IMG/VR virus record: IMGVR_UViG_3300032322_002582
Location: 1-52,801 of that record
Origin: a virus
Length of the DNA: 52,801 nucleotides
Reading direction: 5' to 3' (one strand)
Within the stretch, counting starts at the first letter, position 1. Each line of letters starts with the position of its first letter. The translations under genes were made by a program, and so were the position numbers. This document shows positions 1 to 52,801 of the stretch, piece after piece. Below the pieces are notes generated by a model. That model did not search any database. It was given only the letters and a program-made list of their open reading frames with translations, and was not told the origin of the DNA.

Positions 1-365
1 CCTTCCAGTACAGTCTCAGTTCGACGTATATCGCCCTTTAGATTCTGATTGATATCGCGTGTGTAACCTACAACTTTCTCACTATTTTCTTCCAATTTAA
101 TTATTCTAGCTTCATATTCACTGAAGTCGGGAGCAACATAATTTGCAATTTTCTTTTTCATACTTTCGTAATCTTTATACGCCTCGAATACTCCATACAT
201 GCCACCTATCACAGAAGAAACAATACCAAAAGCAATCATAAGTTTTGCAGGTGTAAAACTATAACCACCAATACTAATAACAGTATCTTTACTCGCATAC
301 TTCTTCATCGCATCTTGTAGTTCATCGACTTTCTTATCGACGTTTTTATCTTCTGTACTGCTCAT
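1..365 (-). CDS. Unknown membrane protein with coiled coil (3' end cut by window edge)
   Basis: The frame reads leftwards from an ATG at 365 and stays open to base 1, so about 121 residues of the N-terminal part are seen. The start is supported by a strong ribosome site (AAGGAGATGG, about 366-377). Residues 1-25 are charged, about 32-50 form one hydrophobic membrane segment (AKLMIAFGIVSSVIGGMYGV), and the rest is charged and helical with coiled-coil character. There is no cleavable signal peptide, so a single-pass inner-membrane or virion protein is the plain reading. It overlaps the end of the upstream cysteine-repeat gene by 20 bases and therefore belongs to the same leftward late unit. I do not recognise the family. 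Confidence 0.75.
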   Translation of the reverse strand, partial: MSSTEDKNVDKKVDELQDAMKKYASKDTVISIGGYSFTPAKLMIAFGIVSSVIGGMYGVFEAYKDYESMKKKIANYVAPDFSEYEARIIKLEENSEKVVGYTRDINQNLKGDIRRTETVLE

Positions 366-2043
366 CTACCATCTCCTTATGGATTCTATCTGATCTTTGA
401 TTTAATTGTCTCAATGCTCTTGCATTATCTACAATAGTTACCCTCTTATAAATATCTTCTGCTTTGTAAAAAGGCATGTCAGGTAATTTCGCCTGTTCAT
501 ATGCACTAAATCCTGGAACAGTCGATAATGAAGCCATCACATCATCTTGCGGGTCCTTTTGAGCGTTTCTTTGGGAAGATTGCTGACTTCTCTGCTGATC
601 ACCCGCGCGCCGTTGTTGTTCTCTTGTTTGTGATCTTTGTGTCTGTTGGGGTTGTTGGGAAACATTACGATTTGTTTGTTGATTGGTTTGTTGGGATTGT
701 TGCGATTGTTGATTGGAACTAAGAGCTTGATTAACAATTGGATCACTTGTTACTTGTGGTGTAGTTAATAACTTTGCAACATCTTCATTACCCACTGAAG
801 GTACAGGAAGTGATGTTGTTGTGGAAATCGTGTTAATTTGTTGTGCAGAGATATAGCCTGGGCATTGTGGGCTGCTCTGTGGATTTGCCGAACAAGCATC
901 TGCAATTTGCTTCTTTCTAAAAGCGTCCGCATATCCTGGGCAACCAGAATTGTATAATGGATTTGCTATACATTGCTGATTGAAAAATGCTTGTTGATAG
1001 AGAGGGCATGCTGTTGAAAAAAGGGGATTAGACGTACACTGTTGGTTCAAATATGCTGATTCATACAGTGGGCAGGATGTGTTTGAAAGTGGATTCTCAT
1101 TGCATGTTTTGTCGAATAACGCTTTAGCATATCCTGGACATGTTGAATTATAAAGAGGATTTGCTGAACATTGTTGATTGAAATATGCTTGTTGATATTG
1201 TGGACATTGTGGAGAAAATAATTGATTCAAACTACATTGTTGTGCTTGATAAGCAGCCGCATATCCTGGGCAATTTGGTCCGAAAAGAGGATTCGCTGAA
1301 CATTGTTGATTGAAAAATGCTTGTTGCCATCCTGGGCACGATTGACTGTATAGTGGACTAATTGCACATTGTTGTTGTAAAAATGCTTGCTGATATCCTT
1401 CGCAGGTTGGTGATGCGAGAGGATTTGCTCCGCAAGGATCAACAGAATATCTTAAACGAATATCAATATTGTTGATTTCAGCTCCATAATATCCTGCCCA
1501 ATTTCCTTGATCTCTACCTGAAATAGCGACATTTAAATTTCCAACGGAAGAAAGGCTATAGATGTTGGAGAAATCTTCTGTTCCGGTAAACCTAGTCCAA
1601 TCTTGTATTCTTCTACTGTAATCAAAAATTTTACGTTCAACCATATTTTTGTTGGTATTATCGTAGAGACTTACCGTTACATTTAAAGGATCAAAAGGTT
1701 GACTTTGATTTCCTCCGGCGTTTGCATTTTTAATTGTCCATTCGTATTGATATCCTCTGACTTGTATTCCAGTGCCGATTAGTGCCTGATTAATTGCGAT
1801 ATTTTGCTGTAAATTGCCAGCACCATAACTGAACAAAATTGCTCCGTCACCCGATCTTTGAACTGGGCAAGGACCACCACTGGTTCCTGCCCATATCATT
1901 CCATTGTGTTGAGTTAAGCAACCTTGCCAACCGTAAGGTTGAATAAGATTTTGTGTAGCCTGTATGTCTTGTGAATTACAGGAGAATGAGAAGAATAGCC
2001 AAGACGCCAAGCCCAGCAGAAACTTTTTGCCAGAAACTTGCAT
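346..2043 (-). CDS. Exported protein with nine 22-residue two-cysteine repeats
   Basis: A 565-residue protein of unknown family. Residues 1-25 look like a signal peptide (KKFLLGLASWLFFSFSCNSQ); the cysteine does not sit in a good lipobox. Residues about 26-200 are rich in Gly, Asn and aromatics, like a beta-sandwich or lectin-like domain. Then follow nine near-regular repeats of about 22 residues (bases about 836-1434, complement) on the pattern C-x-x-N-P-L-(F/Y)-x3-C-P-x-Y-x2-A-(Y/F)-x3-Q-Q. Each has two cysteines, so disulfides in an oxidising compartment are likely. The C-terminal third is Gln/Ser-rich low complexity (about residues 440-500) and then charged. The start lies 68 bases inside the upstream gene and its ribosome site is weak, but the signal peptide supports it. 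It may be a late virion decoration or a host-envelope protein; the function is unknown. Confidence 0.8.
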   Translation of the reverse strand: MQVSGKKFLLGLASWLFFSFSCNSQDIQATQNLIQPYGWQGCLTQHNGMIWAGTSGGPCPVQRSGDGAILFSYGAGNLQQNIAINQALIGTGIQVRGYQYEWTIKNANAGGNQSQPFDPLNVTVSLYDNTNKNMVERKIFDYSRRIQDWTRFTGTEDFSNIYSLSSVGNLNVAISGRDQGNWAGYYGAEINNIDIRLRYSVDPCGANPLASPTCEGYQQAFLQQQCAISPLYSQSCPGWQQAFFNQQCSANPLFGPNCPGYAAAYQAQQCSLNQLFSPQCPQYQQAYFNQQCSANPLYNSTCPGYAKALFDKTCNENPLSNTSCPLYESAYLNQQCTSNPLFSTACPLYQQAFFNQQCIANPLYNSGCPGYADAFRKKQIADACSANPQSSPQCPGYISAQQINTISTTTSLPVPSVGNEDVAKLLTTPQVTSDPIVNQALSSNQQSQQSQQTNQQTNRNVSQQPQQTQRSQTREQQRRAGDQQRSQQSSQRNAQKDPQDDVMASLSTVPGFSAYEQAKLPDMPFYKAEDIYKRVTIVDNARALRQLNQRSDRIHKEMVDEQYRR

Positions 2044-2524
2044 TTGAATTCTCGCTTAATGGTTTTGGTTTACGATCTGGTGATGATTCCCACACTCTCT
2101 TTGCATCTTCGCCAATTTTACCGTCAACTGGACATGGCGTTCCAGCATTCATCATGGCATCAAAAACTCTGTCATCTTGACATAGAGTGGCCACAGCAGC
2201 AACCTTCATACCCATATCATATAAATTTTTAGCTAATTTTAATCGTTCACAATTTAAATCGCGAACCATCGTTCCACCAGAAATACCTAAAATCTGAGTC
2301 TGAACTGCTCCGCCTACACCAACTGTGCATAAATCATTATTCAAAACATTAAAAGATGGAGAAATCGCTGAAGCTGGAGGTGATCTAACTGTGGTGTCGT
2401 TCGTACTATTAGAATTTGTTGTTACTGTGCTAGTGCTTCTGGAATCCGTAACTATCACATCAGATTGAGCAAAACTTAACGAAGAAATAACAAAAAGCAC
2501 CAAAAAGGTTAACTTTTTGTACAT
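1976..2524 (-). CDS. Exported small protein with signal peptide and C-terminal membrane anchor
   Basis: 182 residues. Residues 1-20 form a clear signal peptide ending in SLSFAQS. Residues 22-50 are Ser/Thr-rich linker. Residues about 50-140 form a compact domain with four cysteines (NNDLCTVG, DLNCERL, ATLCQDD, GTPCPVDG). Residues 168-182 form a hydrophobic C-terminal tail (AGLGVLAILLILL). This suggests a periplasmic domain tethered by its C terminus. I recall similar unnamed proteins in aquatic T4-like phages but know no function. The ribosome site AGGAAG lies 7 bases before the ATG. A late-type promoter (GATAAATA, 2580-2587 complement) and a hairpin precede it. The membrane tail is encoded in the stretch shared with the next gene, so that overlap is functional. 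Confidence 0.8.
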   Translation of the reverse strand: MYKKLTFLVLFVISSLSFAQSDVIVTDSRSTSTVTTNSNSTNDTTVRSPPASAISPSFNVLNNDLCTVGVGGAVQTQILGISGGTMVRDLNCERLKLAKNLYDMGMKVAAVATLCQDDRVFDAMMNAGTPCPVDGKIGEDAKRVWESSPDRKPKPLSENSNASFWQKVSAGLGVLAILLILL

Positions 2525-2549
2525 TTTTTAACTTCCTATAATGTTGCGA

Positions 2550-2573
2550 AAAAACAACAAAAAAGTTGTTTTT
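2550..2573 (-). other. Hairpin at predicted 5' end of the leftward late message
   Basis: A perfect inverted repeat of 9 bp (AAAAACAAC / GTTGTTTTT) with a 6-base loop lies between the late-type promoter and the gene starting at 2524. Taking the late box at 2580-2587 as -13 to -6, transcription begins at 2574, so the stem would start at +2. It could be a 5'-terminal protective stem or an operator; it is too AT-rich to be a convincing terminator. Confidence 0.45.
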
Positions 2574-2579
2574 CCTGAT

Positions 2580-2587
2580 TATTTATC
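2580..2587 (-). promoter_or_regulatory. Late-type promoter box GATAAATA (leftward)
   Basis: It reads GATAAATA on the minus strand, one base from the T4 late consensus TATAAATA. It lies about 56 bases before the exported-protein gene, which has a good ribosome site. The genes it serves look structural or exported, which fits late expression. The 8-base motif is short in an AT-rich genome. Confidence 0.45.
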
Positions 2588-2618
2588 TTATAATTCTATT
2601 ACAAAATTATGAATACTT

Positions 2619-2636
2619 TGTTGTATTAAAACAACA
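2619..2636. promoter_or_regulatory. Inverted repeat TGTTGT-N6-ACAACA upstream of early promoter
   Basis: A 6-bp inverted repeat with a 6-base spacer ends 12 bp before the -35 box at 2649. A related GTTGT-N6-ACAAC element lies at 8230-8245, 7 bp before another strong promoter. The matching architecture suggests a shared operator or activator site. Confidence 0.35.
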
Positions 2637-2648
2637 CTCAAATAATGC

Positions 2649-2676
2649 TTGACAAATTTAGTGGCGTCTGTATAAT
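2649..2676 (+). promoter_or_regulatory. Strong sigma70-type promoter
   Basis: A perfect -35 TTGACA (2649-2654) and a perfect -10 TATAAT (2671-2676) are separated by 16 bp. The predicted start is near 2683, giving a leader of about 30 bases with AAGGA before the ATG at 2713. It heads the rightward early cluster and would be read by host RNA polymerase. Confidence 0.8.
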
Positions 2677-2712
2677 ACATATTGTTGATTGATGATTTAA
2701 CAAGGAACTGAA

Positions 2713-3114
2713 ATGGCTTATATGTCTCAAGATCGCAAAGCTTCGATTGCCCCTGTCGTTAAGAAAATTCTTCAGAAGTATGGTGTGAAAGGCAGTCTTG
2801 CTGTTCGTAATCATTCGACCTTGACCTTGAATATCAAATCTGGTAAAATCGATTTTATTAAAAACTTTAATGAAACGGCTGATCGTTTGGCTGGTAATCG
2901 ATTCACTCCTGCTACAGATTCGATTGATGTAAATCCTTACTGGTATCATGAGCACTTCAGTGGTGTCGCTAAGAAATTTCTTCAAGAAATTATTCATGCA
3001 ATGAATGCTGGTAATCATGATAACTCCGATATTCAGACCGACTACTTCGATGTTGGTTGGTACATCGGTGTTCACATCGGTCGCTGGAATCGCCCCTACG
3101 AATTGATTTCATGA
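2713..3114 (+). CDS. Conserved phage protein of unknown function
   Basis: 133 residues, soluble, with no signal peptide. The N-terminal part (about 5-30) is helical and basic. It is followed by a beta-rich stretch RNHSTLTLNIKSGKIDFI and a Trp/Tyr-rich C-terminal half with several His residues. I recall similar short proteins in many phages and plasmids but no activity. It is the first gene after the strong promoter at 2649, so it is probably expressed immediately after infection. Such first-expressed proteins are often host-takeover factors; that is inference only. Confidence 0.8.
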   Translation: MAYMSQDRKASIAPVVKKILQKYGVKGSLAVRNHSTLTLNIKSGKIDFIKNFNETADRLAGNRFTPATDSIDVNPYWYHEHFSGVAKKFLQEIIHAMNAGNHDNSDIQTDYFDVGWYIGVHIGRWNRPYELIS

Positions 3115-3123
3115 GATGATGAA

Positions 3124-3414
3124 ATGCGCGGCGTATATGTTGTGGTTTTGAGGGATGGGTGCCGCGTGGCTGCCCTTCCCGAATATGATATTTTATTTGA
3201 CGGATACACCGAAAGTATGATAAGATATATCCATCGTGATAATTTTGTCGAAGCTTTCGGATTTTGCGTTCCGATGACTGAGAAAGAAGCTATTGAGTGT
3301 GCGAGAGTCCTGGCAAAAGGCTATGGCGAATTGTGTGATGGCATTCGAGTTTTGACCGATTATCGCAATTTTACATTTCAGGAAATTAGAGATGGTGCGT
3401 ATTCCAAAGATTGA
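3124..3414 (+). CDS. Small protein of unknown function
   Basis: 96 residues, mixed alpha/beta, with no membrane segment and no motif I recognise. It contains four cysteines (GCRV, FGFCVP, IECARV, ELCDGI) that are not spaced like a known zinc finger. It starts 9 bases after the previous stop and ends 23 bases inside the next gene, so it is part of the same early operon. Confidence 0.7.
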   Translation: MRGVYVVVLRDGCRVAALPEYDILFDGYTESMIRYIHRDNFVEAFGFCVPMTEKEAIECARVLAKGYGELCDGIRVLTDYRNFTFQEIRDGAYSKD

Positions 3415-4426
3415 AGAACCCAAGTTTGATAAACCTCTCTCCAATATAGAGTTGATCAAATCTTTGAATTGGTATCATGAAAATAAGGAGTCCCGCGAGG
3501 CTCCTAAGTTCGTTGCCGATTTCATGAAGAAAAATAAGATTGAAGGTAAAGTTGATTCTTCGAAAGTTTCTCCTACTCTTGGTTGGTTGTGTAGGTTGAA
3601 TATGAATGGAAATGATATTGGAGAATCAAGTCTGAAATTCATTCGCGATTCGATTCCTAAAGTTCTTGAAAAAACTAAAATCATCGTCGATGTTCCGAAA
3701 GGACCCTCGATTCAAGATCGCATGGCAGAAAAGGTTGGTGAGATTGCTGGTGAACTAGAAGGTGCGATTGATGATTTTATTCTGAGCAATTACAAAGATC
3801 AAAAATCTCCTTTTGCTATTATGCAAGATCGTGCTAAAGGAATGCATGCCAGTCGAATTGTTGATATTTTCAAACGCCGACGCGCAGAATTCGATTATGT
3901 TCTGACTGCAAAAGAACCTGATATCAAAGAAGCGTATTCCAACTTTACCAAAACTCAGTTGAAAAAACTTGTGGCTTATTGTGATATGATCATCACCGAT
4001 GCCATGAAAATTTCTGGTGAAGCTAAAGCTGCTCGCAAGCCTCGTAAACGTAAAGCAAAATCGCCTCAACAATTGATTTCGAAACTCACCTATCTGAAAG
4101 AGTGTAAAGAATTTAAATTGAAGTCGATTGAACCTGCCAAAATAATTGGTGCCTCTCAGCTATGGGTCTTCAATGTTAAATATAAACGAATCGGCGTTTA
4201 TCATGCGGAAGATGCATCTGGTTTCAGTATCAAGGGTTCATCGATTCAAAATTATAGTGAGATGAAATCGATTAATAAAACTGCTAGAAAACCTGAAGAT
4301 ATTTTGAATCAAGTTTTGACTGGTGGAAAAGTTTCTCTTCGTAATTTGATGTCGAGTATGAAGACAAAAGAGATGCCACTAACTGGTCGAATCAATAAAG
4401 AAACAATTCTTTTGAAAGTTGTATAA
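3392..4426 (+). CDS. Conserved protein of unknown function, basic central segment
   Basis: 344 residues. The N-terminal half is largely helical (about 20-200), including a helical region around the AYCDMIITDAMK stretch. A very basic linker follows at about 213-225 (ARKPRKRKAKSP). The C-terminal domain (about 228-344) is beta-rich with IIGASQLWVFNVKYKRIGVY. The basic linker suggests nucleic-acid contact. I have the impression of similar unnamed genes beside RNase H in aquatic T4-like phages. AGGAAATT precedes the start, which overlaps the previous gene by 23 bases. Confidence 0.75.
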   Translation: MVRIPKIEEPKFDKPLSNIELIKSLNWYHENKESREAPKFVADFMKKNKIEGKVDSSKVSPTLGWLCRLNMNGNDIGESSLKFIRDSIPKVLEKTKIIVDVPKGPSIQDRMAEKVGEIAGELEGAIDDFILSNYKDQKSPFAIMQDRAKGMHASRIVDIFKRRRAEFDYVLTAKEPDIKEAYSNFTKTQLKKLVAYCDMIITDAMKISGEAKAARKPRKRKAKSPQQLISKLTYLKECKEFKLKSIEPAKIIGASQLWVFNVKYKRIGVYHAEDASGFSIKGSSIQNYSEMKSINKTARKPEDILNQVLTGGKVSLRNLMSSMKTKEMPLTGRINKETILLKVV

Positions 4427-4462
4427 GCGTTACTAAATAATTAAATAAAATGAAAACACATC

Positions 4463-5299
4463 ATGTTAATTTTTGATTTTAATCAAGTCGTTCTGTCTAA
4501 TCTGATGGAACAAATCGGATACTCCAAATCCTCTGTTGATGAGAGTTTGGTTCGACATATGGTTTTAAATACCATTCGATCCAATGTCAAAAAATTCAAA
4601 GAGTATGGAGAAGTTGTTATTGCTTGCGATAACAAACGCTATTGGCGCAGAGAAATTTTTCCAGCATACAAAGCAAACCGTAAGAAAAATCGTGATGCTT
4701 CTGGTCATGATTGGGCAACAATTTTTGATTGTATGTCTAAAATTCGCCAAGAATTAAAAGATCATTCACCTTATAAAGTTATCGATGTAGACGGCGCTGA
4801 AGCCGATGATGTAATTGGTGCTTTGGTGCGCGAATATTCGAGTCGCGAGCCTATTCTGATTCTATCTTCCGATAAAGATTTTGTTCAGCTACAATCTTAT
4901 CCCAATGTCAAACAGTATTCACCTATACTGAAAAAATTTATTAAGACAGAAGATCCAAATAATCAGTTGAAAGAACTGATCATTCGCGGTGATAGTGGTG
5001 ATGGAATTCCAAATGTATTGTCTCCCGATAACTGTTTGATTGAGGGACTAAGACAGAAGCCTATAACCAAAAAAGTTTTTCTTCAGTTGATGGATGTTAC
5101 ACAACCGGTGAATGAATCTGTTGCGAGAAATTGGGACAGAAATAGTCATCTTATCGATTTGAATAGAATTCCTGAATCGATTTGTAAGAGTATTATAGAT
5201 ACATACAGTGAAGTAAAAACTGCTTCGCGACAACAGTTTATGAATTATATGATTCAGAATAGACTGAAAAATTTACTTGAGGTGATTGATGAGTTCTAA
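4463..5299 (+). CDS. rnh: RNase H / FEN-like 5'-3' exonuclease
   Basis: 278 residues, near T4 RNase H (305). The family removes RNA primers and flaps from lagging-strand fragments, working with gp32 and the polymerase. Metal-binding acidic residues are in place: D5 in IFDFN, D56 in ACDNKRYWR, the VDGAEADD block (109-116), SSDKDF (135-140) and GDSGDGIPN (176-184), which includes the helix-hairpin-helix side. It is followed by an 11-base overlap with the next gene. The AT-rich upstream gap holds TTAAATAAAATG but no clear ribosome site. dsbA, 33, 59 and 32 of the same replication/late-transcription module lie farther right. Confidence 0.93.
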   Translation: MLIFDFNQVVLSNLMEQIGYSKSSVDESLVRHMVLNTIRSNVKKFKEYGEVVIACDNKRYWRREIFPAYKANRKKNRDASGHDWATIFDCMSKIRQELKDHSPYKVIDVDGAEADDVIGALVREYSSREPILILSSDKDFVQLQSYPNVKQYSPILKKFIKTEDPNNQLKELIIRGDSGDGIPNVLSPDNCLIEGLRQKPITKKVFLQLMDVTQPVNESVARNWDRNSHLIDLNRIPESICKSIIDTYSEVKTASRQQFMNYMIQNRLKNLLEVIDEF

Positions 5300-5726
5300 T
5301 TTGTTGTATCATGAAATTTTCGATTTGTTCGAAAAAACAGAAAAGAGGGCAGATAAAATTGAAGTGTTGAGGAAACATGCAGATCAAAATTTTCTCACAT
5401 TCTTGATTTTCGCTTTTGATCCCAAAATCGAATTTGATGTAGAAATTCCTGTTTATAAACCTTCTTTGATGCCTGCTGGTTTGAATGATCTTTATCTTCA
5501 TGGTGAAGTTCAAAAACTTTATCGATTTATTAAAGGTCATCCTAAACGACCAGAAGGTTTGACAGCAGTTAAACAGAAAAGCCTTTTTACTTTTCTACTT
5601 GAATCTCTGCACAAAGATGAGGCAGATTTGATGATTCGTTGCGTCAAAAAAGACCTACGAATTCCTTTTTTGACGCCTAAATTAATTAAAGAAGCTTTTC
5701 CAGAAATTGATCTTGGTGTGAAATGA
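5289..5726 (+). CDS. DUF6433-like conserved T4-type protein
   Basis: About 145 residues starting at the ATG at 5289 (a TTG lies just before it); GAGGTG precedes it. The stretches EKRADKIEVLRKHA and FLIFAFDPKIEFDVEIP, with a Pro-rich turn after them, match my memory of a family placed next to RNase H in T4-like cyanophages (DUF6433). It is mostly helical, soluble and without catalytic motifs. Its fixed place after rnh hints at a replication link, but no activity is known to me. It overlaps both neighbours by a few bases, so translation is probably coupled. Confidence 0.75.
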   Translation: MSSNLLYHEIFDLFEKTEKRADKIEVLRKHADQNFLTFLIFAFDPKIEFDVEIPVYKPSLMPAGLNDLYLHGEVQKLYRFIKGHPKRPEGLTAVKQKSLFTFLLESLHKDEADLMIRCVKKDLRIPFLTPKLIKEAFPEIDLGVK

Positions 5727-6439
5727 AAGTTGCTGTTGTAACTCCTACGATAGGCACAACCTATCTCTCAGATTGTCTCAATTCTGTCGATAGCCAGACT
5801 TACGAAAACCTGACTCATTATATTTTTCTCGATGGAGAGGAAGAGTATGGTTCTAAAATTTGGCACCAACTTGATGGATTCTCCAAATTAAAAACGGTTC
5901 GATTGCAAGAGAATATTGGAAAAGGATGGTATGGGCATAGAGTTTATGCTGCATGTTCTTTTCTAGTGAATGCAGATATTATCTGCTATCTCGATGAAGA
6001 CAATTGGATAGAAACTGATCATGTAGAAAGACTAGTTCATACCATCCAAAGAAACGACCTCCAGTGGGCATATAGTCTCAGAAAAATTTATGATAAAGAA
6101 GGCAATTATCTCTGTGAGGATAATTGTGAGTCTCTAGGAAAATGGCCAACTTATTTCAACAACGAAGTTCACCACATTGATACTTCTTGTTATGCGGTGC
6201 GTCGAGATGTAGCCATTAACATTGGTCATGCTTGGTATGGGCAGTGGGGTGCGGATCGAAAATTCTTTTTCAACCTGGCAAAATACTTTTCCAGATTTGA
6301 TTGCACAAATAAACATACGGTTTGTTATAGATTGGACGGTAATCCTAATTCTGTTTCGAAAGAATTTTTTGAAGTTGGTAATAACGAAAATATTTTAAAA
6401 TATGGTGGTAAATTTCCATGGAATCAAGAACAGCACTAG
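5723..6439 (+). CDS. Family 2 glycosyltransferase (GT-A fold)
   Basis: 238 residues. The N terminus is the GT-A nucleotide-binding strand (VAVVTPTIGTTYLSDCLNSV), and the metal-binding DxD-type motif is YLDEDNW at 89-95. A later acidic and aromatic segment (WGADRKFFF) suits the catalytic side. It would transfer a sugar from a nucleotide sugar to an unknown acceptor: phage DNA, a virion protein or host glycan. It overlaps the following galE-like gene by 22 bases, so the two are probably made together, with the epimerase supplying the donor sugar. There are no membrane segments. Confidence 0.88.
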   Translation: MKVAVVTPTIGTTYLSDCLNSVDSQTYENLTHYIFLDGEEEYGSKIWHQLDGFSKLKTVRLQENIGKGWYGHRVYAACSFLVNADIICYLDEDNWIETDHVERLVHTIQRNDLQWAYSLRKIYDKEGNYLCEDNCESLGKWPTYFNNEVHHIDTSCYAVRRDVAINIGHAWYGQWGADRKFFFNLAKYFSRFDCTNKHTVCYRLDGNPNSVSKEFFEVGNNENILKYGGKFPWNQEQH

Positions 6440-7347
6440 TCACCGGTGGATCGGGGTATCTCGGCAGTTTTCTCTGCAAGCGACTGAAGCAAGAAGGCTG
6501 GAATGTAGTTCTTTATGACATTAAGCCTCCTCTTCATACTTACTGTGACACTATCATTATTGATAACATTTTGAACCGAGAAATGGTTCGAACAGTTTTT
6601 CAAAATAATAAAATTGATGTAGTTTTTCATCTTGCTGGTAGAATTGAAGTCGGTCTTTCTGTTTTAGAGCCTACTAAATTTTGGGAAGTAAATGTAGGTG
6701 GAACTTTAATTGTTCTTGATGCGATGAAAGAGTTTGACTGTGAAACTATCTTTTTCTCTTCAACTGCTGGTGTTTATTTTTGTGGAAGCATTCCCATAGA
6801 TGAAGATGAATGTACCACAGACAATTCTGTCTATTCTAATACTAAACTTTGCTGTGAAAGAGCTATCGAAGACTCTGGCTTAAACTTCGTTATTTTCCGA
6901 TATTTCAACTTAGCAGGTGCAGATGATGAGATGGGTGAAAATCACGATCCCGAAACTCATTTGATTCCATCGATTCTCAGAAATCTAAATAACGTTACAA
7001 TCAATGGTGATGACTATTCAACATCTGATGGAACTTGTGTTCGAGATTACGTTCATGTTTTAGATGTTGTTGATGCACACATTGAAGCTTTGAAGTTGGA
7101 AGAAAAAAACATTCTGGTTAATTTAGGATCAGGTATCGGCTACAGTAACTTGGAAGTTATTCAAACAATTGAAAATGTAATTGGAGAAAAAGTAAACTAC
7201 AAGATTGGACCTAGACGGGAAGGAGATCCTAACTTTCTAGTTGCTGATATTAGTCTCGCTAAGGAATTATTGAATTATGAACCAAAACACAACATCGAAT
7301 CAATCATCAAAACTGCGTATGCTTGGGAGAAAAAAAGAACCTCTTGA
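6418..7347 (+). CDS. galE: NAD-dependent nucleotide-sugar epimerase, UDP-glucose 4-epimerase type
   Basis: 309 residues of the extended short-chain dehydrogenase family. The NAD-binding Rossmann motif is TGGSGYLG (9-16), the SST of the active site is at 114-116, and the catalytic Y-x3-K is Y139-S-N-T-K143. GTCVRDYVHVLDVVDAH and GSGIGYSN are typical of GalE. It is a little shorter than bacterial GalE (about 338). It probably interconverts UDP-glucose/galactose or their N-acetyl forms. The overlapping glycosyltransferase upstream suggests one sugar-modification cassette. Exact substrate not readable. Confidence 0.88.
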   Translation: MESRTALVTGGSGYLGSFLCKRLKQEGWNVVLYDIKPPLHTYCDTIIIDNILNREMVRTVFQNNKIDVVFHLAGRIEVGLSVLEPTKFWEVNVGGTLIVLDAMKEFDCETIFFSSTAGVYFCGSIPIDEDECTTDNSVYSNTKLCCERAIEDSGLNFVIFRYFNLAGADDEMGENHDPETHLIPSILRNLNNVTINGDDYSTSDGTCVRDYVHVLDVVDAHIEALKLEEKNILVNLGSGIGYSNLEVIQTIENVIGEKVNYKIGPRREGDPNFLVADISLAKELLNYEPKHNIESIIKTAYAWEKKRTS

Positions 7348-7900
7348 TGCAATTAGTTTCTCTGTACAAGACAAAATTGAATCTGAGTTTTTAAAACAAA
7401 ACATTCATTTTTTGTTTGGAGAAATTGATGAGTATAACATTACAAGAGCCATACAGTGGATGCTGTATGAGAATAATTTGGAAGAAAAAAATAAAACTCT
7501 ACAACTATTCATCAATTCACCAGGTGGAGATTTGTATCAAGCGTTCGCCCTTATCGATGCCATGAGTTGGAGTAAAGTGCCAATTAGAACGATTGGTTTG
7601 GGAACTGTAATGTCGGCCGCATTTTTAATTTTTGCTTCAGGTGAAAAAGGCGAAAGATTTATTTCAAAGAATTGTGGAATAATGTGTCACCAGTATACAG
7701 ATTTCTTTGAAGGAAAATATCACGACCTGGAGTCATATCGCAAAGAAACGGAATTGTGTATTCAAAGAATGACTAATGTTCTTCAGTCAGCAACAAATTT
7801 GGATGCAAAAGGAGTTAAAACCAAACTTCTTACTCCCAGTGATGTTTGGTTAACAGCAGAAGAGTTGGTAAAACTGGGAGCAGCGGATCATATCATTTAA
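7277..7900 (+). CDS. clpP: ClpP-like serine protease
   Basis: 207 residues, close to bacterial ClpP. The oxyanion-side motif NSPGG is at 80-84. The nucleophile is S113 in GTVMSAAFLIFASG, the histidine H138 in IMCHQY and the aspartate D189 in TPSDVWLTAEEL, so the triad is complete. ClpP forms a barrel that degrades proteins fed by an AAA+ unfoldase such as ClpX. In phages, relatives may act in head maturation or host-protein turnover; here no head gene is nearby. The start at 7277 overlaps galE by 71 bases, with AAGGA 11 bases upstream. An ATG at 7319 would overlap by 29 bases but lacks a ribosome site; either keeps the domain whole. See the tmRNA for a possible link. Confidence 0.9.
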   Translation: MNQNTTSNQSSKLRMLGRKKEPLDAISFSVQDKIESEFLKQNIHFLFGEIDEYNITRAIQWMLYENNLEEKNKTLQLFINSPGGDLYQAFALIDAMSWSKVPIRTIGLGTVMSAAFLIFASGEKGERFISKNCGIMCHQYTDFFEGKYHDLESYRKETELCIQRMTNVLQSATNLDAKGVKTKLLTPSDVWLTAEELVKLGAADHII

Positions 7901-7920
7901 AAGGAGAAGAGGTTACTAAA

Positions 7921-8106
7921 ATGATCGGTGCAATTAAAGTTGAAAGAGTCCAAAAGACCAAATTTCGTAAAAATAGTGAAAAGCAAGATGAACAGTTTCA
8001 GCAGCAAAAAAAGAAACATCATGACAAGTCATACTACCGTTTAGCAAAAGAAGAGGACGATTATGGCGATCTCGAATTATATACGAAAAAGAATCGAAGA
8101 GCTTGA
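7921..8106 (+). CDS. Small basic/polar protein, unknown
   Basis: 61 residues from the ATG at 7921, chosen because AAGGAGAAGAGG lies just upstream; an in-frame start at 7846 would run through the end of clpP. The protein is highly charged (Lys, Gln and Glu runs, such as EQFQQQKKKHHDK) and probably disordered or helical. No family recognised. It overlaps the next small gene by 44 bases. Confidence 0.65.
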   Translation: MIGAIKVERVQKTKFRKNSEKQDEQFQQQKKKHHDKSYYRLAKEEDDYGDLELYTKKNRRA

Positions 8107-8230
8107 AGAACAAATTCAAAGAAGTCAAGGTGATGTAGATTTTTTGAAAAATGAATTGAAGCGCCTGAAATTTCAAGAATTCGAAGAGGACCTTCGAGAG
8201 GAAGACAATAGAAAACTTCTTCAGGAATAG
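8063..8230 (+). CDS. Short coiled-coil protein, unknown
   Basis: 55 residues from the ATG at 8063 (AGAGGA before it) to the TAG at 8228-8230. Almost the whole chain is a charged amphipathic helix (IRKRIEELEEQIQRSQ and KNELKRLKFQEFEEDL), so a small dimeric coiled coil is likely. It ends the operon begun at 2713 and is directly followed by a palindrome and a new promoter. Confidence 0.65.
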   Translation: MAISNYIRKRIEELEEQIQRSQGDVDFLKNELKRLKFQEFEEDLREEDNRKLLQE

Positions 8231-8245
8231 TTGTAAAAAAACAAC
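8230..8245. promoter_or_regulatory. Inverted repeat GTTGT-N6-ACAAC upstream of promoter
   Basis: A 5-bp inverted repeat around an A6 spacer ends 7 bp before the -35 box at 8253. It resembles the element at 2619-2636 before the first early promoter. A candidate operator. Confidence 0.35.
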
Positions 8246-8252
8246 AACAGAT

Positions 8253-8280
8253 TTGACATTATTTCCCTTTGTGTTATAAT
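8253..8280 (+). promoter_or_regulatory. Strong sigma70-type promoter with start on the ATG
   Basis: TTGACA (8253-8258) and TATAAT (8275-8280) are both perfect and are separated by 16 bp. Counting -7 at 8280 puts +1 at 8287, the A of the next gene's ATG. The spacer shares TTTCC-(C/T)-T-(T/C)-TGTGTTA with the promoter at 9421. Confidence 0.8.
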
Positions 8281-8286
8281 CTTTTC

Positions 8287-8667
8287 ATGATGAAAATTCC
8301 TTCAGTTGGCTCTACTGTCAGTGTGACTGTTCGATATCGGTCCATTTACTTGTTCGCAACTTCACCATTCGAGGATAATCGTTATACTGGTGTTGTTGTA
8401 AAAAATGCTAAGTGGGTTGATGCCGATAGTTTTTCTCTTCAGACACAGGACAAAGAACATCCTGTGAAAATCATAAAAATTGATCGAGTTCATGACTTAA
8501 AGGTTTTGAACGGAACATCAATTGACGTTAGACGCTTCAATGTCAAAGGAAAAGGCGGTACTTATACTGTAACCAAGAGTGGGAAAAATTATTCTTGCAC
8601 TTGTGTCGGTTTCAAGTATCATTCTAAATGTAAACACATAACCGCAGTATCTAATAGCTTGGAGTAA
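8287..8667 (+). CDS. SWIM zinc-finger protein
   Basis: 126 residues starting at the ATG pair 8287/8290; no ribosome site is visible and the promoter above places the RNA start on this codon. Residues 1-95 are beta-rich with SVGSTVSVTVRYRS and a linker to a zinc site. C104-x-C106-x8-C115-x-H117 (NYSCTCVGFKYHSKCKH) is the SWIM signature, a small zinc-binding fold that contacts DNA or protein. I recall small SWIM proteins in T4-like phages. Role unknown; it may be an early regulator. The next gene begins 3 bases after its stop. Confidence 0.8.
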   Translation: MMKIPSVGSTVSVTVRYRSIYLFATSPFEDNRYTGVVVKNAKWVDADSFSLQTQDKEHPVKIIKIDRVHDLKVLNGTSIDVRRFNVKGKGGTYTVTKSGKNYSCTCVGFKYHSKCKHITAVSNSLE

Positions 8668-8670
8668 AAT

Positions 8671-8808
8671 ATGGATTGTTTTGAAATGATGGTATCTGAA
8701 ATTGTTCGTTTGAATTCGGATGAAACTCTTCGAACAGAAGAAGAATCTTGTCTTTATGTTGAAAAGATTATGTTGTTCGGATACAACATTACCAAGGGTG
8801 TAAAATGA
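8671..8808 (+). CDS. Very small protein, unknown
   Basis: 45 residues from the ATG at 8671 to the TGA at 8806-8808. GGAG in the end of the SWIM gene serves as its ribosome site. It is acidic at the N terminus and ends in EKIMLFGYNITKGVK. Its stop overlaps the ATG of the next short gene (ATGA). The tight packing argues that it is translated. Confidence 0.55.
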   Translation: MDCFEMMVSEIVRLNSDETLRTEEESCLYVEKIMLFGYNITKGVK

Positions 8809-8912
8809 CCGAATTTGCATTCTATCTTGATGCATGGTATCATTGCTATAAGAATAAAATTCCTTTGAATAAAATTTATCGTAAAGACTGGAAGACCTGG
8901 GCACTCAAATGA
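8805..8912 (+). CDS. Very small protein, unknown
   Basis: 35 residues (8805-8912), rich in Trp, Tyr and Lys (LDAWYHCYKNKIP, KDWKTWALK). It shares ATGA with the gene before and overlaps the next start at 8909. No family recognised; support is gene packing only. Confidence 0.5.
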   Translation: MTEFAFYLDAWYHCYKNKIPLNKIYRKDWKTWALK

Positions 8913-9259
8913 TGATCTATGTGAATGACCGTTCTCGAAAGGTCAAAAAGCCTACCAAACAATCGGCCATCGAATATCAAGCTTGGCTCGATAGCGTGAA
9001 CACTCAACGGACTTCCTTTTCGAAGACACCAGTTAAGCGTATCCAGAAGACTTTTCCTGTCGGTCCTAAAGTTCCTCCTGGGCGCGAGACTCCTAGATAT
9101 CCTAGTATGGATTCTGGTGGTGGCTCCACAACCAAGCCTATTCATGGTAAAGTGTACACTGGTAGTTTAATGAAAGGCATTGGAACTTTACATAAGAGTA
9201 ACGCGGTACCAATCTTCACCGACGAGGAAGCGCGGGATCAAGCTTCCATGCGAAGGTAA
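8909..9259 (+). CDS. Conserved tailed-phage hypothetical protein
   Basis: 116 residues, basic, Pro/Gly-rich and probably extended. The C-terminal block MKGIGTLHKSNAVPIFTDEE followed by DQASMRR recurs, in my memory, in many unrelated tailed phages. The central segment (KTFPVGPKVPPGRETPRYPS) is low-complexity. No function is known to me. The second codon is also ATG (8912); ribosome site poor, so it is probably coupled to the gene before. Confidence 0.8.
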   Translation: MMIYVNDRSRKVKKPTKQSAIEYQAWLDSVNTQRTSFSKTPVKRIQKTFPVGPKVPPGRETPRYPSMDSGGGSTTKPIHGKVYTGSLMKGIGTLHKSNAVPIFTDEEARDQASMRR

Positions 9260-9260
9260 T

Positions 9261-9386
9261 ATGGATGTTCAACTGATCGCAATTTTCGTCTCCGGTGCGT
9301 TCCTGGGGGCTCTCCTGGGTCGGCTTTTGACGTTTTTTGTGTTGTCTGGTGGACTTGTTGTGATGTTGATTTTTAATCTGGTTTGA
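9261..9386 (+). CDS. Small two-helix membrane protein
   Basis: 41 residues from the ATG at 9261, with GAAGG just before it; an in-frame start at 9180 would run inside the previous gene. Two hydrophobic stretches (IAIFVSGAFLGALLG and LTFFVLSGGLVVMLIF) surround one Arg, so it is a small inner-membrane hairpin. Such proteins in early phage operons may alter host membrane functions; that is not shown here. Confidence 0.6.
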   Translation: MDVQLIAIFVSGAFLGALLGRLLTFFVLSGGLVVMLIFNLV

Positions 9387-9395
9387 TGTGTTGTA

Positions 9396-9418
9396 TTTCT
9401 GCAACGAAGCTGTAGAAA
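9396..9418. promoter_or_regulatory. Inverted repeat before promoter
   Basis: TTTCTGCA and TGTAGAAA (8 bp, one G-T) surround a 7-base loop and end 2 bases before the -35 at 9421. It could be an operator or a weak terminator for the preceding genes; the T-run is in the spacer of the promoter, 10 bases farther. Confidence 0.3.
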
Positions 9419-9420
9419 TC

Positions 9421-9449
9421 TTGACTGTTTTTTCCTTCTGTGTTAAAAT
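9421..9449 (+). promoter_or_regulatory. Sigma70-type promoter
   Basis: TTGACT (9421-9426), a 17-bp spacer and TAAAAT (9444-9449). The spacer end TTTCCTTCTGTGTTA closely matches that of the promoter at 8253. The predicted RNA start is near 9456, leaving a leader with ATAGGAG before the ATG at 9477. Confidence 0.6.
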
Positions 9450-9476
9450 TTATTTTTAAATCAATAGGAGTATATC

Positions 9477-9893
9477 ATGGGTCGTAAAGCAAAACCTGGT
9501 AACATGGCACCGTTCGAAAAGATTCTCAATCTGATGGTCACTGGTGAACCCGTCACAAAAGAAGAGATTGAAATTCTTCTTGGTGATGAGCTTCAAATGT
9601 ATTTGGTTTCCGCTTATATGTGGCATGTAAAAACCACTGCAAAGGGTATTGTTCGTGTTTATAAAGACGGACGAAAAGTTCTAGCTTATCAACTTATTAA
9701 TACCGCCGATGGTATCAAATATTTGAAAGACAAAAATATTTACTTTGCTGGTGATGATGAGCCTATTTCAACACTCGAAGAGTTGAAAGCACAAGTACAA
9801 GATAATCATATCGAAAATGTTGTCATTGAAAATGTGGTAAAACAAGAAGATGAATTGGTTGTAACAGAGATTTTGGACAATCAAACAGCATGA
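9477..9893 (+). CDS. Unknown protein, possible helix-turn-helix
   Basis: 138 residues. The N-terminal half (about 12-95) has the helix-rich pattern of a winged helix, including GEPVTKEEIEILLGDELQMY and beta hairpin VRVYKDGRKVLAYQLI. The C-terminal tail is acidic (VKQEDELVVTEIL). A DNA-binding regulator is possible but rests only on the pattern. It is first behind its own promoter (9421). Its stop overlaps the next start by 4 bases. Confidence 0.7.
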   Translation: MGRKAKPGNMAPFEKILNLMVTGEPVTKEEIEILLGDELQMYLVSAYMWHVKTTAKGIVRVYKDGRKVLAYQLINTADGIKYLKDKNIYFAGDDEPISTLEELKAQVQDNHIENVVIENVVKQEDELVVTEILDNQTA

Positions 9894-10432
9894 ACATTTT
9901 TTATCTAGATCCGGATCCTCGTCTTTGTGCCGAAATGCATCTCGATAAGCATGTCGTAAAAATGATTATCGAGTATGCACAATTGATGTCCACTGCTCAT
10001 CGTTTGCTCGATGGTCACCAGTATATCGACAAAACAGCAAACGGTCGCAACATCAAACGATGGCGATTAGATGGACCTAATGAAGTTGTGATGATGAAAG
10101 CTTCGCATATCAATCATCCTTCGGCCGTGTGGACTCGCTCAAACAAGCAAAATTACATCTGGCTGCAAAAAATGTGGTATTATCTCTGTAAAGAATATAC
10201 CTATCGTTATGGAAAAATTCACGCGGTCGAAAAACGTATGGGCACAGAACTTTACGTTTGGCCTACGAATATTCCAGATGGCGATTTTTTTTCTCCTACG
10301 CCAGCGATGCCCGATGATTGTAAAGTTCCAAATGATTCGCTGAAATCTTATCATCGATACTATCGAGAACGAAAAAATCACTTTGCCAAATGGACTAAGC
10401 GAGAAATTCCTTCATGGTATCAGACTATATAA
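9890..10432 (+). CDS. Conserved phage protein (NIFYLDPDP family)
   Basis: 180 residues. The N terminus MNIFYLDPDPRLCAEMHLDK, with HVVKMIIEYAQLMSTAHR after it, and the central HPSAVWTRSNKQNYIWL are strongly conserved in memory among many tailed phages. It is all-alpha with many His, Tyr and Trp. The layout (an early helix with charged residues, C-terminal YHRYYRER) recalls pyrimidine-dimer glycosylases of the DenV type, but the similarity is too weak to name it. It ends the coupled pair begun at 9477. Confidence 0.8.
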   Translation: MNIFYLDPDPRLCAEMHLDKHVVKMIIEYAQLMSTAHRLLDGHQYIDKTANGRNIKRWRLDGPNEVVMMKASHINHPSAVWTRSNKQNYIWLQKMWYYLCKEYTYRYGKIHAVEKRMGTELYVWPTNIPDGDFFSPTPAMPDDCKVPNDSLKSYHRYYRERKNHFAKWTKREIPSWYQTI

Positions 10433-10436
10433 AGAT

Positions 10437-10754
10437 ATGCCGACATATTCATTTTTAAATACTGAAACTGGTGAAGAGTTCGAAATTATGATGAAAATTT
10501 CCGAACGTGATCAATTTATGGTTGAAAATCCAAATTTTCAACCAGTCATCAGCGCACCCGCATTAATTTCTGGTTCATCAACATCAAAACAAAATCGTGT
10601 ACCCGATGGCTTTAAGGAAGTTCTTTCTAAAGTTGCTGAGGCACATCCTAACAGTAGTGTAGCAGAAAAACACGGAAGAAAAACAATCAAACAAGTCAAA
10701 ACAGATCAAGTTGTAAAAAAACATGTTGAACGGGTTACAGGAGTAAAAACATAA
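10437..10754 (+). CDS. FmdB-like protein lacking the zinc cysteines
   Basis: 105 residues from the ATG at 10437; an in-frame ATG at 10383 would run inside the previous gene. The start MPTYSFLNTETGEEFEIMM has the shape of the FmdB/CxxC regulatory zinc-ribbon family, whose members read MPTYEY-x-C. Here no cysteine is present, so metal binding is lost. The C-terminal half is basic (KHGRKTIKQVKTDQVVKK). I recall the same Cys-less form in other T4-like phages. Ribosome site weak. Confidence 0.7.
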   Translation: MPTYSFLNTETGEEFEIMMKISERDQFMVENPNFQPVISAPALISGSSTSKQNRVPDGFKEVLSKVAEAHPNSSVAEKHGRKTIKQVKTDQVVKKHVERVTGVKT

Positions 10755-10764
10755 AGGAGAAGGA

Positions 10765-11505
10765 ATGTCTAGACGAGCTAATACTAAAATAAGAATATTA
10801 GATGAAGAAGTAAAAACAAATACATTAAAAATAAAGTTAGACGATCTAAAGACATTCCAACCTCTCACACAAAATCAAAAAATATTTTTTGACTCATACA
10901 AACGAGGCGACTATTTCGTAGCACTTCATGGAGTTGCAGGAACGGGAAAAACTTTCTGTGCCATGTATAAGGCACTGGAAGAAGTTTTAGACAAGGGTAA
11001 TCCCTTCAAAAAAATAATTGTTGTACGATCCGCAGTTCAGTCTAGAGAAATCGGTCATTTACCTGGTGATGTTACAGAAAAGATGGAGATTTATCAGCAG
11101 CCATATCAACAAATTTGCGAAACTTTATTTGGACGTAAAGATGCATATCAAAGACTTGCTGAACAAGGCTTCGTGGAATTTATTTCCACATCTTTCATTC
11201 GAGGAATGAGTTTTGATGATGCGATCATTATTGTTGATGAAATGCAGAATTTAACTTTTGAAGAAATTGATACTGTTATGACCCGTGTTGGTTATCGATC
11301 CAAGATTATTTGGTGTGGTGACTATAGACAAACGGATTTGAATAAAAAGAAAAATGATATGAGTGGTATTCTTAAATTTTTCGATATCGCAATGCACATG
11401 GAAGCTTTCACTAAAGTTGAATTTACACCAGATGATATAGTTAGATCATCTCTGGTTAAAGATTATATCTTGGCTAAACTCAGGTATGAAGATTCTGTTG
11501 AATGA
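10765..11505 (+). CDS. phoH: PhoH-family ATPase
   Basis: 246 residues, the typical length of phage PhoH. Walker A is GVAGTGKT (56-63). Walker B is IIIVDEMQN (154-162), followed by the sensor region KIIWCGDYRQTDL. VRSAVQSREIGHLPGD is diagnostic of PhoH. The family is an RNA-helicase-like ATPase; its phage role is not settled, though it is a common marker of aquatic phages. A strong site AAAGGAGAAGG precedes the start. It overlaps the nuclease gene by 4 bases. Confidence 0.95.
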   Translation: MSRRANTKIRILDEEVKTNTLKIKLDDLKTFQPLTQNQKIFFDSYKRGDYFVALHGVAGTGKTFCAMYKALEEVLDKGNPFKKIIVVRSAVQSREIGHLPGDVTEKMEIYQQPYQQICETLFGRKDAYQRLAEQGFVEFISTSFIRGMSFDDAIIIVDEMQNLTFEEIDTVMTRVGYRSKIIWCGDYRQTDLNKKKNDMSGILKFFDIAMHMEAFTKVEFTPDDIVRSSLVKDYILAKLRYEDSVE

Positions 11506-12173
11506 GTTTTATACTTGAAAAAATTTCTGGGTTAGATTTTGATCTTGAGTCTGAAACGACCGAGAGCGGAAGAGTTTATATTACTCCGGAAGGCAATCGA
11601 TATCCATCTATAACAACAGTTTTATCCGCAACAGATTCGAAAGAAGGATTGATTGCATGGAGACAACGTGTTGGAGAAGAGGAAGCCAATAAAATTATGG
11701 GACGCTCCGCACGACGAGGAACAGAACTGCATTTGATATGTGAGAAATATCTTTTGAATGAGATGTCACCGATTAAGTTGAAGATGATGATGCCTCATGT
11801 CAAGGAATTATTCTATAAAATTAAACCATTTATTGATACCTCACTGAATAAAGTATATGCTTTAGAGCAGGTACTTTATTCAAATAAAATGAAAATAGCA
11901 GGTAGAACTGATTGCATTTGTGAGTGGAATGGTGTATTATCTATCTTAGATTTCAAGAACTCGATTAAAATGAAGAGAGAAGAATATATACAAGATTATT
12001 TTTTACAATGTACCGCATACTCTTTGATGTTTGAAGAACTTGTGTCTATTCCAGTGAAACAAATTGTTATATTGGTGGGAGTTGAACAAGGAAATGGACA
12101 AATATTCATTAAGCAAAAAAGCAATTATGTTGAGACTTTGCAAAACAGAATAAATAGTTATATGATCGTTTGA
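11502..12173 (+). CDS. PD-(D/E)XK exonuclease (RecB/MGME1-like)
   Basis: 223 residues. The metal site is E122 in ALEQVLYS, D137 in AGRTDCICEWNG and D150-x-K152 in SILDFKNSIK, followed by a Gln/Tyr motif (YIQDYFLQCTAYSLM), the usual order for Cas4/RecB/MGME1-type nucleases. The N-terminal part holds RYPSITTVLSAT and the helix GRSARRGTELH, both typical of phage members. It probably processes DNA ends in replication or recombination. The 3' end runs up to the acceptor part of the tmRNA and may share bases with it. Confidence 0.85.
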   Translation: MSFILEKISGLDFDLESETTESGRVYITPEGNRYPSITTVLSATDSKEGLIAWRQRVGEEEANKIMGRSARRGTELHLICEKYLLNEMSPIKLKMMMPHVKELFYKIKPFIDTSLNKVYALEQVLYSNKMKIAGRTDCICEWNGVLSILDFKNSIKMKREEYIQDYFLQCTAYSLMFEELVSIPVKQIVILVGVEQGNGQIFIKQKSNYVETLQNRINSYMIV

Positions 12174-12225
12174 AGTTGACTGAAAGGTGTTTCGGACGGC
12201 GGTTCGATTCCGCCCAGGTCCACCA

Positions 12226-12295
12226 GAAGTATATTAGCCCGATAAGACACTCTAACGTCTGAAGTGGGAAAACTGTGTCCTAATATATTTCTGAT
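12226..12295 (+). other. tmRNA intervening segment (predicted to be removed)
   Basis: The 70 bases between the acceptor and coding pieces fold back. Bases 12224-12237 pair with 12280-12293 over 14 positions (one G-U), in line with the acceptor stem, and GACAC/GTGTC (12246-12250, 12275-12279) extends the loop helix. In bacteria with permuted tmRNA the matching segment is cut out to give two RNAs. Confidence 0.75.
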
Positions 12296-12381
12296 GGGCC
12301 TGACCTGGTTTCGACGGGGCAATAAGTAAGAAGATGGACGATTCGACACAGATAGTCGTTAAAAGTAAAAAAAACGTAAAT

Positions 12382-12420
12382 GCAAACGAAAGCGTCTTTG
12401 ACGTAGCATTGGCTGCCTAA
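12382..12420 (+). other. tmRNA proteolysis-tag reading frame
   Basis: Codons GCA AAC GAA AGC GTC TTT GAC GTA GCA TTG GCT GCC TAA give ANESVFDVALAA. The start AN-E and the hydrophobic end ALAA fit known tags read by ClpXP and ClpAP. The resume codon GCA follows an A-rich stretch and CGTAAAT, as is usual. Confidence 0.9.
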
Positions 12421-12486
12421 ACACAGCCTAGGGTTTCGGTGGGTTTCCTCGTAACAGAATAACCCACCATTCAAAGGAGATCATTG

Positions 12487-13017
12487 ATGCATTTTATGAA
12501 ACTTGTTTTCATAGGCATTCTTGGATACTATTTCGCGCAACACTTTCATATACTAGTCGATCAAAAATTTGAAGAGGTTAAAGAGAGTAAGCATCCGCCA
12601 TATGTCACAATGGCTCAACGCGAAAAAGAACTTGACTGTCTAACGAAAAACATATATTATGAAGCAGGAACAGAACCTTTCGAAGGCAAAGTAGCTGTTG
12701 CTCAAGTAACCATCAATAGAACTAAATCAGGTAAATTTCCAAAAGATATTTGTGCAGTTGTATATGAACGAAATTTAGTGTACAATAACCTTATCTGTCA
12801 GTTTAGTTGGTACTGTGATTCAAAAGCGAAAGTGAGGCCCATCCATGCAGCAACCTATAAAGAATCCGAGGCTGTGGCTAAAAAGGTACTTCTCGAAGGA
12901 TTCAAACTTGACATTATCAAAGAGGACACATTATACTATCATGCAGACTACATCAACCCAGGATGGAAAAGACAAAGAGTTGCCAAAATTGGAAAACACA
13001 TCTTCTACAAAGGCTGA
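12487..13017 (+). CDS. SleB-type cell wall hydrolase (endolysin)
   Basis: 176 residues from the ATG at 12487, with AAGGAGA six bases before it; a TTG at 12484 is less likely. Residues 5-20 form a hydrophobic N-terminal segment (LVFIGILGYYFAQ), a signal anchor or signal-arrest type. Residues about 48-176 are the Hydrolase_2/SleB domain, with the catalytic-type NIYYEAGTEPFEGKVAVAQV and CQFSWYCD. The family cleaves peptidoglycan glycan strands. With the membrane gene that follows it probably forms the lysis pair. The anchor suggests Sec export rather than passage through a holin hole. It starts right after the tmRNA and shares its upstream region. Confidence 0.88.
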   Translation: MHFMKLVFIGILGYYFAQHFHILVDQKFEEVKESKHPPYVTMAQREKELDCLTKNIYYEAGTEPFEGKVAVAQVTINRTKSGKFPKDICAVVYERNLVYNNLICQFSWYCDSKAKVRPIHAATYKESEAVAKKVLLEGFKLDIIKEDTLYYHADYINPGWKRQRVAKIGKHIFYKG

Positions 13018-13333
13018 TTGGCAAGAAAGACTTTTAACCTTTCGAGAAGGAATCAAACATTTTTTTGAACATAAGTTGAAGCCTAGTACAGCAGAATCGA
13101 TTGGATGGCTCGGTATTGTTTTACTTCATGCCTCACTTATTCCAACTTTTCTTGCTATAATGGCTGGCATAACAGACAAGACTCCTCCTATCGATCTTGT
13201 TTTGTTTATGTGGGGAGCTTTAGTTATGGGATTTATTCGTGCTGCCATTTTGAAAGACACAATAAACGTTCTTACAATTGGTGCAGGTTTTATTGTTAAT
13301 TCTGTATTTCTTGCTTTGATTTTGTTTAAATGA
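12941..13333 (+). CDS. Small membrane protein, candidate holin
   Basis: About 130 residues if started at the ATG at 12941; a TTG at 12980 is possible, and an ATG at 12845 would add a segment read in the shadow of the endolysin. The soluble N terminus (about 1-45) is followed by two or three membrane segments: WLGIVLLHASLIPTFLAIMA, LVLFMWGALVMGFIRA and VLTIGAGFIVNSVFLALILF. Position just after a SleB endolysin, small size and multiple helices suit a holin, but no holin family is recognised. It overlaps the endolysin by 77 bases and the next gene by 4 (ATGA). Confidence 0.65.
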   Translation: MQTTSTQDGKDKELPKLENTSSTKADWQERLLTFREGIKHFFEHKLKPSTAESIGWLGIVLLHASLIPTFLAIMAGITDKTPPIDLVLFMWGALVMGFIRAAILKDTINVLTIGAGFIVNSVFLALILFK

Positions 13334-14496
13334 GTTCATTAGAGAAAATTTTAGCCGACCTGAGATCAGGAGTAATTTCTAAACCAATCGTTAGGCCTAG
13401 AAGATGGAAATTGAACTCGGGTCGTAGAAAAAAGAGAGTATTGAAAAGATTTGTTTGGGATTCTTATGACTTTCCGGCTCCCATTTTGAGGAATAATATG
13501 GAAGATAATAGTATTTTTGTTGGTGCATCAGACTTTTCCGATTATGTTTTTAGTAAGATGATGAAGGAGCGTTATGACTCCGATTTGTCTACAATCAATC
13601 AAGAACTGAAATTGCATGGTAATCGCAAAGTTTGGAGTGAGTATATGATGCAAGCTTATGTTGATTGTAAAATTCTTCAGATGAATGACACTTCAGGTAT
13701 TATTCTGTTGGATAACTTAAACTTCATTCGATATGATGCATCATCGAATTCTATTGAAGTGAGAATTTATGGTGATGAGAGTTTTGTTCGGAGTGAGTCT
13801 GAAACGTTATTGGATGAATTTGAAGAAGTAACATCATATATCGAATGGATTTATTCTGCTAATGGTGATAGCGTAAATGTTCCATTGAACACAAATTTAC
13901 TTCCTTGTGATGAGATGTATCCCTTCATCGATAGTTCTTTGAGTGAGTATTATGATGCATTCATGAAATCTAACTCAAATGTTCTTCTTTTGATTGGACC
14001 ACCAGGAACAGGTAAGACAACTTTCATTCGTGGTTTGCTTTCCCATACTGGTTCATCAGCGATGGTCACATATGATGCATCCATCTTGGAGAAAGATTTT
14101 GTGTTTGCAAATTTCATTGAGCAGAATGTGAACCTTCTTGTACTTGAAGATTCAGATAACTTTCTCAAAGCAAGAAGCGAAGGCAATTCAATGATGCATC
14201 GTTTTCTGAATGTTGGTGATGGTCTAGTCACAACAAAAGGAAAGAAGTTGATTTTTTCAACAAATCTTCCTTCTGTTCGTGATGTCGATGAAGCATTGAT
14301 TCGACCAGGTCGCTGTTTTGATATTTTGAAATTTGAAAAGCTAGATGGCGATCAAGCTAAAGCTTTGGCTGAAAAACAAGGCTTTAGTTTAAATGAAAAG
14401 AAAGATTCTTGGACTCTCGCTGAAATTTTCGGCGACAAATCTAAGACTGATCTAAAAACGAGCCACAAAGTTGGTGGCAAAATTGGTTTCTTTTAA
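13330..14496 (+). CDS. AAA+ ATPase
   Basis: 388 residues. The N-terminal part (1-200) is specific and basic near 20-40. The AAA+ core has Walker A GPPGTGKT (223-230), Walker B LLVLED (269-274), sensor 1 LIFSTN (307-312) and the RPGR arginine motif (325-328). The ALIRPGRCFD sequence is that of the BCS1/FtsH/proteasomal branch rather than clamp loaders. The C terminus ends in a Gly/Lys tail. I have the impression of similar ATPases in aquatic T4-like phages. It may be an unfoldase or remodeller; no substrate is visible. Placed before dsbA-33-59. Confidence 0.85.
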   Translation: MSSLEKILADLRSGVISKPIVRPRRWKLNSGRRKKRVLKRFVWDSYDFPAPILRNNMEDNSIFVGASDFSDYVFSKMMKERYDSDLSTINQELKLHGNRKVWSEYMMQAYVDCKILQMNDTSGIILLDNLNFIRYDASSNSIEVRIYGDESFVRSESETLLDEFEEVTSYIEWIYSANGDSVNVPLNTNLLPCDEMYPFIDSSLSEYYDAFMKSNSNVLLLIGPPGTGKTTFIRGLLSHTGSSAMVTYDASILEKDFVFANFIEQNVNLLVLEDSDNFLKARSEGNSMMHRFLNVGDGLVTTKGKKLIFSTNLPSVRDVDEALIRPGRCFDILKFEKLDGDQAKALAEKQGFSLNEKKDSWTLAEIFGDKSKTDLKTSHKVGGKIGFF

Positions 14497-14507
14497 GGAG
14501 ATATATT

Positions 14508-14780
14508 ATGGCTGTGAAACAATTTAGTATTAATCAAATCTCTGCTGAGGCAGATCGCAAGAAACTTCTCGATGCAATCCGTGAATGTTCTAATTCAATG
14601 ACTCGTATTGAAGCTGAGAAGGATCTTATTAAAGAAGCAGTGAAGACAGTTTGTGAAGACTTGAAACTACCAAAACGTCTTGTAAATCGTTTGGTAAAAG
14701 TGTATCATAAACAAAACTACGATGAAGAAGTTGCTACACATGAACAATTCGAACAACTATATGAAACGATTGTAAAGTAA
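14508..14780 (+). CDS. dsbA: DsbA-like double-strand DNA-binding late transcription factor
   Basis: 90 residues (T4 DsbA 89). The C-terminal half matches in order and character: LIKEAVKTVCEDLKLPKRLV, then NRLVKVYHK, then the acidic end EQFEQLYETIV. In T4 the protein binds DNA near late promoters and helps late transcription. It lies directly before 33, as the T4 group does. Strong AAGGAG site at 14495-14500. Confidence 0.85.
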   Translation: MAVKQFSINQISAEADRKKLLDAIRECSNSMTRIEAEKDLIKEAVKTVCEDLKLPKRLVNRLVKVYHKQNYDEEVATHEQFEQLYETIVK

Positions 14781-14781
14781 A

Positions 14782-15003
14782 ATGCCTACAAAAGAAGAGA
14801 TGTATAAGTTTCATGAAGAAATTGAGAAATTGATTTCTGGAACAGATTACAATTACATGGAAGCAATTATTGAATATTGTAATCGTACAGGAATGGAGGT
14901 AGAGGTTGCATCAACACTTGTTAATAAAGATTTGAAAGCTAAAATTGAAATTGATGCACAAGCACTGAACCTACTACCCAAAACACAACGTTTGCCAATA
15001 TGA
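14782..15003 (+). CDS. gp33: gp33-like late transcription co-activator
   Basis: 73 residues, shorter than T4 gp33 (112). The assignment rests on its place between dsbA and 59 and on MEAIIEYCNRTGMEVEVAST plus a short hydrophobic C terminus (LNLLPKTQRLPI). That tail could be the sliding-clamp contact that lets gp33 link clamp and polymerase in T4. It would allow the TATAAATA-type late promoters found in this window to work. Its stop overlaps the gp59 start (ATGA). Confidence 0.75.
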   Translation: MPTKEEMYKFHEEIEKLISGTDYNYMEAIIEYCNRTGMEVEVASTLVNKDLKAKIEIDAQALNLLPKTQRLPI

Positions 15004-15581
15004 CTGGATATGAAGCATTTAGCATTTATCATGTTTTGAAATTGCATTTCACAACGAACTATGATTATTTCAAGTACAATGGTAAATGCAACATCACAAT
15101 CGAAACATTCGAGAAAAGAAAAGACAAATATTATTTTTATAAACTGTCCAGAAAATATGATACGGACGAATATAAAGAATTTGTTATTTCTAATCTATTG
15201 AATGATCCTGACTCCTGGGCTGGCAATTTACTGACGGATGAAGCAGGTGAAATTCACTACAATCGAATGAAGCGAATTCAATCATTATCTTACATGTTCA
15301 AGAATGATTGTCATGAACTCTCAAATCACGGCAAGGTTAACGATTTGTTAAAGGTTTGTAGTGACTATCCGAAACTCTTTGTACTGAGTAGGCATGGAAC
15401 GGTCTGTGATGAGACTGTTATCATATTGAATTCATTGATGAATTTTCTGCCTAAATGGAAAGAAAAAATTAAAGAAAATATCATCTGGCCTATTGCTTTT
15501 TCCAGGTGGATGAGATATACTCCTTTTGTGAGTTTCGATAAAGAAAAATGTAGGAAAATAGCTCTAGAGGCATTCAAATGA
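15000..15581 (+). CDS. gp59: gp59 helicase loader
   Basis: 193 residues (T4 gp59 217). Matches to T4 gp59 run through the chain: the early IYHVLKLHFTTNYDYFKYN, then EKRKDKYYFYKLSRKY, the FVISNLLNDPDSWAGNL block, and the helix-rich end with ILNSLMNFLPKW. gp59 binds fork DNA and gp32 and loads the replicative helicase gp41. It overlaps gp33 and the next gene by 4 bases each, so the set is translationally coupled. Confidence 0.93.
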   Translation: MTGYEAFSIYHVLKLHFTTNYDYFKYNGKCNITIETFEKRKDKYYFYKLSRKYDTDEYKEFVISNLLNDPDSWAGNLLTDEAGEIHYNRMKRIQSLSYMFKNDCHELSNHGKVNDLLKVCSDYPKLFVLSRHGTVCDETVIILNSLMNFLPKWKEKIKENIIWPIAFSRWMRYTPFVSFDKEKCRKIALEAFK

Positions 15582-16069
15582 TTACGAAAATTTATCTTGA
15601 TATGGATGGCGTACTTTGTGATTTCGAAGCAAGGTATATCGAACAGTTCGGAGAACTTCCAGCACTATCACGCGCGAACAAAGAATGGTCGGATAACTGG
15701 ACCAAATTTGTTGAGACAGGGCAATTTAAAACTCTTGATTGGAATCCTGGTGGTCAAACTCTCTTACAAGTTGTAAAAGATACGGGAATCGATATTGAAA
15801 TTTTGTCTTCTTCTGGAGGCAAAAAGTATCATCCTGTAGTTGAAGATCAAAAGAAATTTTGGTTGCAGAGTAAAGGTATTCATGTGAAGGTGAACATCGT
15901 ACCGGGACGTTCACTCAAAGCAAAGTATGCAAACTCAAAAAGTATTTTGATCGATGATACTCCCGATGTTATTGAGTCTTTCAATAAAGCAGGAGGTTAT
16001 GGTATTCTTCACGCTGATGTAAAAGATACCGTAAAAAAGCTAAACCACATCTTGCATGTTGCTAAATAA
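15578..16069 (+). CDS. HAD-superfamily 5'(3')-deoxyribonucleotidase-like phosphatase
   Basis: 163 residues. The nucleophile motif DMDGVLCDF is at 8-16, motif II is ILSSSGGKK and motif III/IV is KSILIDDTPDVI, the order of small HAD nucleotidases. It probably dephosphorylates deoxynucleoside monophosphates and so tunes phage nucleotide pools. It starts on the gp59 stop and ends about 70 bases before the gp32 start; the gp32 promoter -35 lies in its last codons. Confidence 0.8.
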   Translation: MITKIYLDMDGVLCDFEARYIEQFGELPALSRANKEWSDNWTKFVETGQFKTLDWNPGGQTLLQVVKDTGIDIEILSSSGGKKYHPVVEDQKKFWLQSKGIHVKVNIVPGRSLKAKYANSKSILIDDTPDVIESFNKAGGYGILHADVKDTVKKLNHILHVAK

Positions 16070-16080
16070 TAGTATATAAT
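16052..16080 (+). promoter_or_regulatory. Candidate promoter for gene 32
   Basis: TTGCAT (16052-16057), a 17-bp spacer and a perfect TATAAT (16075-16080). The predicted start near 16087 gives gp32 its own leader of about 50 bases. The -35 is only a partial match. Confidence 0.5.
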
Positions 16081-16099
16081 GCTTCTGTGGACAAATTAA

Positions 16100-16121
16100 A
16101 ATACACCGTTAATACACCGTT
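16100..16121 (+). repeat. Tandem 11-bp repeat in the gp32 leader
   Basis: AATACACCGTT occurs twice without a gap (16100-16110 and 16111-16121) and is followed by a truncated third start (ATACG). It lies between the candidate promoter and the AAGGAAA ribosome site at about 16127-16133. Confidence 0.85.
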
Positions 16122-16138
16122 ATACGAAAGGAAATATC

Positions 16139-17032
16139 ATGTCATTTGCAAATCTTAAACGCAATCGTTCTAGTCTCGATAAACTCACTAAAGCAATCGA
16201 GAGCACCACTCAAACCGTCGAAGCAGGGTCAAAAGACGATACCCGATTCTGGCAACCCTCAGTAGATAAATCTGGAAACGGAATGGCAGTTATTCGTTTT
16301 CTTCCAGCACCGTCTGCTGATGGGGAAGATGGTCTTCCTTGGGTACGAATCTTCAATCACGGCTTTCAGGGACCAGGTGGTTGGTTGATTGACAACTGTT
16401 TGACCACTCTCAATGAAAAGTGCCCTGTGTGTGAACACAATAGCACTCTTTGGAATTCAGGTGTTGAATCAAACAAAGAAATTGTTAGGAAACAAAAGCG
16501 TAAGCTTTCATATGTGGCCAACATTTATGTCGTATCTGATCCTTCAAATCCTGAAAATGAAGGAACTGTTCGATTGTTTAAGTTTGGTAAGAAAATCTTC
16601 GATAAGATTACTGAAGCTATGAATCCAGAATTTGCGGATGAAAAGCCTCTGAATCCGTTCGACTTTTGGGAAGGTGCAAACTTCAAACTCAAGATTCGTA
16701 ACGTCGAAGGTTATCGTAATTACGACAAATCAGAATTTGCAGATCCTTCTGCTCTTTTTGATGGTGATGATGCTAAACTTGAAAAGCTTTACACTCAAGA
16801 ATATTCACTCAAAGAATTTCTTGATCGTAAGAATTTCAAGAGTTATGAGTTGCTTAAAGGTCGTTTGGATAAAGTTCTTGGTTTCGAAAGTGATACCGAG
16901 GATGCTCCTGCTCCCGCGCAAGCCCGTGTGAGTGAAGCCCCAAAATCACTTATTTCAGCTACAACTAAATCACCTGTAACTGCTGAAGATGATGATCTAG
17001 ATTATTTCAAATCTCTAGCAGAAGCAAACTAA
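16139..17032 (+). CDS. gp32: gp32 single-stranded DNA-binding protein
   Basis: 297 residues (T4 301). The basic N terminus (MSFANLKRNRSS) is the cooperativity domain. The zinc site is H74, C87, C95 and C98 (NHGFQGPGG to EKCPVCEH), the same order as T4 H64-C77-C87-C90. The OB-type core follows. The end is the usual acidic tail AEDDDLDYF plus SLAEAN, which recruits partners such as gp59 and the polymerase. gp32 coats single strands in replication and recombination and in T4 represses its own translation. The message is closed by a strong terminator. Confidence 0.97.
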   Translation: MSFANLKRNRSSLDKLTKAIESTTQTVEAGSKDDTRFWQPSVDKSGNGMAVIRFLPAPSADGEDGLPWVRIFNHGFQGPGGWLIDNCLTTLNEKCPVCEHNSTLWNSGVESNKEIVRKQKRKLSYVANIYVVSDPSNPENEGTVRLFKFGKKIFDKITEAMNPEFADEKPLNPFDFWEGANFKLKIRNVEGYRNYDKSEFADPSALFDGDDAKLEKLYTQEYSLKEFLDRKNFKSYELLKGRLDKVLGFESDTEDAPAPAQARVSEAPKSLISATTKSPVTAEDDDLDYFKSLAEAN

Positions 17033-17037
17033 AAAAG

Positions 17038-17061
17038 AAACCCCGCGAAAGCGGGGTTTTT
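17038..17061. terminator. Bidirectional intrinsic terminator
   Basis: The stem CCCCGC/GCGGGG (17041-17046, 17051-17056) has a GAAA tetraloop, T5 on the right and A-run on the left. It stands between gp32 and the tape measure gene, which converge, and can end both messages. Confidence 0.92.
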
Positions 17062-17062
17062 A

Positions 17063-19360
17063 CTATCTCGTAGTTCCTGGAAATGATAAATTGAAAAATA
17101 ATTCAACAGCATCCGGATTGCCCACTTGCGGTGTTGATGGTTTTGGTGCTGATGTTTGTTGTACCACTTGAGATTGAGGAACAGGAATAGTGACAACGGT
17201 AGGTTCAGTTTGAACACTAACACTTCTAGTTGCTGTTGATAAATCTGTACTTTGTTTAGTTAACATAAGTCCTGGTATTTTCTGTAAGTTATCTATTCTT
17301 TTTTGCATAGCTTCATCTGATTTATCAGTTGGTCTAGACATTCTAAGACCGAAATATCGTGTTGCTTTTTCCACATCTGTTATTGATTTGAAGATTTCAT
17401 CATCACGAGGACTCTTCTTCATCACCTTTAACATTGCATCAATATTTTTTTCGGGATCCAATAAATCCCGCACACTAAATTCAGGATGAGCTTTTCTATT
17501 GATTTGAAATAGACCGTAGCTCTCTTCTCCTGGAGCACGACTTTTTATTAAAGGATTTAATCCTGATTCTTGTATTGCATTTGCTACAGCCGCTTGAGCT
17601 TGAGCTTCTGAATAACCTGCAAGCAAAAATTTAGATCTTATCAAATCTATCATAGCTTTTGAGCTATGATCAACTCTGGTGGGGCTTAAGCCTCTAGCCG
17701 ATGATGTTGCTTGTGTAGTTGAATCTGTTGTTAATCCTCTTTTTCTTAAAGATTCTTCTATGATTGCATTATAGTTTTCATTTCCAGGTAGAGCAAAATT
17801 TTTGCCTGTCATTCTCATCGATTCTATTTTTTCGAATCTTGCATTTCTTTCTATCATCAATTCTTCTAATTTTGCTGTGGCTTGAACAATGTCTTTATCT
17901 GCCGCTTCGCTAACTATTTTAGGAATAGCACCTCTTCTTCCATATTTCTTTATTTCTTCATTTGCACCTTCTATTTTCGATCTCTGTTCTGCAATATCTT
18001 TGTCTATATCTTCTTCCGTTCTCGTTTGAGTAATTTTTCCCATAATATAACCAGCAGCAGCACCCGCCAATCCTCCTAATGCGGCACCTTTTATTCCGAA
18101 CAAACTTCCGACACTTGCTCCTATAGAAGCACCTAATGTCAACAACAATTCTGGTTTATATTGGTTTATAAATTCTTTAAAATGAAAAGAAAATATTTCA
18201 CCCAATTTACCAAAATTAGTAGCTAAAATTTTGAAAGCCGATTCTGTATATGCTAAAGTAAATTCTGTTCCCCTCTTAATTGTGTCTTTTAGATAATTAA
18301 AATCGTCACCAAATTTTTGATCAATCCAGTCATATATGTCTGTAAATTTTTTTGTATTAAATATATTGTTTAAATTTTCTGCTAGTTGTCTCAGAATAGG
18401 TTCTCCACTTTCTAAATTTATACCTAAAACTCCAGCAATACCTTTTTTGACGGACTCATAAATTCCTTTGAAGTCGATGTCTTCGCTCATTTTTTTAATT
18501 GCGTATGCGGAAGCAGCTATTCCCACTATTCCCAAAAGTGGAGATATTGCTATTATGCTACCTAATGTTCTAAAAATAACAGATCCTACTGATCCTCCAA
18601 TTCCAGACATTCCGGCTATGATACCACCCAAAAAAGATGATGAGCTAGATTGTTTTTGTGGAGAAGTTGATTGAGATGGTGTGTCTCTTTTTGTAATAAT
18701 ACTTCTCGCGATGACACTTTCATTCGCTGTATTTCTAACGTTTCTTTTTGTCGAATCTGTTTTTGTTGTTTCTCTTCTATCAGCCATTCTCTTAAATAGA
18801 GAAGATATATTTGACAAGATGGAGTTTTGTCTTTTCACCATCAAGTTCATATTGAATGCACTTGTTTTAGGATCATCTAATTGTTTTACTGGCGTTTTTT
18901 CTTTCGAATACATTTGATTAAATGTATCATTTCTTTGTGAGGAATTTATCCAAAGAGCATCTGCTGCTTTCGCCGACTTGCCGGTAACTTTTTTTGTTAA
19001 TGATGTTATGTTTTGGCGAGTTATATTCATATCTCGCGCCATCATGTTCATATTCAAAGTATTCTTGGCTACGACTTTTAATAAAGCCTCTTGTCTCTCA
19101 TTAGATTGTTGTAATGAAGTTAATTCTACCGATGGCGTATCAGATAGTCCTGAAACTTTAGCGCCAGTTTTTTTTATCGGTGAATATCCTTTTCCAAAAA
19201 TTTTCTGACCAGTCGAACGAATGAATCCTTGTCCACTAAAAAGTAGATTTCTTATATCCATTCGTTCAACAAGTCCTTTTCCAGCTGCCGCTCCCAAAGC
19301 GGCTAAAGCGCCCTTGTTTTTTAGTTCTTGGCGATATATGGTAGAAAATTTAGTTGCCAT
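17063..19360 (-). CDS. Tail tape measure protein with C-terminal tail lysozyme domain
   Basis: 765 residues. Residues 1-220 are basic and helical. Two Gly/Ala hydrophobic blocks follow (about 245-310: SFLGGIIAGMSGIGGSVGSV; about 405-445: LLTLGASIGASVGSLFG and on), typical of tape measures that insert into the host membrane. Long helices follow to about 540. About 575-690 is a soluble lytic/lysozyme fold: AQAAVANAIQESGLNPLIKS with the likely catalytic Glu in QESG, then GEESYGLFQINRKAH. The position after a gp26/gp51-type pair matches T4 gp29 (590), though T4 has its lysozyme in gp5. It is the last gene of the leftward unit, with its ATG on the stop of the gene before. Confidence 0.88.
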   Translation of the reverse strand: MATKFSTIYRQELKNKGALAALGAAAGKGLVERMDIRNLLFSGQGFIRSTGQKIFGKGYSPIKKTGAKVSGLSDTPSVELTSLQQSNERQEALLKVVAKNTLNMNMMARDMNITRQNITSLTKKVTGKSAKAADALWINSSQRNDTFNQMYSKEKTPVKQLDDPKTSAFNMNLMVKRQNSILSNISSLFKRMADRRETTKTDSTKRNVRNTANESVIARSIITKRDTPSQSTSPQKQSSSSSFLGGIIAGMSGIGGSVGSVIFRTLGSIIAISPLLGIVGIAASAYAIKKMSEDIDFKGIYESVKKGIAGVLGINLESGEPILRQLAENLNNIFNTKKFTDIYDWIDQKFGDDFNYLKDTIKRGTEFTLAYTESAFKILATNFGKLGEIFSFHFKEFINQYKPELLLTLGASIGASVGSLFGIKGAALGGLAGAAAGYIMGKITQTRTEEDIDKDIAEQRSKIEGANEEIKKYGRRGAIPKIVSEAADKDIVQATAKLEELMIERNARFEKIESMRMTGKNFALPGNENYNAIIEESLRKRGLTTDSTTQATSSARGLSPTRVDHSSKAMIDLIRSKFLLAGYSEAQAQAAVANAIQESGLNPLIKSRAPGEESYGLFQINRKAHPEFSVRDLLDPEKNIDAMLKVMKKSPRDDEIFKSITDVEKATRYFGLRMSRPTDKSDEAMQKRIDNLQKIPGLMLTKQSTDLSTATRSVSVQTEPTVVTIPVPQSQVVQQTSAPKPSTPQVGNPDAVELFFNLSFPGTTR

Positions 19361-19503
19361 TATTGTTTTCTTCTTGCTAGTTGTTGTTGTCTAATCTTCT
19401 CATTTTCTTCATCAATATACTTGAGAAGTAGCGTAACGTATATACTTCTTTCCCAAGGCATCATATTGTCCAACTCTGTCAAACTGTATTTGTGATGTTG
19501 CAT
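19360..19503 (-). CDS. gp51: gp51-like hub assembly protein / tail-chaperone extension
   Basis: The frame from the ATG at 19503 gives 47 residues, MQHHKYSLTELDNMMPWERS followed by a charged helix, like the short gp51 proteins of aquatic T4-like phages. The His-His-x-Tyr-Ser and Glu-Leu-x-x-Met-x-x-Trp-Glu pattern also occurs in frameshifted tail assembly chaperones. No ribosome site precedes the ATG. The frame stays open upstream through the gp26 stop and into gp26, with protein-like sequence (FRYESLGNHYQTNFAL). The likely product is therefore a gp26-gp51 fusion made by a -1 shift (310 residues). The stop TAA overlaps the tape-measure ATG. Confidence 0.7.
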   Translation of the reverse strand: MQHHKYSLTELDNMMPWERSIYVTLLLKYIDEENEKIRQQQLARRKQ

Positions 19504-19553
19504 AAGAGCGAAATTTGTTTGATAGTGATTGCCCAGTGATTCATAACGAAAAA

Positions 19554-19580
19554 TTATCCGAAAAAACTTTGGATTCCTTC
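19554..19580 (-). other. Predicted programmed -1 frameshift signal
   Basis: On the minus strand the last gp26 codons read CAA AGT TTT TTC GGA TAA. T-TTT-TTC (19566-19560) is a perfect X-XXY-YYZ slippery heptamer in the gp26 frame, two codons before its stop. An internal AAGGAA (19579-19574) lies 7 bases before it, where such sites stimulate bacterial -1 shifts. After the shift the frame runs CGG ATA ATT and stays open to 19360. Confidence 0.7.
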
Positions 19581-20291
19581 TAGTATCAGATATTCCTCGT
19601 AGTTACACTTCGGACATTTAAATGCAATTTCCTTTTTCAATTTGGGTAACGTTTCGAAAAAGTTTTGTATTTTTAAAAATTGTTCTCTTGTTAGACTGTC
19701 GATGAAATCCACCAATTCGTGTTCTTGAACATCTTTTGCATAAAAAATTGACTCTTCATCATATATGTAATCAATAGAATTGATAATAGTTTTTGCTACT
19801 ACATCAGCAGCAGAAACTTTTTGATTATTTTTTGTTAGTTCTTCTATTCCTTTGTATGTTGGATATTTCATTACGATGCCCAACTTTGGAGTCAATTCTA
19901 TTTTTTCAGTCACATTTTTTAAGTCTGGTTCAACTTCGAGAGCATTAAAACTTAATTTTACTAGATTGTCACATTTCTTTTTTTCGTTTTCAACTTCAAC
20001 ATCATTATTGCATCGATATTGCAATTCGACCATCTCGCTAACGGATCTTGCTCTCAAGTGCATAAAAAGAAATTCGAAATCGACTATCGGTAAATCATCG
20101 ATATCGATTTTACTCACTATACAGTTATTTAAAATTTGTTTAATCGCTAGTAAGATAGAATCTTCATTATCTGATTCCATTGCCATCAAAAGAATTTTTT
20201 CTTCCTTGACAAGAAATGGTCTAAACTTAATCTTCTTTTTACTGAGAGGTAAAGTTAATTCATATAGAGGCACATCAATTTTGGGTAACAT
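19554..20291 (-). CDS. gp26: gp26-like baseplate hub / tail assembly chaperone protein
   Basis: 245 residues (T4 gp26 208). The N-terminal half is close to the T4 baseplate family: PLYELTLPLSKKKIKFRPFL, KEEKILLMAMES, IKQILNNC, and FLFMHLRARSVSE. Two cysteine pairs (CNNDVEV-x-KKC and CPKCNYEE) may bind zinc. In T4 gp26 is needed for the baseplate hub; by position before the tape measure it is the counterpart of tail assembly chaperones. Good ribosome site GGAGA. The end carries a slippery heptamer that would fuse it to the gp51-like frame. Confidence 0.88.
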   Translation of the reverse strand: MLPKIDVPLYELTLPLSKKKIKFRPFLVKEEKILLMAMESDNEDSILLAIKQILNNCIVSKIDIDDLPIVDFEFLFMHLRARSVSEMVELQYRCNNDVEVENEKKKCDNLVKLSFNALEVEPDLKNVTEKIELTPKLGIVMKYPTYKGIEELTKNNQKVSAADVVAKTIINSIDYIYDEESIFYAKDVQEHELVDFIDSLTREQFLKIQNFFETLPKLKKEIAFKCPKCNYEEYLILEGIQSFFG

Positions 20292-20301
20292 AAATTCTCC
20301 A

Positions 20302-21072
20302 TTAAAAAATCTGTTTAATCTCGGCCACGGTTCCTTTTACGATATTCTGCAATGCTTTTCCTGTGGGTGTGCCTGCGATTCCAGCACCAACAAGTGCTGC
20401 TCCTATTGCACCAACATCATAAGCACCTTTGTATATCGTTTTAAATTTTTGATATGCGAATTGGACAGTAAGTCTATGAAATCCTTCTTCCGACCAACTT
20501 AAAGTTTGTGCATTTATAGATTTAGGAAAAGCATCTATCAAGTCAACTGCATATATTTGTTTAAAGAAATCGTTGTATTGTACTATTTTTATATCCGTTA
20601 GAAATCTAGTTTTTTCACCTTTTGCGAATCTTGTATTATTAGTATCTGTTGGAACTATTGCTTCCATCCATCTATCGAATAATTTTCTTTCGTAGAAATC
20701 GTTTGTACAAATAAAGGTAAAAGAAATATCTCCATAAACTGCTTGTCTTGGAACTTGAAAAGATGGACCGTATATTTGAACTTCATCTGTTTGTAAAGAT
20801 TTACCTGGCAATTCCGTAGATTCACATTGAAGTGCTAGATAACGACTGATGACAGGATCATAATTTCTGGATCCGTCTTCTGTTCCTATTGCTCTGGCAG
20901 TAATGTCCGAAAAAACTGAATTGGGTAAATTCAAAAGTCTTTCGATAACGCTTGTCGAAACAAATTCACTTATGTATCGAGGAATCGGCATAATAACCTG
21001 AAAACGATTAGGTTTAGCCGGACCATCTTTAGAATTTATATTGGATAAGAATAATTGAGGTAGGAATGCCAT
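20302..21072 (-). CDS. gp54: gp54-like baseplate tail-tube initiator
   Basis: 256 residues from the ATG at 21072 (AAGGAA before it; an in-frame ATG at 21159 reads in the shadow of the gene before). The chain has the gp19 tail-tube pattern: PNRFQVIMPIP, the central CESTELPGKSLQTDEVQIYG and ISFTFICTNDFYERKLFDRW, and DIKIVQYN near the tube strand. Tube-related proteins of this size at the baseplate are gp54 (T4 320), which starts tube growth on gp48. The C-terminal Gly/Ala segment (AIGAALVGAGIAGTP) is extra. The start overlaps the previous stop (TAATG). Confidence 0.75.
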   Translation of the reverse strand: MAFLPQLFLSNINSKDGPAKPNRFQVIMPIPRYISEFVSTSVIERLLNLPNSVFSDITARAIGTEDGSRNYDPVISRYLALQCESTELPGKSLQTDEVQIYGPSFQVPRQAVYGDISFTFICTNDFYERKLFDRWMEAIVPTDTNNTRFAKGEKTRFLTDIKIVQYNDFFKQIYAVDLIDAFPKSINAQTLSWSEEGFHRLTVQFAYQKFKTIYKGAYDVGAIGAALVGAGIAGTPTGKALQNIVKGTVAEIKQIF

Positions 21073-21653
21073 TAGAATTTTTTCCTTGAGTCTGCCCAGA
21101 CTTTGCTGGTACTCGCTTTTTGAAACTGTTCGACAGGAAGTAGTGCAGCAATGTCCCATTCGTTTGCGTGTATTTCGACAAATTTGGATTCAACATGACT
21201 CGATAGATAACGCTTCAAACATGGTGTTGCCTCATAAGCCTGCGAAAAAGCAGAAAGAGCTTGATAATTTAATCTAAGTTTTGTGCTTTGATCATAAGCA
21301 TGATTCGATGCAAAACTACTTAATTTGTCTAAAAGTATTATCCTATGTTTAGGATGAATATAATGTAAATTTAGACCTAAGAATCCGTCATTGTAAAGTT
21401 GAATGGGTATAACTAATGGAAATCTATCGTAGTATGGTAATTTATCTTTTGTTTTTGGATCATAGTAAAAAAAGTACATGTGTCCAATAATATTGGTTAT
21501 AGTTTTTCTTTCATTTCCTCCAGTCATAATCTTTCTTGCTGTAGGATTTAATTCTGGTATTTTTGAGCGAAGCCAATCTCTAGCTTGCTTGGAGCGAGCA
21601 TTATATCCAGTTTTTGACAACTGTTGATTTATTCTGTCCATTAGATGTGCCAT
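21072..21653 (-). CDS. Conserved virion assembly protein of T4-like phages, unnamed
   Basis: 193 residues, soluble. Distinct blocks are FFYYDPKTKDKLPYYDRFPL, DGFLGLNLHYIHPKHRI, and CLKRYLSSHVESKFVEI. I recall the same blocks in aquatic T4-like phages beside gp4 and gp54, but cannot assign a T4 number; T4 has gp2 next to gp4. It probably acts in baseplate or head completion. No ribosome site is seen; AATAAATA lies so that a late transcript would begin at the ATG (see findings). A second ATG is at residue 5. Confidence 0.75.
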   Translation of the reverse strand: MAHLMDRINQQLSKTGYNARSKQARDWLRSKIPELNPTARKIMTGGNERKTITNIIGHMYFFYYDPKTKDKLPYYDRFPLVIPIQLYNDGFLGLNLHYIHPKHRIILLDKLSSFASNHAYDQSTKLRLNYQALSAFSQAYEATPCLKRYLSSHVESKFVEIHANEWDIAALLPVEQFQKASTSKVWADSRKKF

Positions 21654-21664
21654 GGCTATATTTA

Positions 21665-22114
21665 TTAGAATATACCCAGATCTTTTTCGGTAAGAATCTT
21701 AAATTGCCATCCATGTTCATGACAAAATTCATCCGCGGCTTTCCATTTCATTTGATTTATAGCATAAGTTGCCGCTTCCTGAATGAATTTTTTAGTTTTT
21801 CTTTTTTGCGTTGGTTTTTTAGTTTGAGCTTCTGGTTTTACCTCAATAACATATGTCATAACTGTTCCGTCTTTCCTTTGTACTTTAATGATAAAGTCGG
21901 GAAAGTATCTGTGTCTTTTCCCGTCAACTGGAGAGATGTAAGGAATGGCTAACTCTTCAGATGACCACCAGATGATGTTTGGATGATCATCAAAATATTT
22001 CATACAACGAAGTTCCCAGGAGGATCGATAAATGATGTTTTCTGGGTTTCCCTTGTATTTTTGTGGGTTTTGTGGCTTAAACCAGCCTTTGTAGGTGTTT
22101 TTTCCGTATGACAT
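21665..22114 (-). CDS. gp4: gp4 head completion protein
   Basis: 149 residues (T4 gp4 150). T4-like blocks: FKPQNPQKYKGNPENIIYRS, WELRCMKYFDDHP, EELAIPYISPVDGKRHRYFP, DFIIKVQ, VIEVKPEAQTKKP and the WKAADEFCHEHGWQFKILTE end. The D-x(n)-E-x-K arrangement (PDFIIK, IEVKP) is that of a PD-(D/E)XK nuclease fold. In T4 gp4 completes the filled head before tail joining. It is first in the leftward unit, 30 bases from divergent gp48. Confidence 0.92.
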   Translation of the reverse strand: MSYGKNTYKGWFKPQNPQKYKGNPENIIYRSSWELRCMKYFDDHPNIIWWSSEELAIPYISPVDGKRHRYFPDFIIKVQRKDGTVMTYVIEVKPEAQTKKPTQKRKTKKFIQEAATYAINQMKWKAADEFCHEHGWQFKILTEKDLGIF

Positions 22115-22121
22115 ATAAATA
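22114..22121 (+). promoter_or_regulatory. Late promoter TATAAATA before gp48
   Basis: An exact T4 late consensus in the 30-base gap between gp4 (left) and gp48 (right). The predicted start near 22127 leaves an 18-base leader with AGGAAA before the ATG at 22145. Confidence 0.7.
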
Positions 22122-22144
22122 TGTAGTCAACTCATAGGAAAGCT

Positions 22145-23383
22145 ATGTCCCTATTCAATTTAAAAGACATTCGTTATATTAAGAATGATACCAGAAATTT
22201 CACACAAGTTTCTAAGAGATATGACTCGAATGTATACAGATATCCAATAGATGTAGGAAATACCGATAAAGGACATTATATGATGATTCATATAAATGTC
22301 CAACAAAAGTCTAGATTTCAGGCAAATATAGACGAGCAAAATGTTCCTTCCATATTCAAGAGCCCGAATAGAACTGGTGGTCCTAACAATGTTGGAGGTT
22401 ATTTTGAAAATGTTGTTGGCTCTTTAATATCTGGCGGTTCAAATGTTATTAGTCGAGCCGCTCAAGAAGTTCAATTTGACGGAGCTTCCAAAACTACACA
22501 GACTATCTACAATCTATCTGAAACTACTCGAAAATTTGCCACAGGTGCTGAAAAACTTTTACCCGACACTTTTAAAGATATTATCAGAGGTTCAGCGTCT
22601 TCGGTCAGTTCTTTGAATAATGTGAATTTTTTGCGAACTATAAAGAGAACAACAGATAGTATTGCGTTATACATGCCGAGCACATTGGCTTATACACACA
22701 ATCAGCAATATAATCAACTGGAAATGGCTGGCGAAAATGCTGCATTTTTCGGTGCTCAAGCCTCAATTTTAGCTGATGCTTTCAACGGAAAGTTAACGGC
22801 TGAAGATGTTGGAAGAAATTTGACACCTTTCCTCGCCCAAGCTGTTTCAGGATTAGTTTCGGGTATTTTGGGTCAAAATTCTACGCAAGCTATTTTTACT
22901 GGTGTGACAGGTTTAGTTCAAAATCCTTTGATGGAATTGATTTACTCTAGACCAGAATTTAGAACATTCAGATTTGATTTCATGTTTAATCCTAGAAGTG
23001 AGATTGAAGCTAAACAAGTCTACGATATAATTGAGAGATTAAAATTTCATCAAGCACCGGAGGTCGCTCAAGGAACAGCAGGTTATTTTTTAGTTCCTCC
23101 TTCGGAATTTGATATTGAATTTTATTATAATGGAATTGAAAATCCCAACATTCCAAAGATTTCCACCTGTGTTTTGAGAAGCATAGATGTGGATTATGCT
23201 CCAGGCGGATTTCAAGCATATGAGATTCCAGGAGAAGACTATCCTTCACCTGGTAGAACTGGTAGTCCTGTGAGTATTAGAATGAGTTTATCATTCCAAG
23301 AAACAGAGATTGTGACCAAAGGTGATCTACAGGGAAATAGAAGTGCATTAGAAAGAGCACAAACTGAAATTGGACCAGGCTAA
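22145..23383 (+). CDS. gp48: gp48 baseplate tail-tube cap protein
   Basis: 412 residues (T4 gp48 364). The N terminus (RYIKNDTRNFTQVSKRYDSN, YRYPIDVGN, GHYMMIHINVQ) and the second half (RPEFRTFRFDFMFNPRSEIE, FDIEFYYNG, STCVLRSIDVDYAPGGF) match the tube-cap family, with a gp19-like fold in the C-terminal half. gp48 seals the hub/wedge disk and seats gp54. It heads the long rightward late cluster. Confidence 0.9.
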   Translation: MSLFNLKDIRYIKNDTRNFTQVSKRYDSNVYRYPIDVGNTDKGHYMMIHINVQQKSRFQANIDEQNVPSIFKSPNRTGGPNNVGGYFENVVGSLISGGSNVISRAAQEVQFDGASKTTQTIYNLSETTRKFATGAEKLLPDTFKDIIRGSASSVSSLNNVNFLRTIKRTTDSIALYMPSTLAYTHNQQYNQLEMAGENAAFFGAQASILADAFNGKLTAEDVGRNLTPFLAQAVSGLVSGILGQNSTQAIFTGVTGLVQNPLMELIYSRPEFRTFRFDFMFNPRSEIEAKQVYDIIERLKFHQAPEVAQGTAGYFLVPPSEFDIEFYYNGIENPNIPKISTCVLRSIDVDYAPGGFQAYEIPGEDYPSPGRTGSPVSIRMSLSFQETEIVTKGDLQGNRSALERAQTEIGPG

Positions 23384-23384
23384 T

Positions 23385-24026
23385 ATGGCTAATTTTTTTA
23401 AATATTTTCCCAAAACAGTTTATAATTTAGACGATTCTTTCGGATTAGATGCTATCACTAATCTGACCACCACATTCTCATTTGATGATAACATTTTACA
23501 AAATTCAATTTTATATTATGAGTATACTATCTCCGATGGAGAAACACCAGAAATTGTTTCACATAAAATATATGGTTCTTCAGAAAAACATTGGCTAATA
23601 ATGAAAATGAATGGTATTAGTGATGTTAAAAATGATTGGCCTTTGGATCAAATAAGTTTTAATGATGCTGTTGATGCGAAATATGCAAACAGTGCAAATG
23701 TTGGTGAATCTGGAATAGAATGGGCAAGATCGAATATTCATTCTTATTATAAAATAGAAACCAGAAGATTAGTATTAAGCGGTGAAGAAACTGTTGATAC
23801 TATTCAAATAGATGCTAACACTTATGCGAATGTTTCGAGTTATAGTACATCGTATACTTTACCAGACAATTTCGTTGTAAATTTAAGCGTTGATAAAAAA
23901 GCGAAAACCCACTATGATTATGAAATCGAAGAAAATGAGTTGAAAAGAAATATTAAAATTTTGAAAAGAGAATATATTGATATCATAGAGAAAGAGTTCA
24001 GAGAGATAATGCGTAATGGACGATAG
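23385..24026 (+). CDS. gp53: gp53 baseplate wedge protein
   Basis: 213 residues from the ATG at 23385, one base after the gp48 stop; an in-frame ATG at 23370 lies inside gp48. FFKYFPKTVYN, ISDGETPEIVSHKIYGSSEK and HWLIMKMN correspond to the T4 gp53 block in which the wedge clamps neighbours (T4 196 residues). The C terminus is a charged helix (RNIKILKREYIDIIEKEFRE). It overlaps gp27 by 11 bases. Confidence 0.88.
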   Translation: MANFFKYFPKTVYNLDDSFGLDAITNLTTTFSFDDNILQNSILYYEYTISDGETPEIVSHKIYGSSEKHWLIMKMNGISDVKNDWPLDQISFNDAVDAKYANSANVGESGIEWARSNIHSYYKIETRRLVLSGEETVDTIQIDANTYANVSSYSTSYTLPDNFVVNLSVDKKAKTHYDYEIEENELKRNIKILKREYIDIIEKEFREIMRNGR

Positions 24027-25338
24027 AATTCTTCAAACCACACAATTTACCGTAAAGCAATTAGCTATTGTTTCGAAGATAGGAACAATTGATATAACTG
24101 GTTTATTTGAAGAGTTGAACATTTATGATAGTATTTTTAATCCCTGCATGACAGGAAATATAGTAATACGAGATGCCATAGGACTTTCCGATAAGTTATC
24201 ATTTGATGGATCGGAAGCATTAATAGTTAATATGGGTAAAACATCCGAAGAGGGTTTAATAGAAAAGTCTTTTCGAATATACAAACAAAGTGATAGAAAA
24301 TCCATTAGCACATCGGAAGAACAATATATTTTACATTTTGTTTCCGATGAGTTTATTTTATCCCAACAGATAAAGTTGAGACAATCATTCAAAGAATCTT
24401 ATACAAATATAGTCTATAATATAGCATCTAATTATCTGTCGATGTCACAATCTAATTTTGGTATATTGGAAAATTCTATAGGTAATAGAGTTCTTTTAAT
24501 TCCAAATAGATCTCCATTCGAAGCGATAGATCTTTGTTGTAGAAGAGCAATAAATTATAGAGGATCACCCACTTTTATATTTTTCGAAAATAGAGAAGGA
24601 TATAATTTCGTAACTTTATCGACCATGCTTGCAAGACCAGAAAGATTCTATATTAATTTTCAACCTAAAAATTTAAAAGATGATCGTTATGAATTAATGG
24701 GTGCCCGACATTATGAAGTTATTTCCCAATTCGACTTAAATAAGAATATAACATCTGGTCTTTATGCTGGAACATATTTGGGATTTGATGTCACAAATAG
24801 ATCAGTAGTGAAAAAATATGTGGATTTCGATTCAACATACAATCTAAGTGAACACGCGAATAAAACTCCTCATGTGGGTATAATTAAAAATAGAGCTGGA
24901 TTCGAGAACGTTAAGATGTTTGATTCGAGAGTTGTTTTTTATCCTACATCCGTTCTAAGTTCAAAAAGTGATTATGTTAGAGAAAATGATCCTTTTTCAA
25001 TTGATACTGATGATGATAACTATAATTATTTGATACAAAGAGAAGCTTTATATCGAAATTTGATATCTAAGAGAATTAGAATTGTTATGCCTGGTAATTT
25101 TGATTTATCATCAGGATTTACGGCAAATCTATTGGTGCCAAAAAGAGGTGAAAAAGACGTATCAGAATCAACTGAAGATTTATCTCTTAGTGGAAAATAT
25201 TTAATTGTTGCAACTCGACATATAGTAAGCTACCAAAAACACGAGACAATAATTGAAGTTGCAACAGATTCCAACAATAGAGATACGATGTATTCAAGTA
25301 CACAATCGCAAAGTGATGCTCTAGAGGTTTATGCTTAA
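24016..25338 (+). CDS. gp27: gp27-like baseplate hub protein
   Basis: 440 residues (T4 gp27 391). Beta-rich with QLAIVSKIGTIDITGLFEEL, YDSIFNPCMTGNIVIRDA, PNRSPFEAIDLCCRRAI and FIFFENREGYNFVTL, the order of gp27/VgrG-type hub domains. A trimer would form the cylinder between the tail tube and the gp5 spike; the gp5 gene follows immediately. Ends flush with gp5. Confidence 0.85.
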   Translation: MDDRILQTTQFTVKQLAIVSKIGTIDITGLFEELNIYDSIFNPCMTGNIVIRDAIGLSDKLSFDGSEALIVNMGKTSEEGLIEKSFRIYKQSDRKSISTSEEQYILHFVSDEFILSQQIKLRQSFKESYTNIVYNIASNYLSMSQSNFGILENSIGNRVLLIPNRSPFEAIDLCCRRAINYRGSPTFIFFENREGYNFVTLSTMLARPERFYINFQPKNLKDDRYELMGARHYEVISQFDLNKNITSGLYAGTYLGFDVTNRSVVKKYVDFDSTYNLSEHANKTPHVGIIKNRAGFENVKMFDSRVVFYPTSVLSSKSDYVRENDPFSIDTDDDNYNYLIQREALYRNLISKRIRIVMPGNFDLSSGFTANLLVPKRGEKDVSESTEDLSLSGKYLIVATRHIVSYQKHETIIEVATDSNNRDTMYSSTQSQSDALEVYA

Positions 25339-26343
25339 ATGTATAACGCACAAAATTTAGATCCTAGTTTTTCTGGACTTAATTGGTTCACATGGTTTGT
25401 TGGTGTTGTAGTTGACATCGATGATCCACTTAAATTGGGAAGAATGAAAGTTAGATGTTTTGGATTTCATTCTTTAGATCCAGCCATAATGCCAAAAGAA
25501 CATTTACCATGGGCCGAACCTATTCTTCCTCCAAATCAGAGACAAACCAGTTTAGATGTTGTTCACGGTGACTGGGTTGTAGGTTTTTTTATGGATGGAA
25601 GATACGCACAGAAGCCTGTTGTTTATGGTGTGTTTAATGGATTGAAAAATGGTGAGGGTGTTGATGAGTTAACAACAAACCAATTAGCAAAACTTCCTCA
25701 GTATGCTCAAAATATTATTTTGAGTGAGGACGGTAAACCTACAAATCCCAGACTTTCTTATACAGTAGTTGGTAGCACGATATCACTAAACAATAAGAGA
25801 AGAGAACATGTCTGTGATGTTTCGATGGAAATGAAACGGGCTGCATCTTGGGTCAGATCAAAATTTAGTGAATTTATGAAAATTATTCGTGAAGGCATAC
25901 GCGCAGCATTAAAAGCATTGGGAATTAGTCCTGATGGCACTTCAGCCAGATTGAAAGAACTGGCGCAAGCTATAGCTAGAGAAGCAAATCAATTACGGAA
26001 TTTTTTAAAGGATGTTAATGTAGCAATCGAAGTTTTCAATGCTTTTGTTTCTCATGTTAATCAGATGATAGAATGGATTCTCTCTTTACCCGAAAAACTT
26101 TTAGCTCTTTTGGCTGGTTGTTTAGAAAATTTAAGAAGATCTTTAGCAATAAGTTTTTCCGAATTATTTTCTGTTAAAGGAGCATCTTCTGATTTATCTG
26201 CGTTTACTGAAGCAGCACAAGAAGTACAAAAAACATTAGGAGCTGCTGTACAAACTGCTGGAAATGCCGCTGCTGCGGCTGCAAATGCTGCTGCAACGGC
26301 ACAAGTAGTTTCATCAACAACTTCCATATCATTTAAAATATAA
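25339..26343 (+). CDS. gp5: gp5-type spike protein, OB-fold part without lysozyme
   Basis: 334 residues. Residues 1-120 are the gp5/VgrG OB domain (WFVGVVVDIDDPLKLGRMKV, RCFGFHS, HLPWAEPILPPNQ, GDWVVGFFMDGRYAQKPVV, YGVF). T4 gp5 continues with a lysozyme domain and a beta-helix. Here no lysozyme residues are seen; instead comes a long helical region (about 150-300) and an Ala-rich tail (GNAAAAAANAAATAQVV). The spike beta-helix is in the next gene, and a lysozyme domain is in the tape measure. The gene starts directly after gp27. Confidence 0.82.
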   Translation: MYNAQNLDPSFSGLNWFTWFVGVVVDIDDPLKLGRMKVRCFGFHSLDPAIMPKEHLPWAEPILPPNQRQTSLDVVHGDWVVGFFMDGRYAQKPVVYGVFNGLKNGEGVDELTTNQLAKLPQYAQNIILSEDGKPTNPRLSYTVVGSTISLNNKRREHVCDVSMEMKRAASWVRSKFSEFMKIIREGIRAALKALGISPDGTSARLKELAQAIAREANQLRNFLKDVNVAIEVFNAFVSHVNQMIEWILSLPEKLLALLAGCLENLRRSLAISFSELFSVKGASSDLSAFTEAAQEVQKTLGAAVQTAGNAAAAAANAAATAQVVSSTTSISFKI

Positions 26344-26345
26344 AG

Positions 26346-27176
26346 ATGACTACGAAACCAGTAAAAGATTATTCTTGGACAGAACCAGAGTCGGAAGTTA
26401 CCGATGATAATCCTCCTGATTATCCATATAATCACGCAACTGTCACTCGATCAGGTCATTCATTTGAAATGGATGATTCTAAAAATCGCGAGAGGATACG
26501 CTTGCAACATGGCGGTGCGAAAACCGATGGTATCGGCACTTTTTTTGAAATGCAATCGAATGGAGATATGGTAACAAAAGTTGTAGGCGATAACTATGAA
26601 ATTGTTGCTGGAAGAAATAATGTTCTCATAAAAGGAGTTTGTAATATAACCATTGAAGGTGATTCTGTAGTTCATGTTAAAGGTGATAAGTATGAGAGAG
26701 TCGATGGTAATTATTACAGAGAAGTTAGAGGAGATTTTACTCAAACAGTGGCGGGCGAATCTACGTTTCAATCTTTAGGTGATACTTTCATAAATTCTGG
26801 AGATCCGAATTCTATTGTTCCTAGTGGCGTTATAAATTTGAGAGCGGGCGATTTTGCATATATCGATAGTGATTTATTGGTTGCTGGTTCCGCTACAGCC
26901 GATATGGTTACAGCAATAACGAAAGTCAACGGTGGTACACAAGTGACTGCTGGTCCATTAGGTTTTGTTTCTGAAGCAGGAGGACTAGCTGTGGGTTCCG
27001 TCATCGCTGTTCCTTTAACTGTTACTGCTGGTGTTGCGGTAAAAGCACCAATAATTTCGGGTACAGTTGTTAATGATGCAACGGGTTCTATGATGACTAT
27101 GAGAATGCAACACAATGTTCATAATCATATGGCATTTAGAGGACCAACATCTACTCCACTTAAAAAGATGATTTAG
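26346..27176 (+). CDS. Spike beta-helix protein (gp5 C-terminal equivalent)
   Basis: 276 residues. Residues about 30-150 hold short repeats of the gp5/VgrG beta-prism (MVTKVVGDNYEIVAGRNNVL, ITIEGDSVVHVKGDKYERV, GNYYREVRGDFTQTV). The second half is Gly/Val/Ala-rich. The end MQHNVHNHMAFRGPTSTP, with several His, is a likely metal-stabilised tip. It would form the membrane-piercing needle below gp27-gp5, encoded apart from the OB part. It starts 2 bases after gp5. Confidence 0.82.
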   Translation: MTTKPVKDYSWTEPESEVTDDNPPDYPYNHATVTRSGHSFEMDDSKNRERIRLQHGGAKTDGIGTFFEMQSNGDMVTKVVGDNYEIVAGRNNVLIKGVCNITIEGDSVVHVKGDKYERVDGNYYREVRGDFTQTVAGESTFQSLGDTFINSGDPNSIVPSGVINLRAGDFAYIDSDLLVAGSATADMVTAITKVNGGTQVTAGPLGFVSEAGGLAVGSVIAVPLTVTAGVAVKAPIISGTVVNDATGSMMTMRMQHNVHNHMAFRGPTSTPLKKMI

Positions 27177-27187
27177 GAATTTTTATA

Positions 27188-28051
27188 ATGGCAAATGCAA
27201 ACGTTTTATACGGAAGACTAAACTTCAATTTCGACACGGCTAAATTTGGTGATGCCATTAATTTAAGTGACGGAACCAAAGAGTTTTTAAATACACAACC
27301 AATAGTTTTGACGGATTGGCAAATATCAGATTTGGCAAACTCTAATGTTGCATCATCCACTAATTATTATAAGAATCCAGTTATTAATGTTTCCAATTCA
27401 TTAAGAGCTAATGTTTATAATTTATATAATGTTTTCACTACCATAGAAGTTTTTGATGACAATGGAGCTAATTCTCAGTCATTGAATATTATGTCAACTG
27501 CCGCGAATTTGATAATACAAATCGACGATTTTAAATCTCATACAGATAACATATCTGGAGTAACACCAGCATACGATAACATCATCGAAAACTCACAGGT
27601 TGTAATAGAATATCCTGATTATGAAAAAATCATATCTTTAGGAAGAGATTTGGTTATGCTTTTAAATGCCACGGATAATAGACAAGATGCCACTTCCGTA
27701 TTAGGGTCCATGACCAGTTTATTCATAGAAAGTGATATTTCAAATACTAATTTACTGATTGTGTCGAGTAGAAATTCTACCAATAATACATTAAGAATTG
27801 TCGGAGAAAGTGTATATTCGAATATGTCATATTCTTTAGCTAATACAATATACTCAACTGTTTTATCCGCGAATACACTGATAGCATCTAGACGAGAGCA
27901 TGATTGGAATTTTTATAGACAAGGATTATCGTTAATGAAAGATTATGCAAGTGTCACAAAATTGGAGGACGTTGGAGCCACACAAGAATATTTGATTAAA
28001 AATTATATCGGTACTGATTCTTATAAAAATAAACTTTCGGCAAATAACTAA
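27188..28051 (+). CDS. Structural protein of unknown function
   Basis: 287 residues, soluble, Asn/Ser-rich, mostly helical, with no catalytic motif. Blocks include NVLYGRLNFNFDTAKFGDAI, the hydrophobic QVVIEYPDYEKIISLGRDLV and HDWNFYRQGLSLMKDY. Lying between the spike and gp25, it is most likely a baseplate or tail component. AGGAATTT precedes the ATG at 27188. Confidence 0.75.
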   Translation: MANANVLYGRLNFNFDTAKFGDAINLSDGTKEFLNTQPIVLTDWQISDLANSNVASSTNYYKNPVINVSNSLRANVYNLYNVFTTIEVFDDNGANSQSLNIMSTAANLIIQIDDFKSHTDNISGVTPAYDNIIENSQVVIEYPDYEKIISLGRDLVMLLNATDNRQDATSVLGSMTSLFIESDISNTNLLIVSSRNSTNNTLRIVGESVYSNMSYSLANTIYSTVLSANTLIASRREHDWNFYRQGLSLMKDYASVTKLEDVGATQEYLIKNYIGTDSYKNKLSANN

Positions 28052-28057
28052 TAAATA
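28050..28057 (+). promoter_or_regulatory. Late-type box AATAAATA just before gp25
   Basis: AATAAATA overlaps the stop codon of the previous gene and ends 4 bases before the gp25 ATG. If used as a T4 late promoter, RNA would start within one base of the ATG. No ribosome site is present. It may be chance in AT-rich DNA. Confidence 0.3.
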
Positions 28058-28061
28058 AGAC

Positions 28062-28466
28062 ATGCCAACAATAGTCGCACAAACAACAAGAAAATATAAA
28101 GACTTAGATTTGTCTTTCACAGCACATCCTATAAAAAAGGATGTGAATAAACACGTTGATGACTTAGCGGTCATTAATTCTGTTAAAAATTTAATTTTGA
28201 CGAATCATTATGAAAGACTCTTTAGACCCGAAATTGGTTCAAATGTATCTCGAATGCTATTCGAACCAATGGACACAATATCAGCTAGATTACTGCAGAG
28301 AGAAATTGAACAAGTTTTGACTAATTATGAACCTAGAATTGAGGTTAGAGAAATTTCCGTTTCTCCTGATTTCGATAATAATCGATATAGTGTGGGTATG
28401 ACATTTTTAATTAATAACACATCAGAGCCCGTAGTTATACAATTTTTTCTAAACAGAGAAAGATAA
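28062..28466 (+). CDS. gp25: gp25 baseplate wedge protein
   Basis: 134 residues (T4 132), GPW/gp25 family. The blocks YKDLDLSFTAHPIKKDV, SVKNLILTNHYERLFRPEIG, SNVSRMLFEP and EIEQVLTNYEPRIEV are clear. The family has a lysozyme-like fold without activity and starts sheath assembly with gp6. No Shine-Dalgarno is seen. It is followed by gp6, as in many contractile tails. Confidence 0.95.
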   Translation: MPTIVAQTTRKYKDLDLSFTAHPIKKDVNKHVDDLAVINSVKNLILTNHYERLFRPEIGSNVSRMLFEPMDTISARLLQREIEQVLTNYEPRIEVREISVSPDFDNNRYSVGMTFLINNTSEPVVIQFFLNRER

Positions 28467-28467
28467 A

Positions 28468-30540
28468 ATGACTGATCGTTTAATTGTCACAGATTTAGAT
28501 TTTGATACTATCAAAACTAACTTAAAAAATTTTCTTAAACAACAATCTGAATTCCAAGATTACGACTTTGAGGGATCAGGTTTAAATATTCTTCTTGATG
28601 TCTTGGCATACAACACTCATTATAATGCGTATTATTTAAATATGATAGCGAATGAATCTTTTTTGGATACCGCGATTCTGAGAGATTCTGTTGTTTCACA
28701 TGCTAAAAGAGTTGGCTATGTTCCTCGGTCTTCATCGGCGGCAGTGGCCACGATTAGAGTAACTGTTCAAACAAATGATGTTACTCCTGGCACATTAACT
28801 ATTCCAAAAGGTTATGTTTTCTTATCTTCAGCTTTGGACGGTATTTCATATCGCTTTGTTACAATGGAAGCGTATACCGCAAATAAAACAGGAACAACTT
28901 TTGTATTCAATAACGTTAAAATTTATGAGGGTCAATTAGTAAACTTCTCATACACGAATAGTTACTTGAATAATCCAAAACAATTATTTACGATACCCAG
29001 TTCTAAAGTTGATACATCGAAGATAATTGTCAGTGTAAGGCAATCGGTTGCTAATGTTCAAACTACCATTTATCAAAAAGTAAATGATGCATTATCTTTA
29101 ACAGCCAATTCAGAAGTTTATTTTTTACAAGAAGGTAAAAATGGTCAATTTGATGTATATTTTGGAGATGGTGTTTTAGGTAAAAAAATTCCTGATGGTG
29201 GCGTTGTGAATATGGAATACTTGATAACGAATGGAGATGCTGTAAATGGATCAAATAATTTTGTATCTACGGCTTCCATAAATGGATTTACAACAATTTC
29301 TGTCAACTCTATAAGTGGAGCTTCAGGCGGTTCACAGAGAGAAACGGTCGAACAGATAAAATTTGGCGCACCATTAAGCTTATTGTCCCAAAATCGTGCT
29401 GTTACTAAAAATGATTATATTAAATTAATACAACAAAAATATCCTTTTTTCGAGGCCGTAAACGTTTGGGGTGGTGAAGAGAATGATCCGCCAGTTTATG
29501 GAAAGATTTTCGTTTCAGCGAAGCCAAAATTAGGTTTCGAAATAACTCAAACAGAAAAAGATTTCGTGAAAGAAAAAGTATTAAATCCTATTAGCATACT
29601 GACTGTCACACCAGAAATTATCGATGTTGACTATAATTATTTAAAAATAATTTCAACTGTTTTCTATGATCCAACAAAAACCACGCAGACTGAACAAGAA
29701 CTGAAAAACTCTTTAAAGAGTTTAATTTTGACTTATTGTAACAACAACTTAAATAAATTCAATTCATACTTTAGATATTCAGGATTAAAAACAACGATAG
29801 ATTCATTCAGTTCTTCGATATTATCAAATGAAAGTGAACTCTTTGTTGGTAAAAAATTCAGACCAATTTTGGGACAATCTGATAGCTATGTTCTAGATTA
29901 TGGTTTTGAGTTGTCCAGAGGAACAACGAATGATAATTTCTACTCTTCTCCAGACTTCAGTATTGCTGATGAAGAGGGCATATTGAGACAATGTTTTTTT
30001 GAAGAAGTGCCATCATCTTTCACTGGTTTAGAATCTGTTACAATAATAAATCCAGGATATGGATATACATCAACACCTTCTATAAATATAGTTGGTGATG
30101 GTGAGGGCGCCAAGGCCACTGCTGTTATAGTGAATGGTAAATTATCAAGAATAGATGTTACAAATCCTGGTGTTGGATATACGACTGCCGCAATACAAAT
30201 TGTTGGTGGAGGCGGCAAATTAGCAGAAGCTCTTCCTATTTTAGAAGGAAGATTTGGACAAATCAGGATATCATATTATAAGACGGATGAAGTGAGTAAT
30301 CAAAATACAAAAGTGATTTTGAATAAGGGAAGAAATAACGGTGTAACGGGTAAAATAGATTATTTCTTAGGTAAAATTTATATCGATAATTTTTATCCAT
30401 CGTCTGTTAATAATGATTTCGGAGATATTATGGTGCACATAAGACCGAAAATTAATGTAATTCAATCGAAATTGAATCATATGTTAGTTATAGATTCACA
30501 AGATCCTTCTAGCGTTGTTGTAAAAACTGTCACAATTTGA
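28468..30540 (+). CDS. gp6: gp6 baseplate wedge protein (baseplate J-like)
   Basis: 690 residues (T4 660). The start ILLDVLAYNTHYNAYYLNMI, with NESFLDTA and AKRVGYVPRSSSA, is the gp6/J signature. YFGDGVLGKKIPDGGVV and RETVEQIKFGAPLSLLSQNR belong to the same family. Residues about 525-590 hold an extra glycine-rich module (PGYGYTSTPSINIVGDGEGA, then NPGVGYTTAAIQIVGGGG) also seen in gp7, gp8 and the DUF4815 protein. gp6 dimers bind wedges together. The gp7 ATG overlaps its stop. Confidence 0.93.
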   Translation: MTDRLIVTDLDFDTIKTNLKNFLKQQSEFQDYDFEGSGLNILLDVLAYNTHYNAYYLNMIANESFLDTAILRDSVVSHAKRVGYVPRSSSAAVATIRVTVQTNDVTPGTLTIPKGYVFLSSALDGISYRFVTMEAYTANKTGTTFVFNNVKIYEGQLVNFSYTNSYLNNPKQLFTIPSSKVDTSKIIVSVRQSVANVQTTIYQKVNDALSLTANSEVYFLQEGKNGQFDVYFGDGVLGKKIPDGGVVNMEYLITNGDAVNGSNNFVSTASINGFTTISVNSISGASGGSQRETVEQIKFGAPLSLLSQNRAVTKNDYIKLIQQKYPFFEAVNVWGGEENDPPVYGKIFVSAKPKLGFEITQTEKDFVKEKVLNPISILTVTPEIIDVDYNYLKIISTVFYDPTKTTQTEQELKNSLKSLILTYCNNNLNKFNSYFRYSGLKTTIDSFSSSILSNESELFVGKKFRPILGQSDSYVLDYGFELSRGTTNDNFYSSPDFSIADEEGILRQCFFEEVPSSFTGLESVTIINPGYGYTSTPSINIVGDGEGAKATAVIVNGKLSRIDVTNPGVGYTTAAIQIVGGGGKLAEALPILEGRFGQIRISYYKTDEVSNQNTKVILNKGRNNGVTGKIDYFLGKIYIDNFYPSSVNNDFGDIMVHIRPKINVIQSKLNHMLVIDSQDPSSVVVKTVTI

Positions 30541-33500
30541 TGAATAAATTTCAAACATCCAATCTGATAAAAAGTCAATTACCAGATTTCGTAAGAAACG
30601 ATTATCCAAAATTCGTTTCATTTCTGGAAAAATATTATGAATGGCTTGAACAGACTAATAAAGTTAATTATGGTATAGATTCATTAAAAAGATCTATCGA
30701 TATTGATGATGCGGATTCTTTTTACATCGATAAATTTAAAAACGATCTTTTACCATACTTCCCAAAAGATTTTTCTGTCAATAAAGAGCTTTTTTTAAAA
30801 GTAGTAGAATCTTTTTATAAATCCAGTGGAACAATCGATTCTGTAAAATTTTTATTCAGAGCGTTGTATAATGATGATATAGAAATTTATTATCCAAAAG
30901 ATAGTATTTTAAAAACTTCCGATGGAAAATGGGTTCTTCCCTTAGCTTTAAGAATTGATACGAATGATAATAATATATTCAATATAGGTAAAACTTTACT
31001 AACTGGCGAAAAATCTAAAGCTACGGCTATTGTTGAGAAAGTTATAAAATCAGTTGATCGACAGTTGGGAATATCTTATATTGAAGTTTATATATCGAAC
31101 ATAGAAAGACTTTTCGAAACTGGCGAAACTGTATCCGCAACGTATATTGATAATAATACCAATCTTCCTGTAACAGTAACCGGAAGATTGATAGGATCGC
31201 TTTCCGAGATTAAAATAAGTCCTGATAATAGAGGTCTCTTTTATAATGGATATGATCCAGAAATTAGTTATGATGGTGATCCGGTAAGTATCGTTGGTGG
31301 TTTGAACCCTAGTGCTAATAATCCTGTCGGCGCAATCGCTTATGTTGGTGAAACCACTAAAGGTGGAATAACTGAAGCTACAGTTATTAATGGAGGATTC
31401 GGCTTTAGAAACGAAATAGTTTTTCCTGGCTCATCTTTAATAGATTTCAAAGGAGGATTTGAAAATTCTTCTTTGGGAACTGAAGCGCAAGCTTCAATTT
31501 TATTAATTGATGAATCGTCTGCTAGAGTTATGAATGTTTTGAATATGTCAATTTCAACATTAGATGGTTTAGGATCCAATACGAATTTGTCGGGAACGGG
31601 AAGTATAGTACCATCAAGTAATTCTGTTACAGGAACAGGAACATCTTTTTTAACACAATTGACAGTCGGTGATGCAATTTATGTTGGCAGTCATTTACGC
31701 GAAGTTAGTATAATATCATCAGATACTTCTTTAAATGTTACAATCGATTTCACCACAACAGAATCTTCTCTGGCATTAAAAAAAGCAGGAAGAACAATTT
31801 CAAGAATTAGAGGTAATACATTAAACACCGTTTCAACATCTTCAACCTTTAATGTTCATAGCTTGGCTGCCGTTGCTGTAACAGGCTCTGGAGGTGGATA
31901 TAGAAGCAGACCCACCGTGAAAACATATAGTTTCTATAATGAAAATTTGGAAGATGCATTAATCATCACTTCATGCACAGTTGTTAAAGGTACCAATTTA
32001 GTTTCAGACAATTCTCAAAATTTAAAAGATTTTTTAGAAGAAGGCGATTATGTTCGTCTTTTTGTAAGAAACAAATATGAGGAAGTTAAAAAGATCATAT
32101 CTCTTACAGAGAATGATCTTTTTTTCGAAGATTATTTCGAAAACGATATAACGAATGTTTCTGTTTTTAAAATTAATAGAAATGATGTATATAATTTAGG
32201 ATCGATTGGAAGAATTAACATAGTCGAATCTGGACTAAACTATTCTAATGGCGACATCTTAATATTCACTGGAGGTTCTGGTTATGGTGCTAATGCTTTT
32301 GTCACAGTTAATAATTTAGGTTCCATAACGAAAGTTACAGTTAATAATCATTCTTCAGGCGCTTACATAATAGGAGGTGAGGGTTATAGGAGAGATGCTC
32401 TTCCTAATATTACAGTTCAAAGTGCGTCGGGTACAGGTGCGTCTTTACGAGTATCGGAGATCGTAGGTGATGGTGTTTCTTATGGACTAACGACATCTAG
32501 AATTGGAGCGATATCGACGATTCGAGTTGTCAGTTACGGTTATGATTATGTGGAAGCACCAAAAGTGTCACTTAGAAATGCTGATTTATCATTAATGGGT
32601 GTAACAAAAGGACAGATTTTTGTATCTAATACTGAAGTTTATCAGGGAACTTCAAACTCATCATTCACGTTTAAGGCGACAGTAGATTCATATAATTCTG
32701 CTACAGGAAAACTCAGAATTTTTGATTATAAAGGTTCTTTAGACACATCGAAATTATTGGTTTCCGATAATGTTTTAACAACGAATGCTATTGTTGGCAC
32801 TGTACAAAATTCCTTATTTTATGGTAATGGAAATGCTAAAGCCACATCTAAATTCGAAAATGGTTTAATACGTTATCCTGGAATATATTTAAATTCTGAC
32901 GGTCAAGTTAGTGCTGATAAAAAACTTCAAGATGAGAAAAGATATCACAATTACTCTTATGTCATAACAACCGAAGTTGATTACAAGAAATTCAAAAATA
33001 CTCTTAATGATATAGTTCATCCTATTGGAACTAAAACATTCACTCTTAGAAGTGATGATAATTTAGAAAATGTTTTTTCTAATAGTAATACGTTTTTTAT
33101 AAAAACTCTATCGTCGGAACATCAGTTCAATATAGCTTTCGGCTCTAATAATATAATTTCCACAAACAATAGTGCAAATTTAATGTCATCTATAAATGTT
33201 GGTGATGTTATTATTTTAAACAACGTCAAAAAATCACTAAATGGTTCAGTTTATGTTGCATCAGGATCAAATCTCCTTTCAACAAATTCAATCACTATGA
33301 ATTTCATTAATGATTTTCAAGACGGCGATGTCATTACTTTATCGACTGGAGATGTCGCAGAAATAAAGAGTGTTTCCAACTCTAATAGCGCATTTTTACT
33401 TTCTAGCATAAATGTATCTTCGAGTGCTGCAACAGTAAACATTTCATATGATGAATTTGCTATAGTATCTTCTCTAAATGCTAATGTGATTGTAACAGGA

Positions 33501-33557
33501 ACAACATTTAAATCTAATGGAAGCAATTTGAGTGCTACCATACAAAAAGTCAGATAA
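30540..33557 (+). CDS. gp7: gp7-like baseplate wedge protein
   Basis: 1005 residues from the ATG at 30540 (a TTG lies directly before). Size (T4 1032) and position between gp6 and gp8 support gp7. The N terminus (LPDFVRNDYPKFVSFLEKYY, ESFYKSSGTIDSVKFLFRAL) recurs in memory in aquatic T4-like phages. The middle has GxGY-type modules (about 555-680). The last 130 residues are Ser/Asn-rich beta repeats. gp7 links gp6, gp8 and gp10 at the wedge. Confidence 0.85.
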   Translation: MNKFQTSNLIKSQLPDFVRNDYPKFVSFLEKYYEWLEQTNKVNYGIDSLKRSIDIDDADSFYIDKFKNDLLPYFPKDFSVNKELFLKVVESFYKSSGTIDSVKFLFRALYNDDIEIYYPKDSILKTSDGKWVLPLALRIDTNDNNIFNIGKTLLTGEKSKATAIVEKVIKSVDRQLGISYIEVYISNIERLFETGETVSATYIDNNTNLPVTVTGRLIGSLSEIKISPDNRGLFYNGYDPEISYDGDPVSIVGGLNPSANNPVGAIAYVGETTKGGITEATVINGGFGFRNEIVFPGSSLIDFKGGFENSSLGTEAQASILLIDESSARVMNVLNMSISTLDGLGSNTNLSGTGSIVPSSNSVTGTGTSFLTQLTVGDAIYVGSHLREVSIISSDTSLNVTIDFTTTESSLALKKAGRTISRIRGNTLNTVSTSSTFNVHSLAAVAVTGSGGGYRSRPTVKTYSFYNENLEDALIITSCTVVKGTNLVSDNSQNLKDFLEEGDYVRLFVRNKYEEVKKIISLTENDLFFEDYFENDITNVSVFKINRNDVYNLGSIGRINIVESGLNYSNGDILIFTGGSGYGANAFVTVNNLGSITKVTVNNHSSGAYIIGGEGYRRDALPNITVQSASGTGASLRVSEIVGDGVSYGLTTSRIGAISTIRVVSYGYDYVEAPKVSLRNADLSLMGVTKGQIFVSNTEVYQGTSNSSFTFKATVDSYNSATGKLRIFDYKGSLDTSKLLVSDNVLTTNAIVGTVQNSLFYGNGNAKATSKFENGLIRYPGIYLNSDGQVSADKKLQDEKRYHNYSYVITTEVDYKKFKNTLNDIVHPIGTKTFTLRSDDNLENVFSNSNTFFIKTLSSEHQFNIAFGSNNIISTNNSANLMSSINVGDVIILNNVKKSLNGSVYVASGSNLLSTNSITMNFINDFQDGDVITLSTGDVAEIKSVSNSNSAFLLSSINVSSSAATVNISYDEFAIVSSLNANVIVTGTTFKSNGSNLSATIQKVR

Positions 33558-33560
33558 ATA
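33553..33560 (+). promoter_or_regulatory. Late-type box GATAAATA with start on the gp8 ATG
   Basis: GATAAATA overlaps the gp7 stop and ends 5 bases before the gp8 ATG, which would be exactly +1 by T4 late spacing. No ribosome site precedes gp8. Confidence 0.35.
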
Positions 33561-33565
33561 CAAAT

Positions 33566-34891
33566 ATGTCTACTCTTATAACGAAAAATTTTAAAACGCT
33601 TCTGGCGAAGCAAGTTTATAATCTGATGGAGATTGGAGCGAATTCTTATCTTCCTACAGAAAGAAAATCTTATGTTTATGCATTTTTAGGAAGACAGCTT
33701 CCATGGAATTCTGGTGTTGAGTCTCCGCCCACACCCACAGAAGATATAACTTCCATAAACAATTATTATAAAATGGGCATTTTTGCTAAACAAGTTTCAC
33801 TAGAAGATACATCTCTTGTTGTGCAAAGAATAAATTGGAGTAATAATAGTATATACAATACATATACATCAAATTCTAATTTTTATGTATTAAATTCCAA
33901 AGATCAAGTTTTCAAATGTCTGTTTAATAATTTTGATGCACCATCTCTAGATGAACCTGATCTCACACTTTCTACAACATCTCTAGAAGAACCTTATGTT
34001 CTCACATCCGATGGTTATAAATGGAAGTATCTCTATACACTAACTTCTTCTCAAAAACAAAAATTTCTTACGACTGAATGGATGCCTGTTACAGTAAATA
34101 AATTTGTGAGAGCAGCCGCACGACCAGGTTCCATAGATGTTGTCACAGTAACGAATTCTGGAAACAATTATGTTAATGGAACAACTCAGAATATCGTGAT
34201 ATTAACAGGAGATGGAACTGGCGCTATTTTGAAGGCTAATGTTGAGAGTGGTAAAGTGCAAGATATCGTTATACAAGATAGAGGCATCGGCTATACATAT
34301 GCGAATCTAACATTTCAGGATGTTACAGGAGGTGTCGGAAGATCAGCCGAAGCTGTTGTGTCTATCGCTCCACATGATGGACATGGTTACGATCCAGTTT
34401 ATGAACTAGGGGCATCAACATTGATGTTTAATGTTGAGTATGAGGAAAGCGAATCTAATATTCTACCAACAAATAATGATTTTCGACAAGTTGTATTAGT
34501 ACATAATCCTTATTTGTCGGGAACAGAAACATCAGCTAAAGGTCCTTCATATACTCTTTACACTAAAATTAAAGTTTCGACAGGTGTTGGCGATTTTAAT
34601 GTGGATGAAATTGTATATCAAGGAACAACGTATGAAACTAGAACTTTTTCCGCAGAAGTTATATCATTCGATGTTGATAACAATTTGTTATATGTCAACA
34701 ACTTGAGAGGAAATTTGGAATTAAATAAGGCAATAAAAGGATTGACGAGTGGTGCCATCAGAGTTGCTGGATCATCGACATTACCAACTTTGGATTTATA
34801 CTCTGGAAAAATATTATACATAGCTAATAAACTACCTATAAGTAGAGATCCCTCTCAAACGGAAAGAATCCGTTTCATATTGAGTTTTTAA
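33566..34891 (+). CDS. gp8: gp8 baseplate wedge protein
   Basis: 441 residues (T4 334). The N-terminal part (YVYAFLGRQLPWN, SVLEDTSL-type wedge strands, YVLTSDGYKWKYLYTLTSSQ, TEWMPV) is typical of gp8. The longer size is due to an inserted Gly-rich module (about 190-255: TNSGNNYVNGTTQNIVILTG, GIGYTYANL) of the kind found in its neighbours. gp8 dimers hold gp7 and gp10 in the wedge. No ribosome site is seen. Confidence 0.9.
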   Translation: MSTLITKNFKTLLAKQVYNLMEIGANSYLPTERKSYVYAFLGRQLPWNSGVESPPTPTEDITSINNYYKMGIFAKQVSLEDTSLVVQRINWSNNSIYNTYTSNSNFYVLNSKDQVFKCLFNNFDAPSLDEPDLTLSTTSLEEPYVLTSDGYKWKYLYTLTSSQKQKFLTTEWMPVTVNKFVRAAARPGSIDVVTVTNSGNNYVNGTTQNIVILTGDGTGAILKANVESGKVQDIVIQDRGIGYTYANLTFQDVTGGVGRSAEAVVSIAPHDGHGYDPVYELGASTLMFNVEYEESESNILPTNNDFRQVVLVHNPYLSGTETSAKGPSYTLYTKIKVSTGVGDFNVDEIVYQGTTYETRTFSAEVISFDVDNNLLYVNNLRGNLELNKAIKGLTSGAIRVAGSSTLPTLDLYSGKILYIANKLPISRDPSQTERIRFILSF

Positions 34892-34901
34892 CGAGGAATA
34901 A

Positions 34902-37900
34902 ATGACAACTCTTTTCAACTACGATCCATACTACGACGATTTTGATGAAGATAAAAATTTCATGCGTGTTCTATTTCGTCCTGGGTATTCAGTCCAAGCG
35001 AGAGAACTGACACAGCTACAAACAATTTTATCGAATCAAATAGAAAAATTTGGTAATCACATATTTAAAAGTGGTAGTCCTATCGTAGGAGGAAAAATAT
35101 CGTTAGATAGAAAAGCTAACTATATTATCTTACAAAATCAATATTCGGGTGTTGATATTGACTTGACGCAATTTAGAGACAAAACAATCGAGTCATATAA
35201 TAATTCAAAATTAGTTCGCGCTCAAGTTATAGCTATAGATGATACAACAGGATCTCCCACACTTGTTATAAAATATTTAAGCGGCGATAGATTTTCTGAA
35301 GCTGAAGATATAAGAGTATATGGACAAGATGTTTTTGCTACATTGAGAAATACAAATGCAACGGGAGGTTCTTTTGTTGCGAGTATTCAGGAAGGTGTCT
35401 ATTATTTTAAAGGACAATTTGTTAAAGTTAATCCACAATTTTTAGTTATAGAATTATTCTATCGAACAGGAACAAGTTCCACTATCAATTTATCACCTTC
35501 TTATAAAATTGGTATAGAGTTTGAAGAAAAGATTGTTGATGAAATTGATGATAATTCTTTACTAGATCCTGCTCAAGGAGCATTCAACTATCAAGCTCCT
35601 GGCGCTAATCGTTTTCAAATAACAACTACATTAACAAAAAGAACTATCGATTCATCTGATACATCCTCGTTTTTTGAAGTTATCAGAATAGTTGATGATA
35701 TCAAAACTAAAGAGATTGATTATCCGATTTACAGTGAAATAGAAAAGACTTTATCCAGAAGAACATATGATGAATCTGGAAATTACACTGTTGATCCATT
35801 TGTGATTTCGCTTGAAGAAGGTGATGAAGCTAATGGTAAATTTGATGTTGTACTGGATCCAGGTAAAGCATATGTTGGTGGTTATGAATTTCAAACCATA
35901 TCACCAACAAAAATAGAATTGAATCGTTCCAGAGATGTAGGTAAGGCGATTGGATATGAATTTATTCCCAATTACGAAAATTCTATTGTTTTAGAAAATA
36001 TTTTTGGTAGCTTAGACATATCAACTTATCCCGAATTGGATGTACACTGCGTTCCTAGAGCGAACGTTGACTTAACAACAACAGCGAAGTATAATTCCAC
36101 AAAAATAGGAACTTTGAATGCTTCGATGATGAGATATAATGATTCCGATACAACGACATTAGGAAACACTCATTCGTTTATTGTTAATGTGTTTAATGCG
36201 AATACAACACCTATTACAGGTACTCTTTCTCCTGGTAGTCACACATCAACTAGAATATTTCTTCCAACCGATCTTTCGCCAAATGTGACTAATGCTTATG
36301 CAAATATGTACTTTTCGATAACGGATGGTTTAGGTACAATTCTATCCCCAATTTTAATAACTAGTTCGAATTCTACAACGATTAATTTGTCATCATCATT
36401 AAGTTTTGTTCCTTCTGCAAATGCCATAAGAATACAATCAGATTTTAAAAATGCTAAAGGTTTAACAAGATACAATGGAACAGCTTTAACCTTTGGTGCA
36501 AATGTACACACTGATTCGATAGAATCGACGACGGGATTTACGTTTATAGAAGAACCGAAAAGAAACAGTAAAATTTTCGATATTCCATATGATGCGATAA
36601 AAGCTGGCACAATTTCGAATCTAGAATATTATGCAGTAAAATATTATGGCGGAAAAACTAGTGATGCTGGCGGATTAATCACAATTAATTCTGAAGGAAC
36701 AGATACTTTCCCATTCTCTGGTGTTCCTGGTGTTATCTCGGATAGTTTAATTATTGATAATATTATTTGTATTGTAGATTCTTCTGAGACTGCTAATGTT
36801 CAATATGGAATTTATCCTGGTCGGGTCTTGAGTTTAGCTAATAATAATTTTACTGTAACAGCTATTAGCACACAGCAATTTACTATAAATTTGACTGTTC
36901 CTAGTGTCACTGTCGATCTTTTGATAAAGAGTAAAGTTAATAATGCCAATAATACTAATTCTGGAACGATTCGTGGAAAACAACTCATACCACTAATTAC
37001 AGGTTATGATCTTCACTCGAAAGTTGCTTTTGAAATGGGTGGCGCTGATACATTAGAAGATGCAAACACCACAACTAACACACCATTTACAGGTGGAATG
37101 ATTTTTCAAGATATCGGAGCAACGAACTATACAGGATCTACAATATTGACGGAACTACGAACACCAGGCAAAGTTGTAAGTTTACAAGTGCCTGATGTAG
37201 TTGAAATTGTAAGAATCACGGATTCACAAAATCAGTCTGTTAATGTCACAACAGCAATGTTGAGTAGTGATGCATATGATATTACAGATAGTTATGAATT
37301 CGATAATGGTCAAAGAAATACACATTATGATCATGCTACGATAAAGTTGAAAAGAGGATATCCAGCTCCAAAAGGAAGATTGTATGTACAATACAATTAC
37401 TTGAAGCACTCTTCAGCTCCTTCTCCACAAAATGATGGTATCTTCACTGTTGATTCTTATCTGAAGGCTGGTTCGAATTTCACTTATGATGAAATTTCAT
37501 ATTATAGCAATCTCGAAGAAAGTAGACTGGTTTCACTAAGATCGGCTTTTGATTTTAGACCAACAAGAGATATAGGTGGAACATCGATTTCTGGTGCAAT
37601 AAATCCACATCCTTTAGATACACTGAATGTCAATTTTGATTACTATTTACCAAGAATCGATCAAATAGTGATAAAACCATCTAGAGAGTTTTCAATAGTT
37701 TCTGGAAAGCCAGGCATTAGACCAGTTCCATCTTCTATAGATGAGCAAGACATGTTAATTTATACTCTGTATATACCGGCATATACGGAGAGTGTGAAGG
37801 ACATAAGAGCAGATTTCAAAAATCATCGTAGATATACGATGAGAGATATTGACAGTATTGAAAATAGAATTAGACAACTAGAATATTATGTTGCGCTAAA

Positions 37901-40900
37901 CTCCCTAGAAAAAGACACTGTATCGTTGAAAATATTGGATGCTAATGGTCTTGAGAGATCGAAATATGGTATATTGGTTGATAACTTTTCAACGAAAGAT
38001 GCACAAGCAACAAGACAAGATGTTGGATTCGACAACAGAAATCTTGTTGATAGCGGAGAACTGAAGCCTGCTTCTCTTATGAGAACAATAGGCCTTTCAG
38101 CTAATACAGTTCAATCCTCTGGCAACACAAAATTTAGTGGCGTTGGCACAAAGAAGGTAATGACACTAAACTATTCATCTAAGAATTTTATAGTTCAGCC
38201 TTATAGTACCAAATCTATTCCTATTGCAGATGCACTTTTTGCGAACTTTAAAGGCAATTTGAAACTATTCCCAGAATTTAGAGGTGAAGTTGAAACAGGA
38301 CGAACAGCCAAAGTAACCATGAATTCTGTTCAAGGTTTAGATAATGCATTACTTTTCATTAATGATGCGTTCAAATATATTGCAGATAATGTTCCTCAGT
38401 GGAATTTAGATAAAAATAGTCCTTTTGCACAAATCGCGGATTCTAAGTGGTATCAAACAAAAGTAGACACAACGTTTGTGAATAGCACACAACATTTAGG
38501 TGGTAGAGCATGGGGTGTTATAGAAACGAGAACTGATACTGCGACGAACTTTATTGCTGCTGGAGCACAATTAAGTCAGAGACAGATTGGAGTATCTTCT
38601 TCTGAAGTTGATTTGGGTTCTTTTGTCACAGATTTGGCGATTCAGCCTTATATGAAAGCAGGAGATACGATAACATTTTATAGTGAGAATTTAAGACCAC
38701 AAACTAAATTCTATTATTATTTCGATGATGTTTCTGTTGAAAAGCATGTTATATATGCTAATAGAATCACATTGAACACAAGTTCACAGTTGATTCCTGG
38801 TGAGAGGGTAATAGTCGCTAATAATTTCACACAAGTTGGCACATATTTAAATACCTTAAAAACTAATCCTAATCTGATTCCTGGTGCTATTGTTGGCGCG
38901 AATGAAGTTGGAAGCGCGAATGTGACAATCAATACAAGTCACAATTTAAGTGGTAAAGTTTTATATGGTGTTGACAGTGGAAAATCATATACTGTATCGA
39001 CAGTTAATCAACACTTTAGTGGTTTTGGTTATATCGCTGGTAATCAATTATATTTGGCAAATGCTGATCCATTCATGATATCGAATGATGCTTCATCTAC
39101 TAATGATGTTTATAATAATATGGAAGTAAATATCATGACTCAGAGTGGTGGACAGTATAATGGTTATTTTGATAACTGGTTCACTATAAGTGATTATGAT
39201 GGAACCACTAAAGTTGCAACACTATCAACATCTTCAACATATACAGGAAAAGTCCTTTATAATATTAGAGGTGATGCTAAATCTAATAAACTTGGTCAAA
39301 TTTCTGGAACATTCTGTATTCCACCAGCAACATTTAGATCTGGACAAAGAACATTTAGAATAACGGAATCATTCAATAATACCTATGATGCAGATTCTAT
39401 TTCGTTTGCAGATAAGGTATATACTGCATCAGGAATAGTAACCAACAAAACAACCTTAGTTGATACTGTTTTCAATGTCGATGTTGATTATAAAATTATT
39501 GGTCAACTTACATCAGATAGAGTTATTTCAGTTTCAAGTTCTTCATCAAATAGAGTTGTTTCATCTTGGCTAACTGATCCTCTCGCACAGACGTTCTTTG
39601 TTGATCCTCAAGTTTATCCTAATGGATTATTTTTAGATAATGTCGATCTATTCTTCAAAGGAAAAGATTTCGGAAATATTCCTGTTAGAATACAAATACG
39701 TCCAACAGTCAATGGAACACCAAGTTCAGATTTCTGGTATCCAGAATCTGTTGTTACACTTTATCCTAATCAAGTTAAAATAAGTGAAACACCTTCGGTT
39801 ACAGATTCGACAACATCAACAAACTTTAAGTTTGATACTCCTGTTTTCTTGAAGCCAGGACTTTATGCTTTAGTTGTACTGACTGATTCGCCACAGTATA
39901 TTCTTTGGTCGGCACTCAAAGGTTCTACAACTAAAAATAATGAATTTATGGGTACAAACAGTTACATAGGAACACTGTATAAATCACAAAATACTATGGA
40001 GTACGTTCCATTTTTAAATGAAGATTTAATGTTTTCGATTAATAGATGTTCTTTTGATACTAATAACAGTGCGATTTATATTTTTGACAATACGCTTCCA
40101 TCTTCAACGTTTAATGTTGATAGAATAAAATTCGGCGTTCAAGAAATCAAACCTCTGATTAACGATGTTGCGGTGGCGAACTATTCTTTTGTTTCTAAAC
40201 CAAAAAATGGTTCATTGGAAACAACCTATACTGAGTTGAGTCCTTATCAGCTATACTCTTTTGGTGACGATTTAAAATATTCTATCGGATTTAGAAGAAG
40301 AGAAATTTCAAATATAGGTGATATTAAACTGAAAGTTGAAATGTCAACTTCGTCCGACCACATATCTCCATTAGTTTCCATGGAAGGAATATATGTCAAT
40401 CTTTGGGAAAATTTCATAGATAATGCACCTATCAGCAGTGAAGATTTTACTATTGTTTCAGGAGGCTCTGGATATACGAATTCAAATACCGTAATTATTA
40501 CAAGCTCATCGGGTTCAGGAGCAACTGCGAATTTGTCTGTTGATGCGAACGGTAATGTTATAGCAATATATGTTTCTTCAGGCGGTTCTAATTATTTGGA
40601 TGATTTTACAATAAGTTATCCGAATACTGCCACCGATGCTAATGTAAAAGCAAATGCTGTTATCGTCTTGAACAGTGAATATGATGAATCGGGAGGTCCT
40701 GCCGATGCTCGCTACATCACTAAACCAATTAAATTAGCTGATGGTTTCGATGCTGGCGATCTGAGAGTTTTCCTGTCGGGCAATAAACCTGGTTTAACAG
40801 AAATTAGTGTTTATTACAAAGTATTGAATCAATTCGATTCGACGCCATTTAAAGAGAGACCATATCAAAAAATGGTTTGTGTAAATCCGAATATAGTTGC

Positions 40901-41099
40901 ATCAAAAACGAATGAGGATTATGTTGACTATGAATATAGACCTTCCGAACTAGAAGATATTATCACATATACTTCATCGGATGGTGTGACCTATGATACA
41001 TTCAAAACGTTTGCGATAAAAATAGTTTTGACTTCTAGCGATCCCACAATAGTTCCTAAAGTTAAAGACTTGAGAATTATTGCTTTACCTGCAGGTTAA
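34902..41099 (+). CDS. Giant DUF4815 baseplate / fibre-attachment protein
   Basis: 2065 residues, the largest gene here. The N-terminal signature YDPYYDDFDEDKNFMRVLFR, then PGYSVQARELTQLQTILSNQ, is that of DUF4815, found in aquatic T4-like phages in place of T4 gp9/gp10-type parts. The rest is beta-rich with a short coiled coil (DIDSIENRIRQLEYYVALNS, about residues 985-1005). Near 1845-1910 there is a GGSGYTNSNTVIITSSSGSG module. It probably joins wedge and fibres. Ribosome site ACGAGGA. Confidence 0.85.
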   Translation: MTTLFNYDPYYDDFDEDKNFMRVLFRPGYSVQARELTQLQTILSNQIEKFGNHIFKSGSPIVGGKISLDRKANYIILQNQYSGVDIDLTQFRDKTIESYNNSKLVRAQVIAIDDTTGSPTLVIKYLSGDRFSEAEDIRVYGQDVFATLRNTNATGGSFVASIQEGVYYFKGQFVKVNPQFLVIELFYRTGTSSTINLSPSYKIGIEFEEKIVDEIDDNSLLDPAQGAFNYQAPGANRFQITTTLTKRTIDSSDTSSFFEVIRIVDDIKTKEIDYPIYSEIEKTLSRRTYDESGNYTVDPFVISLEEGDEANGKFDVVLDPGKAYVGGYEFQTISPTKIELNRSRDVGKAIGYEFIPNYENSIVLENIFGSLDISTYPELDVHCVPRANVDLTTTAKYNSTKIGTLNASMMRYNDSDTTTLGNTHSFIVNVFNANTTPITGTLSPGSHTSTRIFLPTDLSPNVTNAYANMYFSITDGLGTILSPILITSSNSTTINLSSSLSFVPSANAIRIQSDFKNAKGLTRYNGTALTFGANVHTDSIESTTGFTFIEEPKRNSKIFDIPYDAIKAGTISNLEYYAVKYYGGKTSDAGGLITINSEGTDTFPFSGVPGVISDSLIIDNIICIVDSSETANVQYGIYPGRVLSLANNNFTVTAISTQQFTINLTVPSVTVDLLIKSKVNNANNTNSGTIRGKQLIPLITGYDLHSKVAFEMGGADTLEDANTTTNTPFTGGMIFQDIGATNYTGSTILTELRTPGKVVSLQVPDVVEIVRITDSQNQSVNVTTAMLSSDAYDITDSYEFDNGQRNTHYDHATIKLKRGYPAPKGRLYVQYNYLKHSSAPSPQNDGIFTVDSYLKAGSNFTYDEISYYSNLEESRLVSLRSAFDFRPTRDIGGTSISGAINPHPLDTLNVNFDYYLPRIDQIVIKPSREFSIVSGKPGIRPVPSSIDEQDMLIYTLYIPAYTESVKDIRADFKNHRRYTMRDIDSIENRIRQLEYYVALNSLEKDTVSLKILDANGLERSKYGILVDNFSTKDAQATRQDVGFDNRNLVDSGELKPASLMRTIGLSANTVQSSGNTKFSGVGTKKVMTLNYSSKNFIVQPYSTKSIPIADALFANFKGNLKLFPEFRGEVETGRTAKVTMNSVQGLDNALLFINDAFKYIADNVPQWNLDKNSPFAQIADSKWYQTKVDTTFVNSTQHLGGRAWGVIETRTDTATNFIAAGAQLSQRQIGVSSSEVDLGSFVTDLAIQPYMKAGDTITFYSENLRPQTKFYYYFDDVSVEKHVIYANRITLNTSSQLIPGERVIVANNFTQVGTYLNTLKTNPNLIPGAIVGANEVGSANVTINTSHNLSGKVLYGVDSGKSYTVSTVNQHFSGFGYIAGNQLYLANADPFMISNDASSTNDVYNNMEVNIMTQSGGQYNGYFDNWFTISDYDGTTKVATLSTSSTYTGKVLYNIRGDAKSNKLGQISGTFCIPPATFRSGQRTFRITESFNNTYDADSISFADKVYTASGIVTNKTTLVDTVFNVDVDYKIIGQLTSDRVISVSSSSSNRVVSSWLTDPLAQTFFVDPQVYPNGLFLDNVDLFFKGKDFGNIPVRIQIRPTVNGTPSSDFWYPESVVTLYPNQVKISETPSVTDSTTSTNFKFDTPVFLKPGLYALVVLTDSPQYILWSALKGSTTKNNEFMGTNSYIGTLYKSQNTMEYVPFLNEDLMFSINRCSFDTNNSAIYIFDNTLPSSTFNVDRIKFGVQEIKPLINDVAVANYSFVSKPKNGSLETTYTELSPYQLYSFGDDLKYSIGFRRREISNIGDIKLKVEMSTSSDHISPLVSMEGIYVNLWENFIDNAPISSEDFTIVSGGSGYTNSNTVIITSSSGSGATANLSVDANGNVIAIYVSSGGSNYLDDFTISYPNTATDANVKANAVIVLNSEYDESGGPADARYITKPIKLADGFDAGDLRVFLSGNKPGLTEISVYYKVLNQFDSTPFKERPYQKMVCVNPNIVASKTNEDYVDYEYRPSELEDIITYTSSDGVTYDTFKTFAIKIVLTSSDPTIVPKVKDLRIIALPAG

Positions 41100-41100
41100 A

Positions 41101-41334
41101 ATGAAAGTACAAGTAGAAGGAACAAATTTTGTCAAAGACACGAACACGGGAGCATTGTTAATGACTTCTAAAAATGCGCTTATTGAAAATGAAGCAAGAA
41201 AAAAAATATTAGAAAGAGCCCAAAGAAAAGATGAAGAGATAAATAAATTGAAAAATAAAATTGAAAATATCTCTTCTGATATTAAAGATTTAAAAGATTT
41301 ATTGCATACCTTACTGACACAGAGTAAACGATAA
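41101..41334 (+). CDS. Small coiled-coil protein of the fibre region
   Basis: 77 residues from the ATG at 41101, just after the previous stop; an in-frame TTG/CTG-type start farther left would lie inside the giant gene. A beta start VEGTNFVKDTNTGALLMTSK is followed by a long charged helix (EEINKLKNKIENISSDIKDL). I recall short homologues in aquatic T4-like phages. It may be a fibre chaperone or neck-like adaptor. Its stop overlaps the next ATG. Confidence 0.75.
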   Translation: MKVQVEGTNFVKDTNTGALLMTSKNALIENEARKKILERAQRKDEEINKLKNKIENISSDIKDLKDLLHTLLTQSKR

Positions 41335-44300
41335 TGCCTATAACAAATATTACAAGAGTAAATACGATTGATGAATGGAGAATTCAGACCAATCAATCGG
41401 CAAACGCTATCAATAATATTGAAGTTGGAAATTTTAATAAAACAAATGGCACTTTGTTTATAACATCCAATGGCGCTCTTTCTATAACCGCAGAAGGAAC
41501 AGCATTTTCAGTTGCTAATGCTGCACTTTTTTCAACAGATGTAACGATTGGAAAAAATTTAGTTCTCGGAGCGAGCGTATCTGAAACAGGTAACTTGACT
41601 GTAGGCGCAAATGCACTTTTCTATGGTAAGGGAACAGGACTATTTGTAGCCAATAATGCTACAATTAATAATAATCTCCAAGTAACACAGACTATAAGAA
41701 CTAATAACATTACTGCGAATTCAAATGTAACCATTTTGAATTCTCTAGATGTTTCTAAGACTGTCAAAACAGCAAATTTAGTTGTTATCGATGATGCTTT
41801 AGTTTCCAAAAATTTATCGGTCAGTGGAAATGTTTTAGTTTCAAGTGGAATACAAACAACAAGTAATACAACTGGAGCATTGCGAGTTGATGGTGGTGTT
41901 GGTGTTACGGGCAATATCTTTGTTTCGCACTTAAATGCAATAAATTCATTAGTAGCAGACACAGCCAGAATTGCTTCGAATACTACTGGTGCTCATTTTA
42001 TAGCATCAGGATCATTAGTAGCAGACACAGCCAGAATTGCTTCGAATACTACTGGTGCTCATTTTATAGCATCAGGATCATTAGTAGCAGACACAGCCAG
42101 AATTGCTTCGAATACAACAGGTTCACACTTCATAGCATCAGGATCATTAGTAGCAGACACGGCTAGAATTACTTCTAATACTACTGGTGCTCATTTTATA
42201 GCATCGAATTCTCTAGTTGGTGGCACAATTAGATCCACCGAAACGACAGAATCGACAAGTAATTCAACGGGATCCATGGTAACTCCTGGTGGTCTTGGTG
42301 TTTCGAAATCTGCATTTATCTCTGGTAATCTCACTGTTAAAGGTGATGCTGCTGGTGCCGTTAATACATCAGTTCTTGTATCCATCGGTGATCGAACATC
42401 TAATAGTGCTGGTAATGTATTTGTTTATGCTGCGAATACTCTTAATGGTGGCGCCAACGGCTCTTTAACAGTACAAGGAAATTCTACTGTTACTGGCAAT
42501 TTGAATTTGGGTAGTGATGAGAGAACAACATCTGTAACAAGCGGCGCATTAAGAGTTTCTGGAGGTGTTGGTGTAACAGGAAATGTTTGGTCTTCAAACT
42601 TGGTATCCACGGGTGCAATTTATGGAACAACAGGAGTACATGATTCTGGAATAAGAGTTGTTAGAAGTGTTACTCCGTCTTCTCCAATAGTATCTTCAAT
42701 ATCAGATGGATCTTTATCAGTATCTCATGCAACTTCAGGAGTAACGGCAGCCACTCATGGATCAAGTATACAAGTACCTGTTTTTGTTGTAAACGATACA
42801 GGACATGTTTCAGCAGTAACAAATACAACAATACGTTCAGCAACAACTTCACTGACAGGCGTAGTTCAACTCGATACAACTGAAGGAAGTACGAGCGAAA
42901 CTACAGTGGTAGTGTCGAATGTAGTTACAACTGCCAATACCAAGATGAAGAGTTATGTTGATGTAGCAAATACTAGAATGCAGTCTTATGTTGACGTAGC
43001 CAATACCAACATGAAGAATTATGTTGATGTTGCAAACACTAATCTCAAAAGTTATGTTGACGTAGCCAATACCAACATGAAGAATTATGTTGATACTGCT
43101 AATACTAACATGAAGAGTTATGTTGACGTAGCCAATACCAACATGAAGAATTATGTTGATACTGCTAATACTAACATGAAGTCCTATGTTGATGTTGCTA
43201 ATACTAACATGAAGTCCTATGTTGATGTTGCTAATACCAACATGAAGTCCTATGTTGATGTTGCAAATACGAGAATGCAGTCTTATGTTGACGTAGCCAA
43301 TACTAGAATGCAGTCTTATGTTGACGTAGCGAATACCGGTCTGAAAAGTTATACAGATGCGTCTTTTGTCAAATTAACAAGTCCTACACAAACCATCACT
43401 GGTTCTTTAACTGTTTCGAGTGATTTGGCCGTACAAGGAAAACTTTCGGTTGCAGGAGATTTTGTCTTAACTGGTGATATACTTTATGATACAGATGCAT
43501 TAACTATTAGCACAACAACTCCTGTTACAACGACTGGTGCTGCATATTTCGGTGTTTTTAGAGGTAACGATAAAGGTGGTGTTAATGGTGGCTCAGGAGG
43601 AACAAACTCTAATGCTAATGCATATATTAGATGGACAGCTTCTTCAAACACTTGGCAAATTAGAGATGTTTTCAATAATGATCTATCAACAAGTTATACC
43701 AATATCTTAACTACAAACTCCATTAGTAGCTCATTAACTTCCACAAGTCAGACGGTTGCATTAAGTTCTGCTGGAGCAAAAACATTAAGTGAAAGTATTG
43801 TTACAGCAAATACCAACATGAAGAATTATGTTGATACTGCTAATACTAACATGAAGTCCTATGTTGATGTTGCTAATACTAACATGAAGTCCTATGTTGA
43901 TGTTGCTAATACCAACATGAAGAATTATGTTGATACTGCTAATACCAACATGAAGAATTATGTTGATGGTAATTTCTTAAAAGTTTCTGGTACGGGCACA
44001 ACACAGACTATCAGCAGTGACGTTAGTGTTACGGGAAATCTCACTGTCACTGGTACATACACAACTGTAAATACGGAAGAAATAAATTTAGCTGATAATG
44101 AAATATTATTAAATTCTAATTTAGCTCAAAATCAAGCACCATCACAAGATTCAGGAATCTTAATCAATAGAGGAACACTAACAAATGTTTATATTCGTTG
44201 GAATGAGACTATTGATTCTTGGGTAGCAAATAATGGTTTATCTGCAAATGAATTTAGACTAGCCAATACTACAAAATATCTAACAGAAGACACCAATCTT

Positions 44301-46262
44301 TATTTTACTACACAAAGATCTAGAGAAAGTGTTAGTGCATCTGCACCTTTGAATTATAATTCTTCCACCGGTGAATTTACACACGCAACAGCAGGCACAG
44401 CAGGAACACATGGATCAGCAAGTAAAGTTCCAGTATTTGTAACTAATGCCACAGGGCATATTACGGGTGTAACCAATACGGATATTGCAATTTCCTACAC
44501 TGCTGTTAGTGGTCTAGCTGGATCAGCAACAACAGATACAAGAAACGCTGACAATATTAGTTCAGGAACATTAAGTGTAGACAGATTAGCAACTTCTGGT
44601 GCAACTGCTGGAAGTTATGGTAACGCAGCAACAATTCCAAGAATTATTGTTGACGCTAAAGGAAGAATAACTGATGTTGTCAATGTTGCGGTGTCAATTC
44701 CTTCCGGCTCGGTTACTGGTCTAGCCGGATCTGCAACAACAGATACAAGAAACGCTGACAATATTAATTCAGGAACATTAGCTTTTGCTAGATTGTCAGA
44801 TTCCGGTGCGGCCGCTGGAAGTTATGGTAACGCAGCAACAATTCCAAGAATTATTGTTGACGCTAAAGGAAGAATAACTGATGTTGTTAACGTAGCAGTA
44901 TCGATTCCTTCCGGTTCGGTTACTGGTCTAGCTGGATCAGCAACAACAGATACAAGAAACGCTGACAATATTAGTTCAGGAACATTAAGCGCAGATAGAT
45001 TAGCGAGTGTTTCTGCTGGAGTGTCAGGTGTTTATGGCGGTAATGCAACATCTGTCGCTGTTACTGTAGACACTAAAGGAAGAGTAACGGCTATAGAAAA
45101 TAAATCTATAGTGATTCCTTCATCTTCAGTTACTGGTCTAGCCACATCAGCAACAACAGATACAACAAATGCTAATTTTATTAGCTCTGGAACATTGAAT
45201 ACTGCTAGAATGGCAGATTCGGGAGCGGTCGCTGGAAGTTATGGCGGCAATGGAACAAACTATCCAAGAATAGTTGTTGATGCTAAAGGAAGAATTACTT
45301 CTGTAACTAATACTACTATATCTTTTCCAGCAGAAGCGGATACTCTACAAACAGTAACAACACGAGGCGCAACAACTGATCGCGCTGTACAATTTACAAA
45401 TGGAACAGCATCAACTTCATCTGCTACAGGTGCAGTGCGTATCAACACTGGAGGTCTTGGTGTAGGTGGTAATACATTCGTTGCTGGATTAATTAACAGT
45501 GGTGCCACCGCGCCTCCTGTAACATCATCTACAGGTATATTCGACAATGGTAATAGAGTTGCAAGTTCAAATACTCTTCCTATACAGTTAAATAGAACCA
45601 CTGGAAATATTTCTCATGCGGCAAGTGGTGTGACTGCTGGAACATACGGAACGGCTAGAAAAGTACCTCAAATTGCAGTTAATGATACAGGTCATATAAC
45701 ATCAATAACTGCATTAGATATAACGACTGCAACTATTACAGCAGGAACTTATGGAAGCGCATCTCAAGTTCCAGTCGTTCAAGTTGACAATCAAGGATTT
45801 ATAACAAGTATTACCAATCAATCTATTTCGTCTTCTAATCAAGATTTAAATACAACCAATGATGTTCAATTTAAATCTCTAGGTATTGGTGTAACAGCAT
45901 CTGGAGTAACTGGTCAAATTAGAGCAACAGCGGATATAATATCTGTATTTTCATCCGATAGAAAATTAAAAGAGAATATTAAAGATATATCTTCTCCTTT
46001 AGAAAAAGTCTCGGCTATTGGTGGAAAAACATTTGATTGGAAAGATGAATATATTGAAGAGAATGGTGGGGAAGATGGTTATTTTATTAACAAATCTGAT
46101 TTTGGTGTGATCGCTCAAGATGTTCAACAAGTGTTTCCTTTGGCTGTAAAAGAAAGAGAAGATGGAACTTTAGCTGTTGATTATGTCAAATTAGTAGCAC
46201 TAGCATTTGCTGCTATTAAAGAATTGAAGAATGAAATCGATGAATTGAAGAAAAAGGAGTAA
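41334..46262 (+). CDS. Long tail fibre with C-terminal S74 self-cleaving chaperone
   Basis: 1642 residues. Residues about 1-200 are beta repeats. About 205-292 is a four-fold 22-residue repeat (TARIASNTTGAHFIASGSLV). About 541-672 is twelve 11-residue repeats YVDVANTNMKS, and a second set lies near 824-880. About 1050-1300 is a 60-70-residue repeat (SVTGLAGSATTDTRNADNIS and on). The last about 100 residues are the intramolecular chaperone: S1540-S-D-R-K-L-K1546 with the Ser/Lys dyad, then FGVIAQDVQQVFPLAV and a coiled coil. S74 domains trimerise the fibre and cut themselves off. A receptor-binding fibre is likely. Confidence 0.9.
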   Translation: MPITNITRVNTIDEWRIQTNQSANAINNIEVGNFNKTNGTLFITSNGALSITAEGTAFSVANAALFSTDVTIGKNLVLGASVSETGNLTVGANALFYGKGTGLFVANNATINNNLQVTQTIRTNNITANSNVTILNSLDVSKTVKTANLVVIDDALVSKNLSVSGNVLVSSGIQTTSNTTGALRVDGGVGVTGNIFVSHLNAINSLVADTARIASNTTGAHFIASGSLVADTARIASNTTGAHFIASGSLVADTARIASNTTGSHFIASGSLVADTARITSNTTGAHFIASNSLVGGTIRSTETTESTSNSTGSMVTPGGLGVSKSAFISGNLTVKGDAAGAVNTSVLVSIGDRTSNSAGNVFVYAANTLNGGANGSLTVQGNSTVTGNLNLGSDERTTSVTSGALRVSGGVGVTGNVWSSNLVSTGAIYGTTGVHDSGIRVVRSVTPSSPIVSSISDGSLSVSHATSGVTAATHGSSIQVPVFVVNDTGHVSAVTNTTIRSATTSLTGVVQLDTTEGSTSETTVVVSNVVTTANTKMKSYVDVANTRMQSYVDVANTNMKNYVDVANTNLKSYVDVANTNMKNYVDTANTNMKSYVDVANTNMKNYVDTANTNMKSYVDVANTNMKSYVDVANTNMKSYVDVANTRMQSYVDVANTRMQSYVDVANTGLKSYTDASFVKLTSPTQTITGSLTVSSDLAVQGKLSVAGDFVLTGDILYDTDALTISTTTPVTTTGAAYFGVFRGNDKGGVNGGSGGTNSNANAYIRWTASSNTWQIRDVFNNDLSTSYTNILTTNSISSSLTSTSQTVALSSAGAKTLSESIVTANTNMKNYVDTANTNMKSYVDVANTNMKSYVDVANTNMKNYVDTANTNMKNYVDGNFLKVSGTGTTQTISSDVSVTGNLTVTGTYTTVNTEEINLADNEILLNSNLAQNQAPSQDSGILINRGTLTNVYIRWNETIDSWVANNGLSANEFRLANTTKYLTEDTNLYFTTQRSRESVSASAPLNYNSSTGEFTHATAGTAGTHGSASKVPVFVTNATGHITGVTNTDIAISYTAVSGLAGSATTDTRNADNISSGTLSVDRLATSGATAGSYGNAATIPRIIVDAKGRITDVVNVAVSIPSGSVTGLAGSATTDTRNADNINSGTLAFARLSDSGAAAGSYGNAATIPRIIVDAKGRITDVVNVAVSIPSGSVTGLAGSATTDTRNADNISSGTLSADRLASVSAGVSGVYGGNATSVAVTVDTKGRVTAIENKSIVIPSSSVTGLATSATTDTTNANFISSGTLNTARMADSGAVAGSYGGNGTNYPRIVVDAKGRITSVTNTTISFPAEADTLQTVTTRGATTDRAVQFTNGTASTSSATGAVRINTGGLGVGGNTFVAGLINSGATAPPVTSSTGIFDNGNRVASSNTLPIQLNRTTGNISHAASGVTAGTYGTARKVPQIAVNDTGHITSITALDITTATITAGTYGSASQVPVVQVDNQGFITSITNQSISSSNQDLNTTNDVQFKSLGIGVTASGVTGQIRATADIISVFSSDRKLKENIKDISSPLEKVSAIGGKTFDWKDEYIEENGGEDGYFINKSDFGVIAQDVQQVFPLAVKEREDGTLAVDYVKLVALAFAAIKELKNEIDELKKKE
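41946..42210 (+). repeat. 66-bp tandem repeat, four copies, in tail fibre gene
   Basis: Copies begin at about 41946, 42012, 42078 and 42144 (period exactly 66). Copies 1 and 2 are almost identical in DNA; 3 and 4 have diverged by synonymous and a few coding changes. In frame, so gain or loss keeps the fibre open. Confidence 0.92.
42954..43349 (+). repeat. 33-bp tandem repeat, twelve copies (11-residue hendecad)
   Basis: Twelve exact 33-base periods encode YVD-(V/T)-ANT-x-(M/L)-(K/Q)-(S/N). The 11-residue period with apolar Y, V and M suits a right-handed three-stranded coiled-coil shaft. DNA copies fall into classes (TATGTTGATGTTGCTAATAC, TATGTTGACGTAGCCAATAC), pointing to recent duplications. 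Confidence 0.93.
43826..43975 (+). repeat. Second 33-bp repeat array in the same fibre
   Basis: About four and a half copies of the same YVDxANTNMK unit recur some 480 bases after the first array, with runs almost identical to it in DNA, allowing recombination between arrays. The intervening part encodes a globular segment. Confidence 0.88.
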
Positions 46263-46264
46263 AA

Positions 46265-46597
46265 GTGGCAGCATTTTCAGAAATACTAATTGAACAGGGT
46301 GCTACTTTTAGTACAACAATAAATGTTGAAGATGTGAATGGATTAGCTATAAATTTATATGCTTATAGCGCATCATCACAGATGAGAAAATCCTATTATT
46401 CTTCATCATCAACAGTAATTAAAAGTGACATAACAGGAACATCAAATGGTGAAATAACTCTTTCTATGACTGCCGCAAACACATCTCTTCTTTCACCAGG
46501 AAGATATGTTTACGATTTGAAAATAACATCTCCAACAAATATTGTCACGAGGGTTGTAGAAGGAATAGTGACTGTGCTTCCGTCAGTTACAAGGTAA
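46265..46597 (+). CDS. Ig-like small structural protein
   Basis: 110 residues with a GTG start at 46265, chosen because AAGGAGTAAAA stands before it. The pattern (FSEILIEQGATFSTTINVED, YSASSQMRKSYYSSSS, GRYVYDLKITSP, VEGIVTVLPSVT) is all-beta, like N-terminal domains of baseplate/fibre adaptors. I recall such proteins in aquatic T4-like phages between fibre genes. Two bases after the long fibre. Confidence 0.75.
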   Translation: MAAFSEILIEQGATFSTTINVEDVNGLAINLYAYSASSQMRKSYYSSSSTVIKSDITGTSNGEITLSMTAANTSLLSPGRYVYDLKITSPTNIVTRVVEGIVTVLPSVTR

Positions 46598-46603
46598 TGC
46601 TAA

Positions 46604-48814
46604 ATGGTTAGAGCCAGAATTACTCCTGCTGGAACGATAGGAAAAGTTACAGTTCAGCAAAACATAACAACGTCTATTGCTGATCCAAAATACAAACCTA
46701 AACCGAATGTATCTTTATCGGAATTAACCGATGTTGACATTTCGATATTGGAAGATGGTGATGCTCTTGTATATGATGCAGCAAATACAAAATTCATAAC
46801 AAAAAAAGTTGAATTTAAATCAACAGGAAATTTATCTTCGAATTTAAATTTAACAGGAAATATCACACCAACAATAGATAATTTTTATTATTTGGGAAGT
46901 GAACAATATAGATGGCATTCATTATACGTTGGTCCTGGTTCAGTTGATATCGATGGAATAGTTTTAGGAAATACAGGAACTGGACTAGTGATTGCTAGTC
47001 CTGGTCAAACACCAGTAGAATTTAATCAAGTTGCCAATAACGCATCCGAAGCATTATTTGTTGCCGAAACAAGCGTTGATGCTATAGACAGTTTAACCAC
47101 AACAGTTCAATCTGTATCAGAAGTCGTAAATGTTGCGATAGATATTGCAAATTTAGCTTTTGAATTTGCCAATACTGTTCAAGGAAATGATTTATTGTTG
47201 GGTTTTAATACACAAGGAAACTTTAACATAAGTGGTTTGAATCCTGAAATGAGTATTACTGATGGAATAGCGATATTGAATCAATTTGTTGGACGCTTGA
47301 TACCTCCTTCTCCACCAGCTTTTCCAGGAAACACATCTTTAGTTGTGAGTGATTTTTCCACTTATAGAATGTGTGATTTTTCCCAAGGCGATAATACAAA
47401 TAGTGGAAGAAATGTTCCAGGAGGTACGATTGTAACGAACGTTAGAAGAGATGCATCTTATAACACAAACAATTTTAATGATGTAGGTCCTGGAAATCAA
47501 GGATTCCTAAACTTATATAAAAATGGATCACTTGCGGGTACTGTAGCTTTTTCTGAGTTTACAGCGAATGGAACTTATGATGATATTACAATTAGTGATA
47601 ATAAAGATTATTCTCTTGTAACAGGAGATGCTCCAGGTTTCTGGTATAGTTTTGATGCCCAAGCGAATGGAATAGTCAATCCTGGTTGGAATGAAATTTA
47701 TTTCTCTCACACATCGGCAACTGATTCGGATGTTGCGTATTGGTACTATGACTCCAGTGCTCCAGGAACACCAACATTTTCTAATGCAACTATAACACCA
47801 GCAGTCGAAATATTAACATATTCCAGCACTATTCCACATTATAGTAACAATACAACATTCAATTTATCAGTTGATGTGAATAAGCTCAGTGGTGATATGT
47901 TTCCTGTATCTGATACATTTTTTACAGGTGTCGCCGCTGGTAGTTTTTCTACACCATTAAGCAAAACTTACACAGATGCATCCATTCCTTTACCATTGTC
48001 TAGAGATTTGTTCGTATCTTCTGGTTCTGCTACAGTTAACACTCAAGCAAATATAACATCTGGATTTGGTTTTAGTTCTTCGGGACCGACTGTCAGAGTT
48101 GATAATAGTTACAGCATAGGTTCACAATCATTTACCAGTGCTCTAGCTAATGTTGTTTTAAGGAAGACGGGAACATCCAGTTTAATGGAAGAAACATCAA
48201 TAACTTTTGGTTCTACTATAGGTGTTGGTTCAAATTTGGCAAGCAGAGTTATAAATTTTGGTAATAGCGATACTCCATCTTTTACGAATAGTGCTTCTGT
48301 TTTCGATAGTCAAAATAGTACACTATATGATTATGATGCAACAATCGTTGGTGGAATTTTGAAACACGATCAAACAAATTATTCTGTTGGTCATCTTCCT
48401 GTTGGTCCAAATTTGAGTTCTGGACGCTCTGGTGCCCAATATTTCACATTTAAATTCGTAAGAAGTTCTGTGTCAAAATTTAATATTAAATTTACAGGCA
48501 CAATATCTGGCATGTGGGTAGCTCTTCCTGGAAGCGATATAGATAATACATCATCTTTGAATGGCTGGTTGGACATGTCTCGTTCGTATGCTGGTTCAGG
48601 AATTCCTGGTATAAATTCTCCTGGTAATGGAAGCAATGGTTGTGCTTTAGGTGGTACGGTAACTTTAAACACTTTTGTGACGAATCATAGCAAAACGTGT
48701 ACATTCGGAACAATCTCAAGTTCCAGCACCACAACTAATGAGATTTATGTTAGAATAAAATTGACGAATGGACAATCAATCACGGCATTATCATTAGAAA
48801 GCGCGAGCAACTAA
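46604..48814 (+). CDS. Fibre-region structural protein
   Basis: 736 residues. The N-terminal part has LSELTDVDISILEDGDALVY and NFYYLGSEQYRWHSLYVGPG, motifs common in phage fibre/attachment proteins. A helical segment lies at about 148-200. The C-terminal two thirds is Gly/Ser/Asn-rich beta structure with few charged residues, as in receptor-binding or host-range parts. No enzyme motif is seen. The next gene begins directly at 48815. Confidence 0.8.
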   Translation: MVRARITPAGTIGKVTVQQNITTSIADPKYKPKPNVSLSELTDVDISILEDGDALVYDAANTKFITKKVEFKSTGNLSSNLNLTGNITPTIDNFYYLGSEQYRWHSLYVGPGSVDIDGIVLGNTGTGLVIASPGQTPVEFNQVANNASEALFVAETSVDAIDSLTTTVQSVSEVVNVAIDIANLAFEFANTVQGNDLLLGFNTQGNFNISGLNPEMSITDGIAILNQFVGRLIPPSPPAFPGNTSLVVSDFSTYRMCDFSQGDNTNSGRNVPGGTIVTNVRRDASYNTNNFNDVGPGNQGFLNLYKNGSLAGTVAFSEFTANGTYDDITISDNKDYSLVTGDAPGFWYSFDAQANGIVNPGWNEIYFSHTSATDSDVAYWYYDSSAPGTPTFSNATITPAVEILTYSSTIPHYSNNTTFNLSVDVNKLSGDMFPVSDTFFTGVAAGSFSTPLSKTYTDASIPLPLSRDLFVSSGSATVNTQANITSGFGFSSSGPTVRVDNSYSIGSQSFTSALANVVLRKTGTSSLMEETSITFGSTIGVGSNLASRVINFGNSDTPSFTNSASVFDSQNSTLYDYDATIVGGILKHDQTNYSVGHLPVGPNLSSGRSGAQYFTFKFVRSSVSKFNIKFTGTISGMWVALPGSDIDNTSSLNGWLDMSRSYAGSGIPGINSPGNGSNGCALGGTVTLNTFVTNHSKTCTFGTISSSSTTTNEIYVRIKLTNGQSITALSLESASN

Positions 48815-49375
48815 ATGGCAGTTTCTGACACACAAAAAATCGATTTACTTTTTAAAAAATTATTTGGTGTTTCCAAAACGGACACAGCAACAAATAAGAG
48901 TCCAAGTAATGAATCAATTTTAAGCCCTCAATTAAATAGAGGGGATAAGATATGGACAAGATCAACAGAAATTCCTTTAATCGCAGCGGAAATTTCAGGA
49001 ATCACACAATCTTATCAGGGAACATCCAGAGTTCAGTGTGTAGCCGATACAACATCAAATCCGATAAATGGTGTTTATCCTACATGGAAAACGCAATTAG
49101 CTGACTGGATACCACCAGAATTTGGTTCAGGTTATTTTGTGAAAGTGTACGTTGATTCTTCCGGTGCAGTTAATCCTGCATCGACAGGCACTCAATTATT
49201 CGATTCAGGTACAGCAGGTGTTGGAGAGTGGCATTTTGATTATCAGGCTGGTATTTTAAATTTCATAGGCAATACGATTCCCCCTTCTTTGACTACAAAT
49301 AAAGTAATTATGGTAATGGGTTACAGATATGTTGGTGAAGTAGGACTAAAAACTGTTTATGGCGGCACTTTCTAA
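48815..49375 (+). CDS. Fibre-region protein ending in GGTF
   Basis: 186 residues. The helical N terminus SDTQKIDLLFKKLFGVSKTD is followed by a beta-rich domain (WTRSTEIPLIAAEI, PTWKTQLADWIPPEFGSGYF, WHFDYQAGILNFIG). The final KTVYGGTF shares GGTF with two following proteins. Likely a fibre or fibre-assembly part; family recalled only as unnamed in aquatic T4-like phages. Confidence 0.78.
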   Translation: MAVSDTQKIDLLFKKLFGVSKTDTATNKSPSNESILSPQLNRGDKIWTRSTEIPLIAAEISGITQSYQGTSRVQCVADTTSNPINGVYPTWKTQLADWIPPEFGSGYFVKVYVDSSGAVNPASTGTQLFDSGTAGVGEWHFDYQAGILNFIGNTIPPSLTTNKVIMVMGYRYVGEVGLKTVYGGTF

Positions 49376-49379
49376 AAGT

Positions 49380-49387
49380 TATAAATA
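49380..49387 (+). promoter_or_regulatory. Late promoter TATAAATA before fibre gene
   Basis: Exact T4 late consensus; predicted start near 49393, then a 24-base leader with AAAGGAAA before the ATG at 49417. Confidence 0.7.
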
Positions 49388-49416
49388 TAAAAAAGCATTA
49401 ATCTAAAGGAAATAAA

Positions 49417-51054
49417 ATGGCAAACACAGTCATTCAGCTAAAGTATTCTAATGTTACATCACAACCTCCTACGTTAAATGTATCTGAACCAGCATACTCT
49501 AGTGTTTCAGGAAAACTGTGGATTGATGATGGAACAGGTGTCGTAGCGATTGGCGGTAAACATTATACAGAAATACTTGATAATGCAACATCTGCCGCCA
49601 CTGGCAATACTCTGGTCAGAAGAGATTCGACAGGAAATGCCACATTTAATTACATTACTGCCGTAAATATTATTGGTTCAATCGCTGGTAACGCACAAAC
49701 TGCTACAAAATTAGAAACAGCCAGATACATTAACATTTCTGGTGATGGTACTGGATCATCCATTTTTGATGGATCGGCGAATGCTGATATTACATTTGAT
49801 CTTTCTTCTACTGGAGTTGCCGCTGGTACTTATGGCGGAACAACTAGCATTCCAGTATTTACTGTTGATGATGAAGGTCGTTTAAGCTATGCTGCGAATG
49901 TAAGTGTTGCGACAACTTTAACGGTTAATGCGGATTCTGGTACTAATACAATTAACTTATTGACGGATACTTTAACAATTGTTGGTGGTGATGGTATTAC
50001 CACTTCAATTAATCCAACAGATAGTGTAACAATTGGTGTCGATAATACAGTCATTAGAACAACTGGTAATCAAACAATTACTGGTGATTTTACACTGAAT
50101 GGTAACTTAATAGTTCAAGGTAATACAACTACAATTTCTGTCGATACAATCGCGATTGAAGATGCTATTGTTCTTTACGCAAATAATAATACAGGAAATT
50201 CAGTTGACATAGGTTTTGTTGCTCATTATGTTGAAGGTGGAACAACAAAACATACTGGCCTTGTTAAAAACGTTGCATCAAATACATGGTATCTGTTTGA
50301 TAACTATGTGGCTCATGTACAAGTAGATCATGTATTAAATATCGCTGATCCAACTTTAGTTACTGCAAATCTTATTGCAAATCTAACAGGCGGTAAAGTA
50401 ACGAATCTTACTCAAGACATATCCGTGTCTGATGGTGGTACTGGACAAAGTTCATTTACATCGGGTGCAATACTTATAGGTAATGGATCAGGCGCACTAC
50501 AAGAACTATCAAATGTAACTTATACATTAACTGGTGGTCTTTCTGCTGCTAATACTATAACATCACTGACTGTTGATGCTTATGGTAGAGTTTCTGCTGC
50601 AACCGGTGGTTCGATAGCTATCGATACAAATCAAATAACTTCTGGTATTTTATCACTTGGTCGAGGCGGTACAAATAATGATGCATATAATGTTGGTCAA
50701 CTAATACATTTCGATGGAACAAAACTATCATCGTTAGCTAACACTGGCACAGCAGGAACGTATGCTAATGCATCTCATGTTCCTGTAATTACAACTGATG
50801 CTTACGGTCGTGTAAGTGCCATAACTAATACAGCTATCGCAATAGACGCCTCACAAGTAACATCAGGAACATTAGGTGTCGCTAGAGGTGGTACAGGATC
50901 ATCTACCTTCACGATTAAGGGTGTTATAGTTTCGGACACATCATCTTCAACGGGTGCATTGACATCATTGACATCTTCAACGGAAGGACATGTATTACAA
51001 ATCAATTCTTCAGGAGCACCCACTTTCGCTCATATAAATGGCGGAACATTCTAA
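49417..51054 (+). CDS. Tail fibre protein ending in GGTF
   Basis: 545 residues. The N terminus MANTVIQLKYSNVTSQPPTL is nearly the same as that of the protein at 51759 and should be an attachment domain. The body consists of beta repeats (GTYGGTTSIPVFTVDDEGRL, LTVDAYGRVSAATGG, TYANASHVPVITTDAYGRVS) like those of the S74 fibre. The C terminus is AHINGGTF; no S74 chaperone is present, so folding may need the coiled-coil gene that follows. Under its own late promoter. Confidence 0.85.
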   Translation: MANTVIQLKYSNVTSQPPTLNVSEPAYSSVSGKLWIDDGTGVVAIGGKHYTEILDNATSAATGNTLVRRDSTGNATFNYITAVNIIGSIAGNAQTATKLETARYINISGDGTGSSIFDGSANADITFDLSSTGVAAGTYGGTTSIPVFTVDDEGRLSYAANVSVATTLTVNADSGTNTINLLTDTLTIVGGDGITTSINPTDSVTIGVDNTVIRTTGNQTITGDFTLNGNLIVQGNTTTISVDTIAIEDAIVLYANNNTGNSVDIGFVAHYVEGGTTKHTGLVKNVASNTWYLFDNYVAHVQVDHVLNIADPTLVTANLIANLTGGKVTNLTQDISVSDGGTGQSSFTSGAILIGNGSGALQELSNVTYTLTGGLSAANTITSLTVDAYGRVSAATGGSIAIDTNQITSGILSLGRGGTNNDAYNVGQLIHFDGTKLSSLANTGTAGTYANASHVPVITTDAYGRVSAITNTAIAIDASQVTSGTLGVARGGTGSSTFTIKGVIVSDTSSSTGALTSLTSSTEGHVLQINSSGAPTFAHINGGTF

Positions 51055-51076
51055 ATCATTTTGAAAGGAGTTTATT

Positions 51077-51748
51077 ATGGATGTGAAGTTGCAAAATACA
51101 TATGTACAAGTTTTGCTTGACAATTTTATATCGGTTGTCAAGCAAAACATTTTATTTCAAGCTCAGATGGAAGTTACTAAATCTGAGACTAATGAAGCTA
51201 ATGATATAAAGAGAAAAATTGCTGAACTTTCAACTCGTAATGAAGAATTACAAAAGGTTGTTTCTGCAAAAGATCAATTATTATCGGAAAAAGAAAGAGC
51301 GATTGTAACTTTAAATAGTGAAAAGTCTGCTCTATTGAATAATTCTGCTGCTGAAAGAGAAAGAGCATTGACTAATCTATCTTCAGAGAAAGATAGAATG
51401 ATTAATTCCCTGACTGTTGAACGTGATAATCTAGTAAAAGACATTCAACAAAAAGAGAATCAAATTTCTAGCATGAGTAATTTTGGTCAAGAAAAAACAA
51501 GATTGCAACAGGCTGTAAATGATTACATGAGGCAGCTAAATGAGACAAAAAGTGAAGTATTGAAAATAAAAAGTGAATCGCAAGATGTTCTTATCAGAAA
51601 TAACACCCGTATTGATGAGCTAACTAAATATATTTCAAAGCTTGAAGCTATTGTACCTGCTTCCAAGTTGAAAAAAGTTAAGTTAGGCGAAGAGGTATCT
51701 CAAACGGAAACTCCAGATGATGGTGTTAGATCTGGAGGAACATTCTAA
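51077..51748 (+). CDS. Long coiled-coil protein ending in GGTF, candidate fibre chaperone
   Basis: 223 residues. The start DVKLQNTYVQVLLDNFISVV is followed by a nearly unbroken coiled coil (about 35-195; KDQLLSEKERAIVTLNSEKS, ERDNLVKDIQQKENQISSMS). The tail is acidic and disordered and ends RSGGTF, the same as the fibre before it. Good AAAGGAG site. I recall similar coiled-coil genes between fibre genes in aquatic T4-like phages. It may assemble or join fibre trimers. Confidence 0.8.
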   Translation: MDVKLQNTYVQVLLDNFISVVKQNILFQAQMEVTKSETNEANDIKRKIAELSTRNEELQKVVSAKDQLLSEKERAIVTLNSEKSALLNNSAAERERALTNLSSEKDRMINSLTVERDNLVKDIQQKENQISSMSNFGQEKTRLQQAVNDYMRQLNETKSEVLKIKSESQDVLIRNNTRIDELTKYISKLEAIVPASKLKKVKLGEEVSQTETPDDGVRSGGTF

Positions 51749-51758
51749 GATTCACTAG

Positions 51759-52352
51759 ATGGCCAATACGATAATTCAATTAAAACATTCTGGTGCGACA
51801 GGTAATGTTCCCCAACAATTGCAACCAGGAGAACTTGCCATCAATGTTTATGATGGCAAGTTGTTTTATGGAAATTTAACCAATCACATAATAGAATTCT
51901 CTCCCTCTAGTAATCCTTCGGGTTTAGATGGTGAGATACAATTTAATGATCTCGGTGAATTTGGTGCATCTGATAAATTATCTTTCAATAAAACCACAGG
52001 CCAATTAAGTGTAGGTGGTTCTGTATCGATCAATACAAATGTTGTAATGGAGTCAACATCAATAGTAACTTCTTCTTTGTCACAAGTTACTTTCGATTCT
52101 TGGTCTTCTTCCTCTTATAGATCCGCAAAATATTTGGTACAAATGAGTAGTGGTTCGGAATATCATATGATAGAATTATTATTAATACATGATAATACAA
52201 CTGTTCATATGTCCCAGTATGGTGAAGTGAAAACTGGCAACTCTTTAGGAACATTTGATGCTTCCATAACAACAGGAACGTTGAGTTTGTTGTTTACACC
52301 CACAAACTCATCGACTACTATTAAGGGTTCAATTGTTTTGATTCCTTCATAA
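51759..52352 (+). CDS. Short tail fibre / receptor-binding protein
   Basis: 197 residues. The N-terminal MANTIIQLKHSGATGNVPQQ, with LQPGELAINVYDGKLFYGN, is the attachment domain shared with the fibre at 49417. The C-terminal domain (about 80-197) is a compact beta fold (VTFDSWSSSSYRSAKYLVQM, EYHMIELLLIHDNTTVHMSQ, TTGTLSLLFTPTNSSTTIKG) like small phage receptor-binding heads. Ends IVLIPS, without GGTF. Confidence 0.82.
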   Translation: MANTIIQLKHSGATGNVPQQLQPGELAINVYDGKLFYGNLTNHIIEFSPSSNPSGLDGEIQFNDLGEFGASDKLSFNKTTGQLSVGGSVSINTNVVMESTSIVTSSLSQVTFDSWSSSSYRSAKYLVQMSSGSEYHMIELLLIHDNTTVHMSQYGEVKTGNSLGTFDASITTGTLSLLFTPTNSSTTIKGSIVLIPS

Positions 52353-52355
52353 ATA
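52348..52355 (+). promoter_or_regulatory. Late-type box CATAAATA before last fibre gene
   Basis: One base from the late consensus, overlapping the stop of the gene before. Predicted start near 52361, with AAAGGGG in the leader of the TTG-started gene at 52383. Confidence 0.45.
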
Positions 52356-52382
52356 AAAAAAATACAAAGGGGATAGTGAACC

Positions 52383-52801
52383 TTGGCATCGCAAAAAGAT
52401 TTCATAGTCAAAAATGGTATAACTGTAGGTAACACTGCGGTTATCAATACATCTGGTCATTGGATAGGTCCTACTATACCTGGATCACAAGGTGCTACAG
52501 GACCATCTGTACTTTCAGTTAGTATTATTGATGCCAATAGTAACATAACAAACGCTTTTAGTAATGTATCAACTTTAAGATTCGAAGACGAATCTGGTTT
52601 TAATGTAAATGAGATATCAAACGGTGTTATTAAGATAGGCATTAATAGCACATTCAAGTATTGGTTAGTTAACGGTAATCCAACTCTAGTGGCTCAAGGA
52701 CTAGATACGATTGAATTTATTGCTGGTAATAATATTATTATCACGACGGATCCTAATAGCAATGTTAAATCCATAAAATTCGATTCAACTGCAACAGTTA
52801 G
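52383..52801 (+). CDS. Tail fibre with collagen-like segment (3' end cut by window edge)
   Basis: About 139 residues are seen. The TTG start at 52383 is chosen because it gives MASQKDFIVKNGITVGN, a start I recall for fibres of aquatic T4-like phages; no ATG is available before base 52500. A short collagen-like stretch PGSQGATGP follows near residue 34, then beta structure (LRFEDESGFNVNEISNGVIK). The frame is open at 52801. Confidence 0.8.
   Translation, partial: MASQKDFIVKNGITVGNTAVINTSGHWIGPTIPGSQGATGPSVLSVSIIDANSNITNAFSNVSTLRFEDESGFNVNEISNGVIKIGINSTFKYWLVNGNPTLVAQGLDTIEFIAGNNIIITTDPNSNVKSIKFDSTATV

What the first reader, a model, noticed from the sequence alone, without database searches (positions are those of the whole stretch)
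12174..12468. Phage genome encodes a circularly permuted, two-piece tmRNA
The acceptor half with T arm and encoded CCA comes first, then a 70-base spacer, then the D-loop/coding half. The two halves rebuild a complete 7-bp acceptor stem, and a tag frame ANESVFDVALAA lies where it should. Known: permuted tmRNA occurs in Alphaproteobacteria, Cyanobacteria and some Betaproteobacteria, and one-piece tmRNA is known in some phages. I am not aware of a T4-like phage with the permuted form, but cannot search. It may have come from a host and so could mark the host lineage.
Basis: partly seen in the sequence, partly recalled or inferred. Interest (0 to 1): 0.85.

Follow-up and report, generated by a model that had tools for sequence, protein, structure and literature searches.

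The report
Two-piece ribosome-rescue RNA in a phage
This bacterial virus really does carry a gene for a split "rescue RNA" that frees stuck ribosomes; such genes were already reported in related viruses, but here it sits at a conserved spot beside the cell-bursting gene, behind what looks like a late-infection start signal.

Summary
Rfam RF04321 (135.7 bits, E 1.6e-26) and ARAGORN both call a permuted tmRNA with tag ANESVFDVALAA; acceptor stem, G3-U70 and 70-base spacer are as described. It is not new in kind: the T4-like phage Melnitz has a published two-piece tmRNA, and the same paper counts 53 two-piece forms in public phage genomes (PMC9004378, passages). What I add: (1) a recurrent place, PhoH-exonuclease-[tmRNA]-endolysin-DsbA-gp59-gp32; 64 of 117 loci show flanking markers, and Melnitz matches. 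(2) A T4-type late-promoter octamer ends 7 bases before the model's first base and recurs at that spacing in 15 of 101 viral loci (control 1.1%). (3) The phage also encodes a ClpP-like protease; 12 of 139 tmRNA-bearing loci have one near the tmRNA. (4) Nearest kin are viral, so it marks no host. Best reading: a late-expressed phage tmRNA that uses host SmpB to rescue ribosomes. Whether tagging feeds the phage ClpP is open.

The parts
12149..12156 (+). AATAAATA, T4-type late-promoter octamer (NATAAATA); predicted start of transcription about 12162
   Evidence: Fixed spacing to the CCA end in 15 of 101 distinct viral loci at 7/8 or better, control 1.1%; start-site rule recalled from T4
12164..12225 (+). 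acceptor piece of the tmRNA: inter-piece helix strand, T arm, acceptor 3' strand, encoded CCA
   Evidence: RF04321 alignment; pair counts
12226..12295 (+). 70-base intervening segment, folds as a long hairpin that joins the two pieces
   Evidence: -19.0 kcal/mol, z -3.55, 0 of 200 shuffles as good
12296..12468 (+). coding piece: acceptor 5' strand, D-loop TGGTTTCGAC, inter-piece helix strand, tag frame, 3' hairpin
12382..12420 (+). tag frame GCA...TAA, ANESVFDVALAA
   Evidence: ARAGORN
12438..12468 (+). 3' terminal hairpin GGTGGGTT...AACCCACC
   Evidence: fold of 12421-12475, z -2.46, 3 of 200 shuffles as good
12487..13017 (+). endolysin, cell wall hydrolase; Shine-Dalgarno-like AGGAG at 12475-12479
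   Evidence: PF07486 82.3 bits (cut-off 27), phrog_938
11502..12173 (+). exonuclease (PD-(D/E)XK type in Melnitz annotation)
   Evidence: phrog_298 230 bits; Melnitz counterpart
10765..11505 (+). PhoH-like ATPase
   Evidence: PF02562 154.2 bits
14508..14780 (+). DsbA, late-transcription regulator
   Evidence: PF11126 55.5 bits
15000..15581 (+). gp59 helicase loader
   Evidence: PF08993, phrog_269
16139..17032 (+). gp32 single-strand DNA binding protein
   Evidence: PF08804 159.6 bits
7277..7900 (+). ClpP-like serine protease, catalytic Ser and His positions kept
   Evidence: PF00574 112.8 bits (cut-off 20.2); solved ClpP chains matched

Best explanation
A functional, permuted ssrA gene of a T4-like phage. 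Shown here: its structure, conservation by compensatory changes, its recurrent place between exonuclease and endolysin, and a late-promoter-like octamer at a fixed distance. Inferred: late in infection the phage-modified host RNA polymerase starts near 12162; host tRNA-processing enzymes cut at 12225 and 12296; host AlaRS charges the acceptor piece through G3-U70; host SmpB brings the two-piece RNA to ribosomes stalled on broken mRNA; the tag ANESVFDVALAA marks the unfinished chain for degradation. The likely benefit is to keep ribosomes cycling while mRNA is being degraded, until the adjacent endolysin ends the infection.
For:: ARAGORN and Rfam; the helix between the two pieces (12164-12168 with 12339-12343) is paired in 118/123, 121/123, 118/123, 112/118 and 111/123 viral rows, with two or more standard pair types at each of the five pairs; T arm 123/123 at all five pairs; all 7 acceptor pairs in 117 of 118 (pattern-found loci plus window), G3-U70 118 of 118, pairs 4 and 5 swapped by double changes; tags end in AA in 110 of 117 and in ALAA in 82 of 117; markers of the same locus in 64 of 117 RNA-found loci (both sides 34); of 20 endolysin-found loci with DsbA/gp59 downstream and over 2 kb upstream, 13 have the tmRNA; same order in Melnitz; octamer at fixed spacing; in the window four more octamers lie about 5-30 bases before tail, baseplate or head/fibre-like genes (22145, 28062, 33566, 49417); no SmpB in the window or in 9 cultured phage genomes with a permuted tmRNA, so host SmpB is needed.
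Against: No transcript or processing data. 86 of 101 loci lack an octamer of 7/8 or better, and among 9 cultured phages only Melnitz has one. The Melnitz authors assign its tmRNA to an early sigma-70 promoter (PMC9004378, passages). tmRNA distances follow those of endolysin (Mantel r 0.31) and exonuclease (0.25), 0 of 999 permutations each, but hardly those of gp59 (0.09) or gp32 (0.11), 69 of 999 each, so exchange at the locus is likely. 53 of 117 loci show no marker; many are cut short. 7 of 20 endolysin-found loci lack an ARAGORN call. The window is a 52.8 kb fragment, so an SmpB elsewhere in the genome is not excluded.
Confidence: 0.68

Rival explanations
1. Decoy: the phage RNA binds SmpB or ribosomes and blocks the host's own trans-translation, as proposed for the short tRNA-like RNA of mycobacteriophage DS6A.
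For: Phage tmRNA without phage SmpB; DS6A precedent in PMC4131195 and PMC11915505 (passages).
Against: A full tag frame is kept with resume codon, stop and AA end in 110 of 117; in a long-tag family codon changes are mostly at third positions (293 of 417) and synonymous (211 against 125). A decoy needs no tag.
Confidence: 0.1
2. Only a structured leader of the endolysin mRNA that delays lysis, no longer processed.
For: The endolysin start lies 18 bases after the 3' hairpin.
Against: Helix between pieces, T arm, acceptor and G3-U70 are kept by compensatory change, which a leader does not need; in other loci 1-4 kb separate the tmRNA from the endolysin.
Confidence: 0.07
3. A recently captured host gene, passively carried.
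For: Melnitz authors infer capture from an alphaproteobacterial source (PMC9004378, passages); phylogenetic tests here are not decisive.
Against: Recurrent locus, nearest kin viral, no bacterial match to the acceptor pattern.
Confidence: 0.06
4. A specific tagging-and-proteolysis module: phage tmRNA tags proteins and a phage ClpP-like peptidase, with host ClpX or ClpA, degrades them.
For: ClpP-like gene on the tmRNA strand in 12 of 139 tmRNA-bearing loci and in 0 of 60 without (Fisher p 0.02, rows not independent); directly next to the tmRNA in L016 and L070, after the endolysin in L014 and L176; Ser and His positions conserved.
Against: Only 1 of 9 cultured phages with permuted tmRNA has a CLP_protease gene, far from it; phage ClpP relatives also serve as prohead proteases (PHROGs label; PMC5964084, passage).
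Confidence: 0.15

Closest known systems
Methylophilales phage Melnitz two-piece ssrA (MZ577097; PMC9004378)
   Same: T4-like phage, permuted tmRNA, same neighbours PhoH, PD-(D/E)XK nuclease, late coactivator, gp59, gp32; octamer TATAAATA at -77 from the CCA end
   Different: Alpha-type by Rfam (106.7 bits), glutamine riboswitch after it (52.8 bits); the authors report an early promoter; no endolysin directly downstream in the annotation
Pelagibacter phages HTVC008M and Mosig
   Same: T4-like, RF04321 over cut-off (90.6 and 93.6 bits)
   Different: Alpha-type
Bacterial beta-type two-piece tmRNA (Cupriavidus, Rhodocyclaceae), RF01850
   Same: Best Rfam subtype for the window (110.4 bits); bacterial tags ANDERFALAA, ANDEKFALAA resemble the viral ones
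   Different: Spacer 24-42 against 54-87 in the pattern-found viral set; both ranges were bounded by the gaps in my search patterns (endolysin-found viral loci 53-119); octamer in 0 of 20
Xanthomonas and Stenotrophomonas phages XacN1, X1, Rb1, DLP_6, QDWS359, BUCTxx99
   Same: RF04321 over cut-off in all six
   Different: Other genome contexts; no tmRNA listed at the match in the record tables I viewed

Membership tests
Permuted tmRNA (RF04321) | Acceptor/T-arm half precedes D-loop/coding half, model score over cut-off | tested here: met
   135.7 bits against 47
Permuted tmRNA (RF04321) | 7-bp acceptor stem across the two pieces with G3-U70 | tested here: met
   window GGGCCTG/CAGGTCC
Permuted tmRNA (RF04321) | Tag frame with Ala resume codon and stop | tested here: met
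   ANESVFDVALAA, 12382-12420
Permuted tmRNA (RF04321) | Helix joining the two pieces, supported by covariation | tested here: met
Permuted tmRNA (RF04321) | Transcript cut into two pieces | not testable with these tools
   needs RNA ends
Beta-type subfamily (RF01850) | Best score among the three permuted subtypes and over cut-off | tested here: met
   110.4 (cut-off 84); alpha 64.7 (50); cyano 57.5 (70, not met)
Trans-translation system | SmpB partner in the same genome | tested here: not met
   0 of 10 phage records incl. the window fragment; the partner would have to be the host's
T4-like myovirus | gp32, gp59, DsbA, gp6, gp53 homologues | tested here: met
ClpP peptidase (window 7277-7900) | CLP_protease domain with catalytic Ser and His | tested here: met
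   PF00574 112.8 bits; alignments
T4 late promoter (NATAAATA) | Octamer upstream of late genes | tested here: inconclusive
   Exact octamer and fixed spacing; activity not measured

The most novel reading that the evidence does not exclude
A core late locus of a large group of T4-like phages carries its own tagging-and-proteolysis module: late-promoter tmRNA, endolysin and, in some, a ClpP-like peptidase, run on host SmpB and ClpX. The phage lineage would also be the reservoir from which the patchy beta-type two-piece tmRNAs of Cupriavidus and Rhodocyclaceae came.
Probability: 0.2. Interest if true: 0.82.

Novelty: new member of a known kind. Interest (0 to 1): 0.48.

Why it matters
Phage tmRNAs are known but unexplained. 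A recurrent place next to the lysis gene, a late-promoter octamer at fixed spacing and, in part, a neighbouring ClpP turn "why does a phage carry ssrA" into a testable question about late infection. It also gives a reason to doubt the use of phage ssrA as a record of recent host switching.

Tried and rejected
Host marking by tmRNA kinship: rejected.

Phage-to-bacterium transfer of the beta type: the alpha-rooted tree puts 5 beta bacterial rows inside a node with 14 viral rows (support 100/100), but AU tests do not reject one bacterial clade (p 0.21), one clade of beta-type viruses (p 0.15) or one clade of all viruses (p 0.19). An earlier quick tree looked clearer, but its own tests showed that the search had missed better trees, so I do not use it for this. 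Five long-branch rows, one odd bacterial row (L253) and near-duplicates were dropped. Searches dropped rows by motif or length; one search dropped 15 of 213.

Co-inheritance with gp59 and gp32: weak. Fold of the acceptor piece alone and of the first 125 bases of the coding piece: no better than shuffles, as expected if the pieces pair with each other. ClpP link in cultured phages: 1 of 9. Seven cyanophages as controls: 0 of 7 with permuted tmRNA, 0 of 7 with ClpP. Sigma-70 scan: 39 sites against 28.9 in shuffles, not used. Integrase or phage genes around the Cupriavidus copies: no family search was run; only frames were listed and shared flanks compared.

Full report
Observation. ARAGORN reports one permuted tmRNA in the window with tag ANESVFDVALAA. 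Rfam gives RF04321 tmRNA_permuted 135.7 bits at 12164-12420 and RF01850 beta_tmRNA 110.4 bits at 12113-12483; the alpha model scores 64.7, the cyano model 57.5 and below its cut-off. The acceptor stem pairs over all 7 positions with G3-U70, and the spacer is 70 bases. The spacer folds as a hairpin far better than shuffles (z -3.55). The gene fits between the exonuclease stop (12173) and the endolysin start (12487); its first bases overlap the exonuclease end.

What kind of genome. gp6, gp53, gp32, gp59 and DsbA homologues show a T4-like myovirus. By gp6 the best cultured match is Methylophilales phage Melnitz at 39% identity. The record is a virus contig of 52.8 kb, short of the 141-147 kb of its cultured T4-like relatives, so probably a fragment; the host is not known.

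Known or new. A search for 'permuted tmRNA' with 'phage' returned two papers and one for 'two-piece tmRNA' with 'phage' 14. PMC9004378 (abstract and passages read) describes a two-piece tmRNA in Melnitz and 53 two-piece forms among 133 unique tmRNA structures, carried by 402 of 18,146 phage genomes. PMC11915505 (passages) lists 79 unique phage tmRNAs of all forms. So the basic finding is known. Searches for tmRNA with late promoter, with ClpP and T4-like, and with virome showed, in their listings and the passages I read, no report of the late octamer or of the ClpP neighbour; that is limited to this open-access library.

How widespread. Of 40 loci classed by Rfam, 40 reach RF04321; the best subtype is beta in 31, alpha in 3 (Melnitz, HTVC008M, Mosig), none in 6. 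All 8 cultured phages that I chose by similarity have it, as does Melnitz; 0 of 7 cyanophages do. The Xanthomonas and Stenotrophomonas hosts of six of them are, from recall, one-piece tmRNA bacteria; this was not tested.

A recurrent place. Melnitz has PhoH, PD-(D/E)XK nuclease, tmRNA, late coactivator, gp59, gp32 in this order, as the window has PhoH, exonuclease, tmRNA, endolysin, AAA ATPase, DsbA, gp59, gp32. Among the 117 RNA-found loci 34 have markers on both sides, 5 upstream only, 25 downstream only and 53 none, many being cut short; L006 has the block reversed, and L021 and L105 a DsbA hit upstream. Loci found by the endolysin alone: of 20 with DsbA or gp59 downstream and over 2 kb upstream, 13 carry the tmRNA. 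Distances between tmRNAs follow those of endolysin and exonuclease, but not clearly gp59 and gp32: long residence with exchange.

Late promoter. The octamer AATAAATA (12149-12156) ends 7 bases before the model's first base. At this spacing 15 of 101 distinct viral loci match TATAAATA at 7/8 or better against 1.1% in controls, 40 of 101 at 6/8 or better against 8.9%, and 0 of 20 beta bacterial rows at either level. Melnitz has the exact octamer at the same spacing. In the window the + strand has nine NATAAATA sites and the - strand two; four of the + sites end about 5-30 bases before tail, baseplate or head/fibre-like genes. The Melnitz authors place its tmRNA after an early promoter predicted by BPROM; the two can coexist. 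That T4 late transcription starts 6 bases after the octamer is recalled.

Function. Acceptor stem, T arm and the helix between pieces are kept by compensatory change, and tags keep an AA end in 110 of 117. No SmpB was found in the window or 9 cultured phages. The simplest mechanism is ribosome rescue with host SmpB. The window also encodes a ClpP-like protease (ClpP chains). A profile search found such genes on the tmRNA strand in 12 of 139 tmRNA-bearing loci, counting the window (4.7 kb away), and 0 of 60 others (Fisher p 0.02; loci related and lengths unequal). In L016 and L070 it directly follows the tmRNA; in L014 and L176 it follows the endolysin. Cultured phages do not support the link: 1 of 9, distant.

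Origin. In the class sample 5 of 369 genomes pass RF04321, only 2 clearly, one being the centre itself; the other three score 47.8-49.3 bits and ARAGORN calls them one-piece. In the phylum sample 89 of 249 pass. A beta-type pattern found 20 bacterial stretches: Cupriavidus, Rhodocyclaceae and a few MAGs. Cupriavidus pinatubonensis has one standard and five permuted genes; five genomes of Rhodocyclaceae, related genera or MAGs (G002-G006) have only the permuted form over the cut-off. The careful tree nests the beta bacterial rows among viral ones, but tests do not exclude the alternatives. A phage origin of the bacterial beta type is thus a lead, not a result.

Verdict.

Noticed in passing
L019, L024-L026, L028, L032, L046, L061, L069, L100, L104 and others: 25 of 117 pattern-found viral permuted tmRNAs are called with unusually long tags (23-31 aa; L039 probably a miscall), e.g. 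ANADTFDFSAMSFTGNTVSGKSKVALAA. In 13 SFTGN-type sequences codon differences are mostly synonymous (211 against 125) and at third positions (293 of 417), so the middle of the tag looks selected as protein.
   Followed up: partly
L214:2840-3253 (XacN1, AP018399): A GOLLD RNA (RF02032, 227.3 bits) lies about 1 kb after the permuted tmRNA in a stretch without annotated genes; the record has two tmRNA copies, at 37 kb and 356 kb.
   Followed up: no
G001 (Cupriavidus pinatubonensis), L231, L234, L238, L247-L251: One standard and five permuted tmRNA genes in one genome, on more than one replicon; copies of the ANDEKFALAA type share roughly 0.4-1.1 kb of similar sequence in different surroundings, as a dispersed repeat would.
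   Followed up: partly
window 7277-7900: ClpP-like protease gene of the phage, PF00574 112.8 bits.
   Followed up: partly
window 21665-22114 (-): TnsA-like endonuclease N-terminal domain (PF08722, 86.3 bits) among tail genes.
   Followed up: no
window 17059-17038 (-): Strong terminator-like hairpin read on the - strand, just after the + strand gp32 gene and near the end of the convergent - strand ORF 17063-19360.
   Followed up: no

What the first reader, a model, noticed from the sequence alone, without database searches (positions are those of the whole stretch)
19360..20291. Predicted -1 programmed frameshift fusing gp26 to gp51
The heptamer T-TTT-TTC sits in the gp26 frame two codons before its stop, with an internal AAGGAA 7 bases upstream. 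The -1 frame is open from well inside gp26 through the stop to the end of the gp51-like frame. That frame has no ribosome site of its own and has protein-like sequence upstream of its first ATG. Gene order (short gene, overlapping extension, tape measure) is exactly that of G/GT-type tail assembly chaperones, where such a shift is established. I know of no description for T4 gp26/gp51. It would explain gp51 as a chaperone extension.
Basis: partly seen in the sequence, partly recalled or inferred. Interest (0 to 1): 0.85.

Follow-up and report, generated by a model that had tools for sequence, protein, structure and literature searches.

The report
Frameshift-made tail chaperone in T4-like phage
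This T4-like phage from a metagenome almost certainly makes two versions of its tail-building helper protein by having some ribosomes slip back one base just before the stop codon; this trick is already known for phage tail chaperones, and here it explains why the 'gp51' of many T4-like phages looks like a truncated gene.

Summary
The gp26-like ORF (19554-20291, minus strand) ends AGT-TTT-TTC-GGA-TAA, with T_TTT_TTC in frame at 19560-19566. The -1 frame stays open to 19360 and encodes the gp51 family. In 147 distinct related junctions (marine and other T4-like phages, isolates included), 147 carry TTTTTT[C/T/G] in the gp26 frame 7-13 nt before the stop. All have the open -1 frame, and none has a Shine-Dalgarno-preceded ATG for a separate gp51. 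The wobble bases of the two codons at the slip never change on the tree, against about 13 changes expected per column. The extension upstream of its first ATG is under purifying selection. The conceptual fusion aligns end to end with the 249-aa T4-type gp51, and the predicted gp26 fold matches tail assembly chaperones (HK97 gp13, YqbN). Mechanism: -1 programmed frameshifting makes a short (G-like) and a long (GT-like) chaperone for the tape measure protein. Straboviridae (T4) instead carry two genes. This is not new in kind: Vladimirov et al. 2022 (full text not held) identified T4-like chaperone genes, and later papers cite poly-T slippery sites and the two-gene T4 arrangement. The frameshift itself remains inferred from sequence.

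The parts
19554..20291 (-). gp26-like ORF: short (G-like) tail assembly chaperone, 245 aa, ends ...SFFG*
   Evidence: PF12322 E 5.5e-56, phrog_150 E 1.4e-60; AF2 model pLDDT 87.8 matching tail assembly chaperones 3fgx, 3klu, 2ob9
19574..19579 (-). AAGGAA, Shine-Dalgarno-like element 7 nt upstream of the heptamer (possible stimulator)
   Evidence: read directly; SD-like motif 5-19 nt upstream in 138 of 147 junctions, partly explained by a conserved Glu-Gly
19560..19566 (-). slippery heptamer T_TTT_TTC in the gp26 frame
   Evidence: TTTTTT[C/T/G] conserved in phase in 147/147 distinct junctions; no wobble change on the tree at the two codons that begin it
19554..19556 (-). TAA stop of the short form
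19360..19566 (-). -1 frame from the slip site to its TAA: gp51-like extension RIIFRYESLGNHYQTNFALMQHHKYSLTELDNMMPWERSIYV... (66 new residues; long form 310 aa)
   Evidence: phrog_634 E 9.8e-27 and phrog_150 tail E 2.3e-07; pN/pS 0.25 upstream of the first ATG and no stop in 56/56; conceptual fusion vs T4-type gp51 hhalign prob 99.0, E 3.2e-18
19360..19503 (-). 47-codon ATG ORF inside the extension; the likely gene-finder call for 'gp51', probably not a real start
   Evidence: no SD before it, and in relatives this ATG is sometimes replaced
17063..19360 (-). tape measure-like protein with C-terminal lysozyme domain; its ATG overlaps the extension stop (TAATG)
   Evidence: phrog_9570 tape measure E 8.2e-06, PF18013 phage tail lysozyme E 1e-10, start/stop overlap
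20302..21159 (-). tail tube-like protein upstream
   Evidence: phrog_45 tail tube E 2.2e-33

Best explanation
The gp26/gp51-like locus is one tail assembly chaperone gene with a -1 programmed ribosomal frameshift. Most ribosomes end at the TAA after ...SFFG and make the short (G-like) form. A minority slip back one base on T_TTT_TTC (tRNA-Phe in both the P and A sites re-pairs perfectly or at the wobble base) and read on in the -1 frame, making a 310-aa long (GT-like) form whose 66-residue tail is the gp51 family. Shown: sequence, phase, conservation, coding constraint, homology of the fusion to T4-type gp51 and similarity of the predicted short-form fold to tail assembly chaperones. Inferred: the shift itself, its frequency, the stimulating role of the upstream AAGGAA, and the long form's binding to the tape measure protein and tail tube subunits.
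For: 147/147 distinct junctions carry TTTTTT[C/T/G] in the gp26 frame 7-13 nt before the stop and an open -1 frame, although no search pattern required it. Zero T<->C wobble changes at codons 242 and 243 in 61 relatives, against a mean of 0.21 per sequence at 39 comparable columns; the first slip-site Phe is TTT in 61/61 although TTT:TTC is 464:226 elsewhere. The -1 frame before the first ATG has pN/pS 0.25 and no stops in 56/56, while the other frames have stops in 56/56 and 55/56. Upstream of the slip site the -1 frame is closed in 53/56. No ATG within 70 nt after the slip site has an SD in any of 147. Natural fused homologue: T4-type gp51 is PF12322 plus the same C-terminal extension. Short form fold: only tail assembly chaperones at Z 7.2-7.6, next match 2.2. 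Gene order tail tube, gp26/gp51, tape measure.
Against: No protein evidence. No stable RNA structure downstream (z +0.70). The SD-like element is partly a by-product of a conserved Glu-Gly, whose wobble base is free. T4-type gp51 did not itself retrieve tail assembly chaperones by fold. Some relatives have an ATG close to the gp26 stop that could allow reinitiation.
Confidence: 0.93

Rival explanations
1. gp51 is a separate small gene translated from its own start (ATG at 19503, or an ATG next to the gp26 stop in other phages) by initiation or termination-reinitiation.
For: Databases annotate short gp51 genes this way. In P-SSM2, S-PM2, phiM9, RHph_Y68 and Vibrio D481 an in-frame ATG lies within 5 nt of the gp26 stop. 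Ackermannviridae and Vibrio K483 lack the heptamer and some have TAATG.
Against: No SD before any ATG within 70 nt in 147/147. In the window and many relatives the first ATG lies about 60 nt into conserved coding sequence under purifying selection. The heptamer is kept even where a nearby ATG exists. T4-type gp51 is fused at exactly this point.
Confidence: 0.04
2. RNA polymerase slippage on the T run, not ribosomal slippage, makes mRNAs with one extra U and so the fused protein.
For: A T run is present, and a few relatives have 7-8 T (L074, L077).
Against: Most runs are six T closed by C (126 of 147 end in C), which is short for transcriptional slippage (general knowledge). The phase relative to the codons is invariant, which slippage of the polymerase does not need.
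Confidence: 0.02
3. The extension is a decaying remnant or a sequencing artefact and the heptamer is chance.
For: TTTTTTC is common in this AT-rich window.
Against: The arrangement recurs in 147 distinct junctions and in sequenced isolates, with purifying selection in the -1 frame.
Confidence: 0.005

Closest known systems
Tail assembly chaperones G/GT of phage lambda and relatives (Levin et al. 1993; Xu et al. 2004)
   Same: [quoted passage not shown] predicted short-form fold resembles HK97 gp13 (2ob9, Z 7.2).
   Different: Heptamer T_TTT_TTC lies one codon or none before the stop; the short form carries an extra domain beyond the HK97-like N-terminal ~90 residues; no sequence similarity to lambda G was tested.
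T4-like tail assembly chaperones gp26/gp51 (Vladimirov, Gautam and Davidson 2022, Virology 566:9-15; known here only through papers citing it)
   Same: Same protein families: PF12322, phrog_150, phrog_634. Poly-T slippery sequences in TAC-N genes of T4-like phages are cited as known (PMC12846349).
   Different: In T4 and other Straboviridae the short form (gp26) and long fused form (gp51) are two separate, divergent genes; here one gene with a frameshift.
Vandenendeviridae and Andersonviridae tail chaperone frameshift (PMC12846349)
   Same: Conserved poly-T slippery motif (GTTTTT) at the end of TAC-N and open -1 frame to the tape measure gene.
   Different: Different myovirus families; heptamer here is TTTTTT[C/T/G].

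Membership tests
G/GT-type tail assembly chaperone | in-frame slippery heptamer just before the stop of the short gene | tested here: met
   T_TTT_TTC in frame in the window; 147/147 distinct junctions carry TTTTTT[C/T/G]
G/GT-type tail assembly chaperone | -1 frame extension coding, without its own start | tested here: met
   pN/pS 0.25 before the first ATG, open in all, no SD-preceded ATG
G/GT-type tail assembly chaperone | located between tail tube and tape measure genes | tested here: met
   phrog_45 upstream, phrog_9570 downstream
G/GT-type tail assembly chaperone | tail assembly chaperone fold | tested here: met
   AF2 model vs 3fgx Z 7.6, 3klu Z 7.5, 2ob9 Z 7.2, next match 2.2; N-terminal ~90 residues only; Z below 8 is not conclusive alone
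G/GT-type tail assembly chaperone | two proteins in a fixed ratio, long form binding the tape measure protein | not testable with these tools
   needs proteomics, reporter and binding assays
T4 gp26/gp51 (PF12322, phrog_150, phrog_634) | sequence family membership of both parts | tested here: met
T4 gp51 full-length form | N-terminal gp26-like domain followed directly by the gp51 extension | tested here: met
   conceptual fusion aligns over 241 columns through the junction, prob 99.0, E 3.2e-18
T4 (Straboviridae) two-gene arrangement | separate short and long chaperone genes | tested here: not met
   the window has one gp26 ORF directly followed by the extension in the -1 frame; separate genes in RB14, 44RR2.8t, AS-gz

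The most novel reading that the evidence does not exclude
The frameshift also meters the tape measure protein: the long form's stop overlaps the tape measure start (TAATG in the window, within 2-6 nt in most relatives, without a clear SD), so only ribosomes that shifted would reach and reinitiate on the tape measure gene. T4's separate gp26 and gp51 genes would then be a later duplication that replaced this coupling.
Probability: 0.25. Interest if true: 0.5.

Novelty: new member of a known kind. Interest (0 to 1): 0.35.

Why it matters
It explains a recorded oddity: Sullivan et al. 2010 (PMC3037559) noted that cyanophage and marine vibriophage gp51 lack the first ~200 residues of T4 gp51. The missing part is gp26, joined by frameshifting. 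It means the annotated short gp51 genes of hundreds of T4-like phages are probably not genes of their own, and it supports reading T4's 'hub assembly catalyst' gp51 as a long-form tail assembly chaperone.

Tried and rejected
Downstream stimulatory RNA structure: none (z +0.70). Close DNA relatives in the phage collection: none. PDB sequence search for gp26 and T4-type gp51: no relative. NCBIfam: nothing useful. Fold comparison of T4-type gp51 gave no tail chaperone among the chains Foldseek ranked highest, which excludes nothing. Vladimirov et al. 2022 is not held, so its content is taken from papers that cite it. A -1 frame in Ackermannviridae and Vibrio K483 was considered as the same system and set aside, because no heptamer is present. 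L206 gave no junction: its gp26 frame is broken.

Full report
What is there. The window is a 52.8-kb virus record with T4-like genes. On the minus strand the order is head closure, DNA end protector, tail tube, gp26-like ORF, a short gp51-like frame, and a tape measure-like protein with a C-terminal lysozyme domain. The gp26-like ORF (20291..19554) belongs to PF12322 (E 5.5e-56) and phrog_150 (E 1.4e-60). It ends AGT TTT TTC GGA TAA, so T_TTT_TTC at 19566..19560 is in the X_XXY_YYZ phase. The -1 frame continues for 66 residues past the slip site to TAA at 19362..19360. These residues match phrog_634, 'baseplate hub assembly catalyst', gp51 (E 9.8e-27). The only ATG-started reading of this frame is a 47-codon ORF from 19503.

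Is it more than chance? The heptamer itself is at chance frequency in this AT-rich DNA (38 seen, 38.6 expected). In-frame TTTTTTN occurs at 23 of 17,515 codon positions in window ORFs of at least 100 aa, and only this one lies within 30 nt of a stop. Conservation settles it. Four searches of viral contigs, none of which used the slip site as a pattern, plus ten isolate loci gave 147 distinct junctions. All 147 carry TTTTTT[C/T/G] in the gp26 frame 7-13 nt before the stop: 120 TTTTTTC at -10, 15 TTTTTTT at -7, 6 TTTTTTC at -7, 3 TTTTTTT at -10, 2 TTTTTTG at -10 and 1 TTTTTTT at -13. All 147 have the open -1 frame. L206 was left out because its gp26 frame is broken.

Constraint at the nucleotide level. 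Among 61 relatives below 90% nucleotide identity, the codon before the two Phe codons always ends in T, although it encodes Ser, Asn or Asp, and the first Phe is always TTT. Elsewhere in the same genes Phe is TTT 464 times and TTC 226 times. On the protein tree there are no T<->C changes at codons 242 and 243, against a mean of 0.21 changes per sequence (about 13 per column) at 39 other columns with two-fold pyrimidine-ending codons; the lowest of those has 3. Amino-acid conservation of the C-terminal Phe-Phe does not explain this.

The extension is coding before any start codon. In the 19 codons between the slip site and the usual first ATG, 56 relatives show codon-position differences of 0.35, 0.21 and 0.52, pN/pS 0.25 in the -1 frame, and no stop, while the other two frames have stops in 56 and 55 of 56. 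The 19 codons upstream of the slip site in the -1 frame contain a stop in 53 of 56. The -1 coding signal therefore begins at the slip site. No ATG within 70 nt after the slip site is preceded by GGAG, GAGG or AGGA in any of 147 junctions. An SD-like motif lies 5-19 nt upstream of the heptamer in 138 of 147, a position known to stimulate -1 shifting (general knowledge of dnaX-type sites). It partly reflects a conserved Glu-Gly whose wobble base is free, so its role is only plausible. No downstream RNA structure is predicted.

The fused protein exists in nature. In RB14, 44RR2.8t and AS-gz (Straboviridae) genes 26 and 51 are separate and divergently transcribed. Their 249-aa gp51 is a PF12322 domain (residues 1-201 in RB14) followed by the gp51 extension, and their gp26 is a PF12322 domain that stops where the window's short form stops. 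Profile comparison of T4-type gp51 with the conceptual frameshift product gives probability 99.0 and E 3.2e-18 over 241 columns, running through the junction. T4-type gp26 and gp51 thus look like the short and long forms encoded by two genes. Whether duplication replaced frameshifting or the reverse was not tested with a rooted tree.

What the protein is. The AlphaFold2 model of the window gp26 (pLDDT 87.8, pTM 0.80) has only three clear PDB neighbours in the second-look comparison: 3fgx (Z 7.6), 3klu YqbN (Z 7.5) and 2ob9, the HK97 tail assembly chaperone (Z 7.2). All cover the N-terminal ~90 residues, and the next row has Z 2.2. That 3fgx and 3klu are prophage relatives of the HK97 chaperone is general knowledge; their titles do not say so. 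These Z values alone would be modest; that all clear hits come from this one family, and the gap below them, make the assignment convincing. The T4-type gp51 model did not retrieve this family.

How it most likely works. Most ribosomes stop at 19556-19554 and make the short chaperone. A minority shift -1 on T_TTT_TTC and make the 310-aa long form. By analogy with lambda G/GT, the short forms would coat the tape measure protein while the long form's tail recruits tail tube subunits. The frequency, the ratio and these contacts are inferred. The long form's stop overlaps the tape measure ATG (TAATG) in the window, and in most relatives the next ATG lies 2-6 nt from that stop, which would allow tape measure translation to be coupled to the shift; this is untested.

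Exceptions. Ackermannviridae (L094, L097-L114) and Vibrio phage K483 lack the heptamer. Their gp51-like extension (phrog_9633, weakly phrog_634) still follows in the -1 frame, with TAATG or TAATT at the gp26 stop. They may use reinitiation or another route.

What is known. [quoted passage not shown] the paper is not held. A paper citing it says some T4-like phages carry one short gene and one fused long gene in place of frameshifting (PMC10885494). Another cites poly-T slippery sequences in TAC-N genes of T4-like phages as known (PMC12846349). Sullivan et al. 2010 (PMC3037559) had noted that cyanophage and marine vibriophage gp51 lack the first ~200 residues of T4 gp51; the frameshift explains that. 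What this work adds is the size and strictness of the conservation test and the end-to-end match of the fusion to T4-type gp51.

Noticed in passing
window 12113-12511 (+): A permuted tmRNA gene: Rfam tmRNA_permuted 135.7 bits and beta_tmRNA 110.4 bits, ARAGORN tag ANESVFDVALAA; no similar DNA in the phage collection. It suggests a betaproteobacterial host and a phage-borne ribosome-rescue RNA.
   Followed up: partly
L094, L097-L114, L093: Ackermannviridae and Vibrio phage K483 keep a gp51-like extension in the -1 frame after gp26 but without a heptamer; the junction reads TAATG in some and TAATT in others. How the extension is translated there is unclear.
   Followed up: partly
window 19358-19362: The stop of the -1 frame overlaps the tape measure ATG (TAATG), without a clear SD; in most relatives the next ATG is 2-6 nt from that stop.
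   Followed up: partly
window 17063-19360: The tape measure-like protein carries a C-terminal tail lysozyme / transglycosylase domain (PF18013, PF01464).
   Followed up: no
L084 2397-2729, L085 2405-2734: HTVC008M and Melnitz have an extra ~110-codon gene, with an SD-like sequence, between the gp51 extension and the tape measure gene.
   Followed up: no
L206: An HTVC008M-like contig whose gp26 frame is broken before the junction; assembly error or real defect not resolved.
   Followed up: no
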